DNA from: Artemia franciscana
Taxonomy: Eukaryota > Arthropoda > Branchiopoda > Anostraca > Artemiidae
Assembly (NCBI RefSeq): GCF_032884065.1
Contig: NC_088867.1
Location: 42,029,314 to 42,093,313, forward strand
Length of the DNA stretch: 64,000 nucleotides
Direction: 5' to 3'
Made by a program: the position numbers and the translations under genes
In this document: in pieces, positions 1-64,000 of the stretch
How positions within the stretch are numbered: the stretch's first letter is position 1
Layout of the letters: each line of letters starts with the position of its first letter
The notes under the pieces: generated by a model
Seen by the model: only the letters and a program-made list of their open reading frames with translations
What the model was told of the DNA's origin: nothing
Databases searched by the model: none

Positions 1-177
1 TGTATCAGTAGCGTTTTAGAGCTCAAAGTGATAACATATAAAACCGGATATCTTATGAACATTATTAAACCATCTCTGACGAGTGCTCATCTCAGATAAA
101 GGATATTGTTTGCCCCGAGGCAGGTCTCTGCGTCAGTGAAATGTCAATCAGATTCTTACACTGTCCTGTTTTGAATT

Positions 178-1182
178 TTGTTGAATTTGAATTTTGTTTT
201 GAATTTCGACAAGATAGTGAAATCGTGTTGCAAATTTTTCAGTCGCAATGATATTATTGTCACCAAAAACACATTGTATGAGGAGGTAGTGCCCGACGAG
301 CGTTGTATCAAGCATGCAAACGATGAAGATAATGTCATGGATATTGGCAAATTGCTTCAAAAGTGTAGCAAGGAAAAGCAGCAGCTACCAAAGTTTCTTA
401 TTTATAACCCACAAGAAGTCCCAGCGACATCTGAGTTAGTTGGAGCTTGCATTACTTCTGCGGTTAACCAATTGTGCCGAAAGCTGGACAAAATTATGCA
501 TAGCGCGACTGCTCAGCCCATCCCATCCCTTTCTATTAATGAGAAGCAAGTGCCTGCTCCCCCGTCACATGCCGTAATAATAAAAAATCCGTCGAAAACC
601 TTATCATCTCATGAAACACGTAAAAATGTAATCGAATCGGCGGTTGGTCTGGAACAATCGGGTGATATTGAGATCTGCCAAGGAAAGTCTGAGCTTTGTG
701 TCCTAGGTAACTGCTCAAATAAAGCTGAAAAGATTGCAGGTTCACTGAAAAATATTGACGCGAATATGTCAGTCAAGGTGAAGGCCAAAGAATTTGTGGG
801 CATTATTAAACATGTTCCCGAGGAATTCGAAGCGCCACTCACAGATTTAGTGAAGAATTATTAGAAAGTCGAACGCTGCGGGATAAGTCGAGTTTTTAAG
901 CTATATTTATCTTCGGACGCGGACATACATTGTGCTTTAACAAATCCCCCTAAGCTGGGGTACGAATGGCTCCCAATCGAATTATATCGTGTTCTTTCAC
1001 GTAGATCCTATCAATGCCAACAAGCTGATGGTCAACTGGCAAAGAATTGTCCAAACTCTAAAATTTGCTCCCATTGTGGGAGGAGGGGCATGATAGTCCG
1101 AAGGCTTCTCCCGGTCAAAAAAATGAGATGTGCCATATGCAAATCAGATAGGCATCATTGTCACTCCGTCTATATACCCTGA
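178..1182 (+). pseudogene. LINE ORF1, gag-like protein with zinc knuckles
   Basis: One reading frame runs about 335 codons and is broken only by a TAG at 862-864. The first ~228 residues are hydrophilic and not recognisable. After the stop, the same frame continues through a segment resembling the nucleic-acid-binding part of LINE gag proteins. It then enters a Cys/His-rich end (about 1003-1170) with CxxC pairs such as CQQ..C, CSHCG and CAIC and a late HHCH. This is the usual CCHC zinc-knuckle tail of ORF1 proteins, which bind element RNA in ribonucleoprotein particles. The start is the first possible codon of the frame and is uncertain; the sequence just upstream is a repetitive TTGAATTTTG run. 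Confidence 0.7.
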
Positions 1183-1220
1183 AAATAGAAAATACAGCGA
1201 ACGAAGACCATAAGCTCGTG

Positions 1221-3043
1221 ATGACCAGTGAAACTGAGGTCTCGGTTTGTTCGTGGAACTTAAATGGTAAAGTGTCAGAGAAGCTACCGCTGCTAGAAGA
1301 GATGTTAAGGAAATCAAATGTTTTGTGTCTGTAAAAACATTTTTATCCCCGGACAAGTTTAGTCTTCTGAATATGTTTAATGGGTTATTACTCAGTTCCC
1401 CAGCTACCCGACGAAAAGTGTGCGGCCGCCCTTCTGGAGGTATAGCGATTATCTGCAAACGCCCAACCACAATTATAAAGAGTGTGGATTGCTTTATTAG
1501 TATTCGGATGAGCGATCTCGTCGTGATTAACTTTTATTTGCCTACAAATTACGGGGATCAGTCTTCCGAAAGAAGGTTTCATACTGCAGTTCAACTTATC
1601 TCTAAGTTTGTCAAGTAGTCCGCTCGAAAGAAGTCTCGCTGTCTAATAATCGAGGACTTGAACTGTAATCTGGCGGATGAAAAGTGTTCTCGCGCGCAAT
1701 TCATCAAAATTATGTTACTGGAATATTTTACCCTCCTGCGAAAAGACAAGCCGTATTCGTACATTTCTGCTACTAATACTGCGACAAACTTGGATCACGT
1801 GCTATATTCCGGCAGCGCTAATTATGAAGTGAGAGTTAATTCGGAAGGTTTTTACAGCGATCACTTACCCATTTCCGTAGCTGTTCCTATCCAGGGTCCC
1901 AATGTTCAACGTAGTCATAAATGGCGAAACCGAAAAATATGGGAAAAAACAGATCCCTCGCAGTTTCAGCGAGTTAGTGACGAGATCCTTGATAAGATAA
2001 GAATACCACCTCCTCCAGGTAAATTCAAGTTATAGTGAGCCAGAGATCCGTCTTCAATTAAATATCTATTGTGCAGAAATTATTCATGCTTTGAAATGTG
2101 CTGAGTCCGTGGCAGTGGTTGTTAAGAGTATTAGAGTAAAAACCAAAAAACTCATTTGGTCTTCAAACCCTCTACTTCAAAAAGAGTGCTCTGACTCGAA
2201 GTTTTGGCTGAGAATCTGGAACGAGTGATGCAGGCCAAGATCCGGCGCTGTGAATTCGGTTCGTATATTTTGCAAGCGCAAATTTAACCGTGAACTAAGT
2301 TTGCACATGGCAGAGGTGAAAATTAATAGTGCTAACAAAATCGCTGAAAATCCCAATTTGATATAGAAACTACGTCCTAGTCCTTCGGATGTTCCGGGGT
2401 CTGGAGTTATTCCTGTATCTGCGTGGGTTAGTCAATTTTCTGAGTAATTAAAGCGCCCTGATAGTAACCCTTGAGTTGAATTTGACAAAGAGATTGAAAG
2501 TATTTTACAGACAATGCCAAAAACGGGCAGGGTTGTTGTCTCGTCTGGTATGATTAAAGGTATAGTAAGAAAACTGAAGAAAAATTCAACGTCTGGATAC
2601 GATGGGTTTTGTGCACGATATACTGATAATCTGTGTATTGAGGTGCCTGATAATCTGTGTAATGTGGTTACACCAATTTAAAAAATGGTAAATCTAGTTT
2701 TAGTTGTAATTCGAATCGTCCCATTACGGTGTCGAGCGTTTTATCAAAAAAATTTTGAGCCGTCGATTATTTATGATGTTCAGAGGATTTGTAAGATGCC
2801 CCTCTTCCAGTTTGGTTTTCAGCAGGAGCTTGGGTGCTTCCAGGCACTGAGATCCCTTTGTTCGGTATTGGTAGATTCTGTTGGGAAAGGAGAAATTTTG
2901 GTTGTTAGTGCGTATGATATTATAAATGTATTTGGTTCATTGATTCATTTACAGGCGATGGTGGAGCTGATTAGGCGTGGGGTTGCAATTGATTTTATCG
3001 GTCCGCTATTTTATATGTATCACCACCTAAAGGTGCGCCTGAA

Positions 3044-3045
<2 letters not shown>
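1221..3045 (+). pseudogene. LINE ORF2, endonuclease plus reverse transcriptase, truncated
   Basis: An ATG at 1221 leads into an APE-endonuclease start with the motif SWNLNGK (about 1251-1271). The endonuclease continues in other frames: GRPSGGIAIICK then VVINFYLPTNYGD (1325-1618), and LDHVLYSG and SDHLPI (1658-2035), matching the late catalytic H of this family. From about 2500 the RT follows, with a KKNSTSGYDG-like finger motif and then FGFQQELGCFQAL and VSAYDIINVFGSL (2685-3042). The last is RT motif A with the usual FD changed to FG. At least three frame changes and several stops are present. The catalytic YADD block and everything after it are missing because the copy stops at the (AT)n tract. 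Confidence 0.8.
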
Positions 3046-3130
<85 letters not shown>

Positions 3131-3134
3131 GTAG

Positions 3135-3200
<66 letters not shown>
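3043..3200. repeat. (AT)n microsatellite with a central interruption
   Basis: An almost pure AT dinucleotide run of roughly 85 bp, then GTAGTAGCT, then a second run to about 3200. It is self-complementary and can form a long hairpin. The Tyr-Ile reading frames across it on both strands are artefacts. It marks the truncation point of LINE copy A. Confidence 0.97.
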
Positions 3201-3205
<5 letters not shown>

Positions 3206-4190
3206 TATATATTATATACTTGTAGAGCTTGAAAATACCATCTCGAGCTTCAAAACCAAATGCATATGAGCCATCATTGTTGAGTTTGTTAATTCTCTTC
3301 GATATTGGAACTTGAGTTGTTGATATGGGCAAATTATCAACACCTTTCTTTCCCATAACTTCTGTAAATTTTGGGTTTATTAACGTTATAAAAGAGAAAA
3401 TGTTTAAATACAATTTGTTTTCGGTGAATTGTCGTACATTCTGCCTTTAGAAGGCTTAAGAAATGACAGTTCTGGTTCTGTTTGCGGTAATTTCTGTTCT
3501 TTTTCAGTTTAAGTCTTTTATTTGCGTGAATTTCTATTTGTTTTTGGTCTCATGTAGTCAATGATGGTGATCTTCATTTTAAGTTGATTTTTTTACTTTG
3601 TTTCTGCTCGTCTTTGGTTTAATGTATTGGTTAATTCTTTGAATAACTTCTTTTTTGGAAAAAGCTATCTAATTAATTTCTGGTCGCTCATAATTGAAAT
3701 TATTTTTTATTGGTCAATAAACTCATTGCACGTAAAGTTTTTGCCTCTTTTTGTGCTTTTGCACTAAGATTTTGGCTTGCTATTTACTTTATTAAGTCAA
3801 TAGACCTTCAAGAATCAATGGAACCGGTTAATATAATAAATACACGTCAACTTTTTCATCTCTTCGGCTTAAGATATATAATATCCGATTTTAATTTAAT
3901 ATCTGATAATACAGATATGTCCTTTTGACAACCAGAATGCCATATTAGCTTTTGATTGAGTTCAACACCCCCCTCAATATTTTCTCTAAGTTTCACATTA
4001 ATACCAACAGCTGTTCCTGAGATATCGTAAACACCACTTTGACAAGCTGGACATTCATGTATCGTTTAATGAAGTTAAACATCCCCTGAAATCCGTACAT
4101 CCGTACGTACCTTTGGGCGCCTATTGAGAATTAAACAGAAAATGTCTTTGATTAAAAAATTGAATTTAGTAATGAGTACACTAGGAGTTG
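3201..4190. other. AT-rich non-coding stretch with a dispersed repeat piece
   Basis: No gene is seen. Around 3510-3650 lies a T-rich segment (for example TTTATTTGCGTGAATTTC, then TTACTTTGTTTCTGCTC) that resembles segments near 43120-43350 and 45170-45315. This suggests a dispersed T-rich repeat called R2 here. The short reading frame at 3710-3928 resembles no protein. Confidence 0.4.
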
Positions 4191-4204
4191 CGGTGATTAC
4201 TAGA

Positions 4205-4469
4205 AAGTATAACAGCTCGGAATAGGGATGAAACCTTTTAATCGACAGTGAACAGATGTAAATTTTTTAACTGAATATTTCGAACACATATATAGTGTTC
4301 ATCATCAGCAGTAAAGAGTTTTACTGTTGATGATGAATACTATATATGCGTTCGAAATATCCAGTTAAAAATTTTTATATCTGTTCACTTTCGATTAAAA
4401 GGTTTCATCCCTATTTTGAACTGTTACACTTTCGTCATGGAAAGGCAATGTGGTCTTCGAAGTTATCTA
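4205..4469. mobile_element. Foldback (hairpin) element with 14-bp flanking repeats
   Basis: Arms at about 4205-4315 and 4318-4435 are inverted copies with few mismatches and almost no loop. Each contains AATAGGGATGAAACCTTTTA and a TATATATAG-type block. A further ~35 bp follows the right arm. The motif CGGTGATTACTAGA occurs on both sides (4191-4204 and 4470-4483) and reads as a target-site duplication. Fourteen bases is long for a typical cut-and-paste transposon, so the class is uncertain. Confidence 0.75.
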
Positions 4470-4483
4470 CGGTGATTACTAGA

Positions 4484-5200
4484 GCAAATAGCAACATATG
4501 TTCCTACTGAAGAAATTGGCTTTAGTGCCGAAACCCTATAGGCAAGTGTGTATTCTCCTGATGAGCCCTTGTGTTGGGTTGTTGCCTCTGAATTATTTCT
4601 CTTTACTGTTTTTATTGTTTGGTAAATGACGACTTATACTTATTGACGACTTATGCTGTTTGACCTATGTAATTGTATGGATGAGTAGGGCTTAGGCCTC
4701 ATTCAAGTGCTGGTCTATATTAATCACTAATGTAGAAAAACAGTCTTCCTTTTCTCCTTTTGTCTCTCTTTCTTTTTTTTTCTTTTCTTTTTTTTTAGTG
4801 TGTTTGTGCTGTTGCATTGGTGATTTCTCTTTTCATTATATTATTTCTCTTATCATTGGTTGAGCGTTAATTTCCAATTTACAATGTTTGCTCAGTTAAT
4901 AATGTTGCTAGTATTTCTTCATTTTGTTTTTTTCATTATTCTATAGGGTCGATATTCAAGTAGAAACTAATTAAGGCAATTACTTAATGTTAGGGTTAAA
5001 TGCTAATCATTCGGAAGTTCCTTAATGATAGCGCCAATCTCGTTAATTACACTGATCATTCATAGGTATTTGGAAAATGGCTAGCTTAAGACGCTAATTA
5101 CTTTTGACTTCTTAAGCTATAAACAGTTACAGTTCTTCCAACACTAGCATACTTACAAAATTAGCCAAAACCGCGGATTGTTTTTTTTATACACTGATGT
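4484..5200. other. AT-rich intergenic sequence
   Basis: No gene, tRNA or recognisable element is seen. There are T-rich runs at about 4740-4800 and simple AT-rich sequence. Confidence 0.4.
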
Positions 5201-5204
5201 CAAG

Positions 5205-5375
5205 ACAGGGTCGTGTCCAGGATTTTTTTCGGATGGGGGGGGGGGGGGTACGACAACTTCAAAAAAACCCAACAAAAATTTGTTTATATTCTTTTTATCT
5301 CGATTATACGATTCAGATAAACATTTTGAGGGTGGGTTCAAACCCCCTACCTCCCTGTATATGGCCTTGGAATTG
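5205..5375. repeat. G-tract dispersed repeat, copy 1
   Basis: A block centred on a long G run (about 5236-5248) is followed by an A-rich segment and then a C-rich line reading roughly 'ggttcaaaccccctacc' and 'tatggccttgg'. The same order of GC-tract, A-rich core and a closing 'atcctgga/atatggcc' phrase recurs near 12640-12800, 49540-49740, 50105-50265 and 57465-57755. This makes it a dispersed short element. Reading frames with poly-Gly or poly-Pro here are artefacts. Confidence 0.65.
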
Positions 5376-5477
5376 ACCAGGGATTATATACACAAAAAAG
5401 GGGCAAGATATATCCTATGGTGTAAAATAATAATATTTTTATTAAAGAGAACATTTAAACATGCTTTTCAATCATAC

Positions 5478-5880
5478 CACCAATAGTAAGAAAGGTCCTT
5501 AATACAAGTACATCTCAAGGCCACCGCCAGGTAAAAACAATTCACTAGATTCTTGAAAAAATCACGAAATAAGAAAAAATTCTTTAAAATAAATCACTAA
5601 TCATCAAAAGATCACTAAATCATCAATACCACCAATGGTAAGGGAGGCCCCATAATACAACTACGATTCTGGGCTACCACCAGGTAAAAACAAATCGCTA
5701 GATTCTTGAAAAAAACATTAAATTGGCAAAAATTCACTAGATTATTTCTGTAGAAATCGCTAAATCATCAGAAAATCCCTAAATTCCTGAAAAAAACACT
5801 AAATCAGCAACAAAACCTTAGTTTCTTATAAAAAAAAGCCCTACACTAGCCAAAAATCACTAAAATTACAATCTAGCTGC
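5478..5880. repeat. Degenerate tandem repeat, about 150-bp unit with nested short repeats
   Basis: The phrase ACCACCAAT(A/G)GTAAG starts a unit at about 5478 and again at about 5629. Each continues through a 'CC(A/G)CCAGGTAAAAACAA' block and 'TAGATTCTTGAAAAAA'. Downstream, the short theme 'AAATCACTAAAT/C' repeats irregularly to about 5880, so the block has two repeat levels. Confidence 0.7.
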
Positions 5881-6684
5881 TCAAACAGGCACTTTTGCAT
5901 GTTTAACACTAGGGAGGAGGTGTATTTACCCTCTATCCATTCAATATGTCCTTATCTAGCTGTTTTATTATTTTTAAGTAAAAATTTTCCGAGATTCTGA
6001 AAAAAATTGTTTTTTTTTGGTATCTTTATGAAAGGAATTGAAAAAAGGCTTTGCCATACCTTGCATTTTCCTGATTGGCACCCTTGTCTTATCTCCCTGA
6101 TTTGTAAATGTTTGTAAATAGTGGTCCAACTGGTATATTTTCTTTTTCTTTTAAGAGTTTTTTTCCTTATTTACTAAAAACTTTTCAAGTTTTCTCATCT
6201 TTGACTATTTTCTTCTTTATCTTCTTACTATTTTCTTCTTTTAGTTGAGCTAGTATAATTATTGTGGGATCAGCGAGGATTTGAAATATATATCATTATG
6301 TTTTCATTGTAAAAACGATACTTTGAGCCCTATATAAATTAAGATAATGAATCGGAGGTAATAGCCTTGGGACTGTCTGTGCAGGATTTTGACTCTTGTT
6401 GCTAGAAAAACATCGCCAAGGGATGAAAACCATGCTGTGACCAAGATGGGCCGAAGATTGAGCAAAGCCTCCATTCATGCTGGAGGTCCCAAGAACTACT
6501 TGTTGTCCAGTTGTAAGCCGGATTAAGCGCTTTGGTGGAGACTTGAGAAGATATGTTGATCCTCGTTCAAGTCGTATCTGAAATATGACTCGAACTGGAC
6601 TTCTGAGGCGTTTCAGGAACTCAAATACCAGGGGTATTTGAGGGGAACTCAAATCCCAGGGGTAGGAGGCATGCAATTAGTTGA
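5881..6684. other. Non-coding stretch before LINE copy B
   Basis: AT-rich to about 6300, then a more GC-balanced stretch (6330-6680) of unknown origin. This may be a diverged 5' part of LINE copy B or another old element. A 126-codon minus-strand open frame here has no recognisable domain and I do not call it a gene. Confidence 0.35.
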
Positions 6685-6688
6685 TATA

Positions 6689-9640
6689 GAATTTGTTTAC
6701 TCAGGCAGGAAGGATGGGGTACAGAGACAGGGAGGGTAAAATTCTAGTTAATTGACTTCTTGCTATCTCAGAAAGGGTTTAGGTTAGGAAAATGAAAATT
6801 TCAGGGGTGAATCTACAGACTAAAGTATGTCCCGGGAAGGTTTTTTGAAGCAACTACCTCCACTCCTTCTCCCTCTAGAGGGCCCTGACCTTTGATGACC
6901 TTTAAAAATATGTGTGTTATAAAAGTAAAACCTTGCGAAATAGATCTTCTGCTTAATTGAAGTAAAACAAAATTGTTTTCAGCTTCATAACTTTGCTCAA
7001 TTCCATTTTATAAGGTTTTAAAGATTGCAAATACATTTTCTAAATTTTGAAAAAAAGCATTGATATGGCTAAAAATTCTACTCAAATAACAGGAATTGCA
7101 TTTTCAGAACTAAAGGCATAGAAAAACCAACTAGTAACTGAAAATTAAGGTAGAATGTTGTTTTGTCAAAATTTCAATAGGTAATAGACATGTCATGTAA
7201 GCAAATTTCAGGGCCCTCTAGAGAGAGAAGGAGTGGAGGTACTTGCTTCAAAATAACTTCCCGGGACATACTTTAGTCTGTAGATTCATCTCAGAAAGTT
7301 TCATTTTCCTAACCTAAACCCTTTCTGAGATAGCAAGAAGTCAATTAACTAGAATTTTACCGACAGGGAATAAGGCTCACGAAAAATAAGGAAGCTGCTA
7401 AGTCTTGTTTGGGCTGGGAATGTATTAATAATATAATACTAATTGCTTAATTTATGACTAAAAATTTCAGGATATCGGTTATAGTACTATATGCCCCTAA
7501 TGAACCGACTGACGGAGATACTAGTGACTCAAATAAAGTTTACTTACAGTTACAGGAGAAAATAGACAGGGACCCAGGTAAAAATATGGCGATTTACTTG
7601 AAGATTTTAGCAACCAAGCTATTAGAAATTTCGATGGATGGTATCCTAGCCTAGGTAAATTTGTTGTAAGAAAAGAAAACAGCAATGGCTACAGACTTTA
7701 ATAATTTTGTAGGTACAACAATCTAGTTTTAGCCAATACGGTGTTTGGTCATACAATGGCCCATAGGTTGACATGGTATTCACGTGATGGTAAGACAGCA
7801 AACCTTATTATTATGTTATAGTAAACCGAAGACTGGCAGGATCAATAGAAGGTATTAGGGTACATAGGAGTGCTGTTACTGATGTTAAAAGTACAGATCA
7901 CCATCTAGTACTTTCTAGGGTTAATTCAAAGCTGATATTTCGAAAGGGTAACTACCTCCCGGGAGGTTGTGATATAGGTAGACTTCAGGATGAGAATTTG
8001 AGAGAAACTTTCCCGGAACAGTTGAATTCTAAACTTGAGGGTTTAAAATTTGACAATGCGGAAGATGGTTGGAATAATTTTAGAAAAACAATTTGTGAAG
8101 TTGCTGATGGTGTCTTAGGGAAGAAAATTAAGACTGCAGCTAAGAACGTTAGTGAAAAAGCTTTACGTTTAATACAGAGGAGAAGGGGCTTGTACAAGGA
8201 TTATATGAGTGATAGATCATATGAAAACAAAAGGAATGTAAAGAAAGTGGAGATAGCATTAAAATATGAACTAAGGAGGTGTGAAGTCGAGGCCATGGAT
8301 AAATTGCCTAGAATCTGGAGTTGTCCCAGTTCAAGATAGGAACGGGGACACAACTAGATATAAGGAAGGAGTTAAAGGGAGCTGGGCGGAACATTTTGAG
8401 AATGTGCTAAACCGAGATGAATTTACAGAAAAGATACAGAGGAAAAGGAAAAAGTTTGTGATATATTGGATGTGATGAAAGATTTGTTTGTGAGGAAGAA
8501 TTAGCGAAAGTACTAAAAGGATTAAAATTAATAAGGATACAGGTGCTGATAGTGTGGAAACAACTTTATTAAATAAGGTGGCTCTGTGGTTATAAATAAG
8601 CTACTGAATATTACGAATACAATTTTTGAAAACGGGAAGCGCCTAACGATTTTAAAAGAAAAAACCATAATTAAACTACTGTAAAGAAAGGTAATAAGAG
8701 TGAGTGTCGTAATTGTCAAGGCATTAGTTTGGTCTCTATAGGTAGCAAATTACTTAGTAATATGAATCACTTTGATGGACTTCGTCTTAAGCACCACAGG
8801 AAAGGCAATGGGAAACCACAGAATCAAATATGGAGGAAAAACTGTCCAGGGCTTAAATTATGCTGGTGATTTAAGCATCCTATATGAAATGTGGACAAAA
8901 TGAATAAACTTAGGTTTTGCGAGTTCAGGGTGCTAGAATAGGTTCGAAAATTAAAGTTGAGATGAATAAGTCACCAAGGCTAGGAATAAGTGAAGATGAA
9001 AAGGCGACATTGGGTAACGAAAAGATTGAACAGATATGCAGCTTCACTTACCTTGGTAGTATTATTAGATAAGATGATAGGAGCTGTGAAGGTGTTAAAA
9101 GTAGAATAGCCAAGGCTTAGGGTGTTTTTGACAGCTAAAAAAAAGTTTGGAAGAATAGGAAGATAAGTCTGCAAACCAAGATTAGAATATTGGAAGGTAC
9201 AGTGATGACAGTGGTTAAATATGGCTCTAAAGCATGGACGCTCAGAAAAGTGGACGAAGATCTTCTAGATGTTTTCCAGAGAACTTGCCTACGGATTGTT
9301 CTGGGTATTTGGTTGACTGACCGCATTTCAAACAGAAGGCTGTACAAAAAATGTGGTTCACTTCCGCTTCCTAGGTCTATGATGAAAGAAAGGTTGAGAT
9401 GACTAGGGCACGTTCTGTGGATGAAGGATGACAGATTGCCAAATATTGTCCTCTTAGGCCAACCGTCTAGGGTTAAATGGAAAGCAGGTCGTCTTCGACT
9501 GGGTGGGAAGATGTCGTAAAGAAAGATTTAATGGAAACGGTAACTTCCTGGGAGGGTGTAAAGAAGGAGGCTTTGAATAGATTAGGATGGAGGAGGAGCA
9601 TCTGTAGCTGTGTTGGCCCTAGGCGGCTTGGTGTTGCGGT
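6689..9640 (+). pseudogene. RTE-like endonuclease/reverse transcriptase remnant
   Basis: Endonuclease: YSGRKDGVQRQG lies just before the MITE; IRLTKNKEAAKS and then FRISVIVLYAPNEPTDGD (7454 onward) follow it; TWYSRDGKTANL and DHHLVVSR-like motifs come next. The linker (about 7998-8450) is open for 113 codons, with charged helical sequence and GLYKDYMSDRSYENKRNVKK. RT: only the start of the palm remains, through CRNCQGISLVS-like text at about 8700-8750. A junction at about 8762-8772 jumps to FVLSTTGKAMG and NYAGDLSI (about 8855-8875), where the catalytic YADD reads YAGD. The C-terminal part includes FTYLGSIIR, MTVVKYGSKAWTLRK and KERLR..GHVLWMKDDRLP (to about 9450). Several stops and frameshifts: inactive. 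Confidence 0.85.
6735..7361. mobile_element. MITE A with ~155-bp terminal inverted repeats and 8-bp target duplication
   Basis: The left arm (about 6735-6893) and right arm (about 7207-7361) are inverted copies beginning GGTAAAATTCTAGTTAATTG. Both arms contain CCCTCTAGAG..GAAGGAGTGGAGG, and the centre is AT-rich and non-coding. GACAGGGA flanks both sides (6726-6733 and 7362-7369). The host LINE protein frame is continuous across the empty site, which confirms the borders; one extra G sits at 6734 on the left. GG...CC ends with an 8-bp duplication fit Merlin-like or another 8-bp superfamily; no transposase is present. Confidence 0.9.
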
Positions 9641-9670
9641 GAGTTGTTAGAAGTAGTAGCAGTAGTAGTA
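9641..9670 (+). repeat. AGT/AGC trinucleotide tail of LINE copy B
   Basis: Runs of AGTAGTAGCAGTAGTAGTAGT directly follow the end of the LINE coding region. RTE-type LINEs often end in short microsatellite tails, so this is read as the element's 3' end. Confidence 0.7.
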
Positions 9671-10510
9671 GTGTAAATTGAAAAATGTGTTTTTGAACTC
9701 TCCCTCCCCCTAAATTTTCATGGATTTTTGCCACTGTACGCTTCAACCGATAGAAGCTGCATGTGTCACTGGTACAAATTTACAAAAATGTAGAAAATAC
9801 AAGGATTTTGATGTTTAATAATGTTTAAGATAAGAAAGAAAATATAAGGATGTTTTTCGAGCATAAGAATGACAATTAGTATTCTCTCCACTAATCAACG
9901 CTCCTCAATATTTTGGAGGATTATTTTCTATAAAAAAAAGAAAGAAAAATCCACGTCGTAAAATAACACAGATTTAATAATAAAGAGTCGTTAAACGTAT
10001 CATACAATAGCTTTTTTTTATGCGCATCAAGGATAATTTTGGAAATAGTTGCTTGCTTCCTTCTATACCTGTTTTATGAATAACAGAACAATGCCTTTAA
10101 CCATTATTTAGACGCATGTGAAGGAAAAGTTTCGGACAAATGGCCTCCAAAGTGTCGCAAATTCTGCCATTTTTCTTCCTAATTTTGTTTCTAATTACAT
10201 CGAAAAACTTCCATACCTCGAATAAAATACATCAGGAAAATCGGTTCTGCAAATATGTTATTGCAAAACTGAATATAGAAATCACATTTATATATTTGAC
10301 GGATTGAGGAAAGAGAACTTTCTAAGCTAGGCAAAGAAAAAAAAATAATTTAAAAAGGGTCCAGCAGAATTTTAAAGTACATTGACCCTAAATTTCTTAT
10401 TAGTAACTGAACTTTCTTTGGGATATTAATAATTAGTATATTTATATATAAGAATAATACAGATGAATCAACACAGATTCAATTCAATATTCTATAAGAA
10501 AGTGACTAAT
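9671..10510. other. AT-rich intergenic sequence
   Basis: No gene or recognised element is seen. There are A-rich and T-rich simple stretches. Confidence 0.4.
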
Positions 10511-10514
10511 TAGC

Positions 10515-10845
10515 TGCTTTGGGTATGGGGGCTACTGAACCCTGTTAGTCTGAACCCCGTGCAACAATTCCCATGTAACTAAACATTCCTTCAACTGAAC
10601 CCTCATTAAATTGAGCCTCTGTTTAACTCAACCCCTGTGCAACTTAACATCATTTAACTCAACCCTCATTCGATTCTGCCCCCGTGCAACTCAAGTATCA
10701 TTGGAATCAACCCTATTTAACTGAACCCTTGCTCAGCCAACCCCGGTTAAAGTCAACCTTCATGTAGCTCAACCCCCACCCCACTCAACTCCCGTGAAAC
10801 ACAATCCCTATTGACCTTGACCCCTCTAACTGAATCCCATCATAG
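10515..10845. repeat. Degenerate minisatellite, ~17-bp theme 'aactcaaccc'
   Basis: The phrase 'aactgaaccc / aactcaaccc' with a variable C/T-rich spacer recurs about every 15-18 bp for ~330 bp. The units are strongly diverged. On the plus strand it is markedly C-rich and G-poor compared with its surroundings. Confidence 0.85.
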
Positions 10846-11430
10846 TATAAAATGATTTTTGTACCCTTGAGTACGATTTTTATTCATTAATTATGGTAGG
10901 CTCCTGGGGGATTTTAGGACCTTGGCTTCCAAATATTTTTCCAAACTTACCAGATTTTTCGTATATTTTATTTCTTTTAAGTCTGCAAATCCTCTAAATA
11001 TCATCCTTGATTCTTCGAAGTAAACATGACCTACATCTGGACTCCCTAATTTTAGCATCTTTAATTTTTTTTTTCATTGTTTCATTTGATTTGCAGGATA
11101 TTGGGAAGAAAAATGTCAATTAACAAGATATTTTGGAATGTAGTAACATTGACCTCTAATTAGTAAAGATTGAAATGTAACCTTGTCTTCGATTGGCTGG
11201 CTCTGTTTCATTTCGAAGCATAATCTGGCACGCATTATAGTAGAGTCAGTGGCATTAACCATGGGAGGGGGAGGGTATTGTCCTCTCCTCTGTATATCGG
11301 AAAATCCGTTTTTTCTATCTTCATTTTTTAATATAAAAAATTATTGTCCCTCCCTCACATTTTCGCAAAGTTTCTTAGTACTTTAAAAAAGTTTCTAATT
11401 CTAATTAAACAGCCCTTGTTTTTCAGGAGT
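10846..11430. other. AT-rich intergenic sequence
   Basis: No supported gene. The frame at 11183-11386 overlaps a G-rich/C-rich patch and resembles no protein. Confidence 0.4.
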
Positions 11431-11439
11431 CGTTATCAA

Positions 11440-12640
11440 CGAACTGGAACAAAAAGTCAAAATTTAATGAAAAGAGTGATGTATTGAGGAGGGGAAAGCC
11501 CTCCTCATATACGGAATAATTTTTGTTCGTTTTGAGTTTCAATATTGCTCTTTACTTTCAGTTGAAAAAAATTGTTCTTAATTGAATTTCTGGTCATTTT
11601 CAAATAATGCGTAAAAATTCGCTCCCTCCTCTATGGAAAACTCCCCCCTTGAAATTTACTCGATGGGAAGTTATTCTTGTGTAGAATTCCCTCTCTGGGA
11701 AATACCCCCCGGATAATTTCATCCTCGATGAATATTTCCCCGGAAAAGATCCTGTGGATGATTCCGCCAGAAAAATTCTCCATACTATGCTTTCGTTTTA
11801 AAAAAAGGTTTTTTTTTGTTGTTTTTAAAAACATGCGGGAAATCCCCCCTCCGTGGAAAATTTGTCTCTGAAACAGCCCCTCTCCGCCGATGAAAAGATT
11901 ATCCAAAGGAAAATTCTCGCATGGATTACTTCTCCTGTAGAAAATTACCCCATTGAGAATTTCTCCCGTGGAAAATCCATCCACGGAAAGATCCCATTGA
12001 TGATTCCAGCTCTGCTGAATGTTTTCCCCAGATATTTCCTTCAAAACATCTCCATATGTCAAATTGAGTCTTTTTTTCAAATTGAACTTTTCCCGTGGAA
12101 AATCTTCCCAAAGAAAATTTCTCATTCTTTCAGAAAAATAGGCGTACACATCCCAATAACAAATACTATATTTAAACAATAGACAAATTTTGTAACTTAA
12201 AGCCCTTTCCCTAGGGGCTGTGGATATCATTTCATCCAAAAAGGCATAGGTATGTGACCTTCCAACTGCGCAAAACAAAATGGCTTCTCAAAGATTGATC
12301 AGTTGACTTTGGGGGAAAAAAGGGACTAGGAGGAGAGGTATTTTCCCTCCAGTCCTTTTGACCATTATAAAGGACAATAAAACTTTGAATATCTTTTTGA
12401 ATTAGCCCTCTCTTGATCTTCTACTACCATGAATTTGATACTAGTGTCCCTGGGAAAACGAAGTAAAAACAGGACAAATAATCCCTCATCTGTGATCTTT
12501 CTTCTGGCAAAAAAAAAATGCAAAATTCAACATTTAGGAGGTTGAAATATCTACAGTAATGTTGTTTGATACATTGTATTTGATGGTGTGATTTTCATGA
12601 ATATTCCTTGGATTTTTGGGTGTTTCTCCCAAGAGCATAC
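11440..12640 (+). mobile_element. R1 repeat element, truncated copy with expanded minisatellite
   Basis: This starts with one arm of the R1 hairpin (GGAGGGGAAAGCCCTCC, 'tatacggaataattt', 'tgttcgttttgagtttcaat', 'ctttactttcagttgaaaaa'). It then has the R1 body, including 'tgtaacttaaagccc' and a 'cttctggcaaaaa' block near 12500. Between about 11630 and 12130 the body is replaced by ~30-bp quasi-repeats of the form 'ccc.tggaaaatt', which give a 215-codon minus-strand open frame. That frame is judged a repeat artefact. The copy ends near 12640 at a G-tract repeat. Confidence 0.75.
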
Positions 12641-12800
12641 CCACGAACTTTGTTTTGGGGGGGGGGGTACAAAAAACTTTAGCGCATCAAAAATTTGTCT
12701 ATGTGTATTTTTGTTCCATTTTTACGAATCAAATAAAATTTCAAAGTGGGCTTTAAAAATCGATACTCAGAGCTTGGATATGGCCTTGAGCTCCAGCCCT
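12640..12800. repeat. G-tract dispersed repeat, copy 2
   Basis: A ~12-G run at 12657-12668 precedes an A-rich core and the closing phrase 'cttggatatggccttga', in the same order as the copy at 5205-5375. It abuts the truncated end of the R1 copy. Confidence 0.6.
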
Positions 12801-12938
12801 CTTTTTCAAGAATCAGGTGAATTTTCTTAGGCTAACTCTTTGATGTTCAAGTTCCTTTTATTATATTCAATATACATCCATTTTTAGATTCTGCTCACCA
12901 ATCCTCACCCGAGTACAACTGGTCTCCGCATCACCTAC

Positions 12939-12940
<2 letters not shown>

Positions 12941-12994
<54 letters not shown>
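12941..12994 (+). repeat. Poly-A tract of 54 bases
   Basis: An uninterrupted A run. No upstream retroelement can be linked to it with confidence, so it may be a poly-A tail of an unrecognised short insertion or simple expansion. Confidence 0.95.
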
Positions 12995-12995
<1 letters not shown>

Positions 12996-13211
12996 ATATA
13001 CACATCAATGTCCAACACTCACACCACCTAAATCCAAATAATTAAATTTAATCTAAATAATTAATTAAATAAATTAAATCTAAGTAATTAAACAATATAA
13101 ATAACTGATCAATATTATAATTTAATTTAATTTTTTAATTAAAAAATTCTTTAACTGTTTCTTGAAGGAGCCTATAGTACAGGACCGTCAAATCCCAACA
13201 GGAATGGAATT

Positions 13212-16060
13212 CTAGGCACGTCCAACAGCAACTATCAGACCAAAGTCAGAGAGCAGTGCAGAGGTGGATGGCACTAGTACATCATCTCGCTTCCTAGTTT
13301 CATAAGGACTGACATTTCTAAAAATCTCAAGAAGCCCGGAAAAACTTGATGGAAGGTCTCCACGGAAATATTGGAATGCAATGAAAGAGAGGTGTAATTT
13401 ATGAATATCTTTGATCTTCAGAAGTTCAACAGAAATATGGGTGGTAGACTGCAGGACTTTTTCAGATTTCAGTTGGAGATTATGTAAAGGTGTAAGTAAA
13501 GATGGAAATGTAGACATCCACACTGACGAGCAGTAACATAAATAATGGTAAATAAGAGAGAAGTATAAAAGACGAAGGATAGAGAAAGGAAAGGCTTGCT
13601 TCAGCTTCCGAATAATTCCAAGGCCTCGAGAAACCTTCAATCTCATTGACTCAATATGCCACTCAATATGCTCATATGCCACTTGAAAGATAGGTTTTCA
13701 TCCAGAAGTACCCCAAGGAATCGAACAAACCGGTCAGCTGGGTGGGATATATGTTTGAAGCTCTGCCACTGTATGGCAGCTTTCGCCTATGCTGGAGAAT
13801 ATAAGAAGAAACGATTTTTTTTTTGCATTCAAAGCTAATAAATTTGCATCAAACCAATGATATATTTTTCTGTCATCAATTGTAGCTTGATAATAAGGGA
13901 TAATTCATCAGGTGCTGCAGTCCCTAGGGTACTGTCGTCGGCGAATGCAAAGAGTTCTTCATGTTGGCCAGGCGTATCCAAGGCTCCAACCACAACATCT
14001 CCTTTCCGGCACAATTGACACAGAAATTAGATCGTGAATTGCTAAATAGTCGATAGAGGTCGTTGATATATATGAGGAAAAGGGACAGCCCAAGAACTGA
14101 GCCTTTTAGCACTCTATATTCAACTGGAACATGCTCACCAGAAGCTTAAACTGCAATGGATTGGCCAGTTGGGAATGAAGAAAACCAGGACATTGCTTCT
14201 CCACAAACACCTTGTGAGATGCCCCTTTCTATTATTTATTTATTGTCTTATATTATATTCTATAATATAACATACACTATACGACATAGCTATATGAAAT
14301 ATAACTATACGACAGGCTGACATCCTCAAATTCTTATTTACCCATTATTTACCAGTTTTATTTTTAGACGGGTAACCTTTACCTACGATCAAGTTCAACA
14401 GGCTGACACCTTCAAACCCTTGTTTACCCATTTTTATTTGTCTGCCCGTATTTACCTTGAGCGTTAGATAACCTTCAACCTATAGTCAAACTCAAATCTT
14501 TAATTTATTACTAAACCGGACCAGAGAGGGCGACCCTTAAAAGCGAATGTTAGAACGATATTCGGGGAGTTCTGATTCACAATTTCTGGACGACAGATAG
14601 ATATAACAACCCTGCTACTTTTATTTGGCTTATCTACTTTTCTCTTGGATCACCATTATTTCTTGGATACTAGCTTTTCAATTAATACGAGGGACAGCCT
14701 GTCGTGTGTATTTACAAGATTTAACGTAAGTTTTTTTTATTTCCAGATTTATACTTCTTTGCCCAAGCAAGGACTTTTTCATCAAGGAGAAAGAACTCTC
14801 CAGCTCAACTTCTCTCCACTTTATATTTCTTTTACCTGTTTTTTTACTTACTCCTTCTAAAATAAAATTCCTTGTCTGGAGAGATTGTGACTTATAATAG
14901 GCCTTAGGAAACAGATAGACTGTTGCCATAGTAGATAGAAAAGTGAACCTATTCGCACATTGAATACTAGTGACACGCTACCATAATTCAAAGCACTAGT
15001 ATTCGCTTACTCACCCCATAGGGTGGGACCTTACAACCTTGATGCGACAACTTACCAATAAGGATTTCGTGTGTAATGCTGTCAAAAGCTTTCTTCACAT
15101 CAAGGAATATTGCCGCAGGGATAAGGCTGAAGTCCGAAGACTGTCGTACAAAATGAAGGAGCATATTTCATTCGTGTTCTGTTGAGCACTTCTGCCAAAA
15201 TCCAAACTGGTCCTCCCGGTCACCTCCTTTAAATAGTGCTATCAATCGTACCAACTTAACGCGCTGAAAGAAAATTCCGAGCTTGAATGACTGGTTAACC
15301 AAGTGGCACAGTGGTGTAATAATTGAGGGAAGAAATTATTTAATTAATTTGGCAGAATTCAGTCGAATCCAGATGACTAATTTTTTCATGATGAAATTAT
15401 TATTAGTTCCTGCTCAGTAACTGACTCAAGAACCAACGACTTTGCACAGGAAGGACCGAGGAACTTCTTCCAAGATCTAGAACTTGAAGAAGGAACCACA
15501 CCTAATGCCGTTGTTTTCCCGACCTCATCAAAAAATTTAGTCATCTGATGTTGCACTTGGTCTTCATCCAAGAAAAGCTGATTCTGAACATTAAGTGATT
15601 TAGGAAGCTTTCGAGGACTTGCCGATGGTTGCGTAACTTTTTAATCACATCCCAAGTTTTTGCCGCAATCCGCAAACCTTCGGGAAAAATATGTAATTTT
15701 ACCATTTCGAATCAGATTTTTAAGCATCTTTCGGTATAGTTTAAAAACCTCTAATTTAGCATCATTTCGTCTATTCCTATACTATTTCCAAAGGTTATGT
15801 TTCCTCTTTATTGACTTCAGCATTCCAGCTGTAGTCCATGGGGCTATGGGTGTTGATCTCTTAGAAAGACTTGGTTGGGGTATTCGGCAATGGTGGATAA
15901 ATTTCTCCTTTACTGTTTTATAAAAAAAAAAATCAAATACCTTATAATAATTTTCTAAGCTCACCCTTTCAGATATTGTAAACTCCCGAAGTAGTGAATA
16001 AGTCATCTTTGAGCTTTTCGGTGTTGGCTGGTGTACATCGGAATCATGGTTTATTATCAT
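13212..16060 (-). pseudogene. LINE reverse transcriptase remnant (copy C)
   Basis: Read 5' to 3' on the minus strand. A linker has PWTTAGMLKSIKRKHNLWK (about 15782-15840) and MTKFFDEVGKTTALGVVP (15386-15571). RT motif A is FLDVKKAFDSITHEILIGK (about 15060-15120), after which comes the solo LTR. The frame resumes with SQGVCGEAMSWFSSFP and LKGSVLGLSLFLIYINDL (13924-14112). The C-terminal region is HIEWHIESMRLKVSRGLG with LYFSLIYHYLCYCSSVW (13212-13682). Stops are scattered. Joining across the LTR gives an uninterrupted motif, so the LTR came after the LINE. Confidence 0.85.
14213..15035 (+). mobile_element. Probable solo LTR with 4-bp target duplication
   Basis: An 823-bp insertion in the RT of LINE copy C starts TGTGAGATGCCC and ends GGACCTTACA. 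It therefore has TG...CA ends, flanked by ACCT at 14209-14212 and 15036-15039. Removing it with one ACCT restores the LINE protein frame exactly. It contains no RT, integrase or gag. It has two related ~90-bp blocks starting 'acaggctgacatcct/acaggctgacacctt' (about 14310 and 14400) and an AATAAA at about 14862, consistent with the plus orientation. BEL/Pao or Gypsy solo LTR is the best reading; the class is not proven. Confidence 0.65.
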
Positions 16061-16081
16061 GGGGCTATTCAATTGTTATCG

Positions 16082-16155
16082 AAATTTTAGTTTTAGAGTT
16101 TCCGTTATTACTAGGCTGAGTCACTCCTTACATACAGTTCATAACCAAGAGCTGT
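16082..16155 (+). repeat. Isolated R1 terminal repeat
   Basis: 'tagagtttccgttattacta', then 'gagtcactccttacatacag' and 'aagagctgtttgata' match the R1 end seen at 26230-26300 and 60700-60760. Only the terminus is present, abutting the 5' truncated end of LINE copy C. Confidence 0.7.
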
Positions 16156-16384
16156 TTGATATTTTGAACCTTATGAAATGGCATAGTCTTATGAGAACAG
16201 TACTTTTGTTAACGCAGAAAAAAAGGTCAGTATTTCAGCGCTCTCTTTCCCCTTGGTTTTGATGGGCAGCCGTAGTGATACCTCTCTGCTTCTGGGCACT
16301 TTCATAGAGAATAAATTTAAAGCTACTAGCCGGTCAAGACGTTAATACTTATACCCGGGTCTTACGTACACACCTTTAACGGCA

Positions 16385-17427
16385 TAATAATAATTTATTT
16401 GTGACCCACTTGAAACAGCGGAGAATAAAAACAAACACACAAAAACAAACTTCTGATAACACATTAAGTTACTTTAGAAAACATTTTAGAAGATCATGAA
16501 AAGGGTTAATAGTAAAATATATCGAGTCGGATAGTTTCTGGTGTAGCACTTTAAGTTCATTTAATAAATCTAGAGCCCCGAAATTTGTTACCATATCACT
16601 GTTCTTGTACCAGGGAGGAAGATACAACAAAAACGGAGGAAACGAAAATGACTTGAGAGCCTTTAAATCTTTTCTTTTTAAAACAGGATACAATCCAGAA
16701 AGATATAAAACCGAGTGATCCCAAAAGCAAGAATAAATTTGAGAAAGGGCTTTGTGGTTGTATTTCCCCCTGTTCGCAACAATTTGAGAATAACCCACTG
16801 GAAGTTTACCCTTAGCATCAGACACAATTTTATTACGAAAAGAGACTAAATTGCTAGTAACGGTAATGCCCAACCACCTTAAAGAAGTCACGCACGGAAC
16901 GCTAAATTCAGAACAATTAAGTCTAGAAGATTGGTTAGGAGAAGAACCAAAATGAAGGAATTCACATTTATCAGGGTTAATGGTTAGACCTACATTCGAG
17001 AAAGCAGTAGAGATAGAACGAACAGAAGCCGAAAGCCCAGATTTATTTCTACTAATGAGAAGAATATCGTCTGCATAAGCAAGATATGAGACATTTGAAC
17101 TACCTAAAAGGTAGGTTGTTGGAAGACTATTTAAAATATCAGCAATACAAATTTTGAAAATTGATAGAGATAAAACTCCACCTTGTCTCACACCTTGTCT
17201 TACGGAGATCTTTAACATAGAAGGATCAGAAGGAGAAGATTTAACATGAAGGAAAGAATGACCATACCAAAATTTTAATAAAGAAACAGTAGAAACATTC
17301 TCTCCACATTTAAGCAAAGAAAACAGGGCTTGGGAGTGAACTACAGAGTCAAAAGCCTTAGATAGATCTAAAGAACAAAAAAAAGATCATAACCCTTCCT
17401 GGAAGCATCAGAAAGCAGAGTAGAAAG
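16385..17427 (-). mobile_element. Minus-strand LINE (copy D), 5'-truncated
   Basis: The RT and C-terminal domain on the minus strand end in a 3' region with AATAAAT followed by TTATTATTATG (about 16383-16400), a plausible LINE 3' terminus. The 5' edge at about 17427 abuts an AGT/ACT microsatellite. This is a typical 5'-truncated insertion. Confidence 0.85.
16469..17425 (-). pseudogene. LINE reverse transcriptase, YADD present (copy D)
   Basis: A 282-codon open frame (17317-16469) carries VRQGVRQGGVLSLSIF, then YLAYADDILLISRNKSGLS (catalytic YADD intact) and GLTINPDKCEFLHFG, followed by the RT thumb (SLRWLGITVT). Upstream, in a second frame (to about 17425), is motif A, DLSKAFDSVVHSQALFSLL, separated by one frameshift near 17385. 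Of the RT fragments in the window this is the least decayed. The endonuclease half is missing. Confidence 0.9.
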
Positions 17428-17480
17428 AACTAGTAGTAGTACTATCTACTAGTAGTAGAATTAGTAGTAGTAGATTTTGA
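17428..17480. repeat. AGT/ACT trinucleotide microsatellite
   Basis: ACTAGTAGTAGTACTATCTACTAGTAGTAG-type repeats at the 5' edge of LINE copy D, partly self-complementary. Confidence 0.9.
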
Positions 17481-18643
17481 TTCTTAAAATAACCTACGAG
17501 ACCCGCCAAGTAAGGATTCTAATGAATGTTATGATTAAAGAACCTTAGGGTGTAGGGAGAAACCTTCAGTGCCCATCAAATCATAATTTCATTGTTTGAT
17601 ATGTAATAGTGTTTGGTTTTTACCTAATAGAATTTTTAAAACCCTTAAGGGCCCTCTCTCAAATATTCTCCTATTTCTTCACCACCCAATTTGTTCATGC
17701 TTTACAAGTAGTTCGTGTCAGCAAACAAGGAATTTTTGCCGCCATTTCCTATGGGCAGAGCCGTTAGAGATTCTAGACAAATATTCATTTTCCTAGGAAC
17801 AAAGGCTTGCTGGTAAACATAAGTTGTACCGCTATTTCCAGGAAACAGAAGCGTCAAATGATCCGCTATTATTTTAACAGAAACCAAGTAATTTTCTGTG
17901 TTTTTTTGGGGGGTATAAGAACGAGCACTAGAACGGAGTTCCCATTAGTCTTGCAAAAGATCCAAACAGTGACTAAGATCCTAGCATGGGATTAATTACA
18001 AATTTTTTAACTTTTTTTTACTTTTGTTTGAAAAAGTTTCTTGTTTGAAAAACTACTTCTGAGCTTGACAATTTAAGTTGGAGAGCAGTTTGACGATAGG
18101 TGTATGACAATGATAAAGAAGGGGGAAAGTAAGCAGCTACCCGGAGTATGAGGGCAAAGGGTTGATTTTATAATTTCGAATTTATTCTTTTTTTAGGAAG
18201 TTTGGGTTATTACACTTAAACGGCGTTGTATCAAACTTTTGTAGCTCAAATGCAAAATAAATTGTTTTTATACTATCGCTTATCATAGAGAAAACAAAAA
18301 CACAAGGAAACACTTGGGGTGTATGATATTCGCTAATTCAAATTTTTCAGTTAAATTTCTCTCAGTTTTAGTTTACCCCCACTTTAAGCCCTATTAATGT
18401 TTAAATTCCTCTTAGAGCACAGGGGTTGCGCATCATTTGCCCTCCATAATTTCGTTCCATATCATTACGCCATTTTTTGGACCACGCTAAGGTGGGTGGG
18501 GGACAATGAGGCTATTTCTAATCAATAAGAAGATTTTTAACCATATATGTCCTTTTTTTATAGAAACTAATTCCCATAAATGATCAAGTAAGATGTATAT
18601 TTCGTTTCATGAAAAATTAAAAATTATTTTTTTTTATTTCAGG
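17481..18643. other. AT-rich intergenic sequence with a small internal duplication
   Basis: No gene is supported. Two similar phrases, 'gccgccatttcctatgggcag' and 'accgctatttccaggaaacag' (about 17737 and 17830), look like parts of an old duplicated unit. Confidence 0.35.
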
Positions 18644-18912
18644 TGAACCCCAGCCAGAAAAAACTTCCTTCCCAGAAGAGGGCAAGGATATGAGCAGTCC
18701 CATTACAAAGCGAGAATGTGGACCCATCTGTGCTCCCCATTCAAAGAAATAATGTACCCCCTCATCTCCCAACCCCCTTAGCGAGAATGCCACCCCTTCT
18801 GCCCTCAGCAAGGAAGATAGTAAAGTCACCCGAGCTTTATAACCTGTGTCCCATGGCAGTGAAGTCCCCAAATCTTCTGTACAAGATGACACACATATTG
18901 CCAGCCTTCACG
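18644..18912 (+). other. Possible host exon or exon-like segment (weak)
   Basis: A pyrimidine-rich tract ending TTTTATTTCAG (to about 18643) is a good 3' splice-site look-alike. It is followed by more GC-balanced sequence than its surroundings, and GTACGT at about 18913 could serve as a donor. One frame reads GEPQPEKTSFPEEGKDMSSP and stops after ~36 codons. A second frame, open from about 18675 to 18921, is proline-rich. Since no single frame is open throughout, it could only be a terminal exon, an old exon with a frameshift, or chance. No protein family is recognised. Confidence 0.2.
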
Positions 18913-18921
18913 TACGTGTAA

Positions 18922-20835
18922 ATTCTTTCATAAAGCTTATATAGTGACGCGTTAAAAACTTCCCGTTTTTTCTAGCCCATGTATATTCTTGTTCAAACTA
19001 ACAAAGGTGAAAATAACTAGGATGTAGGGCGTCTTGTTTGTCACCTCTCAGAGGGGCGTTAAGACAATTGGATTAAAAACAATCCAGTCTTTTCAGCCAA
19101 GTAAAGGTTTCCAAGAGCTTTTTGCTATGATTTAACGCTAAAAACTAAATTTTTATGTGAGATAAAATTCTTAGGCTATTAGAATATTGAGGATATCACC
19201 CATCCATAAAAAGTAAATCATTAATTTAGTTCACTATAGAAACCTTTTCAATAGCTATGAGACATCCTTGAATCGCTTTAAATCGCTTTGAGGGGGCTTG
19301 AAGACACCCTCGTTCTAAAGAGAGAAATAGCTAAAAGTTAACTTGGGTTAATAAGAGGGGAAATAACAAGGATTTTCCTGCTTCTAATATTGAAAACATA
19401 ACGTTTCACCTCTAAGAAGAGTGATATGAGGAGTCAATGGTCTTAGATTAATAATATACTCTTTTCACAGCTTAAAATCATAAGTGCTTTAAGGGAGCAA
19501 GAACTTTGATTCTTTTGCCATGCCACCAAAAATGGCGTCCCGGCAGGGAAAAACCAGCTGCTACAGATTTTTGGATAAAGAGATAAACAGACTTTTTTGG
19601 TGAGGAAGGGCCAATGGACACAACCTCTCCCTCTGTATGTGGTTTAAGACTTTTTAGAACACTACATTTCACGAAACGTAAAGGGGCGCACTCTACCCCA
19701 CATTTATGCGCCAATATCTTCTCAATATATCTTTCTCAATATCGTAAATTTTTAACTCATAGTGTGGGGTCTTTGTTCCCGAAGGTTCACTTTGGGGTCA
19801 ATTTAAGGTATACTTTCTGATCACTAAACCAACAGTTGGCTATATGGTTTCAATACACCCAAAGCCTTCTGAAGATCACATTTCCTTCTCAAGAAATTTT
19901 CAGACAAATATCGTATTCTCTTTTCATCCTAATATGAATTCTTCCACAGGATGAAATCAAAAGTGTTTCAGTGAGCTAATAAGCTCTTATTATTTTTTTG
20001 GGTTAACATACCGGTATTACCACCAAAAAAAGAAAGGTATATGGAAATCATATTATCACCACCAGCCTAATATCCTGACCCCAGTGGAAAGACCCCAATG
20101 TAAGACCCCAGTGCAAAATGAACGTAAGGTTGCTTATAGTAAGGGGTGAGCCCAATTAGTATACTTTATTCAAACTTTGATCTAAATTCTGTAGTGAGGT
20201 ATTTTGGCCTCGATGCAGAATTCTTAGAAAATCTGTTAAATTAAGTGTCATCTAGTGAGATGAAGAGGGTACTAGAAGAACAAGTACCTCCTCCTCACAG
20301 TGACAGTGATATGCGGGAACCAGGATAAAGTGGTGCCAATTCACCCCATGTTTTTTCTAATTAGCTGATACCACTTTGCGCAATATTTGTATTTTTAGAT
20401 GTGAGTTCGGATCCAGTAGACATAGAACACTCCTATGTTAGCAAGATTCAGGCACTTCCTTAACAGCGAATTCGGGAGGTGGGGTGGGACAGTGAGAAAG
20501 CATCCATAGTTCAAAAATACATTTTTAATGGAAAGGCGGGCGAAATGTACTCGCATTACCTGCAAACGAAGATGCAAACACTTCACCCAGACTAAATAAT
20601 TTTGAGGGCGTTTTTTTTCGGATTAGGTAGGAAGTATTTATAATAGGGTTGAAAGTCATAATTAAAATGGTAGCGGATAGAAGGTTTTACTTATAGAAAA
20701 ATTAGATGTAAAAGCCTCAAAGTTAAAAAGAAAGAATTTGTTTTAAGAGGTGGGGGGAGAAGGAGGATGTACAATATAATGCAGATTTAGTTGTCAATGT
20801 GTATAATGATTTTGTTTGATATGGGCTTAGAGTAA
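18922..20835. other. AT-rich intergenic sequence
   Basis: No gene is recognised. Around 20060-20120 a short 'gaccccagtg' theme repeats three times. Reading frames on both strands here are short and resemble nothing known. Confidence 0.35.
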
Positions 20836-21312
20836 TTCAAGTATTCAGTTCTCTTCGTAGGACATAAACACGAGAAAAGGGAAAGTAGTAAGCCATTTAT
20901 AGATAATTCGGCAATTAATGAGGGCAAGGAGAGGACAGAGTTTCCTAAAGTAAACCTTAACTGTTTAAAGAGGCAATATTCTGTAATAGTTAATGGAATA
21001 AACATTTTTTTAGAGAGCAATGAGCATTTAAAGATTGAAGTTTCAGTGTTACTTCACGACATGGAATAGGAAGAGGGGGAACTTAAAGGTAAAAAGGGGG
21101 TAATATATTCAGTAAGGGCACCGTCCATTGAATCCGCGCAACAATGGATATGGCTTCATTACGAGCCTGCGAAAGACCCTCATTCAACTGGTAATTTCTT
21201 TTCGATTCTCCACATTAGTTATGTTTTAAATGAAGTTAAAAATCTAAAGAAGGGAGGACCTGCTACTATTGTCCACTGTATCCTTCTAGATTCCAAGCAG
21301 AATTATAGTTAA
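20836..21312 (+). pseudogene. Protein-tyrosine-phosphatase-like fragment
   Basis: A frame of 159 codons has one internal TAG (21067-21069). In its second half it reads SVRAPSIESAQQWIWLHYEP, then STGNFFSILHISYVLNEVK and KKGGPATIVHC. The order of an HY-type block, a long helix and a GP-x-x-VHC block resembles the end of a protein-tyrosine-phosphatase domain before its catalytic HCxxxxxR loop. Here the Cys is followed by ILLDSK, so the phosphate-binding loop is absent and the copy cannot be an active phosphatase. It lies directly upstream of a polymerase B fragment in another frame, and may be cargo of the same element. The family call rests on pattern only. Confidence 0.4.
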
Positions 21313-22083
21313 AACATCACTTGAGGCTCTGTAAGCGTCATGAATATCAGTCTGTTGAGACGGTTTCGGCTGACAATACCATTTTAAGTTTCAAAGAGTT
21401 CCAAAATTCACTCTTGCATTGTGACAAGGTGGAATTAGACATTGACGGTAAACTTGCAAACTTATAAGATCCATCAAAATCGAACCGTGTCAAAGAACAT
21501 GAAGCCATTGCGGTCTCTAATGGGCATGCTCAAAGAGACTCGAGTAATGCAATGCATTCGGTAGAGGTATTTGAGAAATTGGATGAGTCGCAGCCATGGT
21601 TGCACCTATTTAAACAGCATATAAGTCAATTATACGGCTTCTTAACGTGAATTATCCAAGGACCAAGGACTATCCAAGACCAGAGGACGAGTAGGCAATT
21701 AAAAATAAAGATATGTGTCGGGCTTACAAGTTTGTTGAGGGTAGTGGCGTAATGTTGTCCCCAACTATGACCATTTAAGTAATCCAATTTTATTGGGGGA
21801 GTCACTATGGTGGACTGGCTCATAAATCTTGTAATTTAAATATTAGAAATCAATACTTTCAAGCAGTTTATAAGCAAAATTCTAACTATGATTTGAAAAT
21901 CATATTACCCACGTTGGCAAGTTTGTACAAAGGTTAAGTTGTAGATGGCACATAGGTAAATGGGTCTTTTTCATATAACATCACACCCAAATTATCTGGG
22001 AATCTGCTGCTCTTAGAATTCAAAGGGATAAAGGTTGAAAATGGTTATACATACTTGAATAAAATCCGTGTTTTAGATTCCTA
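21312..22083 (+). pseudogene. Polinton/Maverick-like protein-primed DNA polymerase B fragment
   Basis: The first part (frame from 21312) reads HLRLCKRHEYQSVETVSADN and FKEFQNSLLHC, resembling the linker before the exonuclease region in Polinton polymerases. After a decayed stretch, frame 21795-22083 reads HYGGLAHKSCNLNIRNQYF, with an H...G-x-AH-x-x-CNL pattern seen in the zinc-finger-like segment of these proteins. QNSNYDLKII follows, containing the N-x-x-YD of exonuclease motif II, and then YLNKIRVLDS. Stops and frame changes are frequent. The palm and finger domains further downstream were not recognised. The length is far below the roughly thousand-residue family members. Confidence 0.6.
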
Positions 22084-23456
22084 AAACGCGTTTAGATTCC
22101 CCTAAGTCAACGCATTCAAGTACAAAAAAGCTATTATTTTAATAGTTTCCCTCTCCTCAGAACAACAGTTTCCAGATGATGGAATGTACCTTCAAGGCTA
22201 CGTGAAGAAAAATTACAACCCATAGAAGCGTTTTTATGATTCAGTTCACTATCAACAATAGCTCAGTAGTGTGTTTTTCTTATCGTTTTCTAGCGTTTTT
22301 ACAAGTAATATTTTTCACATTTAGGGTTTTTTATATTTTTTAAGCAAAGCGAAATCGTTTTATTTTAAAAAGTGCTTAATATTATACTATTTTTTATTTC
22401 TTACCCTTACCTACCACAGCAGGCAACGCACCTTCCGGCTTCCGTTCTGGCCGTCGCATCCTCCGGGCGATCCGGTTAAGTCCAGCCCTCTGGGTGGGAC
22501 GCATTTCCAAGTGTCCATCTAAATACTGTTTTTTAATGCCCACTGCCCATAAATAAATATAAATATGTAAATATATTCATGTGCCTATTTAAATGTGTTT
22601 TTAGCGCTTTTATTTCTGTTAAATTCAACAGATTGTATTTATTCAATAGATTGAGGGTGTTTGGTTAGCTGTATTTTGACAGCGAGAAGAGTAATATGTA
22701 TTAATTTCAAACTTCATTTAGATCATTTCTTTGCAGAACTTCAATGTCTGGAAAAATAACACTTTTAACAAAAATAATTAAAAATCGTAATAAAATGTTT
22801 TTAGAAAACCCAAACAACATGTATTAGTGCTATATTTTGGGGCAAGAGTCCTATGATAGAATAAAGAGTATTGCATCATACATAAAATTCATATGGGAAC
22901 TTGATGTATTTAATATTATTAAACCATATTTGAGGTTGATTATTGATAATTTAGTCTAAGCCATTGAAGAATGATCTCAGGAGATGTTATAGTCATTCTC
23001 GGTCCGGTCTCACCATGACCAAATTCCTGTAACTGTTGTTCTCCATAATCTCTTTCATCACAGTAAATGCATGATAGAGTAAATGCAGAAAACACTTGCT
23101 TTGAATTGTACTTACTATATCATCTATATATTATCTATCAACCATATATCATCTATATATCATATATCATGTTCAAGATTCAAGTTCTCTTATAAATTTA
23201 AACTAGTATCCCAAATGTATCTCAGTGAACCGAACTTCTTACTCTCGGCATACAATCAAGCTTCGAATAAACCATATGGTTAAATTCTATTGGATCTCAA
23301 TCAAAACATGCCTGAGGATATACGGGTGGTCATGATATTTTTCATAATGATATTACCGTATATCTACACGTAAATAGTAAAAAAGAAAACTAGTTGTCAT
23401 CATCACACTGAAAAACTACATGGAAACAGAAATTTATTTTCCATTCTAAGAAACTG
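22084..23456. other. Intergenic sequence with one GC-rich patch
   Basis: No gene is recognised. A patch at about 22410-22510 (containing GGCCGTCGCATCCTCCGGGC) stands out as GC-rich in AT-rich flanks and is unexplained. TATC/ATATC simple repeats lie at about 23110-23170. Confidence 0.35.
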
Positions 23457-24425
23457 ATTTATAATCAAGGTCTTCATTGATCCTTTTTCCAATCATAGTC
23501 CTCTTGAAGTTCATTATAGTAACAATACACTTGGCATTTTTTTGAAAATCACCAGCAGAAATTTAGTGCTGGTGATACATTTCTGATCAATCGAACAAGT
23601 GTTATTTGCGAAAAGGGGAATCATTTGTGGTCAATTGAACTTTTTAAACTGTCAAGAGTCTTAGACACTAGACCAGTAACGTAATGTCTATATAATAGGA
23701 AAGATGACGAGATTATTGGCAGTTTTTAAGAGTATGAGTTACAAAATTTTAACAACAAAGCAAGGTACCAAATGGAAAAGATATTACAGAGTCGTACTCG
23801 CAATGGTAAGAGACAGTTGCTTACTCATTGGCTAGGATATAACTCTAGTTTTGACTCTTAGACTGACGTTGAAGACGTTCACAATTCCTAATGATTTTTG
23901 TGTGACATTCAAGTCCAATGTCTCTGATTTCCTTTATAATGATTTGAATAAAACAAGTGATTTCTGGAAAGAACTCTGCTCCACCATCGAATTCGAGGGA
24001 AGTTGCTCATTTTGACTGTATTCTTGAAAATGCATATGATATCCTGAGCAAAGATCGTACATATGATACAAAAGTTAGAAAAACGGATTGGAAAGTATAT
24101 GGTGAGGAAGAGGAATGGATATCTTCACTTCATTCTGAAACATACCTGCATCTCACCACAAAAGATAAGTAATGTGGTATGACTAATATGTGTCATGCTA
24201 TCAATGGACAAATCTACTCGTAAAAATGGTGCCTTCACATTCAACTATTCAATGGAACAAAGGAGAATTTGAATTAGATCTCCCATTGAGATTGAAATGA
24301 TTCGTTTCAACGACAACCTGAGATATGTTCTTGGTCTTAAACGGAATCTAATCCAGAGTAAAAGTGCCGAAAGCATAAGTGGGATGGAACGCGTTATTTT
24401 TGTAAACTATCCTATCGGCTTCTCA
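23457..24425 (+). pseudogene. Possible virion-associated protein of the Polinton-like relic (weak)
   Basis: Broken plus-strand frames read FSNHSPLEVHYSNNTLGIFL (about 23481-23540). Just before the R1 insertion they read IEMIRFNDNLRYVLGLKRN (about 24290-24350). A start with short 'SN..' and 'NNT' motifs, and a later '..L.. LRYVLG' motif, resemble an uncharacterised protein commonly found beside the capsid gene in Polintons. Several stops intervene, and the R1 element cuts the sequence at about 24425. The position between the polymerase and capsid fragments is the main support. Confidence 0.3.
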
Positions 24426-26305
24426 TCTGATTAAATGAAAAATACAAGTTTTTCAACTGAAAGTAAAGAGCGACATTAAAACTTAAAACGAACAGAAATT
24501 AATCTGTATTTAAAGGGGATTTTTCCTCCTCAACAACCGAATTTTACGCTAAAGTTTGACTCTTTCTCTCAAATTTACTTTTTAAAACAGTACAAAACTG
24601 TAGCATAAAGAGCAGGGTGCTGAGGAGGGAAAAGCCCCTTTAATATACGGAGTAATTTCTGTTCGTTTTAAGCTTTAATGTCACTCCTTACTTTTAGTTC
24701 AAAAACTTGTTTTTTCTTTTAATTTCTGAATGTTTTTGAATAAATACATTTTTTGATTTTGGCTGTCCCCACATGAGTAATTAAAACAAATTTTAAATGT
24801 TAAATTTTTTGGGATAAATGGCTTTCTCTTAGTTTTGATCGGAAGATTTTCAGAAAAAAGGGGTGGGGGAGGAGGTCTAGTTGCCCTCCAATATTTTGGT
24901 TACTTAAAAAGGCAACTAGAACTTTTGATTTATAAGAACGTTTTTATTTGTAGAAAATATACGTAACTTGCGATTTAACTCAAATGACAAACTTCTGTAT
25001 TTGTATATTTTTATTATGTATATGAGGGGGTTTTCCTCGCTCTTTACACTAAAGCTTAAATTTTGTCCCATTTCTTTAAGAATGACCCCTGAATCACAAA
25101 GCTCATAGAATAAATATTTGAGATTACTAAAAATACTTTGGCGTAAAGAACGAGATGTTTAGGAGGACATGAACCACACATATGAGAAATAATTTCTATT
25201 CGTTTTAAGTTTTAATGCTGCTCCTTACTTTCAGTTGAAAACTTCTCCATATTTATTTTTTAATTGTTTTGTTTTTGTTTTAAATAATTCTGGAATATCC
25301 TGCGCTCCTTTCGTGGAAATTATCTAATCCCATGACAAATCCCCAGCTCTAAATGGGTACCTGGAGAAATCTGGGGAAGATAAACAGGAAGAATGTGCAA
25401 AAGCACAGGATGGCTGGCCCCCAACCTCCCATTGCACTTCCTGGCTGAAGGGCCAAGAAACGGAGATCAGCACCACCGGTAGGGACTGTAAAGTCTAATG
25501 CCGTATCCTTTACCTTTACCTTTTTACCATGACAAATTCCTCCATGGAAAGATCCTCCCACGTAACCCCCTCCACTCAGCCCCCCTCCCAACCAAAGCAA
25601 TCCCCCTGAAAACATCTGCAAACTTCCAAATAACCATTAATATACCTAAGCCCTGGTCAAATTTTGTAACTTGCAGCCCCCCCCCCTTGGACAGTGTGGG
25701 AGTAAGTCGTCCCTAAAGATATTTTTATTAGGTTTTTTGACTATACTGAACAAAATAGCTATCTCAAAATTTTGATCCGTCGACTTTGGAAAAAAATGAG
25801 CTTGGGAGGGGGCCTAGGTGCCCTTCAATTTTTTCGATCAGCTAAAAAGGGCACTAGAAATTTTTATTTCCGTTAGAATGAGCTTTCGCGTGACATTCTA
25901 GCACCACTGGGTCGATAAGATCACCCCTGGTAAAAAAAATAAACAAATAAGCATGCACCCGTGATCGGTCTTCTGGCAAAAATACGAAATTCCGCATTTT
26001 TTGAGATAGGAGCTTGAATGTTCTATATTAGGGTTTTTTGATACGGTGAATGAGATCATGTAATTGTTGTCAAGATTTTTTGATTTTTAGGGGGTGTTTC
26101 CCCCATTTTCCAAAGTAAGGCTAATTTTCTCAGGCTCGTAACATTTGATGGGTAAGACTAAATTTGATTAAATGTATATGTTTAAAATCATCATAAAAAT
26201 CTGACTGCAACCATTAGCATCAAAATTCTGTTTTTTAGAGTTTCGTTTACTTTTGAGCCGGGTCGCTCCTTACTACGGTTCATTACCACGAACTGTCTGA
26301 TAATT
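24425..26305 (+). mobile_element. R1 repeat element, near-complete copy
   Basis: A foldback hairpin (arms about 24445-24555 and 24615-24722; each with CTGAAAGTAA, AAACGAACAGAAATTA and a CTCCTCA block) is followed by the ~1.5-kb R1 body. That body has 'ggcttttctcttagttttgatc'-like, 'aagaatgacccctgaatca' and 'gacattctagca' blocks. It ends in the terminal motif 'gagccgggtcgctccttact' and 'accacgaactgtctgat'. It contains a SINE insertion. It has no coding capacity and interrupts the Polinton-like relic. Confidence 0.8.
25341..25526 (+). mobile_element. SINE-like insertion with 11-bp target duplication
   Basis: A 186-bp stretch within R1 is absent from other R1 copies. It is flanked by CCATGACAAAT on both sides (25330-25340 and 25527-25537). 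It ends in a CCTTTACCTTTACCTTTTTA tail following 'gtctaatgccgtat', typical of a SINE with a short simple-repeat tail. It has no coding potential. The head has no clear tRNA A and B boxes, so it may be 5'-truncated or derived from another RNA. Confidence 0.75.
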
Positions 26306-27084
26306 GTATATTTCTTTAAGCATCTTTTACCGAGGCGTTGAGGGTTGGTCATACCAATGTCCACCTTCTACATTTTATAGAACGAAAATAACTCATGAAT
26401 GCAGTCATCGCTATAATATAAAGCACCTTCATTATACTCCAGTCAACAGCTCTGAGCTCTGATATCTTTTTGGAGCTCTGGTAGTTAAAATTAAGATGCG
26501 AATTGAGTGGTTCTCTAGCAATAACAAAAGATTTAGCTGTGATTGTCTGTCATTTTGACCTGATCAGTGAGATGGCTAATAGAAAAAATACTTTTGTTTG
26601 TCCTCATGTTGATTTCTATGTTGCTTTTACCACGACGATTGCGTCGTGGAATGGACTGTTACAGGGGTTGTTCCTCATTGTCCCGTTACGGTCTCAGCAA
26701 TTTGTTTGCAAAGTTGTTTTGCTTTGTTGCCCTTGCTAAAAAAAATACATTGCACAATTTGCCAAGGATTTGAAGTCCTCTACAAGACACATTTGGGGTT
26801 CTGGTAATGATTTCAAAGAAAGAGTTTCTTAAAATTTCAGGTCCGGCACGTGATCCCTTGGCCAGAGATTAAAATCACGACAATGGGGAAAGGGTTTAAA
26901 AAGGGTGAGAAATATTTCATCTTTCATCAGTCTCAACCCAGGCTAGAAGCGTAAATCGACATTGTTTTAGAAGAAAAAGAAACCAAAAGTAAAAGTCGTT
27001 AGAAAAAAATTGATTTCTTTCCCTGGAATGGAATATTTACCATATACAGGAATATCATCCTCTGGTCTACTAATCTCTAAGTCT
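26306..27084. other. Interval between R1 and capsid fragment
   Basis: No gene is firmly recognised. A segment at about 26890-26950 reads KGFKKGEKYFIFHQSQPRL and may be the decayed upstream part of the capsid region, but this is not supported enough to call. Confidence 0.3.
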
Positions 27085-28008
27085 TCTAAATGCTAAAAAT
27101 GTCGATGAGAGTGTAAAATATGGTAGACACAATTTGCTTAGGCAAGTCATTGTCTACATTAATGGAATGTTGATGAGCACGAGCAAAAATCTTTCAAATT
27201 ATGTAAGTTAAATACGATTCATGTTGATAACTCCTATTTTGTATAAGAAAATTGAGATATTTGGCTATTGGATATGAATACAAAACCAACACTGAAACTA
27301 CCAATATACTTAGATATGCAACAACTAAATATTTACACTAGGTTGGAGAAATAAATCATAAGACATTTAATATACCTCAACGGATGCCTCCCAATGTTAA
27401 GATTGATATAAAGCTAAAACTTGTTCCGTCCAATCTTATTTTGCGAAAATTACTTGACATTGCACCTCATGTAACAGTATATCTCACCTCGGCGATACTT
27501 CGTGTTCGAAAGCAACCGGTTATGAGTTCCGTTGCCTTGGCAATTGAGAAATTAAGAGCTAGTGAAAATAATATCAAACTGCTCGTTCTGCACAGAATCG
27601 TGAATCAACGACATGTTTCTACAGGTACATGTACCTAAACCGATTCGTCACTAATCACTTGATAAATCCCATCAAATATTTCTTTGGCTTTCGCATAAAG
27701 TTCTAGGGCCGTTGGATCATGGACAAACTCTCAACATAAAATTTTAATATTTGGACTTTTACCTCTTATATGTAAAGTAAATGGAATTCCATTCTACAAT
27801 TTATCCTTTGATGAATCCTTCAGGATCCTATACGAATGACAATACAATCTCTAGATCGATATTCACAATTTGCAAAAACTATAGCATCATTGTATTGGAT
27901 TTGTCCGTTACTCAAGATATGACTATGTTCCGAACGGGTAGAATACGTTTAGAGTCCACATTTTTCGAACCATTAGAGGAGAGTATAGAATTAATCTCAC
28001 TAAATTAA
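27085..28008 (+). pseudogene. Polinton/Maverick-like major capsid protein remnant
   Basis: Three plus-strand segments in different frames line up in the order expected for the double-jelly-roll capsid protein of Polintons. Segment 1 is YGRHNLLRQVIVYINGMLMS (about 27116-27180), a conserved N-terminal strand pattern. Segment 2 is RMPPNVKIDIKLKLVPSNL, then VTVYLTSAILRVRKQPVMSS (27384-27638), like the middle strand-plus-'LRV.K' motif. Segment 3 is LDLSVTQDMTMFRTGRIRLE then FFEPLEESIELI (27781-28008), like the C-terminal motif. The three-way agreement is the best evidence for the element class. At least two frameshifts separate the segments, so no functional protein is made. Confidence 0.65.
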
Positions 28009-28095
28009 TTTGAAACTATTGGGGAATTACCCCTGATGGCAGTGTTCTAGTGAACTTGCCACCATGAACACAAATCAAATATCAACGTAATCAAT

Positions 28096-28572
28096 TTGGA
28101 TTCTTACATGTCCAAATGCAAGTCCTATTCTATACCCTCGGATTTCCTTGAGTATGTTGAAAATGTTAAGAATATTCTTATCATTGTTAACAGTAGTCCA
28201 TCAGTTTTAAAGACGGAGCACTCGCTACGCATCTTTCAAATAGAAAGAATATTGAATTTCTTGATCCTCTTAGCCTACCATATGCATTCAAAATGCCTCA
28301 CATTAAAAGCTTTCTTGAGCAAAGCAGAAAATCTATTATTAAAAATCAGAAATGATTAAAAGATTTTACAACTAAAAGCTATGGTTTTCATGGAATATTA
28401 TTTGTTATCTTTCGATGTCAGTGTATAATTACAGTGAATTTCATAGCATTAATGGTGACAATCATCGATTGAACGATTTTCTAGTTGAAAACATTCTTTC
28501 CTACCTGTATAATATAAATTTCAATGCCCTAAGAGTTGAATGTTTTGAAAATATTTATGAATTTGTTTATTA
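28096..28572 (+). pseudogene. Unassigned coding-like remnants downstream of the capsid fragment
   Basis: An 87-codon frame (28096-28359) reading MDSYMSKCKSYSIPSDFLEY is followed by a second short frame (about 28427-28572) with NYSEFHSINGDNHRLNDFLV. The second frame ends at TAA, with AATAAA right after it. Neither matches a family I recognise. Their orientation, the spacing after the capsid fragment and the closing polyadenylation-like signal suggest the 3' end of a plus-strand unit of the same element. Confidence 0.3.
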
Positions 28573-28607
28573 ATAAAAAAAAATGTATGTTCACAACACT
28601 ATGTTTT

Positions 28608-29330
28608 TTAGATTTCTTCTTCCACGTATAGGTAGCCATCGTAAATGATAAGCAACGGCAGCCCGTTAGGATTCAACTTGTATTCATCTTGGCATGCAAA
28701 ATCAGGGTCACATTTTCTACAATACAAGTTAACTTAATTTTTATTGTTTCTTTTCGTAATATCAATAATACTATTCTGATTCATATTATAAAATTCAGAT
28801 CTTTCAATTTGCTTATTTGAAGCAATGTTACATACGAAATCCTCATATGAGGGATCACTCTCTGTAACAACCAAATAAAAATCAGTAAGCTTATAATATA
28901 CTAATATAGTTAACATTTTCAAAGTAATGCCGTAAAAACCAGACTCTCTTGTTATTTCAGCAATTGAAGGGTAGACCAGGTTCTTCCTCCCAAAACAATT
29001 TAAAACAACGACGATAAAAATGTCTTAAAACAAACAGAAATCAAATTTAAGTTTTTTTACAATCATAAACTGGTAAGTATGGTCCTTTGCATCATTTTGA
29101 TCGTAGTGACAATTAGAATATATTAAACCTCTAATGTGGGAATCACAAACATCTTCAAGACAGAAATTAAAGTCTTTATGTTGATCTGCATATCCTCTAT
29201 GCAATTTACATGAATTCCACAATCTACATTTTTCATTATAGTCATTAATAATTATACAATTCTCACAGGATAACCAGCTTATCAACGTATACAAACATCT
29301 TCAATATTCACTTTCTCATTGCTCAAAGAA
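28608..29330 (-). pseudogene. Possible caspase-like remnant following the CARD
   Basis: Minus-strand frames below the CARD read CIIINDYNEKC, then KLHRGYADQHKDFNFCLEDV (29294-29025) and KLKFDFCLF. This gives a first-strand plus R-G-x-x-D-x-x-x-F pattern, as at the start of a caspase p20 domain. Further on, KLTDFYLVVTESDPSYEDF (28922-28734) resembles the start of the small subunit. I cannot find the catalytic SHG or QACxG motifs, and frames shift between segments. It is therefore either a decayed caspase, an inactive caspase-like decoy, or a misreading. The last frame, ending YLYVEEEI (stop at 28608), may belong to it. Confidence 0.35.
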
Positions 29331-29448
29331 ATTGTCTCGCGATCAGTCAAATGAATGTCTTCTAGGAGGAGGAGTAATCGAGTGACGTCAAAAAACTTAT
29401 TTAGACATGAATATCGACTCATTTGTTGTTGCCTTGCGGAATAGCCGT

Positions 29449-29691
29449 CTAGGTAGTGGCTAAAAGCATAATCACAGTATCATTTTGTTTTGTTTCAATT
29501 AATATTTCAATAAATTGAGCGAATGTATCTAGGCCACAACGTAAATGTTTCACACAATAGTCCAAAGATGGAGACTCACTTCTCATTTTATCATCAAGCA
29601 TTCTTTGAGAAAATATTTCGTCATCTAAAATCAAGCGTTTCTACAAAGTTACTAGATTCTGTATGATTTTTTGGTCCTCATATCCACTCAT
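29449..29691 (-). pseudogene. CARD-like domain, one premature stop
   Basis: An ATG at 29691-29689 opens MSGYEDQKIIQNLVTL. One in-frame TAG (29643-29641) is followed in the same frame by KRLILDDEIFSQRMLDDKMR, then LDYCVKHLRCGLDTFAQFIE and ILIETKQNDTVIMLLA, stopping at 29449. The spacing of hydrophobic helices and the late 'L..L...G..F..F...L..T.Q......L' pattern fit a caspase-recruitment domain of ~80 residues. CARDs mediate homotypic contacts in apoptosis and immune signalling. It is convergent with the plus-strand capsid-side remnants and sits at the edge of the Polinton-like relic. A death-fold other than CARD is possible. Confidence 0.5.
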
Positions 29692-29869
29692 TTTTAATTC
29701 TGACGCTCTCACTCCGATTATAGACTAATAGGGATTCTTTCTTTCTTTGATACTGAAGCAAATCTAGTAAGTCACGCACGGTTACGTCACCCTCACCTGT
29801 TAATATTGAACCATGATCAATTTGTTACAACCAGGGCTTCTAAGATTGACTAGCGGATTCTAACAAACC

Positions 29870-30115
29870 CTATTACGTAAGACCCAAATTTTTTACGTAA
29901 AAACCAAGGAAATCCTGATTTTGTGAGACCCTGAAGGTTTTTCCCTACAGCCTTGAGTTTTTTAATCGTAACATCCATAGAAATCCTGATTTTGCGAGGT
30001 CTCGTTGTTTTTTGAAGAATCAGAGAAAACAATGACGTGACAATCTCGGAAATGCTGATTTAGCGTGGACCCTGAAGGTTATTCTAAGAATCAAAGAAAA
30101 ATACTGGGTAACAGC
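29870..30115. repeat. Degenerate ~75-bp tandem repeat (three units)
   Basis: Each unit has 'cgtaa/cgtga' then 'gaaatcctgatttt' (or 'gaaatgctgattta'), then 'gcgag/gtgaga/gcgtgga' and 'ccctgaaggtt' or a variant. Starts are near 29893, 29967 and 30034. Confidence 0.7.
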
Positions 30116-33062
30116 CAAACCCTACTACATAGCAAACAGAATAAACATTTCCTATTACGTAAGGGACACCTGCATCTCTTAGAAAACATTCTCTATTACG
30201 TAGGTGTATATACCGTTACAGGTACGTGCATAAGTCCAAAGTTTGCATAATAGCGTCTTGAGGGACTAGTAGCTTCAGATTTACCCTTATGGGAGTCCCT
30301 GGAAGCATAGAGGCATCACTGAAACAAAAAGCATTGAGACAGAAAAAATTGAAAAGTACTGAAAAAAAGGTTGCAAAGTGAAGTAAAAGAATATAAAAAT
30401 GAAAAAAGTAAAGTAATTACAAAAATTGCACAAAATCACAATGCTAATTGTGAAAATAGGATGAAAACTCTCAGAGTTCAGCTTTATTTTGGAATGCTCC
30501 AAAATGTTAAACAGATATCTTAGAGTAATATTGATATTTTTAAGTTCGGTCTTCTACCACCGACATCAATCAAACAAATCTATATCTTATCGTTACTAAG
30601 AAAGGCTATAAGTGTTGTTTTCTTTCTTTTTCTCATACACTATTTTTTTCTTTTCTCATATATCCTAACAAGTTTCGATATTTAGCTTCAAACTCGAGAA
30701 ATTTACATATTTGGAATTAACGTAAGAAGCGGATTCTTTGATGTAATTCTATGAAAAGTTAACTTCTTATACCTCTCCTATTGATAAGGGTTGTTCTTTA
30801 CTAGCCATTTGCTACCGTGAACAATTTGACTCTTTTTTTAATTACAACCAAATTATATGGAAGATATGTTAATCTATTCACAAATTAGAACTTATATTGC
30901 TGTTTAATTGCCTTTTCAAAAATCCTACAGATTTTCTTATCCCAATAGCTTTCGATGAGTATATTGGAAATTGGCGATTATTGTATTTAGAGTAACTCTA
31001 ATTTTTCTTATCCTATTAGTTTTCGAACACTATAATGGTAATTGGCGATCTTTGTATTTAAAGTAACTACAATTCTTTTAAGCCACTACAACAGTTCATT
31101 TTCATGACGTGCATGAGCATTGTGATCAAAAATCAATTTTCGAAAGTTGCTTTCTATTGAAAAGGGACGCTCTTAGCAGCTTGTTGCGTACAGTTTCTTT
31201 GCGTTACAGCTTTTGAATTAACTGTTTGATCTAGGTCTCTCTTAAATTTGACAAAGGAACTGTATTCCCAAAAGTTTTCTTATTCCTTAACCCCTGTTTT
31301 TTGAAATATAAGTCTAATATTCGTTAAAAATGTTTTGATCATCTCTGAAAAAGTACACCCCTCGGGCAATTTCAGTGAGAGAGTAAAATTTCAGAAAGAA
31401 TTTTTGGAGAGAGAAATGTAAAATATAGGAGATAAATTTATTAAATCAAAAGTTAATTTCGGAAAAAAAACAGAAACTATGGATTTAAATATTATAAAAT
31501 TTGGAGTTTTGTAGGTTGACTTTTAAGGCGTTAGGTAAATATTTTTTTCCAAAAATAAATCATCATTTTTATACAGATGAAGCGAAAATTCTTCTCTTCT
31601 TTTCAATCCTCTGTAAAAGAATACTTTTTAGCTGTTACGCCTATAACTGCGACTGATTTATCACCCTCAAGATTCAGATTCCATTTAGCATTTTATTTTT
31701 ATGTCATGAAAAAGATCAAATTTGTCACCTCTTTCCCTATTATTTACTCCTTTCTTCTGCTTGAAGTCTGTGGGAAAAAATAATTAATTACACTCCTTAG
31801 AATGGGAGGCGCCAAGCTATTTTTCAAAAGTTACTCTTTCGGAAAACAAATTTGCTCACGAAGTATGTCATTGACAGATGCATACCTTTAATGAATAAAA
31901 TATAGAATTGAAACTTTTGCATAATTATCCTTGAACTTACGGATCATATGTGCCTTTTTTAACCTCCACAAAACTACTTGTGTACCGTACAGGTGTGAGT
32001 TTGACAGCATCGCAATTGAAACGGTTAAATTATTGCTTTAAACTTTGAGAAGAGGGTGAAAATGGAAAAAAGTTAAATTTTTAATAGTAAATATAAAAAT
32101 TCGTAAATGAAACTCAAAATGACTTAATCTGGATAGTATAGGACGAGGGCTTTCTTCTAAATTCAGAAGCTGTAAGTGAAACTTTTAGGAATGGATGAAC
32201 TGTCCGAATGGGCACTGGAGGATATGCAACTAATAAAAATGCACTATTTGCATACTACTATTACTAAAACTAAGGGTGTTAATATGGAACTTTCCAAGAC
32301 TATTTGGAAGGTCTTGGGGTAAATCCAAATACTATGTGCAGGCAGGTTGTCAAAAAAGTGTATCAGTAATATCTCAGAAACAGATTAAAGCATTAAGATG
32401 AAACTATCCGGACACGAAGAGGAATTGTTGAGCTAGACCATCAATGTACAAAGTGAATATTAGTACTGCTACTGCTGCTATTAATACTACTGTAGTGCAG
32501 TGCTGCAGTGCGGTGCTGCAGTGCTCCAAGGCACGGACTTTTTTGAACTCGGAGTTATTGTTATACTAGATTATCAAAACTTTCAAAAACAGATCTGACC
32601 CAGATATAAAGGTGCAAGAATGTGTTTTTAAATTCCTATATCCAATACTTTCCTGTGAGTGGGGTTAGAAAGGCTTCATGACAATATTTTCTAACTATGA
32701 ACAAAATTTGAATCTGGCTTAAAAACCAGTGACGGTCCTAAAAACTGCTTTTAGTTCAACAGACTGAAGTCAAATTTCATTTATTAATTTTTTCAATGAT
32801 TAATCAGAAAGATACAGTTGTAATTATTACATCTTTAAAGATTTGGCAGAGCAACATTGAAAATGTCTTTCTGAGCCATGATATCTATAGTTGGCCCACT
32901 CTCAGTTATTTTATTGGCCAAAACAACAAATTTCCAAGTTATCAAAAAGGATTGCATTTATTTAAGTTTCCAGCAAGCTTGGAACTTTTAGAGAATGATG
33001 GGATGGGATCATTTCAGCTGATAAACTAAAATTTTCAAATGTAACGAGGACTGATTATTATG
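30116..33062. other. AT-rich intergenic sequence with small repeats
   Basis: No gene is recognised. A ~72-bp tandem duplication lies at about 30930-31075 (shared 'tttcttatcc', 'ttttcga', 'attggcgat', 'tttgtattta'). A CTG/CAG-like imperfect microsatellite with 'gcagtgctgcagtgc' lies at about 32460-32530. A 68-codon frame at 31577 follows a weak acceptor-like site but resembles nothing known. Confidence 0.4.
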
Positions 33063-33070
33063 AAATTATT

Positions 33071-33492
33071 GGCACTTGTGTATTATTCAGAACACACCAA
33101 ATAAGTAAAGTTAGGCTCTTTCGTGAAACAAACTACGATGCAGGTACATTTTAATTAGGTAAACCTAAGCTAACCGAACCTAAATGTTCCGTCTCGTAAA
33201 AGAATAAAGTCATGATAGGTCCATTCACGCACTGTTTTGTTTTGGGCAACAACCCCTTATCCTGGAAAAATATATTTGCATCTTTTTCAGTCTTTGGCAA
33301 ATGCCAAATCTTCATTTCAAAATCCATGTTCAGACACTATCTTCTATCACTATGCGTAGCAAAACTAAATTGAGTTTTGTCTTGGTGGCTATGAAACCTG
33401 ATTTTCTCATAAAATGTACCTGCATCGTAGTTTGTTTCACAAAAGAACCCAACTTCACTTATTGAGTGTGTTCAGAATAATACATACGTACC
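33071..33492. mobile_element. MITE C with 8-bp target duplication
   Basis: Inverted arms (about 33071-33154 and 33409-33492) share GTATTATTC..GAACACAC and GAAACAAACTACGATGCAGG. The ends are GGCACTTG on the left and, as complement, GGTACGTA on the right. AAATTATT flanks both sides (33063-33070 and 33493-33500). The centre is non-coding. GG...CC ends and the 8-bp duplication match MITEs A and B. Confidence 0.85.
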
Positions 33493-33500
33493 AAATTATT

Positions 33501-35144
33501 TGCCTAGCAAATGTTAATATTCGTCATTTAATGTTATGTTTTATTTTATTTTATGTTATGTACTTATATTCAATTCCAGTTTAATTATTCATAAGGTTGT
33601 CGTGTCTAATTATAGGTAGGCCCTACTACGAACTAAATAGTGGCATCCATCCCATGTGAAGTTATTCGGAAGGCATTAATCTAAGCTTTTTATATTATCA
33701 CCCATGGAGAAGCTCATTAACTATATGACCAAAATAGTAATATTTACTGTGAGCCGAAACTATTTACCAATTGTTACTGATGCATCCTTTTCCCTGGATC
33801 TGCATTTCTTTTTGTTGTCTTAAAATCCAGCGTCATCGAATAATAGTCATGACGTCATGGAATAAAATCCAGTGTCATCGAATAATAGGAAGTGATTTGA
33901 AAATCAGTTTAAAATTCCACATAGAGGCCTAGGCAAAAAACAAAATAACATTTGCTGGTTGCTTTGAATAGAAAGATTTTGTCTGTTTAATTGAATTATG
34001 AAACGAAATTTATATTGAAAGCAGGTACTTTCAATATAGCAGGTACTTTCAGGTACTGCATATGGTGTTGCATTAAACAATTTATTTATACGTTGTAATA
34101 TCGTTGGTAACAAGGCAAAACCATGTACCTTATTTCAATCTTATGGTTTTGGTATCCTTTTATCATCAGACAGAATGGCCTGCATCTCGAACTTGTAATT
34201 CGCACCACGCATTATGCGAACGTATGCTGGCAATGTTGCAAAATGCATCGTGAATCAGATTAGAGATGGTGACGCCATTACCACTACTAATATTAAGTGC
34301 TCATTTGTAGCAGCAAAACTGCCTAAGTCCAACACAGTTCTGCACACCTTTCCTCCGCCCCAATAGATTAAGACTTTCACTCTTTAACCCCCTCACACAA
34401 AGTTCCAATTGCTTTTATCTTCCTTTCTTATTACCTCTTCCACGAAAAATTCTTTCCCATCAGTGAAAAAAATAAAAAATAAAAGAGTTTTGAGGAAGGT
34501 TTTGACAAAAGCTTGCCAACAATCATAAGCAGAGGAAGCTGGGGTGAAGACAGTCCAGAAAGAACTTAATTGTTCCTAAATTGTAGGCTACAATTTACTA
34601 AAGAATGCAGTTTTTCCTAAGAATGCAGTTTGAAAATCCGGATGTGATCAAACGTATTAGAGTTGGTGTAGAAACATTACCGAGTAACTGGAGAAAAACA
34701 AAGTATAAATTCCAACAATAATCGAGATAACTGGAATGAACTAATGGAAGTAATGAACTAATGGTAATGTATATATACCAATACTAATTTTCTTGAAACC
34801 ATAGTAATTCTATGCTTTTTTAATATTCAGTTATAAAAGAAAAAATATTCAGTCTTTAGCAGCTTTAGGGGACAGTAAGCCAGCTCCTGTTTGTGGCAAT
34901 AGCTGTTTGTTTTGAATTTGACTTGTTTATTCATTTAAATTGTTATATATTAAATAACAAGACTTATAACATGAATTTAACATGATTAATAACATGAATT
35001 TATGAATTTGACTTGTTATTTATTGGATAATTTGAATACGGTCCCACAAACTGTTTCTGAAATAATGCAGATAATGTATTTTGATAATCAGGGTTCAAAG
35101 AACTTCTTCCGTCCTATTTTGAAAATTCACTAGGAATAAATCCT
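33501..35144. other. AT-rich intergenic sequence
   Basis: No gene is recognised. There are local direct repeats ('caggtactttca' at about 34022-34060; 'aacatgaattta' at about 34970-35000) and a 'ccagtgtcatcgaataatag' phrase duplicated at about 33825-33890. Confidence 0.4.
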
Positions 35145-35500
35145 AGTGACTTTGACTTTATTGAACGTAATACACAAAAATATAAACCATTATAAATACA
35201 AATCACTGTGCAAAAGAAAAAAATTATTCTTGCTAATAGAGCGATTACCTGTATAAACATTCCTAGAAACATAATAAACCAATTCAAAAAAAATTATCTT
35301 CTTCTACACACCCCAAGGGCAAAAACCACTATCAAAATACAAATCCAGCCACTCTCATAAGTCCTTCCAAACACACCTCCCTTCCCACCCTACAACATAC
35401 TCTCACCCCCCCCCCCAAAAAAAAAAAACTACTAATTCCCCAAGAAGCTCTCTTTTAATCTATTTTTAAACTGTGTGAGGGTTAAGATACTTCAAAGTAA
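35145..35500 (-). repeat. Dispersed repeat R3, copy 1 (minus-strand retroelement-like 3' end)
   Basis: This aligns by eye with 61740-62140. Shared phrases are 'aaaaatataaac', 'ttcctagaa.cat', a 'cttct..acaccc' block, 'aaatacaa', a C-run followed by an A-run, and 'ctcttttaat'. On the minus strand the block ends in AATAAAGTCAAAGTC-type sequence at about 35150, which looks like a polyadenylation signal at the 3' end of a retroelement. Confidence 0.55.
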
Positions 35501-35519
35501 AACGAGATCTCAGGCTATT

Positions 35520-35900
35520 TTTTGGAGTGCTAGCTGCCGGCCAAAAAATCTTATTTGGTCACTTAAAAGGAGCACTAGTACTTTTAATTTCCGCTTGAAA
35601 GAGCAATCTGTCGATCTTCTAGGACTATTGGCTTGATGTGATCACCGCTTGAGAAAAAAAGCAAACAAACAAATAAATACGCATTTGTGTTCCAAAAAAT
35701 ACGAAATTCTACAATTTTGTAGATAGACACTTGAAACCACTACAATGGAGTTTTCTGATACTTTGAATATTATGATGAAATTTTTGTTGAGATTCCTTTT
35801 CTTTTAGGGGGTATGTCCCATTTTTTGACATTAAGCAAAGTTTGTCACGTTCGTATCTTTTGATGGGTAGCACCATACTTAATGAATGTTATATGTTTGG
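35520..35900 (+). repeat. R1 fragment, plus orientation
   Basis: Blocks matching the R1 body are present: 'ggtcacttaaaaggagcact', 'tttccgcttgaaagag', 'ttttgtagatag', 'ttttagggggt' and 'tcttttgatgggtag', in plus order. The fragment runs straight into the oppositely oriented R1 copy starting at about 35902. Confidence 0.7.
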
Positions 35901-35901
35901 A

Positions 35902-37640
35902 ATCAAACAGTTTGTGGTAAAGAAATCTAGTAAGGAGCGACCCGGCTCAATAGTAACCGAAACTCTAAAAAAAACTATAGTTACATCAAAAAAATCATAT
36001 TTTAATGCTGATTTTAAATATATAAGTTTCATCCAGTTTAATTATACCCATCAAACGTTACGAGCCTGAGAAAATTTGTCTTATTTTAGGAAATAAGGAG
36101 AAACACCCCCTAAAAGCTATAAAATGTTAACAAAAATCACACCATCACATTCAGCGTATCAGAAAACCCTACTGTAGAAGTTTCAAGCTTCTATCAGCAA
36201 AATGTGGAATTTTGTATTTTTTTGCCAGAAGACAGATCACGGATGTGTGTTTATTTTTATTTTATTGTTTTCCTTTTTTCCCAGGGGTGATCATATCGAC
36301 CCATTTGTTCTAGAATGTCGCGAGAGGGCTCATCCTGACGGAAATTGAAAGTTCTAGTGCCCTTTTCAAGTAACAAAAAAAATTGGAGGGCACCTACGCC
36401 CCCTCCCACGCACATTTTTCCCCGAAGTCACCGGATCAAAATTTTGAGATAACCATTCTGTTTAGCTTAGTCAAAACCTAATAACTATGTCTTTGGGGAT
36501 GACTTGATTCCCCCTAGTCTCCGGTGGAGGGGCTGCAAGTTACAAACTTTGACCATTGTTTACACATAGTAATTGTTAGTTGTGAAGTGCACAGGTGTTT
36601 CAGGGGGACATTTTCATGTTGGGGTGGGGGTGGGTCGTGGGGAGGAGCTTACGTGGGAGGATCTTTCCATGGAGGAATTTTTGATGAGGGAAGAGAATTT
36701 TTTCAACTGGAAGTAATGAGCAGCATTAAAACTTAAAACAAACGTAAAATATTACGTATACAAGGGGGTTCGTCTCCTCCACAACACCTTGTTCTTTACG
36801 CTAAAATATTTTTAGTAATTTGAACTATTTATTCTAGGTCGTTTGCGATTCAGGGGTCATTCTTAAAGATTTGGGACAAAATTCGAGCTTTAGTGTAAAG
36901 AACGAGGCATTGACGAGGGGGCAAACCCCCTCATATACGTAATAAAAATACATAAATATAGAAGTTCGTTACGTAAGTTAATTTGTAAGGTACGTCTGTT
37001 TCTTACTAAAAACACGTTCGTAAAAAATAAAAAAAATATAGTTGCATTTTTAACAACCAAAAACTGGAGGACAACTAGGCCTCCTCGCCCTCCTCTTTTT
37101 TTTATCAAAACCATCCGATCAAAACTATGAGAAACCCATTTAGCCAAAAAAAAAACGTAAATTTCGTTTTAATCATTCATGTGCGGTGAGCCAAAATCAA
37201 AACATGCATTAATTAAAAACGTTCAAAAATTAAATTAAAAACAATTTTTATTAACTGGAAGTAAGGAAGCGACATTAAAACTTAAAAAGAACAGAAATTA
37301 TTCCATATATAAAAAGGGTTGACCCCTCCTCAACGTCTCGCTCTTTACGCTAAAGTTTTTTATTGTTTTATAAAGTAGAGTTGTGAGAAAGAGAAAAACT
37401 TTAGGATAAAGAGCTAGGCGTTGAGGAGGGGTCAACTCCTTTATATACGGACTAACTTCTGTTCGTTTTAAGTTTTAATGTTGCTCCTTACTTGCAGTGA
37501 AAAAAAACTTGTTTTTTATTTAATCAGAATAATAAGCCAAATCTGTTGATATAACTGCTGATGTAAAACCTCTGATTTTTACAGATTCGGTTACTATTGA
37601 GCTGCATCACTCCTCATTACAGTTACTCCACCTACCAACA
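35902..37640 (-). mobile_element. R1 repeat element, minus orientation, both ends visible
   Basis: The left end reads 'atcaaacagtttgtggtaa' and 'gtaaggagcgacccggctca' (complement of the R1 terminus). The body follows in reverse order. The hairpin lies at about 37255-37505. The right end, 'gattcggttactattgagct' and 'accaacagtttgat', is a diverged inverted copy of the left end. R1 therefore has ~60-bp terminal inverted repeats and looks like a non-autonomous DNA element with a subterminal hairpin. No coding is present. Confidence 0.75.
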
Positions 37641-39536
37641 GTTTGATCGCCTTGTAAAGGTTTTTAACGGGATAACGAATTCCAAGGAGATAAAAACAAG
37701 TCTAACAAATATATTTCTACATTGATTCCATATCTATCCTATTTGAAGATGTAGAGTGGAACTAATTTCCACTTTCAAATGTTTTAAAAAAAGAAAATCC
37801 AACGTTCAACTTACATTTTTTAAAAGAAGTAAAAGCACCTTAAATACCTACCAATAGTTTGATTGCCCTGTAAACGTTTTTTCAAAGGGATAACGAGTTC
37901 CAAGGATATTAAACAAGTCGAACAAATATGTTTCTTCATTGATTCTATATCTGTCCTATTTGCAGATGTAGAGTGGAACTAATTTCCACTTTCAAATGTT
38001 TAAAAAAAAGAAAATCTAACGTTCAACTTATATTTTTTAAAAGAAGTAAAAGCACCTTAAATACCTACCAATAGTTTTATTGCCCTGTAAACGTTTTTTC
38101 AAAGAGATAACGAGTTCCAAGGATATTAAACAAGTCGAACAAATATGTTTCTTCATTGACACTATATCTGTCCTATTTGCAGATGTAGAGTGGAACTAAT
38201 TTCCACTTTCAAATGTTTTAAAAAAAGAAAATCTAACGTTCAACTTATATTTTTTAAAAGAAGTAAAAGGACCTTAAATACCTACCAATAGTTTGATTGC
38301 CCTGTAAACGTTTTTTCAAAGGGATAACGAGTTCCAAGGATATTAAACAAGTCGAACAAATATGTTTCTTCATTGATTCTATATCTGTCCTATTTGCAGA
38401 TGTAGAGTGGAACTAATTTCCACTTTCAAATGTTTTAAAAAAAGAAAATCTAACGTTCAACTTATATTTTTTAAAAGAAGTAAAAGGACCTTAAATACCT
38501 ACCAATAGTTTGATTGCCCTGTAAACGTTTTTTCAAAGGGATAACGAGTTCCAAGGATATTAAACAAGTCGAACAAATATGTTTCTTCATTGATTCTATA
38601 TCTGTCCTATTTGCAGATGTAGAGTGGAACTAATTTCCACTTTCAAATGTTTTAAAAAAAGAAAATCTAACGTTCAACTTATATTTTTTAAAAGAAGTAA
38701 AAGCACTTTAAATACCTACAAATAGTTTGATTGCCCTGTAAACGTTTTTTCAAAGGGATAACGAGTTCCAAGGATATTAAACAAGTCGAACAAATATGTT
38801 TCTTCATTGATTCTATATCTGTCCTATTTGCAGATGTAGAGTGGAACTAATTTCCACTTTCAAATGTTTAAAAAAAAGAAAATCTAACGTTCAACTTATA
38901 TTTTTTAAAAGAAGTAAAAGCACCTTAAATACCTACCAATAGTTTGATTGCCCTGTAAACGTTTTTTCAAAGGGATAATGAGTTCCAAGGATATTAAACA
39001 AGTCGAACAAATATGTTTCTTCATTGATTCTATATCTGTCCTATTTGCAGATGTAGAGTGGAACTAATTTCCACTTTCAAATGTTTTAAAAAAAGAAAAT
39101 CTAGCGTTCAACTTATATTTTTTTAAAGAAGTAAAAGCACCTTAAATACCTACCAATAGTTTGATTGCCCTGTAAACGTTTTTTCAAAGGGATAACGAGT
39201 TCCAAGGATATTAAACAAGTCGAACAAATATGTTTCTTCATTGATTCTATATCTGTCCTATTTGCAGATGTAGAGTGGAACTAATTTCCACTTTCAAATG
39301 TTTTAAAAAAAGAAAATCTAACGTTCAACTTATATTTTTTTAAAGAAGTAAAAGCACCTTAAATACCTACCAATAGTTTGATTGTCCTGTAAACGTTTTT
39401 TCAAAGGGATAACGAGTTCCAAGGATATTAAACAAGTCGAACAAATATGTTTCTTCATTGATTCTATATCTGTCCTATTTGCAGATGTAGAGTGGAATTT
39501 ATTTCCACTTTCAAAAGCTTTAAAAAAAGAAAATCC
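37641..39536. repeat. 217-bp satellite array, nine units
   Basis: Units start GTTTGATTGCC at 37641, 37858, 38074, 38291, 38508, 38725, 38942, 39159 and 39376, so the period is 216-217 bp. Internal units are nearly identical. The first unit and the end of the last are diverged. Each unit contains the hairpin GTGGAA-CTAAT-TTCCAC. Neighbouring units share private variants ('aaaaggacc' in units 3-4; an extra T with one A fewer in 'ttttttaaag' in units 7-8), showing local amplification by unequal exchange or slippage. Confidence 0.97.
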
Positions 39537-39660
39537 TTTTCAAAGAAAAAAATTTGAAATGTGGCAAACAGAAGGGATAGAACATTTTTGCAATTTTACT
39601 AGGCTCCCCTATTTACTTTATTATGTGATTTCAAAGGCAGTACATTTGGAAAAATATTAA
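39382..39660 (+). CDS. Hypothetical 92-codon open frame spanning the array edge
   Basis: The frame reads out of the last satellite unit into unique sequence. The other units carry TAA where the last has TTT, so only this unit is open. The product (for example FKGITSSKDIKQVEQICFFI) resembles no family and has no clear start context. The open frame could be chance, or the array might have grown from the end of an older coding or exon segment. Confidence 0.15.
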   Translation: MSCKRFFKGITSSKDIKQVEQICFFIDSISVLFADVEWNLFPLSKALKKENPFQRKKFEMWQTEGIEHFCNFTRLPYLLYYVISKAVHLEKY

Positions 39661-40910
39661 TACGGAACATATTATGAAGTGTAATTGACCCCTATTTTTC
39701 CTGTTTTCCTTATATTAAAAAATAGCATTGATTAATTAGAAAAAATTATTCGCTAGAAAGTAAAAAGGAAAGCTGACTTAAAACGAACAACAGATCTAAA
39801 GCTACTCAAGAAATTACAGTTTTTTTCCAAAATATTAGCGGGCAATTGCCACCCTTGGCCTTCCCTGCGCGAGGCTATTGACAACCATGGTAGAACTGTT
39901 AATTAACAAGCAGGATATGTTTAGTCTGAATAATTTGAGCAATTTTCTTCATTTTTTTTTTAATTCTGAAAAGTTACATCTTTCAAAACTACATATATGG
40001 ATGAACAGTTTTAAGTGTTTTTGACATAGTATTGGCATCAAACCCCGAGTCTTAGATTCTTAAGCTGGAGGTTTGCCTGGAAACGCCTCTTGTATTCCTG
40101 ACCAATCTTCCAGAATATGTGAATGAACTATTCATAAAATAATATATTCAAAAGCACAATAAATTATGCATACCGTTCGGTAGTTAACCAGACTCGTGCG
40201 GCTTGACGCTCTGCAGATGTGCAATGTCGACTGATACAGTCAATGAATAGAGACTAGCTAATTGGGGATAATTATTAAGAGCCTTTATTTACATTACTAG
40301 TCTGTGTTAAACGTTTAAAGAACAGCGTTGCCACTTACCATGCCTAAAATGGCACAATTATGAAAGTGAAAATACGACAAAAGTAAAGTTAAAAAATAAC
40401 AGATTTTTTTTTAATTTAAAATGCACTAATTAATTAATTGTATTACAAACGTACCTCAAAAGAAGTGCCCAAATGGTGCAAAACATACCCTGTCTGACAA
40501 CATTGAATTTATGTATTTGAAGCCACTCCTCTTGATAGTAAGTTGTTTCCTTTATTCTAATTACTTAACGACTACCACAAGTTTGCACGATGCAGCTCTG
40601 GTCGTGTGCATTAAGCAGAAAAAGCCTAATTGGACAACAGGAAATATTGTTGGTTGTGTCTTCAGTTGTAAATGAGCTTCGGATATAAGGATACAGTAAG
40701 AAGCCAGAGGATATAGAAGCATTGATCCAAAACTCTCATAGAAGTGTAAGCTAGTTTTAATTTTAAGAAATGGATAATTAATCTTAAGATAAGGAGATTG
40801 TGATGAGTGGCTATTCCTTTTGATCCATGAGGTTTGAATCAAATTTCATTATTACAAGAAAGGCTATAATTGAACATTAAGCTCCATTTGTTTTTACAAA
40901 ATTGCTAACC
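39661..40910. other. AT-rich intergenic sequence
   Basis: No gene or known element is recognised. The 93-codon minus-strand frame near 40561-40842 resembles no protein. Confidence 0.4.
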
Positions 40911-40918
40911 TAAGATGG

Positions 40919-41316
40919 GGTAAATATATGACTGTTCATATTATTGACTTAGAACATACCACTTGATGCCTTTTTTACGCTCTTTACGAATATAATAATT
41001 GCTTCTATCTCAAATTCAAATTTAAGAACTTTTTGACCTAACCTAAGCTAACCTTATTATAAATAATTTTGGCACTGAGAAAATTTAGTATTATTTTATC
41101 GAAAACGACCGAAAAAATGGCACTGAGAAAAAATAGTATTATTTTGTCGGAAAATGACCGATAACTCATACTTTAATGGAAAATTCATCATTTTTAAGAG
41201 CTCAAAAAGAGCTTAAATATAAAGCTCGTTAAGCTCGTAAAGATCATAAAGAAAGGCATCGAGAGGTATGTTCATTTTATTGGTAAGTCAATAATATGGA
41301 CAGTCATATATTTACC
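40919..41316. mobile_element. MITE B with 8-bp target duplication
   Basis: Inverted ends read GGTAAATATATGACTGTTCA on the left and GGTAAATATATGACTGTCCA as complement on the right. They extend ~70 bp with one 9-bp gap. TAAGATGG flanks both sides (40911-40918 and 41317-41324). Inside is a ~46-bp tandem duplication ('cactgagaaaa.tagtatt', about 41071-41165). No transposase is present. Confidence 0.92.
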
Positions 41317-41324
41317 TAAGATGG

Positions 41325-43079
41325 TAACAGGGGCATTAATTCAAGGAAATAATGGGGAAGAACAAAAAAAGAAGCAGTCTTAAAAGTAATATCACCCAAA
41401 TCAGTCGGTATAAATGACTAACCAGTCGGTAAAATCTATTGCCCCCCCCCCCACAGTTTTTGGCTAGTGACGCCTCTGTCGTTACAGGCCAAGTCAGGGG
41501 GAAGTAACCACTCATAATTCTTAGTCCCAGCCTGTTACCTCTGTGCACTTTCATCGTAGGGCAACTTTTTTGCAGTTGCTACTAATTTCATAGTTTCAAA
41601 TTATTCCCTTTAACTTTTATCGTACCCTGCCATAATACTTAACCCCCCCCCCCGAAAAAAAAACAGGGAAAAAAGAATTAAAGTTTAACAAAATATTATA
41701 CTATAGGGTACTCATAGACCATATGGTGTAAAATAAAATATTCAGTATATATTTTAGGATATAGTAGAATATTCTTCTTTTCTTGCAATTTTATTTATCG
41801 TACATTCACTTAGGCTGCTCAATTTCGCCTATGTGGGGAATTTTCCGTCGGGTGCAATTTTCTTTTTGGGACAATTTTTCGAGGAGAGCTCTTCAGAGAT
41901 GGATTTTCCGGAGGAATAGTTCTAGTAACTCAAAAGATTAGTTCAGGCCCATACACAATGTTCATTCTTAGTTGGGTCAAATAATGCAAAAAAAAATAGG
42001 GGCCAATAAAGGAATAATATCATCAACGATTTGAATAGGAGGTGCACAAGAACATCTAGGATTATGGCTGATGATGAATTGGCGAAATGGAACGAACAAA
42101 AATTGTAACGAATTGACGAAATGAACCCCAAATCGAACAGAAATGATTTAAAAAACAGGAAATAGCACAAGTAAATGTAAAATTGGCAACAAGCCCGTAT
42201 TAAAGTTTTCTTGATAAGGTAAAACTAGATAATATATCGAAAAAATTTTATCGTCTTAAACTATAAATAACTGTAGCTTTTTCACCCCTAAAACCCCAAA
42301 ACCTAAAAGGGCATTAGAACTTCGTGGAAACTGTACAAGTAGCTAAAATTGAAAATCAATTTTGACCAGCTGTTTTTCTAGGTGCTTGAAAGGAAGAATT
42401 CACTGAATCGCTTAGTCCACTAAACACAACAAAAAATAAGGAAGGTATTTCCATCCCTTAACTCCACCCCCCAGCCTCATTTTCTTGAGTGTCTGTTTCA
42501 CTTCGATTCTGAAATAATAATTTTGTTCTGAAAATATTTATTTAGCATATATTTTGAACAAATTTGTTTCAGTAAAGCATAAGTGAAACTCTAGCCTTTC
42601 GAGGGGCTTCAATGGTGGCTACACTTTTCTAATTTTATAATAATTTACGTTCATTTAAGTTTGGCTTCAACGTTGTTTTAATTTCTCTTTAATTTTAATT
42701 TTTAGTTCTTCATTCATAGCAATCCCTGCTAGTCGTATGTCTAATGTCTTACAGAAGCTACTCGATTCTTATGTAAATTATGTTTATTCTCGATGTAGAT
42801 ATCTTACAGAAGCTAATTTCTACTCGATTCAAGTTGTTGTTTACTTTGCATGGATTTGTTTTTAACTTGATTAATCTATCCAGTCTAGTAAAATCTGTCC
42901 ACTCAGTCCTTTATTGGTTAATTTCCAGCAGGCTGGCATGGATTTGAAGAATATAAATGAATGAACATAAATCAATATCCAAAAAATAAATGAAAACCCA
43001 AAATAAACAGAAATTACAATAAATAACCAAGTCAAGTCTAAAGTACAAATGATTTTGTGGTCTTTAGAAGACTTAAAGG
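41325..43079. other. Intergenic sequence with low-complexity patches
   Basis: No gene is recognised. A C-run lies at 41443-41453. A 'ggaaaattttcc'-type patch at about 41835-41930 resembles the R1 minisatellite region. A local duplication of 'cttacagaagcta' lies at about 42750-42815. Confidence 0.4.
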
Positions 43080-43350
43080 GCGTTAGGCCTATTCCTGTTC
43101 GTGGCAATATCTGTTTGTTTTAACTTTTACATGCTTATTTTTTATAATTTATGTTCGTTTTGGGTTTCATTAATTTATTCCATTTTGAATTGTATTTTGT
43201 ATTATTTGTAATTCCATTTTGAATTGTATTTTGTATTGTATTGAATAATAATAAACTTCTTCTCCTTCTTCTTCTTCTTCTTCTATTGATAGCAATTTAT
43301 GGTCGTTTTACGCTTGAACTATTATTTGACTTTATTTCTGCTCTATATCT
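43080..43350. repeat. Dispersed repeat R2 with (CTT)n tail
   Basis: 'tgttcgttttgggtttcatt' and a duplicated 'attccattttgaattgtatt' precede AATAATAATAAACTTCTTCT and a CTT run (about 43255-43285). 'gtcgttttacgcttgaac' and 'atttgactttatttctgctc' follow. The latter phrases recur at 45190-45300. The AATAAA plus simple tail looks like a retroelement 3' end; the coding part is absent. Confidence 0.5.
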
Positions 43351-43521
43351 GAGTTTTATTTATCCACAGAAAACTTTCTGTTTTCAGTAAAATTAACATT
43401 TTGGGGCCTGTTTATTTTCTACAATAGCAATCCAAATGATTTAGTGTGAAGATACGTCATCAATAAGGAAATGGATTGCTTTTAAGTTTTGTTATTGCTG
43501 TCAAAAAGTCAGATTTAATCT

Positions 43522-43923
43522 ATGTCTATATTCAATTCGTGCATCTACTTGGGATACGGCAGGCTATATTTATTGCTTATCCAACCTTACCCTGGAGTGA
43601 CAACAAAAATTATTCCCACAGTGGACGTTGAATCCAAACAAATTTTACCACAATTCTCACATAAACCATCTTTGTACCTGGCAATTAATAAGCAAAAACA
43701 CAGAAATTTGATAATATTCTTCCCTCCGGATGTTGATTCAGTCCTTATTTTAGAGAAGAATAATAATAAGTCATCAGAAAGATTCTCATCAATAACAAAA
43801 TACTCGAGCTTATTAGCGAAATTATGTAAAGGCAGGTATTTCAAACCTCGAAAATGTAGGCGGGGGACAAATTATATTTCTGAAATTCTTAGAGAAGTGA
43901 TTTTGTTGTTTTTCTTCAACTAA
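43522..43923 (+). CDS. Unassigned 133-codon open frame, possible exon
   Basis: This is one of the longer open frames outside recognised repeats. A good acceptor-like site (ATTATTCCCACAG, ending about 43620) lies inside it, so the coding part could begin with VDVESKQILPQFSHKPSLYL and run ~100 codons to TAA. It contains a basic stretch KGRYFKPRKCRR near the end. No domain, signal peptide or family is recognised. It may be a host exon, an old element, or chance. Confidence 0.25.
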   Translation: MSIFNSCIYLGYGRLYLLLIQPYPGVTTKIIPTVDVESKQILPQFSHKPSLYLAINKQKHRNLIIFFPPDVDSVLILEKNNNKSSERFSSITKYSSLLAKLCKGRYFKPRKCRRGTNYISEILREVILLFFFN

Positions 43924-44730
43924 TACCAAAAAAGGATATTTTTCAAAATATGGGAGAGAATTTGCTTCTCCAGTCCCCTCCCCCTAATTGGCACTCTTTA
44001 TAAAGGGTAGCTTAATATTTTTAAAGGCATGACTCTTTTTGAAAACTATTCAGAGGCTAAGTCCATGAAGCGAATAGGCTAACTAAAAAAAAAAAAGAAG
44101 AATCATTGTTAATTTTGATAATAACCAGTAAAGATCAAGGGGGGGGGGTAAATCTCTGGGAAACTTATGTTTGCCCTGGTAATATATCCCTCTTAGATGT
44201 TTCTTAGAATGAGCTTAATCCAGTCAACTTTAAAGAAATACTTAGTGTTTAATGGCATTTTTTGGAAAGTATTTGACAAAAATAATTTTGTTGTAGAGAT
44301 AATACTTGTGACTTTATAAAGCCAAGATATAATAAAAGGGCTTTGACGATAAAACGTCTACAAAACTTGAAAACTGGACTTGGTCAGATTGACTTATGAA
44401 TGGCCAGAATGAAAAAATGCAATGACATCCATTTTTGAAATGTCTGTGGACTATAAAATCTGACAAATTCTGGATGGTGCAACAGTACATAAAACTAATT
44501 TTATCATCAGTTCCTATAAATTGAGGTGCGTAAGTAGGCAGAGGTTGACTTCTAAGTCGAACGATCTTGCGGCATACTTCAGAGCTGAGTAAGGGACGAT
44601 TTTTTTTTTTTTTTTTTACTTTCAGACTAACTTCCGAGGGAAATAAACATTCAGGTCTGTGTACTGACGAAGTGACGTGTGACGATCTAGAACGGCTAGT
44701 GTTCGTAAAATCATTCTAAGATGATAGTGA
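43924..44730. other. AT-rich intergenic sequence
   Basis: No gene is recognised. There is a T-run at about 44602-44618 and G-runs at about 44143-44150. Confidence 0.4.
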
Positions 44731-44734
44731 TAAA

Positions 44735-44845
44735 GGGGGCCAAGTGGCTAAAATAAAATTAGGACTACTCCCCTGTCAAGCTCGGGCCTCTGAATGACTT
44801 TATTATAAGGAGACCTTGGGTTAAATCCCGCCAGTTTGATCAAGG
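44735..44845 (+). mobile_element. tRNA-derived SINE head or tRNA pseudogene
   Basis: GGGCCAAGTGGCTAA fits a polymerase III A box of the Leu/Ser type. About 70 bp downstream, TTGGGTTAAATCCCGCC fits a B box. The spacing is longer than in an ordinary tRNA but fits a Leu/Ser-type gene with a long arm. The sequence cannot fold into a clean cloverleaf by eye, so it is not called a functional tRNA. Confidence 0.45.
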
Positions 44846-45169
44846 TCTCTTAAAAGCAGATATGAAGCCACTTTACTGAAAACAAAATATATTTGAAATT
44901 TTTTCACTTTTTAACTTTAAAAAATCAAAAATTAGTAAGAATTTAAGGAAAAATACTAGTATATGTATATTAAACTGTCAATCAACATTCATTCGTGGTT
45001 TTGTTCAACAATCTTGGTTATGATGGGTCTTTTTTATTATATGAGAAATAGGAACATTCAGTTTGAAATAAGGATTGTTTTCAGAAAAGTGCAAATAATG
45101 TTCTGGTCTTCAGAAGGCATGGGGGACGTCAACCCCACTCATCTTAATTTCGGCTCCTTTTGATTTTGA

Positions 45170-45315
45170 CTCGGTTGTTTATTGTAATTTATATTCGTTT
45201 TGGGGTTTCACTTATTTATTGATGGTTATTTTGTGGTGATTTTACGCTTGGAAAATTATTTGACTTTATTTGTGCTCATTTTTGGCTTAATTTAGATCTT
45301 TGCTTTTCTTTGAAA
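45170..45315. repeat. Dispersed repeat R2, second copy
   Basis: 'tttatattcgttttggggtt', 'gtggtgattttacgcttgga' and 'atttgactttatttgtgctc' parallel the 43120-43350 copy in order. No coding. Confidence 0.55.
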
Positions 45316-47140
45316 AAATTATTTTGTAGAAAAATTTTACTAAATTAATTACCCTAAATAGCTAGGACAGAGAAGAGAAAACCCTACTTGAATTTATTGG
45401 ACTAAAATCAGAACACATTTCCTACAAAAACTGTTTTTTAATTTACCATATATTTTTATAGCTTTTCGGTCATCATTTGTCGACTATTTACGTCGGCGAA
45501 GTAGGAAGATACTTCGTTTTTATTTGTGCTTGTTTGAAAAGCAAATTGTCTATACTTCCCATTTAGTCAAGTAATTTCAAGCTCCAATTAATCTTTTTTC
45601 ACGGTCGCAACTGATCGCTTCCTCTCTTTTTTCAGGGAATGTCTTTTGATTTTTGTCAGCCGTAAACTAAAATCTAATATTAATTTAAAAATCTAAATCT
45701 AATCTAAAGAATAGAATGGTATATACATATCTTCGCTAAGAAATTTTCAAATGGAATGCAAAGCTCCCCTATTATTTCAAGATTATGTTTGCTAAGAAAT
45801 ATTGCCTCCAATAGAGCTGTGACCGGAAGACAAAATGAAATGTGATACTATTCAAACTTAGTGTGGAGCATTTTTGGAAAGAAGAACCTTAGTTTATGTT
45901 TCGAGTTCTAAGGATGACAATGGAAAGGATAAAGCCCAAAAATCGGTATTTAGTCGGTACTTCTGGGAAATCATACTTATTTTTTAATATAATTCATTTT
46001 TACTGAGTTTCGTTCCTCAGGGGCTTTCAATGGGTACGATGAAGGGTCTGCTTAATTAATTTTTCCCTACAGCCCACTAGCCTTAGGAACGGCCCTGCAT
46101 CCTCTTTTCAAATTTTCTGGTAGGCTTTTCTATGAGGGGGGGGGGGAAGGTTTGAAAAAAAAGAAGGTGAAGTTTCATGGTGAACAATGAGAAGAAAATA
46201 CTGATAAACAAGTACAATAGAAGTATTTTAAAATCTAAGGTTTTTTTTACATGGGTAGGTGAATTCACTCCTCTCATGCACCCTCTTCAATATCCTCAAC
46301 TACCCCCCGGAAGTTTCAAATCAATATCCAAATCTATTCCTGATAAACTGTAGATATTAGATTTGGTCAACCTGGATGGGTATAAAGTCATTTGATTTAT
46401 CTTTGAATCCCCTCAGTATGCCCAGAATGTACCACCTTAACACCCTTAGTCCTTCCTAAGATATTGCATATACACCCTTTTCACGACCTGGATGTACACA
46501 GTATCTTTTGATTTAGTGAAATATCACACCCAACATTCCCTTAAAGTTTCAACTTCATACCGTTAGCCATTTTTTTCTGTGCTTTTAATAGTTTTTTTTA
46601 AGGAGATTTTTAAGTATTTTTAGCCGCATGGGCTCCCTGGAGCTCAATGGCTGACCATTCTTGCTTATTTTTTCCCTGTTCTTTTTTTCCAATCAATTAG
46701 TTAAATCCTCTTGAATGATTATTACAAGCCATCTGACAACCCAAAAGCCATTTTATTCGAAATTAGGAAATTTATCAATATTTTTTTAGCCTTCTATTTT
46801 AGGTTACTATACTTGTTAGTCATTGGATTTACGTATTAGACAAGAATTTAGAAAAAAGATTGTATTTACGATGGTTAAATGTTGAGCATTGAATTCAAAC
46901 AACAGGGACTTCAAAAAATAAGTTGAAATAACTTTTGGCTTCATAAATCTCTAACTTAGCATGCTCATATATCCCTTATGGACACGAATAGTTAAACTTC
47001 GCTTTAGCTGTAAACTTCGATCTCAGATGTTCTATATTCAAAATGCTGGCAATTTTACTTTCAGCTAAAATTGCTGCTAAGTTATTTAGTTAATGTCACA
47101 AAATATTAAGTCTACCTTCCTCTTCTGATTAAATAAGAAA
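45316..47140. other. Intergenic sequence with a G-tract piece
   Basis: No gene is recognised. A G-run at about 46136-46146, with a preceding 'acggccctgcatcctctttt', resembles the edge of the G-tract repeat family. Confidence 0.4.
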
Positions 47141-47144
47141 AATT

Positions 47145-48100
47145 ATTCCACTGAAAGTAAGGAACAACATTGGAAATTGCATGAGGGCTGGTCCTTTTCC
47201 ATCTCGTACGGAATAATTCCTGGCTATTTTAAGCTTAATGCTGTTTTAAATGTTGCTCCTTACTTTCAGTTGAAAAACTTGTTTTTTAAATGTTCTTCAA
47301 ATCATGGCATGAAATTCCCTCCTTCCCTCCTTAAATATTTACCCTAGGGAAATTCCCCTGAACACTTCCTTCCCTACAGAAAATTTTCCCGGTGGACCCC
47401 AACGCGGGAAATTTTGCCCAAAAAGTTTCCGTATATTTCCCAATTGCAACTGCGTTCCAAATTGCGTGATTTGCAGCCGTTTCCTCATTGACTATGAGTG
47501 GTAAAATCATATCCAAATGTGTATTTATTGGTCTTTTCAACTATTCTGAATCAAACGGCTATGTCAAAATTTTGATCAGATGACTTTGGGGAAAAGGAGG
47601 TATGGGGGCTAGTTGCCCTCCAATACTTTTGAGTCACTGAAAAAGGAACTAAAACTTTTAATTTTTTTTATTAAGCCCCCTCCCGATCTTCTTGAACCAT
47701 TGATTGGATACAATCACCCCTAAAAAAATAAGATGAATAAAAATAAACACACATTCGTGATTTTTCTTTTGACAAAAAACACACAAAATTTCATATTTTC
47801 GTAGATATGAGCTGAAAACCTGTAAAGTGAAGTTTTCTGATATGCTGAATCTGATGGTGCAATTTTATTAAGATTACTTGACTTTTGGGAGGATTTTCCC
47901 CTTTTTCAAAAAGTCGGGCAAATTTTCTCAGGCTTGAAGCGTTTGATAGTTTGATAGATTAAACTTTAAGTTTTTTTAAATATTAGGAATCATCATGAAA
48001 AAGTCAATTCTTTTGTTGTACCTATCGTTATCAAATTTCTATTACTTAGAGTTCTGGTACTGAGCCGAATCCCTCTTTACTTACAGTTCTTTGCCTTATA
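47145..48100 (+). mobile_element. R1 repeat element, partial copy
   Basis: A shortened hairpin ('ccactgaaagtaaggaacaa' with 'ttgctccttactttcagttg') is followed by R1 body phrases such as 'caaaattttgatcagatgac', 'ttttcgtagatatgagct' and 'gatatgctgaatctgatgg'. The copy ends near a diverged terminus 'actgagccgaatccctcttt'. A central deletion relative to the 58.9-kb copy is evident. Non-coding. Confidence 0.7.
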
Positions 48101-48414
48101 TTGTTTAATAATATTTTTGAAATTTACATAATGCACTTTAAATTGCCATTCAATACAGAAAACCCTTTATATATTTAATAAAAGTGTTCTATGACTATTT
48201 TGAATGTTCAACGGACGCTGAAGTTTGATTTCTTGTCACAATTCTGACTTTTTGTCTTTTGTCATAATTCACAATGCTAAAGTTTGACTTTTTGTCGCAA
48301 TTCTTTAAGAACGACTGCTTTAGCACAAGGGTCGCCGAATTTGAATAAGAAGTATTTTTAAAGAACTTTAAAACTCAAGCGTATAAAAAAAGTAATGAGG
48401 AAGGGACTCTCACT

Positions 48415-49255
48415 CTCATATGACGTATGACAGCGCTTTTAAATTTGCGCATGATTTGACATTATTTAACCTTTGTCAAACCTCTAATATTTTGAACGTT
48501 AAACTTAATTCACTCATTAACAACTTAAGAAATGATCTTGACAATGTTAAACTCAGCCTAAGCATACCCAAAAGCAGTTTAATGCTATTCTCCTTTTTAA
48601 AAAAATATACCCCCTATGATAATTACCTTTGCATGCCTAATTTAAATGTGGTTAAGCTGCTCGGTGTGCAGTTTAAAGCCCCATGCATCTCACTTATTTA
48701 AATCTGGTAGTTTACTCCTTAAATCTTTCTCCCTTCTCAAACGGTTCTCCATATCAGTCCAGAACCTTAAAATAATTTATTGTTCTTATGGAAGACCCTG
48801 CCTTGAATATGCTTACCCTGTCTGGCACCCTGGGTTGACCAAGGACCAATGTTCTAAAATTGAAAGCACTCAAAATAGAGCAATAAAAAGTATACTGGGG
48901 ACGTCCTGTACTGCATACGATGAAGGTTTGGCTAGACTTGTACTTACTACATTGGAATCACGACGTCACATTCTTACCATGAACTTTGGCCACAGGTGTC
49001 TTAGTTGTGACTATCATTGACGTGTTCTACACCCCTTCAAAGAAAATCCCACAATCCTTCCTAATAGAAGACTTAATACTCGTAGAGCTCCAAAAATCCA
49101 ACTTCACTTGTGTCCCCAAATGTTGACCATCAGGTACAAAAATCTGTTTCGCATTTGAATAATTGATTTAACTTGTTGTTTTATGTTTATCTCCTAACAT
49201 CTGTTTTATCATTGTAGCTGTTCTGACGTGCTTATGCTAGCTTGTGTGCTATTTT
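48415..49255 (+). pseudogene. LINE reverse transcriptase 3' fragment (copy E)
   Basis: The frame from 48420 reads YDSAFKFAHDLTLFNL, where the catalytic YADD-type box has become FAHD. Then comes SLSIPKSSLMLFSF and, after a frame change, IIYCSYGRPCLEYAYPVWHP, CSKIESTQNRAIKSILGTSC and LVLTTLESRRHILTMNFGHR (48646-49020). This is the RT thumb/C-terminal domain of a Jockey/CR1-group LINE. It ends around 49255 in ATTCTATTCTATAT, next to an R1 hairpin fragment. The 5' half is missing, as expected for a truncated insertion. Confidence 0.85.
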
Positions 49256-49257
49256 AG

Positions 49258-49365
49258 CCTATAAATCATATTCTATTCTATATACGAAATAATTTCTGTT
49301 TGTTTTCATTTTTAATGTTGCTCCTTAGCTTCAATTGAAAAAAAATACTTTTTTTTTATTTAATA
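49258..49365 (+). repeat. R1 hairpin-arm fragment
   Basis: 'tatacgaaataatttctgtt', 'aatgttgctccttagcttca' and 'attgaaaaaaaat' match one arm of the R1 hairpin, directly downstream of LINE copy E. Confidence 0.6.
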
Positions 49366-49534
49366 CAGACAAATTACATCTATAACGTGGTAATGTCTCA
49401 ATGCGTTATCGATTATTTTTTTTCTGCCGTCCACTTTGTATAGAAGGAGTTGTTCTAAGAGCTTAGGAAGAGTTTTATTGAAAATGAAAGACCTAGTCTC
49501 CTTTTGAGAATTGAAAGTGATTGAGGAGCAGCCT

Positions 49535-50265
49535 GTTCCACTCCCAATGCCGTATCCAGTGGGGGGAGGGAGTGCGTTTCGGGTTTGAATCCCCCCCAAA
49601 AAAAAAATTTCGTGTGACTCTACGTAACGAAAATGCATATAAAAAAATGTCTAATACGTTTTTAAAAGTTTTATTTTGCGTATCCCCCCTCCGAGCAAAA
49701 TCCTGAATATGCTCTTATCGACTCTGACGCCCCTTTTCAGCCCGATCCTCCTTCAATCCTAAGGACACATGAGAAAAACTTTCAGACATCTATCTTCTTT
49801 GAAATGGTCAAAAATTCAAACAACTATTCCTTCAGGGATGACACAGCCCCCTCCCAACAACCCTAGGTGCAAGGGGTGTGAATTATTTTAGTTTCCAGCT
49901 GTTTATATATTGGTCTTATTATCATGAAAGAATGATGCATTTTCCATGGGCGGAAGCAAGCCTTCGAATGTTTTTTCGGGGGGGGGGGTGAATGGGGTCG
50001 GTAGAGATGTGAACAAATGATTTTCTAATATAATTGTCATATGTACCAAAAAAGGCCCCCCTTTGTTAATTTTTATCTTCAATATATGGCAAATGCTCCT
50101 TCTTGTTGACGAGGCAGTATCCAAGAGGGGGTAGGGGTTTGAACCCCCCCCCCCTTAAATACTTGTCCAAAGCATAAAAATGTAAAAACGCATTTAAAAA
50201 GTTTTTGTATCCCACCTGCAAAAAAATACCTCCCTCCGAACAAAAATCCTGGATCTGGCCTTGCT
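49535..50265. repeat. Cluster of G-tract dispersed repeats
   Basis: Three pieces: 49540-49740 ('ccgtatccagtggggggag', C-run, A-run, 'aaaatcctgaatatgctc'), 49940-50000 (an 11-G run), and 50105-50265 ('gtatccaagagggggtaggg', C-run, 'caaaaatcctggatctggcc'). The first and third share order and ends. Poly-Pro and poly-Gly frames across them are artefacts. Confidence 0.65.
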
Positions 50266-50316
50266 TTTGGACACGTTATGAGCTGGATTTTTATCATAGA
50301 TTTCCTTTAATTACAG

Positions 50317-50463
50317 GTGCAGGATGTTTAAATGGAAAGTGTCCACATTAGGTGGCGGAAAGAAGCTAAAATCATCAAGCAGCCAAAAGCTGAACAACAT
50401 GACGTTGGATGACAGGAAGCAGTTTGGTGAGGAAGAGACTTTAGCGACCCAGGAAGTTTCGGG
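50317..50463 (+). CDS. Candidate host-gene exon, function unknown
   Basis: TTTCCTTTAATTACAG precedes 147 bp of balanced composition that ends in GG followed by GTGAGT, so both splice sites are strong. One frame is open across the whole exon. It contains an ATG at 50324, so it could be a first coding exon, reading MFKWKVSTLGGGKKLKSSSS then NNMTLDDRKQFGEEETLA. The product is basic then acidic, has no transmembrane segment and matches no family I recognise. The next base after the last codon leaves a 2-nt phase. No matching neighbouring exon was found in the window. Confidence 0.55.
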
Positions 50464-50579
50464 GTGAGTGTGAACAAAATAATATTCTTTGATTTTTCTC
50501 ACGAATCCTATCGGAAATAAGACGAAATGTGCAAACACTCACATTTGTATTGTACAGCCAAGGGGGTAAAGACTGGATA

Positions 50580-50940
50580 TGTTTATGTTTTTAAACAAAA
50601 ATTTTATTGTGATTTAATAGATAGTATATTTAGTTATAGCCAAATAGTTAGTATATCGCCAAATAAAATAACCTTTTTTTGCTAATCTTTGATATAACGG
50701 TATTTGTGGTGTGGAGCATCATTCCTGCTTTCATATTTTTTTTCTGTATTTTTTCTTGACTGGGACGTTTATGTTATTAAACAATAATTGTATTATGATA
50801 TAATAGATAGTATATTTAGTTATAGCCCAATAGTTAGTATATCACCAAATAAAATCAAACCTTTTTTTTGCTAATCTTGAATATAACGCTATTTATGCTG
50901 TGGAGCATCATTCCTGCTTTCGTTTTTTTTTCGTTTTTTT
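50580..50940. repeat. Tandem duplication, ~180-bp unit
   Basis: 'ataatagatagtatatttagttatagcc' type sequence, an 'atagttagtatat' phrase and 'gctgtggagcatcattcctg' occur in order in both halves (starts about 50580 and 50762). The second copy is followed by T-runs and the TAACTATA repeat. Confidence 0.85.
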
Positions 50941-50944
50941 TTTT

Positions 50945-51016
50945 GCTCAGTAACTATATAACTAACTATATAACTATATAACTATATAACTATGTAACTA
51001 TGTAACTATGTAACTA
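50945..51016. repeat. TAACTATA/TAACTATG microsatellite, left part
   Basis: An 8-bp repeat is interrupted by the Helitron and resumes at 52897-52965. The flanks of the element are thus halves of one array. Confidence 0.95.
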
Positions 51017-51168
51017 CTAGCTGTTGGGGTGGCGCTTCGCGCCACCCCAACACCTAGTTGGTGGGGGCGCTTCGCGCCCCCCCAAGCCCCCCCGCGCGCG
51101 TAAGTCGTTACGCGCCATATTAGTTACGCGCCATTGTAGTTGTGTCCCTATGTCCCACCTGTGAATAT

Positions 51169-51239
<71 letters not shown>

Positions 51240-51246
51240 TATGTTT

Positions 51247-51480
51247 TTAACTACGTAAAACTTGCGAATATACAACATTCTTTGCTGTCCCATTGTCTGT
51301 GCATATAAATAGATTTTCAGGTTTACCGACTCTTGAACATGCAATATATAATGGTCCATGGGAAAACAATCCGTATTCAGATCTATACCTCATGATTCTA
51401 ATGATTGCCCTTGAGCTTTGTTGATGGTGATTGCTAATCGACCATTCCCTGAGTCGCCATCGTCATTTATATATCCCCCT
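51247..51480 (-). pseudogene. Helitron (Pif1-type) helicase C-terminus, broken
   Basis: On the minus strand: NGRLAITINKAQGQSLES, then a stop (TGA), GIDLNTDCF, a one-base frameshift, and SHGPLYIACSRVGKPENLFI to NVVYSQVLRS with TAA at 51249-51247. TINKAQGQS and LY.ACSR are conserved late motifs of Pif1-family helicases (motifs V-VI), which is the 3' end of the RepHel protein. Only ~75 residues remain, so the element depends on an autonomous relative. Confidence 0.85.
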
Positions 51481-51990
51481 GTGCACCCCGGCGTCCCCTT
51501 TGTAGTTATGTCCCTGTGTCCCGGTCGTCATTTATATTCCCTGTGTCCCGGTCGTCATTTGTGTCCCGGTGTTCCAGTCTGTGATTTCTCTTTGAGTGTC
51601 CCGGGCGTCATTTATATTCCTTATGTCCCGGTGTCCCGGTCGTCATTTATATCCCCCTGTGCCCCCCGGCGTCCCCATTGTAGTTGTGTCCCTGTGTCCC
51701 GGTCGTCATTTATATTCCCTGTGTCCCGGTCGTCATTTGTATCCCGGTGTCCCGGTCTGTATATACATTCGTTTTTTAGTTTTGTTTTTCTCCTTTATTT
51801 TTTTCCTTTTTTCTTTTTTTTCTTTTTTAGTTTATTTAGAGTTTTAGATTTTTTAGTTTTTTTATTAGTTTTTAGTTTTTTTGCAGTTTTTACCATTTTT
51901 TTAGTTTTTTTAGTTTTTTTTTTTTACTTATGTCCTGGTCGTCATTTATACTCCCTGTGTCCCGGTCGTCATTTGTGTCTCGGTGCTTTG
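51455..51990. repeat. 'tgtcccggtcgtcatttat' minisatellite inside the Helitron
   Basis: TGTCCCGGTCGTCATTTATA repeats with variants and higher-order spacing ('ccctgtgtcccggtcgtcat', 'ccccggcgtcccc'). The same sequence forms the edge of the helicase remnant. The 207-codon plus-strand frame (Cys-Pro-Gly-Arg-His repeats) is a product of the minisatellite and is not a gene. Confidence 0.9.
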
Positions 51991-51994
51991 TTGA

Positions 51995-52890
51995 TTGCTA
52001 ATTTATATTATATTTATATTTATATTTTTTATATTTATTAATATTTTTTTAGTTTTCTTTTTCTCTTATTTTTCAGTTTTTTCCTTTTTTTTAGTTTTTT
52101 CTTTTTTAGTTTTTAGTTTTTTTTTGTTTTTTACCTTTTTTTAGTTTTTTTAGTTTTTTTAGTTTTTTAGCTTTTTTAGTTTTTTTATTAGTTTTTAGTT
52201 TTTTTTTTTAGTTTTTGCCTTTTTTTAGTTTTTTCAGTTTTTTTTAGTTTTTAGTTTTTTACCTTTTTTTAGTTTTTTTTAGTTTTTTAGCTTTTTTAGT
52301 TTTTTTTCTTTTTAGTTTTTTTTGTAGTTTTTACCTTTTTTGGTTTTTTTTCTTCTTTTGTATTAGTGTGAAATAATTCAGACGTCATATGCGGACAAAC
52401 ACGACGTCACTCGACAGACAGACAGACAGACATAACCCACAAACAACTTATTTTTATATATATTTATTCATATTTTTTTAGTTTTCTTTTTCTCTTTTAT
52501 TTTTCAGTTTTTTCCTTTTTTTTAGTTTTTTTCTTTTTTAGTTTTTAGTTTTTTTTAGTTTTTTACCTTTTTTTAGTTTTTTTTAGTTTTTTTAGTTTTT
52601 TAGCTTTTTTAGTTTTTTTATTAGTTTTATTTTTTTTGTAGTTTTTGCCTTTTTTTATTTTTTTCAGTTTTTTTTTAGTTATTAGATTTTTACCTTTTTT
52701 TAGTTTTTTTTTAGTTTTTTAGCTTTTTTAGTTTTTTTTTCTTTTTAGTTTTTTTTGTAGTTTTTACCTTTTTTAGTTTTTTTCTTCTTTTGTATTAGTG
52801 TGAAATAATTCAGACGTCATATGCGGACAAACATGACGTCACCTGATCCATCCACAGATCCACACACAGACAACTTATTTTTATATATAT
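51995..52890. repeat. Tandem duplication of the Helitron 5' region with T/TTAG tracts
   Basis: Two ~430-bp blocks (about 52010-52467 and 52468-52896) each end in 'gaaataattcagacgtcata', 'gcggacaaaca.gacgtcac' and 'caacttatttttatatatat'. Only the outer copy carries the true TCTTC end. The blocks consist largely of TTTTTTAG-like pyrimidine-rich repeats. Confidence 0.85.
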
Positions 52891-52896
52891 AGAAGA

Positions 52897-52965
52897 TATA
52901 ACTATGTAACTATATAACTATATAACTATGTAACTATATAACTATATATACTAACTATATAACTC
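52897..52965. repeat. TAACTATA/TAACTATG microsatellite, right part
   Basis: Continuation of the 50945-51016 array on the other side of the Helitron. Confidence 0.95.
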
Positions 52966-53729
52966 GGTAGTGGTAATGAATAAAAAATGGAAACTTCGTG
53001 TGATACGAGGATCGAAACATAAAAGACATGTTTTTGGGTCAAACAGGTCAAACATAGTTGATCTGGAATCTGCAAAATTTCCTGTATGTTTTTTTTTAGA
53101 ACAAATATGTTTTTTTTTTCTAGTCAAGTAAATAGAATAGCATAAAAGAACAAAATGAAGCTGTCCCGAATCCAAAAGTATGCTTCGTAGGGCTCATTTT
53201 AGACACGTTCCTTCAACCCAAGGCTCAGTGTAGAAGAATCCGTGTATCTTTATGATTTATACGAAACAATTTTGGAAAGGTCAATTTAGGTTGATCACAC
53301 ATTTCATCAACCCAAGAGTCAATGTCAAAAAATCTGTGTATTTCTAAGATTTAGGCGAAATAAATTTGGAAAGGTAAGTTTGGAAAAACAAAATCTAAAA
53401 AATTATTATATGACATAGACATAGACATTTTTTATTTTCATCCATAACATATAAATTAAACAAAGAATTTACCATGAGATTTTTTTTTTATTTTGGTTGA
53501 ATAATCCAAATTTTCATATGCGCAAAGACTAAAGCTCACGCCCAGAATTAGAATTAATACAATCTGCTGTGAGTAGGCTCATGGGCAAGGGGAAGAAACA
53601 AGTGTGTTTTCTTAAATCTTACTATTTTCATCTACCTAACGGAGCTCTAAGATGTCAAAAAAAAACACAACAAGTAAGAGCTAATGTCCTATTAGTACAT
53701 TTGATGTGTCCAGACAGAATCTGATTTTT
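52966..53729. other. AT-rich intergenic sequence
   Basis: No gene is recognised. A ~100-bp near-duplication, 'aaggctcagtgtagaagaat' / 'aagagtcaatgtcaaaaaat' with 'ctgtgtat' and 'tttggaaaggt', lies at about 53217-53380. A 'acatagacatagacatt' phrase lies at about 53414. Confidence 0.45.
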
Positions 53730-55640
53730 GTGGGGAGGGGGGTACCTAAATTCCAAGGGAGGTGCCCATCCTCAGAAATCACGTGCACTGGGTAGCGTGT
53801 ACTAAGTGTGCGAATCGTGGCAGAAACTATGCCAAAAATTATGGAGCTGTGTGGCACACTTTGCTCAGCGAAATACACCAGAGACGGGAAATGGGCAGTC
53901 CCTCACTAAATTCTTGTTATCAGGACACATACCCAAAGGGATAGCGGGATCCCAAATGAATTGAGCGAGAGGTCAGAAAGTCAGAGCTTGGCTCCTAATC
54001 ATGCTTTTTAGGAGTCAGTCCCCACCCGATCTCTGCAGGGGATTTAAAGGAGATACCTAAATTCTTGTCACTAGGACATCTAAAAGAACAAGTTGGTATA
54101 TATAAACCGAACCTAGTGGATAATAAAAGTAATTGTACAACTCGTACTTTTTCAGAGGTGAGAGGGGGCTCCGTACTTTGTTTCTCCTGTGTAGGAGGTG
54201 AGGGCACTCTTAAACAGAATATAGGCTAAATGTGGCTATCAGATATCAGTCAAAATTTGTGGAAAACAAGTGTAGGGGCCTATTGGGTCTGCCTTCAAAA
54301 TTAGTTCTTTGCCGGGGGTATGCGGAAGGAGGTCCAGTAATTCATCTCATCGATACACCTACCAAACAAGCTGGTAAAGTCTCAACCAGACTTTGTGGGA
54401 AGTAATGGCAAGTGTTCTATCACAACTTTTGGGGGTAATGGGCCCGGCCATACGTTTATTGTGAAGGAAAGGGGAATGTTCCGTAAATTTTTGTCATCAA
54501 GAGATCTTGAAGAAGAGCGTATTGTTGAAGGGTTTGCCAGGACACTTTCAATCCAATAAAAGTTTATGTTATAGATGTTCTGGTAACAAGGATTTTGGGA
54601 CCATTTCCCTCCCCACCCTAAAACGGATCACTCAATCAATCAATCAATTTATTAATATTAAAAAAAAAAGACAATTACAAAACGTAAGGTAATTACGAAG
54701 TTCAAGATGTTTAGCTTGTAATGGGCCAATAAAACAAAAATAAAACACTTATAAATCATATACAATAATAAAAAAAGCACATACAATAAAGAGACAAGCA
54801 TATACTAAAAACAAAACTGGAACAAAAAAAAGGGTCTCTCCTCTCTTTAAGTTAAATAAAGAGAAAAGAGACATGTAAATTAGGGTAAAATAATAATAAT
54901 AATAAAAAATAAATATTAAACTCGAAAGATTTTAGAGTACACTTACTCTAAAATCCCACCAAGAATAGTTGAGACCTAACAGCAGGTTATAATTGATGTC
55001 ACTTGTACCCAGTGAGACCTTCTTGGTTTGAGGGGTTCTTAAATTCCTGTCTTCGGGATATTCAACAAATATAATTCTAAAATCCTTCTGCAACTTGAAT
55101 GAAAGTAGGAACACATGTTCTAGTTATATCTTTGGTGAATCAGGATTTGCGGTCCTACCTTTGTAGAGGAGGGTCTCCTAACTTATTGCCATCAGTACAT
55201 TAGTCAGACTTAACGAAACTTGGTTGGAAGTAAAAATTAAGGTCATAATCTTGTCTTTTGGGGATCAGGACCCAATTCAAAATCTCTGGAGGAGGAAAAC
55301 AGGAACTATGCATTCATACCCTAGGAGCAATAGCTAGAAGGGCTTGCCTGATCTCAACCAAACTTGGTCAGATGTAATGTCTGATGTTTCAGCAATAGAT
55401 TTTCAAAATCAGGTATCGATTTATCTCTTTGTGGATCAGGAGGAAGTATCCTGATTCCTTGTTGTCGAACTATTGTCAGACTTTTTTTCAGGAAATTATT
55501 TTCGGCTATTTTCGGGTCTAAACCAAGCTCAGCGGGGAAGTAAAAGTCAGAGTCTTAACTGGATTTTTTGAAGCCTGTTACATCGTTGTTCTTATGGCGT
55601 CTACCAGAATAATTTGTCAGATTTCAACAAAACAAGAGTC
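53730..55640. repeat. Degenerate ~130-bp tandem array
   Basis: A loose unit recurs: 'ctcaaccaa.cttggtgggaagtaa', then 'aagtcagagtctt', 'ttttggggatcagg.ccc', 'atctctggagga', and 'taaattcttgtcatcaggacat'. Clear instances lie near 53975-54105, 54385-54510, 55200-55330, 55350-55470 and 55510-55620. Divergence is high, so this is an old array or an old multi-copy element. A segment at 53755-53900 also matches 61085-61250. Confidence 0.65.
54625..54960 (-). mobile_element. Possible minus-strand retroelement 3' end inside the tandem array
   Basis: An (AATC)n run, CAATCAATCAATCAATTTAT (about 54629-54650), followed by an A-rich region, breaks the tandem array. On the minus strand this would be a 3' end with a (TTGA)n tail, as seen for some LINEs. 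No coding is visible. Confidence 0.35.
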
Positions 55641-57464
55641 CCTTGATTCTCAACATAGTCAGTTCGGCCAGAAAATATTGTCAGATCCCAATAATATGGT
55701 TGGTAAGAAACAGCTAGGTACATGACTGCGTCCGTTTATGATGTGCACCTGGTGCAACACCTGTAGTCGGTCAGATCATATGGGGTAAACCACGTTTTTC
55801 GTAACCATTCTCTTTGTCAGAGAAAGGTTACATTCTTGCCGTTTACGCCTAAAAGAAAGATTTATCCCACTGAAATTTGGTAGAAACCAGCAGCTAAGAA
55901 TCTTGCTGTGTTCGCAGAGGGTCTGACTTCCATCTAATAGCCATCGTAGCTTGTGGTGTTCTGCAAATGTGACCCATAGTTCAAAGTATGCTGTCGTAAA
56001 ACTCGACGAAATTTTTGTGCTGGAAGTCTAGTTTTCACTCATTTTTAAACATATTTACTGCTTTATGGATTCTTTAATTTTAGAACAGAGACTCCCTGTC
56101 CTATGGCTAGTAAGAGAAATGTCGAGTGTCAATACCAAGTTTGTAATTTGAAACAATTGCTTACAAAATACTGGACAATAAAGCCTTATTTTCTCCCGTT
56201 CCTCTTCTTTTTAGCGTGGAACCTAATTAATGAAGATGCCGGTCAAGTTCAAAAATAGATATCCCAATTCATCCATTCAAACAATAAGGCATGATCAGTG
56301 GCGCTTTAGATAGAATACAATACAATTTCAAAAGAATTCAACTATTTAAAATGCAGGAACTAGAAACTAAAATATGTTGTAAAAGTTGCATTATTATAAA
56401 ATTCACGGTCCTTGTCATTCTGAACAGGACTCTTTGAATAAAGAAGCAGCATACGTCAGGCGTGTCCACGCGTCAAGGATGGTTTGTCGCCTGGAAACAT
56501 CTTGAAGAAATTTATCATTAGTTTCCGTCACGGCCTATTCCTAATTTCGCACGGTACTTTGAGAGGCGTTCACAGTTTGGTAGCTGGTTAAAATAAATTT
56601 TGATGCAACACTATTTTCTTTCAATTTATCTTGTCACAGTTTGTCACATTTTGACAGCTTGACAATTTAGGTGCTATGATATAAACGTCATTTTCACAAT
56701 AAAATGTAGGCTTAGCACGAGAGGGAAAAAAGAAAGGTAAAACCGCATTCTCATCTGGCTTTCTTTTATTGGTCAAACAAGTATACCTAGGGATACAACA
56801 TGAGCTGCAAGATATGATAGATCGACCCGAGGGGATTCTATTCAAGGGCAAGGCACATTGAGGATAAATTAAAGTGAATAATGCTGCTAATATAAGATTT
56901 TTACTACTTGGTGATAAAAAAAAAGGATTTTTGAAAGTGGGGTTGAGGGTAGGTTCATATTATCGCCCAACGAACGGAGATGGGGAGGATAATTTTTTTT
57001 AAAGAAATTAAATGGGTTGAGGGAATACATTTGTCAGTGAATTGGTCAGTGAATGGTCAGTGATCAGTCATTTGTCACTGACATTTGTCAGTGAATTTGT
57101 CAGGAGAATTGGATTGATATCATGTTAAATGATAGAAATTTAATCAAGATTAAAGGTTGGGAAGGTTGAGTAAGTGTCGCACATGTCATTTCCTCACGTT
57201 TTGCTTTTTGTCTTCAAATTTTCGCAAAACCCATCCAAGTCCATCGACTTATGTCCAGTCTTCCTACATTCCGTACGATAGTGTGAATTGTCTTCTATTA
57301 TGTGTGGATGCTTTCATCCTCAAAGGCCAGAAAATTTACTAGATTTGAGAAAAATCTGATAGCATATCATACAATAATGTGACAATCCTTGAAAACTAAG
57401 TACGAGTTCTGTGATCAAAATACATTGATGTATATTAATCCTGAAAGAGTATTTTTATTTTCGA
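55641..57464. other. Intergenic sequence with a GTCAGTGAAT minisatellite
   Basis: No gene is recognised. At about 57031-57105 the theme 'tttgtcagtgaatt/ggtcagtgaatg' repeats six or so times and includes an inverted 'gtcatttgtcactgac'. Short frames resemble no protein. Confidence 0.5.
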
Positions 57465-57755
57465 GTAGTAGGGGCGTTGCTTCACAACAAGTCCTATCAT
57501 GGGGGTTTAGGGGTTTTAACTACACCCCCCCAAAAAAAAACTTTTTTCTGACTCTTAAAAATGTAAACAAATCTGAACACAAACAAATTTTTGATGCATT
57601 TTCTAAAAGTGTTTTTGTTATCCCCTCCCAAAAAAAAACTTCTTTCTGACTCTTAAAAACGTAACAAAACTTAACATAAACAAATTTTTGATGCATTTAT
57701 CAGGTTTTTAGTTACCCCCCCTCCGAAAAATATCCTGAATACGGTCCTGCTTCAC
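57465..57755. repeat. G-tract dispersed repeat with internal duplication
   Basis: A GGGG-containing block, then a C-run and A-run at about 57524-57541, then the core 'ttctgactcttaaaaa.gtaa' and 'acaaatttttgatgcatt'. The core is repeated once more at about 57640-57700. It closes with 'aaaatatcctgaatacggtc'. Confidence 0.7.
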
Positions 57756-58854
57756 AAATATGCATATTGTTTTCCTCATCAGCGACTGATATTTTTGATT
57801 TCATTTTGTTAGCTCATCTTTTTAGCTTTGCATCTTTTTAGCCTGAACTTTAGTGCCATGAGAATTACCTTACAAGCTCTTCGCGTCTTGTTTGGACTAA
57901 CAGATCCAACCCCCCCCCCCTTTATTAGCAGAGGTTTTTATTGATTCAAGTTAAAGAAAACTTCTTTGAAGGTAAAGAAGGCAATTAAAAGTAAAGAGTG
58001 AAATTGAATGTATTCACATGTGTTTACTGACTGGTTTTTAAAAATTTACACTGAAAGCGCTATCGTCGACACATTGCTCTTGCATTTACACTAAAAGCAA
58101 GGATTTGAAACAAGTTGAACTCTCGTTTGAAGAGCAGGAGATGAGCACATTTTTTGCACATTTTCCTACACGTGTCTTTTTTTCTTTTTTGGTTTTCATT
58201 TATTGAGTGGCTAAGGAGAGGTACTACAATATTACCCTTGTTATGGTTCCCAGCCTTTTTACTCCAGATATGAGACCAGAAAGTGCTATAGGGCACCATG
58301 GATTTTTACCATGGAGTCGCAAAGACGAATCAGTAGCTTTTAATGAAGCGGCTATGCATCTATCTGCAATCTTAGGATAGCCTTCAAGCACTAGTAAAAA
58401 CAAATTTTAGTATAGCCAAATATATAATGCCAAAAATTACAACAAAATGTTTTTATTTTTACTTACAGGTATTTACCATAAATCTGTGTTTCCACTAACT
58501 CCATTTATCTTCAACCATGTTGAGTTTAATGATGTGCTTTTCATTTCGAGGGTTTTTAGGCTCTTGTTTGGAATTTCTTTTCATTGCGATTTGACGTCAT
58601 TTTTGAGGGTTTTTAGGCTCTTTTTGGAACTTTCTTAAATTTGTTTTTCAATAGGCGTTACAGTAAAGATCAAACAAATTCATGATTACCATTCCAGGAT
58701 CATCAACAAATGGTAGTTTTACTCACTAGACAGTTTTCCGTTTCAAATCTTGTTCCTTTCTTTACCTTTTGGTTAATTTGGACAGTGGTTCACTTTCCCT
58801 AACCATGATAGTTTATGTTTAAAAATTAGTGTTGCCAGTCGAGTCATGTTTTAT
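57756..58854. other. AT-rich intergenic sequence
   Basis: No gene is recognised. There is a ~63-bp near-duplication, 'gagggtttttaggctctt', at about 58548 and 58604. Confidence 0.4.
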
Positions 58855-60760
58855 TACATAAAAAAAAACTAGTTTTTTTTAACTGAAAGTAAGGAACGAC
58901 ATTAAAACTTAAAACGAACAGAAATTACTCCGTATATGAAATGGGTTGTCCCCTCCGCAATCCCTCGCTCTTTACGCTAAAACTTTTAATTGTTTTAAAA
59001 AGCAGAATTGTGGCAAAGAGTCAAACTTTAGCGTAAAGAGCAGGGGATTGCGGAGGGGACAACCCGTTTCATATACGGAGTAATTTCTGTTCGTTTTAAG
59101 TTTTAATGTCGTTCCTTACTTTCAGTTAAAAAAACTAGTTTTTTATGTAATTTCTGAACGTTTTTGAATTAATGCATGTTTGATTTTGGCTCTCCACACA
59201 TAAATTATTAAAATGAAATTTGCATATTAATTCCTTTTTTGGCTAAATGGCTTTCTCTTAGTTTTGATCGGACGATTTTGAGAAATAAGGGATGGGGAAG
59301 GAGGCCTAGTTGCCATACAATGTTTCGGTTACATAAAAAGGCAACTATAAATTTTAATTTTTAGCGAATTTTTTTATTAGTAAAAAATATACGCAACTTA
59401 AGAATTAACTTACGTAACAAACTTTTATATTCTTTAATTTTTATTATGTATATGAGGGGGTTTGTACCCTCGTTAATACCTCGTTCTTTACACAAAATCG
59501 TAATTTTTGTCCCAATTCTTTAAGAATGACCCCTGAATCAGAAAGGCCATAGAATAAATAGTTGAAATTACTAAAAATACTATAGCATAAAGAGCGAGGT
59601 ATTTATCTCCTCCTAAATTTTTAATTTTTTAAATTTTAATTTTTATTATGTATATGAGGGGGTTTGTACCCTCGTTAATACCTCGTTCTTTACACAAAAT
59701 CGTAAGTTTTGTCCCAATTCTTTAAGAATGACCCCTGAATCAGAAAGGCCGTAGAATAAATAGTTGAAATTACTAAAAATACTATAGCATAAAGAGCGAG
59801 GTATTTATCTCCTCCTAAATATCTCGCTCTTTATGCTAAAATATTTTTAGAACCCCTCATATGTGTAATAATCTCTGTTCGTTTTGAGTTTCAATGTTAC
59901 CCTTTACTTTCAATTGAAAAAAAACTTTTCCATGTTTATTTTTTCATTGTTTTTTATAGTAATTTTAGAAAATCATGCGCCCTTTTCATTGAATTTCTGT
60001 TCCCCCATGACATATTTCTCCAAGGTAAGATCCTCCCACATAGCCCCCTCCCCTCGACCCCATCCCCAAAACCAAAAAAAAATCCCCTGAAAACGACTGT
60101 ACACTTCCCAATAACCATTATTATTTGTAAACACTTGTCGAAGTTTGTGACTTGCAGCCCCTCCCCCAGGGACTGTGGAGGAGTAAGTCATTCCAAAAGA
60201 CATAGTTATTACGGTTTTTGACTATGCGGGACAAAATGGCAATCTCGAAATTTTGATCTGTTGACTTTGGAGAAAAATGGCGTCCTCCAATTTTTTTGGT
60301 CACTTAAAAAGGGCACTAAAACTTTCCATTTCCGTTAGAATGAGCCCTCTTGCGACATTCTAGGACCACTTGGTCGATACGATGACCCCTGGGAAAAAAA
60401 ACGAACACGCACCCGTGATTTGTCTTCTGGCAAAAAATATGAAATTCCACATTTTTGTAGATAGGAGCTTAAAAATTTTGCTGTAGGGTTCTCTCGTACG
60501 CCGAATGCGATGGTATGATTTTTGTTGAGATTCTGTGACATTTAGGGGGTGTTTTCCCCTATTTTCTAAAATAAGGCAATTTTTTTCAGGCTCGTAACTT
60601 TTGATGACAAAGACTAAATTTGATGAAACTTATATATTTAAAATCAGCATGAAAATATGATTCTTTTGATGTATATTTTAGCATCAAAATTCCGTTTTTT
60701 AGAGTTTCGTTTACTATTGAGCCGGGTCGCTCCTTACTACAGTTCGTTACCAGGAACTTT
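58855..60760 (+). mobile_element. R1 repeat element, best-preserved copy
   Basis: It begins with an almost perfect ~270-bp foldback hairpin (58870-59145; arms share AACTGAAAGTAAGGAACGAC, AAACGAACAGAAATTACTCC and GCAATCCCTCGCTCTTTACG-type blocks). The ~1.6-kb body contains a ~198-bp tandem duplication ('tatgtatatgagggggtttg' at about 59449 and 59647). It ends 'gagccgggtcgctccttact' then 'acagttcgttaccaggaact'. No open frame of note is present. The GC-rich short blocks in an AT-rich body are typical of all R1 copies here. Confidence 0.85.
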
Positions 60761-61070
60761 TTGATTCTTTTGATCAACTTTTTCTGATCTTTCCGTTATA
60801 CGCATAGCACTGCATGTGTCTAACACAGGGTAATCGGTTTTTACAAAGGATCAACAGTGGAAACAAAAACAAACAAATGCATTATTATGTCTACGTATGT
60901 ATCTATAGTGAGGGGGGTATTATCAGGGTAATGGTAATTATGTTTTAAAGGAACATTAAATAAGGAACCTAATAATACCTTTTTTTATGTTTGTTTTATA
61001 AACAGCCCAGAGCCTATATGTGGGTGTATCAGGGGGTAGGGGTGAATTGTCGCAAATGCGATTTTAACCT
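60761..61070. other. AT-rich intergenic sequence
   Basis: Nothing recognised. Confidence 0.4.
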
Positions 61071-61074
61071 TAAA

Positions 61075-61255
61075 AATGTGCATAAAATTTGCCGAGGAGT
61101 TGCCCACTCTTAGGAACTATTTATACAGGGTGGCACTTGTCAAGTGTGGCGGAATTGTGTCAAGCGTTTTGGAAACTGTACCAAGCTTGGCAGAACCGTG
61201 TGGCACACGTTGCGTTACTAAATTCACACCGGGTGGCGGGAAGTGGGTGACCCCT
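61075..61255. repeat. Dispersed repeat matching 53755-53900
   Basis: 'tgcccactcttaggaact', 'gtgtggcacacgttgc' and 'gggtggcgggaagtgggtga' parallel 'tgcccatcctcagaaatc', 'gtgtggcacactttgc' and 'agagacgggaaatgggca' in order and spacing. Unknown class, non-coding. Confidence 0.55.
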
Positions 61256-61734
61256 TGAAATAAACAATCTAAAAATACCTTTGTTTTTATTCTAGTGACG
61301 AATAAACGACTAAAAATATATTTAATTAGTGATATACATATAACTGATAAGATCAAATTTGTCTTCTGGTGATGAACCAAATGTAAATTTACGCATGATG
61401 GTCACATAGGATTGTTGTGTAATTTCACCGTGCGCAAGCGTAACGAAGGAATTCATTTTCCCATTAAGGAAAATAATAGAGGAAATGTTTTTATAATGGA
61501 TGCTTTACTGGCCATGTTGCTGTAATTAAATATGAATAATTTATGGAAAGGACCTCTAGCTTTTGCCATTTTAGATAATACCTATCAGGTTACCATGTTA
61601 AGTATTAACATGTTAAACCTTAAAACATTGTTACAATGTTGATAATAATCAACATTAAATTAACATGTATAGTATGAAATATATAATAATGTTAAACAGA
61701 ATGTTTGTTATAATATAATGAACCATACGAATTG

Positions 61735-62145
61735 AATTTGAATTTTATTTACATGATTAACAAAAATATAAACTATTGCAGATCTAAATCCCTACGCTAG
61801 GGAAAAATTTTAATTTTGCTAGTACGTAGCGATTAACTATATAAAAATTTCTAAAGGCATCCTAAATTAAAAATAGTAATAATAATAAAACCCCTACATA
61901 GATGTTCCTAGAAGCATCCTACACTAATTAAAATAATAATGAAAAAGAAAAAGAGACAATCACCTTCTCAAACACCCCCAGGGTAACAATCCCCATCCGA
62001 ATACAACTCAATTCGCCCCGAACCCTTCAACCCGCTCCTCCCTCCAGCCCTATAACCCGCTCCAATCCCCCCCAAAAAAAATAATTTGCCAACAAATACT
62101 CTTTTAATCATACAAAAGAAAAATTCAAAATAGAGTTGAATGTTT
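61735..62145 (-). repeat. Dispersed repeat R3, copy 2
   Basis: The same block order as 35145-35500, with a complement AATAAAATTCAAATT at the left edge suggesting a minus-strand 3' end. Contains a C-run plus A-run at about 62067-62080. Just upstream (61590-61690) the sequence is rich in 'aacatgtta/aacattgtt' palindromes. Confidence 0.55.
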
Positions 62146-62764
62146 AGGTTTTTCCTCAGAATCATGTTTCAACAGTAAAACAAAGTATGAAAAGAATAAA
62201 AAGCTAATTTCATTCAAAGAAAATCAAATATAGTGTCAAAACAAAACAAAAAATAGGATAGAGAGTTCTCAAATTTATACAGAGCAGCTATAGCAGGAAA
62301 GATTAATTATCAGAAACCAACCCGTGTGTATAAAATATGGCCCAAACGCGGGGTTGAAAAAGGACAACTGAATGGCCAAAAAAGACAAACTTAAAAATCC
62401 TTAGTTTGGCAACATCTTACAAGATATGGTACGGCCAAAATACCAAAAAGGGCTAACTGAAAAGACTTTAAAATGTAGGAAAACGCTACAAATAAAAAAA
62501 AAGGCGTAGAAATGTAACCATATTGAAAATAAATTTCCGAATACCAAGAAGCTGTATAATAAACGGTAAAAGCAAAGTCGTATTTCGATATGAGTCTCAG
62601 TCAATATAAAAATGCAGTTTTTGGCAAGATATTTCGTTTACTTTAAGAACCGCAAAATAATAAAGTGAACTGGGGAAAAAACACATAAAAATATAAATAA
62701 TACTAATTTCCATTTCATTTCATTTGACAAAACATGACCATCCCTATTCTCTTTACCTTAAGTC
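62146..62764. other. AT-rich intergenic sequence
   Basis: No gene is recognised. Confidence 0.4.
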
Positions 62765-63095
62765 ATAATTTGCTCAACTGAAAGTAAAGAGCAACATTAA
62801 AAACTTAAAACGAACAGAAATTACCCCTATATGAAAATGGCTGCCTCTCTTAAGCTACTCGCTTTTAAGACTAAAGTTTAACTTTAGACGCTTTTTTTAC
62901 TAAAGTTTCCCAATTCTATGGGAACGATCGCAGAAGCACAGGGACTTTAGATTGGAATAGCAAGCTTTTTTAGGGCACTAAAAAACTTTAGGGCGACGAG
63001 TGAAGAGTTGAGGAGGGGGCAGCGCTACTCATAAATGGAATAATTTGTTCCTTTTTAAGTTTTAATGTTGCTCCTTACTTTCAGATGAAAGAAAA
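62765..63095. repeat. R1 hairpin without body
   Basis: Arms 'caactgaaagtaaagagcaa' (about 62776) and 'ttgctccttactttcagatg' (about 63067) enclose inverted AAACGAACAGAAATTA-type and CTCGCTTTT-type blocks with a ~130-bp centre. The R1 body is absent, so this is either a solo hairpin or a truncated copy. Confidence 0.75.
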
Positions 63096-64000
63096 ATATT
63101 CACCAAATTAGTCAAATTCTTTTCTCGTTTTGTAAAAAAAATTGGCTCTTAGAGTTTGGCTTTATTAACAAGGGTCAGTTCTTAATTTCTTTAATTACCC
63201 TGAACGGTTTAATGACAAAATTACGAAACTCATGTGATATCACATAGAATTCCATTTGGCGGGTAGTTCCTCATGCATTGTCCAAAGTACAATTACTACA
63301 TAATAATATATCAGCTTTCCAATTTATGTGGTCAAATGTATTAAACAGAGTTGAAATTTTCTGTCATTTAATAAATAGCCAACTTCCTTGCCTAGTTTCA
63401 TTTAATAGCATTTTTTAATTTTTCTTTATACTTTGTCCTCGACCCTTGAAGGCTGAACGTGAAATAAGATTTCATTAGTATTTCGCTATTATTATTTTAA
63501 TAGTCATGTCTAACATAGTTGGAATATTCTTGTCCACTATAATTCATTTTCTTGGTAAGGTAATGGACAAGCTACCGACTTTAAAGCATGATTCTGACTT
63601 TAACTTAAAAGAAGTTTGGTTTAGAGTGTTCTTAAATTCCGGAAAGATGTACCGTTGTAATTTATGCACTTGAAACTTTTCAAATTCGTAATCCTATCGG
63701 AATAATTCTGAATCACCCAAAGTAGATATTCTTAGAGAATCACCTATTGGTAACAACTTAAATCCCAAAAAAATATTAATAGCTCTTGATAATTTATTGA
63801 TTAGGTTAGAGAATTGCCTATTGGTAACAACTTAAACCCAAAAACAGCTATCAAATAATATCAAAAACTATTAATAGCTATCAATAGTTTATTGATAACT
63901 GACAATGAAACACCAATAAGATTGTACTGATGGAATCATATCATATCCATTACACTTATTACGTACAGTCATCATTTTATAGTTTTTTTTCTACCTTAGA
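63096..64000. other. AT-rich sequence with a ~94-bp tandem duplication
   Basis: No gene is recognised. 'agagaatcacctattggtaacaactt' type sequence occurs at about 63735 and again at about 63809, followed by several 'ctattaatagctatca'-type palindromic phrases to 63900. Confidence 0.5.

Follow-up and report, generated by a model that had tools for sequence, protein, structure and literature searches.

The window, a stretch of 64,000 nucleotides of Artemia franciscana DNA, contains between positions 16,274 and 30,320 one ancient, inactive and decayed copy of a Polinton/Maverick element of about 14,000 bases (Table 1). As expected of a Polinton, both ends are formed by terminal inverted repeats (TIRs) with AGT ends; these are imperfect, 73-75% identical, and each begins with AGTGAT, and their best score was 96 bits compared to at most 51.8 in 60 control stretches. 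Homology of another copy in the genome (L053) to the window also begins at the right outer TIR end (30,320), and an AGTAGT end was seen in that copy. No 6-bp target-site duplication was recognisable by eye in the flanks of the window copy, which is old, and TIR pairs were not found within the compared flanks of two other elements (C1 and C12). Sequence like the right ends of other copies is present in the left flank of the C1 element. The first-pass annotation had proposed one old element spanning 20,836 to 29,691 that was later broken by an R1 element. It is indeed one old Polinton/Maverick, but the inverted repeats place its limits further out; later disruption by other elements is seen in a repeat-family copy within the element and in a reverse-transcriptase ORF, which splits the left inverted repeat and falls outside the limits first proposed.

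Table 1. Features of the Polinton/Maverick copy and of the repeats inserted into it (window positions).
Feature	Position	Strand	Evidence
Left TIR, outer part	16274..16386	+	73% vs reverse complement of 30320-30209; begins AGTGAT
Reverse-transcriptase ORF of a retroelement, not Polinton	16469..17386	-	Pfam RVT_1, E 1.9e-24; between left TIR halves
Left TIR, inner part	17478..17644	+	75% vs reverse complement of 30022-29855
Left internal region upstream of PolB, common to other copies	19609..20802	+	blastn to loci matching N-terminal PolB
PolB ORF, N-terminal part (includes frame 21070-21309)	20803..21521	+	tblastn to relatives' ORFs, best E 7e-16
PolB exonuclease-region fragment	21797..21925	+	weak matches, seven loci, expected order, E 0.001-0.023; up to 0.048 in a second comparison
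Packaging ATPase remnant	22675..23301	+	E 6e-20 to 3e-29 to relatives' ORFs
Integrase C-terminal remnant	23559..23885	+	E 1.6e-12 to 1.3e-15, three relatives' ORFs
Minor-capsid-like ORF remnant	23896..24003	+	E 3e-3 and 2.7e-4; named by position
Repeat-family copy interrupting the Polinton	24417..25343	.	long matches, ~74-79%, elsewhere in window and in L027, L030, L034, L039
PW-like small ORF remnant	26569..26937	+	best E 1.3e-6, weakest 0.036, five places; named by position
Major-capsid ORF remnant, three pieces	27128..28029	+	best E 1e-31 to relatives' ORFs; identity by position
Adenovirus-type cysteine protease remnant	28043..28567	+	best E 2e-5, most ~1e-3 to 5e-4; relatives' ORFs <=184 aa; named by position and motif
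CARD-like gene, C-terminal part, two pieces	28611..29024	-	conserved in fetched copies
CARD-like gene, Cys/His-rich part	29028..29300	-	conserved in fetched copies; pooled dN/dS 0.37
CARD-like gene, helical domain, in two pieces separated by one in-frame stop	29452..29724	-	profile top matches caspase CARDs, E 0.012
Right TIR, inner part	29855..30022	-	pairs with 17478..17644
Right TIR, outer part	30209..30320	-	pairs with 16274..16386

Relatives with the same gene order, which the first-pass annotation had proposed to look for, were found at six places of the same genome. When 153 ORFs from 13 10-kb stretches at these places were compared by tblastn with window positions 18-32 kb, they revealed a collinear series of remnants on the plus strand, namely PolB, ATPase, integrase, minor-capsid-like, PW-like, capsid and protease, so that the polymerase and capsid remnants lie where they had been proposed. 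On 16-31 kb, the same ORFs gave 54 matches at E<=1e-3, 40 of which were located on the plus strand at Polinton genes, while five were antisense to the capsid, eight lay in inserted repeats and one at 17.1 kb; the reversed-sequence control with these ORFs gave no match. At this threshold the series was complete for one place (C991) and partial for five: the minor-capsid match was absent from C583 and C8, and three genes were shown by C6, three by C3 and two by C14. Matches to N-terminal PolB and to the capsid paired only five times in lists of 150 places per piece, which counts against the interpretation given here, all five on the same strand and downstream (random mean 0.82, maximum 4).

Searched singly, the window pieces gave no significant Pfam or PDB match, because this copy is too decayed for single pieces to be informative. 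Profile searches of one relative's ORFs identified DNA_pol_B_2 (E 7.9e-23), rve (3.7e-10) and Pox_A32 (1.4e-6), the last in an ORF matched by the ATPase remnant, and rve, together with Chromo (8.2e-6), in an ORF matched by the integrase remnant. Family B DNA polymerase, packaging ATPase and retroviral-type integrase are therefore recognised by homology to relatives. The best match of N-terminal PolB was a 1,024-aa frame of L004 that also contains the DNA_pol_B_2 match of this locus, and three of the 44 DNA_pol_B_2 matches in the genome lie 1.5-1.9 kb after an N-terminal PolB match on the same strand; the C-terminal polymerase part was not found in the window copy. For the double-jelly-roll capsid, family homology and location agree with this identity; Pfam gave no match, the capsid profile found no relevant PDB entry, and the AlphaFold2 model of a capsid piece was unusable (pLDDT 33). 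The minor-capsid-like ORF of a relative had no Pfam match above cut-off. The protease was named from its position and with the help of a His-Asp-Cys pattern that we saw by eye in the relatives; a PDB profile search with the protease alignment returned no protease.

The CARD-like frame that had been reported on the minus strand at the right edge is present, and it is a genuine gene of the element: an additional gene that lies at the right end, points toward the interior on the strand opposite to the core genes, and is kept there in many relatives. For its CARD piece 29452-29640, 150 scored genome matches were listed including itself, as was the case for one capsid piece, and 151 were listed, self included, for piece 28737-29024. 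Pairing of such matches was counted in lists of 150 places per piece, window included, and compared with random placement. Capsid and C-terminal piece paired 17 times within 10 kb, always opposite and downstream and in 15 cases at a distance of 1.07-1.88 kb (random mean 0.41, maximum 3), and capsid and CARD piece also formed 17 pairs, 16 of them opposite and downstream (random mean 0.37, maximum 4). Within 3 kb, the CARD piece was accompanied by the C-terminal piece in 21 pairs, all on the same strand and downstream (random mean 0.11, maximum 2), and 13 of 14 pairs of N-terminal PolB and CARD within 20 kb were convergent (random mean 0.73, maximum 4). Furthermore, the protease was convergent on the 3' side of the CARD-like gene in 14 of 19 non-self relative loci, and two of the 44 DNA_pol_B_2 matches were found within 20 kb of a listed CARD copy, both convergent. 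Counting against this association, the elements at the six places that provided the collinear ORFs gave no CARD match at E<=1e-3. The gene was not picked up once by the window copy alone but is a regular component of a family for which 149 other scored matches were listed. Its three parts had dN/dS values of 0.53, 0.37 and 0.46, versus 0.57 and 0.46 for the protease pieces, all pooled over related, decaying copies, and the range of 0.37-0.53 suggests past selection.

A profile of the helical domain returned seven PDB matches, all of them caspase chains aligned over their CARD, with a best E of 0.012; five of the chains are entered as caspase-9 or procaspase 9. Another PDB profile search found the same seven chains among eight matches. 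In Pfam, one of 22 pieces (L024) matched CARD with E 0.014 over 67 residues, most of the model, and this was the only family that it matched, while no CARD match was obtained for the other 21. Since the best score of 15.8 bits is below the curated cut-off of PF00619 (23.9), we label the domain CARD-like and not a family member. Compared alone with PDB, L024 matched caspase-9 at E 0.9 among unrelated matches and L050 no caspase, neither result being convincing. In the Cys/His-rich region we noticed by eye what we took for a B-box pattern; searches gave this reading no support, and no convincing match to the region was found. IMG/VR scans with the CARD-like domain and the capsid confirmed no relatives, and a phage collection yielded a chance match only (E 8). 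The proposal that the element had acquired an apoptosis or immune-signalling gene stands in so far as it carries a gene of this likeness, with CARD support under curated cut-offs. The frame is not a caspase gene: no Peptidase_C14 match was present in the window pieces or scanned copies.

The extra gene might instead encode a helical, zinc-binding protein peculiar to Polintons, such as a structural or regulatory one, that resembles CARD by chance, and we assign this a fairly low probability. It would accord with the scores under the cut-off, with one piece whose match to the unrelated helical family RAD24_helical (E 0.0049) is better than every CARD match of the pieces, and with the weak all-helical AlphaFold2 model of the domain (pLDDT 60), for which Foldseek found no match; it sits poorly with a PDB profile search that returned caspase CARDs exclusively and with CARD as the sole family matched by L024. 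That the frame is the relic of a host caspase or CARD gene adjoining the Polinton by accident is very improbable: the genome does hold two other CARD matches and 70 Peptidase_C14 matches, but none of these 70 comes within 20 kb of any of the 150 CARD copies listed. Moreover, CARD copies keep a constant order and orientation relative to the Polinton capsid, and the inverted repeats enclose the gene. Chance stacking of several unrelated elements, conceivable in a region rich in other repeats (24417-25343) and containing a reverse transcriptase, can be practically dismissed given that order and strand match relatives at six places and inverted repeats enclose the pieces. Equally negligible is capture of a phosphatase, which the first-pass annotation had placed directly upstream of the polymerase on a resemblance seen by eye only: frame 21070-21309, with 150 scored genome matches listed including itself (149 others), corresponds to the N-terminal part of the relatives' PolB ORF, and no Pfam or PDB phosphatase match, PTP domain included, was obtained for the window pieces.

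Altogether, we consider it probable that this locus is an ancient Polinton with a CARD-like and Cys/His-rich gene, which may have encoded a viral CARD decoy or adaptor. In the gene product, a CARD-like domain of the death fold likely preceded a Cys/His-rich region that probably bound zinc, and selection likely acted on the gene while the family was active. The product would bind a host CARD protein, either of the apoptosome or an innate-immune adaptor, and host-cell death or signalling would be damped during element replication. More tentatively, a CARD fused to a zinc-binding and possibly ubiquitin-ligase-like region may have been gained by a whole animal Polinton family and maintained there by selection, as a viral decoy against host apoptosomes or CARD immune adaptors. 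Whether animal Polintons are transposons or infectious viruses is debated, as outlined in the part of PMC8097293 used here. A conserved gene in a fixed slot that looks designed to interfere with the cell-death signalling of the host speaks for a virus-like life and provides a testable host target.

The element family is of a known kind, Polinton/Maverick, with the CARD-like gene as a new variation. In the open-access literature searched we found no paper joining a Polinton with a CARD domain, which does not prove absence from print: papers retrieved for Polinton and caspase or Maverick and caspase recruitment domain were unrelated by title, the term "death domain" was absent from the Polinton/Maverick papers searched, and a term search of PMC4028283 and PMC11071308 found no passage on apoptosis or CARD. 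Vertebrate Mavericks, as described in the sections of PMC8097293 consulted, have inverted repeats and (AGT)2 ends, and their genes run in the order integrase, minor capsid, PW, capsid, protease. The window element resembles them in its PolB, ATPase and integrase genes, in the minor-capsid-like, PW-like, capsid and protease remnants named by position, in the same integrase-to-protease order, in inverted repeats of a few hundred bases with AGT ends, and in accessory genes, which lie at the flanks in most vertebrate elements (PMC8097293, same sections). It differs in that its accessory gene is CARD-like and its core genes are all on one strand, an arrangement that these sections report for X. tropicalis, in elements without accessory regions. 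The CARD of caspase-9 (PDB 9s6e and others) is the best profile match of the helical domain, at an E of only 0.012, but the searches revealed no caspase catalytic domain accompanying the CARD-like gene. Giant Burro retroelements, according to the passages of PMC6431247 used, are likewise mobile elements with apoptosis-related domains, but are LTR retroelements with other domains, BIR and BCL2-like. The ranavirus vCARD, whose removal raised apoptosis in frog cells according to the relevant part of a review (PMC4974522), is also a CARD-containing gene of a DNA virus, though of another virus group and likened here by description and not by sequence. If the proposed role is true, the CARD-like gene would be to Polintons what vCARD is to ranaviruses, and it would be evidence that these elements acted as viruses confronted with the death of host cells.

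The polymerase and capsid remnants read by the first-pass annotation were recovered on the plus strand through the ORFs of relatives, whereas single window pieces gave nothing significant against Pfam or PDB. The genome to which the window belongs (1.27 Gb, 6,468 contigs; 44 DNA_pol_B_2 matches) also has caspase-type and CARD matches and is, on that ground, taken to be an animal's. Six of its best DNA_pol_B_2 places, sampled as 13 stretches of 10 kb, supplied 153 ORFs of at least 90 aa for comparison with the window, and their matches fell in a single order on the plus strand, from the PolB N-terminus through the protease.

Polinton genes of the window copy, by comparison with relatives' ORFs
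Feature	Position	Strand	Evidence
PolB N-terminus	20803-21521	+	match
PolB exonuclease region	21797-21925	+	weak match
ATPase	22675-23301	+	match
Integrase	23559-23885	+	match
Minor-capsid-like	23896-24003	+	weak match
PW-like	26569-26937	+	match
Capsid	27128-28029	+	match
Protease	28043-28567	+	match

At E<=1e-3, 54 hits fell within 16-31 kb (40 at the Polinton genes on the plus strand, 5 capsid-antisense, 8 in inserted repeats, 1 at 17.1 kb); reversed sequence gave 0. Same-genome relatives show this gene order in whole or in part: at the same threshold, the collinear plus-strand series is complete at one place (C991) bar the exonuclease region, with six genes seen at C583 and C8, three at C6 and C3, and two at C14. 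The C991 ORFs matched DNA_pol_B_2 (7.9e-23), Pox_A32 (1.4e-6), rve (3.7e-10) and Chromo (8.2e-6). For the ORFs called capsid, minor capsid, PW and protease in this relative, no Pfam match rose above cut-off, and the names were assigned by gene order.

The supposed phosphatase fragment upstream of the polymerase is part of PolB, since the frame at 21070-21309 aligns within relatives' PolB ORFs. It had 150 scored matches (self included) of 576 candidates in the genome, and 3 of the 44 DNA_pol_B_2 matches had a PolB N-terminal match 1.5-1.9 kb upstream on their own strand. One PolB N-terminal match (G000:C7:22623051-22623221) lies inside a reported 1,750-aa open frame, which implies that better-kept copies of the gene exist.

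Inverted repeats bound an element of 16274-30320, wider than the 20836..29691 first assigned: 16274-16386 pairs with the reverse complement of 30320-30209 (73%) and 17478-17644 with 30022-29855 (75%), scoring 96 bits against at most 51.8 in 60 control stretches. AGTGAT stands at both ends, with no visible target-site duplication; in two other elements the repeat pair was not found within the flanks compared. The left repeat is split in two by a reverse-transcriptase ORF (RVT_1, 1.9e-24), and a copy of another repeat family occupies 24417-25343. The window copy is taken to be dead, because PolB lacks a recognisable C-terminal polymerase part and only 0.9 kb separates the start of the exonuclease match from that of the ATPase match.

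The CARD-like gene on the opposite strand is borne by the element, enclosed by its inverted repeats, and sits in a fixed slot. Scored matches (window included) numbered 150 of 996 candidates for the CARD piece, 151 of 1,449 for the C-terminal piece and 150 of 1,239 for the capsid piece. Among 150 listed places per piece (window counted, one C-terminal match absent), and relative to random placements leaving out small contigs, capsid/C-terminal pairs within 10 kb were opposite and downstream in 17/17 cases, 15 at 1.07-1.88 kb (random mean 0.41 pairs), capsid/CARD pairs within 10 kb in 16/17 (0.37); CARD/C-terminal pairs within 3 kb lay on one strand in order in 21/21 (0.11); within 20 kb, PolB N-terminal pairs were convergent with CARD in 13/14 (0.73) and with the C-terminal piece in 10/11 (0.65). 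PolB N-terminal/capsid pairs numbered only 5, all in order (random mean 0.82, maximum 4). The protease was convergent, on the gene's 3' side, at 14 of 19 non-self CARD loci, three of which (L048, L049, L056) are apparently one copy. None of the elements fetched at the six places gave a CARD match at E<=1e-3, which suggests that the gene is lineage-specific.

Three loci (L011, L022, L024) have the PolB N-terminus only ~1 kb from the CARD gene and look like internally deleted derivatives. Loci L050, L057 and L058 carry ~0.25-0.33 kb extra between right-end sequence and CARD domain, absent from the window copy (29728-29742); the extra stretch of L050 contains an open frame in the CARD orientation. 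A frame at L035:9321-9512, close to where a related element ends, resembles a host membrane-transporter exon.

The product is likely a CARD-like and zinc-binding protein that was under past selection. By eye, individual copies show in turn a helical domain, a Cys/His-rich stretch and a C-terminal part that bears one more pair of cysteines. Pooled pairwise dN/dS, from non-independent pairs and drawn towards 1 by post-insertion decay, was 0.53 for the CARD-like part (21 copies; biased, most loci being picked by CARD similarity), and 0.37 (17) and 0.46 (14) for the Cys/His and C-terminal parts, mostly flanks of picked loci; two protease pieces gave 0.57 (9 copies) and 0.46 (15 copies). Duplicates or neighbours (L049, L056, L059) were excluded.

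A profile of 22 natural pieces retrieved seven PDB sequences, all caspase chains (best E 0.012), five named caspase-9 or procaspase 9; an 18-piece profile retrieved the same seven plus one unrelated. Only 1 of 22 pieces matched Pfam CARD, below cut-off (E 0.014), and another matched the unrelated RAD24_helical (E 0.0049), which led us to give more weight to a real Polinton whose extra gene resembles CARD by chance, a reading we nonetheless hold unlikely. Nothing convincing came from searches with either of two pieces on its own, the fold model was all-helical and weak, Foldseek with it found no match, and the Cys/His region found no convincing relative. Of the original CARD-like frame, the element gene on the opposite strand stands, with a sub-threshold CARD match; a caspase reading was rejected by Peptidase_C14 checks of pieces, copies and genome.

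Two CARD-like domains in tandem precede the Cys/His region at L053:965-1719 and L054:1501-2076. An apparent host exon, L064 (G000:C51:74900-75500), matches Pfam CARD (E 0.008) and by eye is unlike the Polinton domain. Peptidase_C14 matches cluster as neighbours on G000:C793, C5186, C6:36.07 Mb and C4902.

Accessory genes in Polintons are already known (PMC8097293); by listings of one open-access library, we found none in print that is CARD-like. The ranavirus CARD gene vCARD, removal of which increased apoptosis in frog cells (PMC4974522), offers an analogy by which such a protein might interfere with the CARD signalling of its host. The gene order of the C991 relative agrees with that of vertebrate Mavericks, and the (AGT)2 motif of Maverick ends (PMC8097293) is matched by AGTAGT at the corresponding end in the related copy L053, with whose second AGT the end of the window copy aligns.
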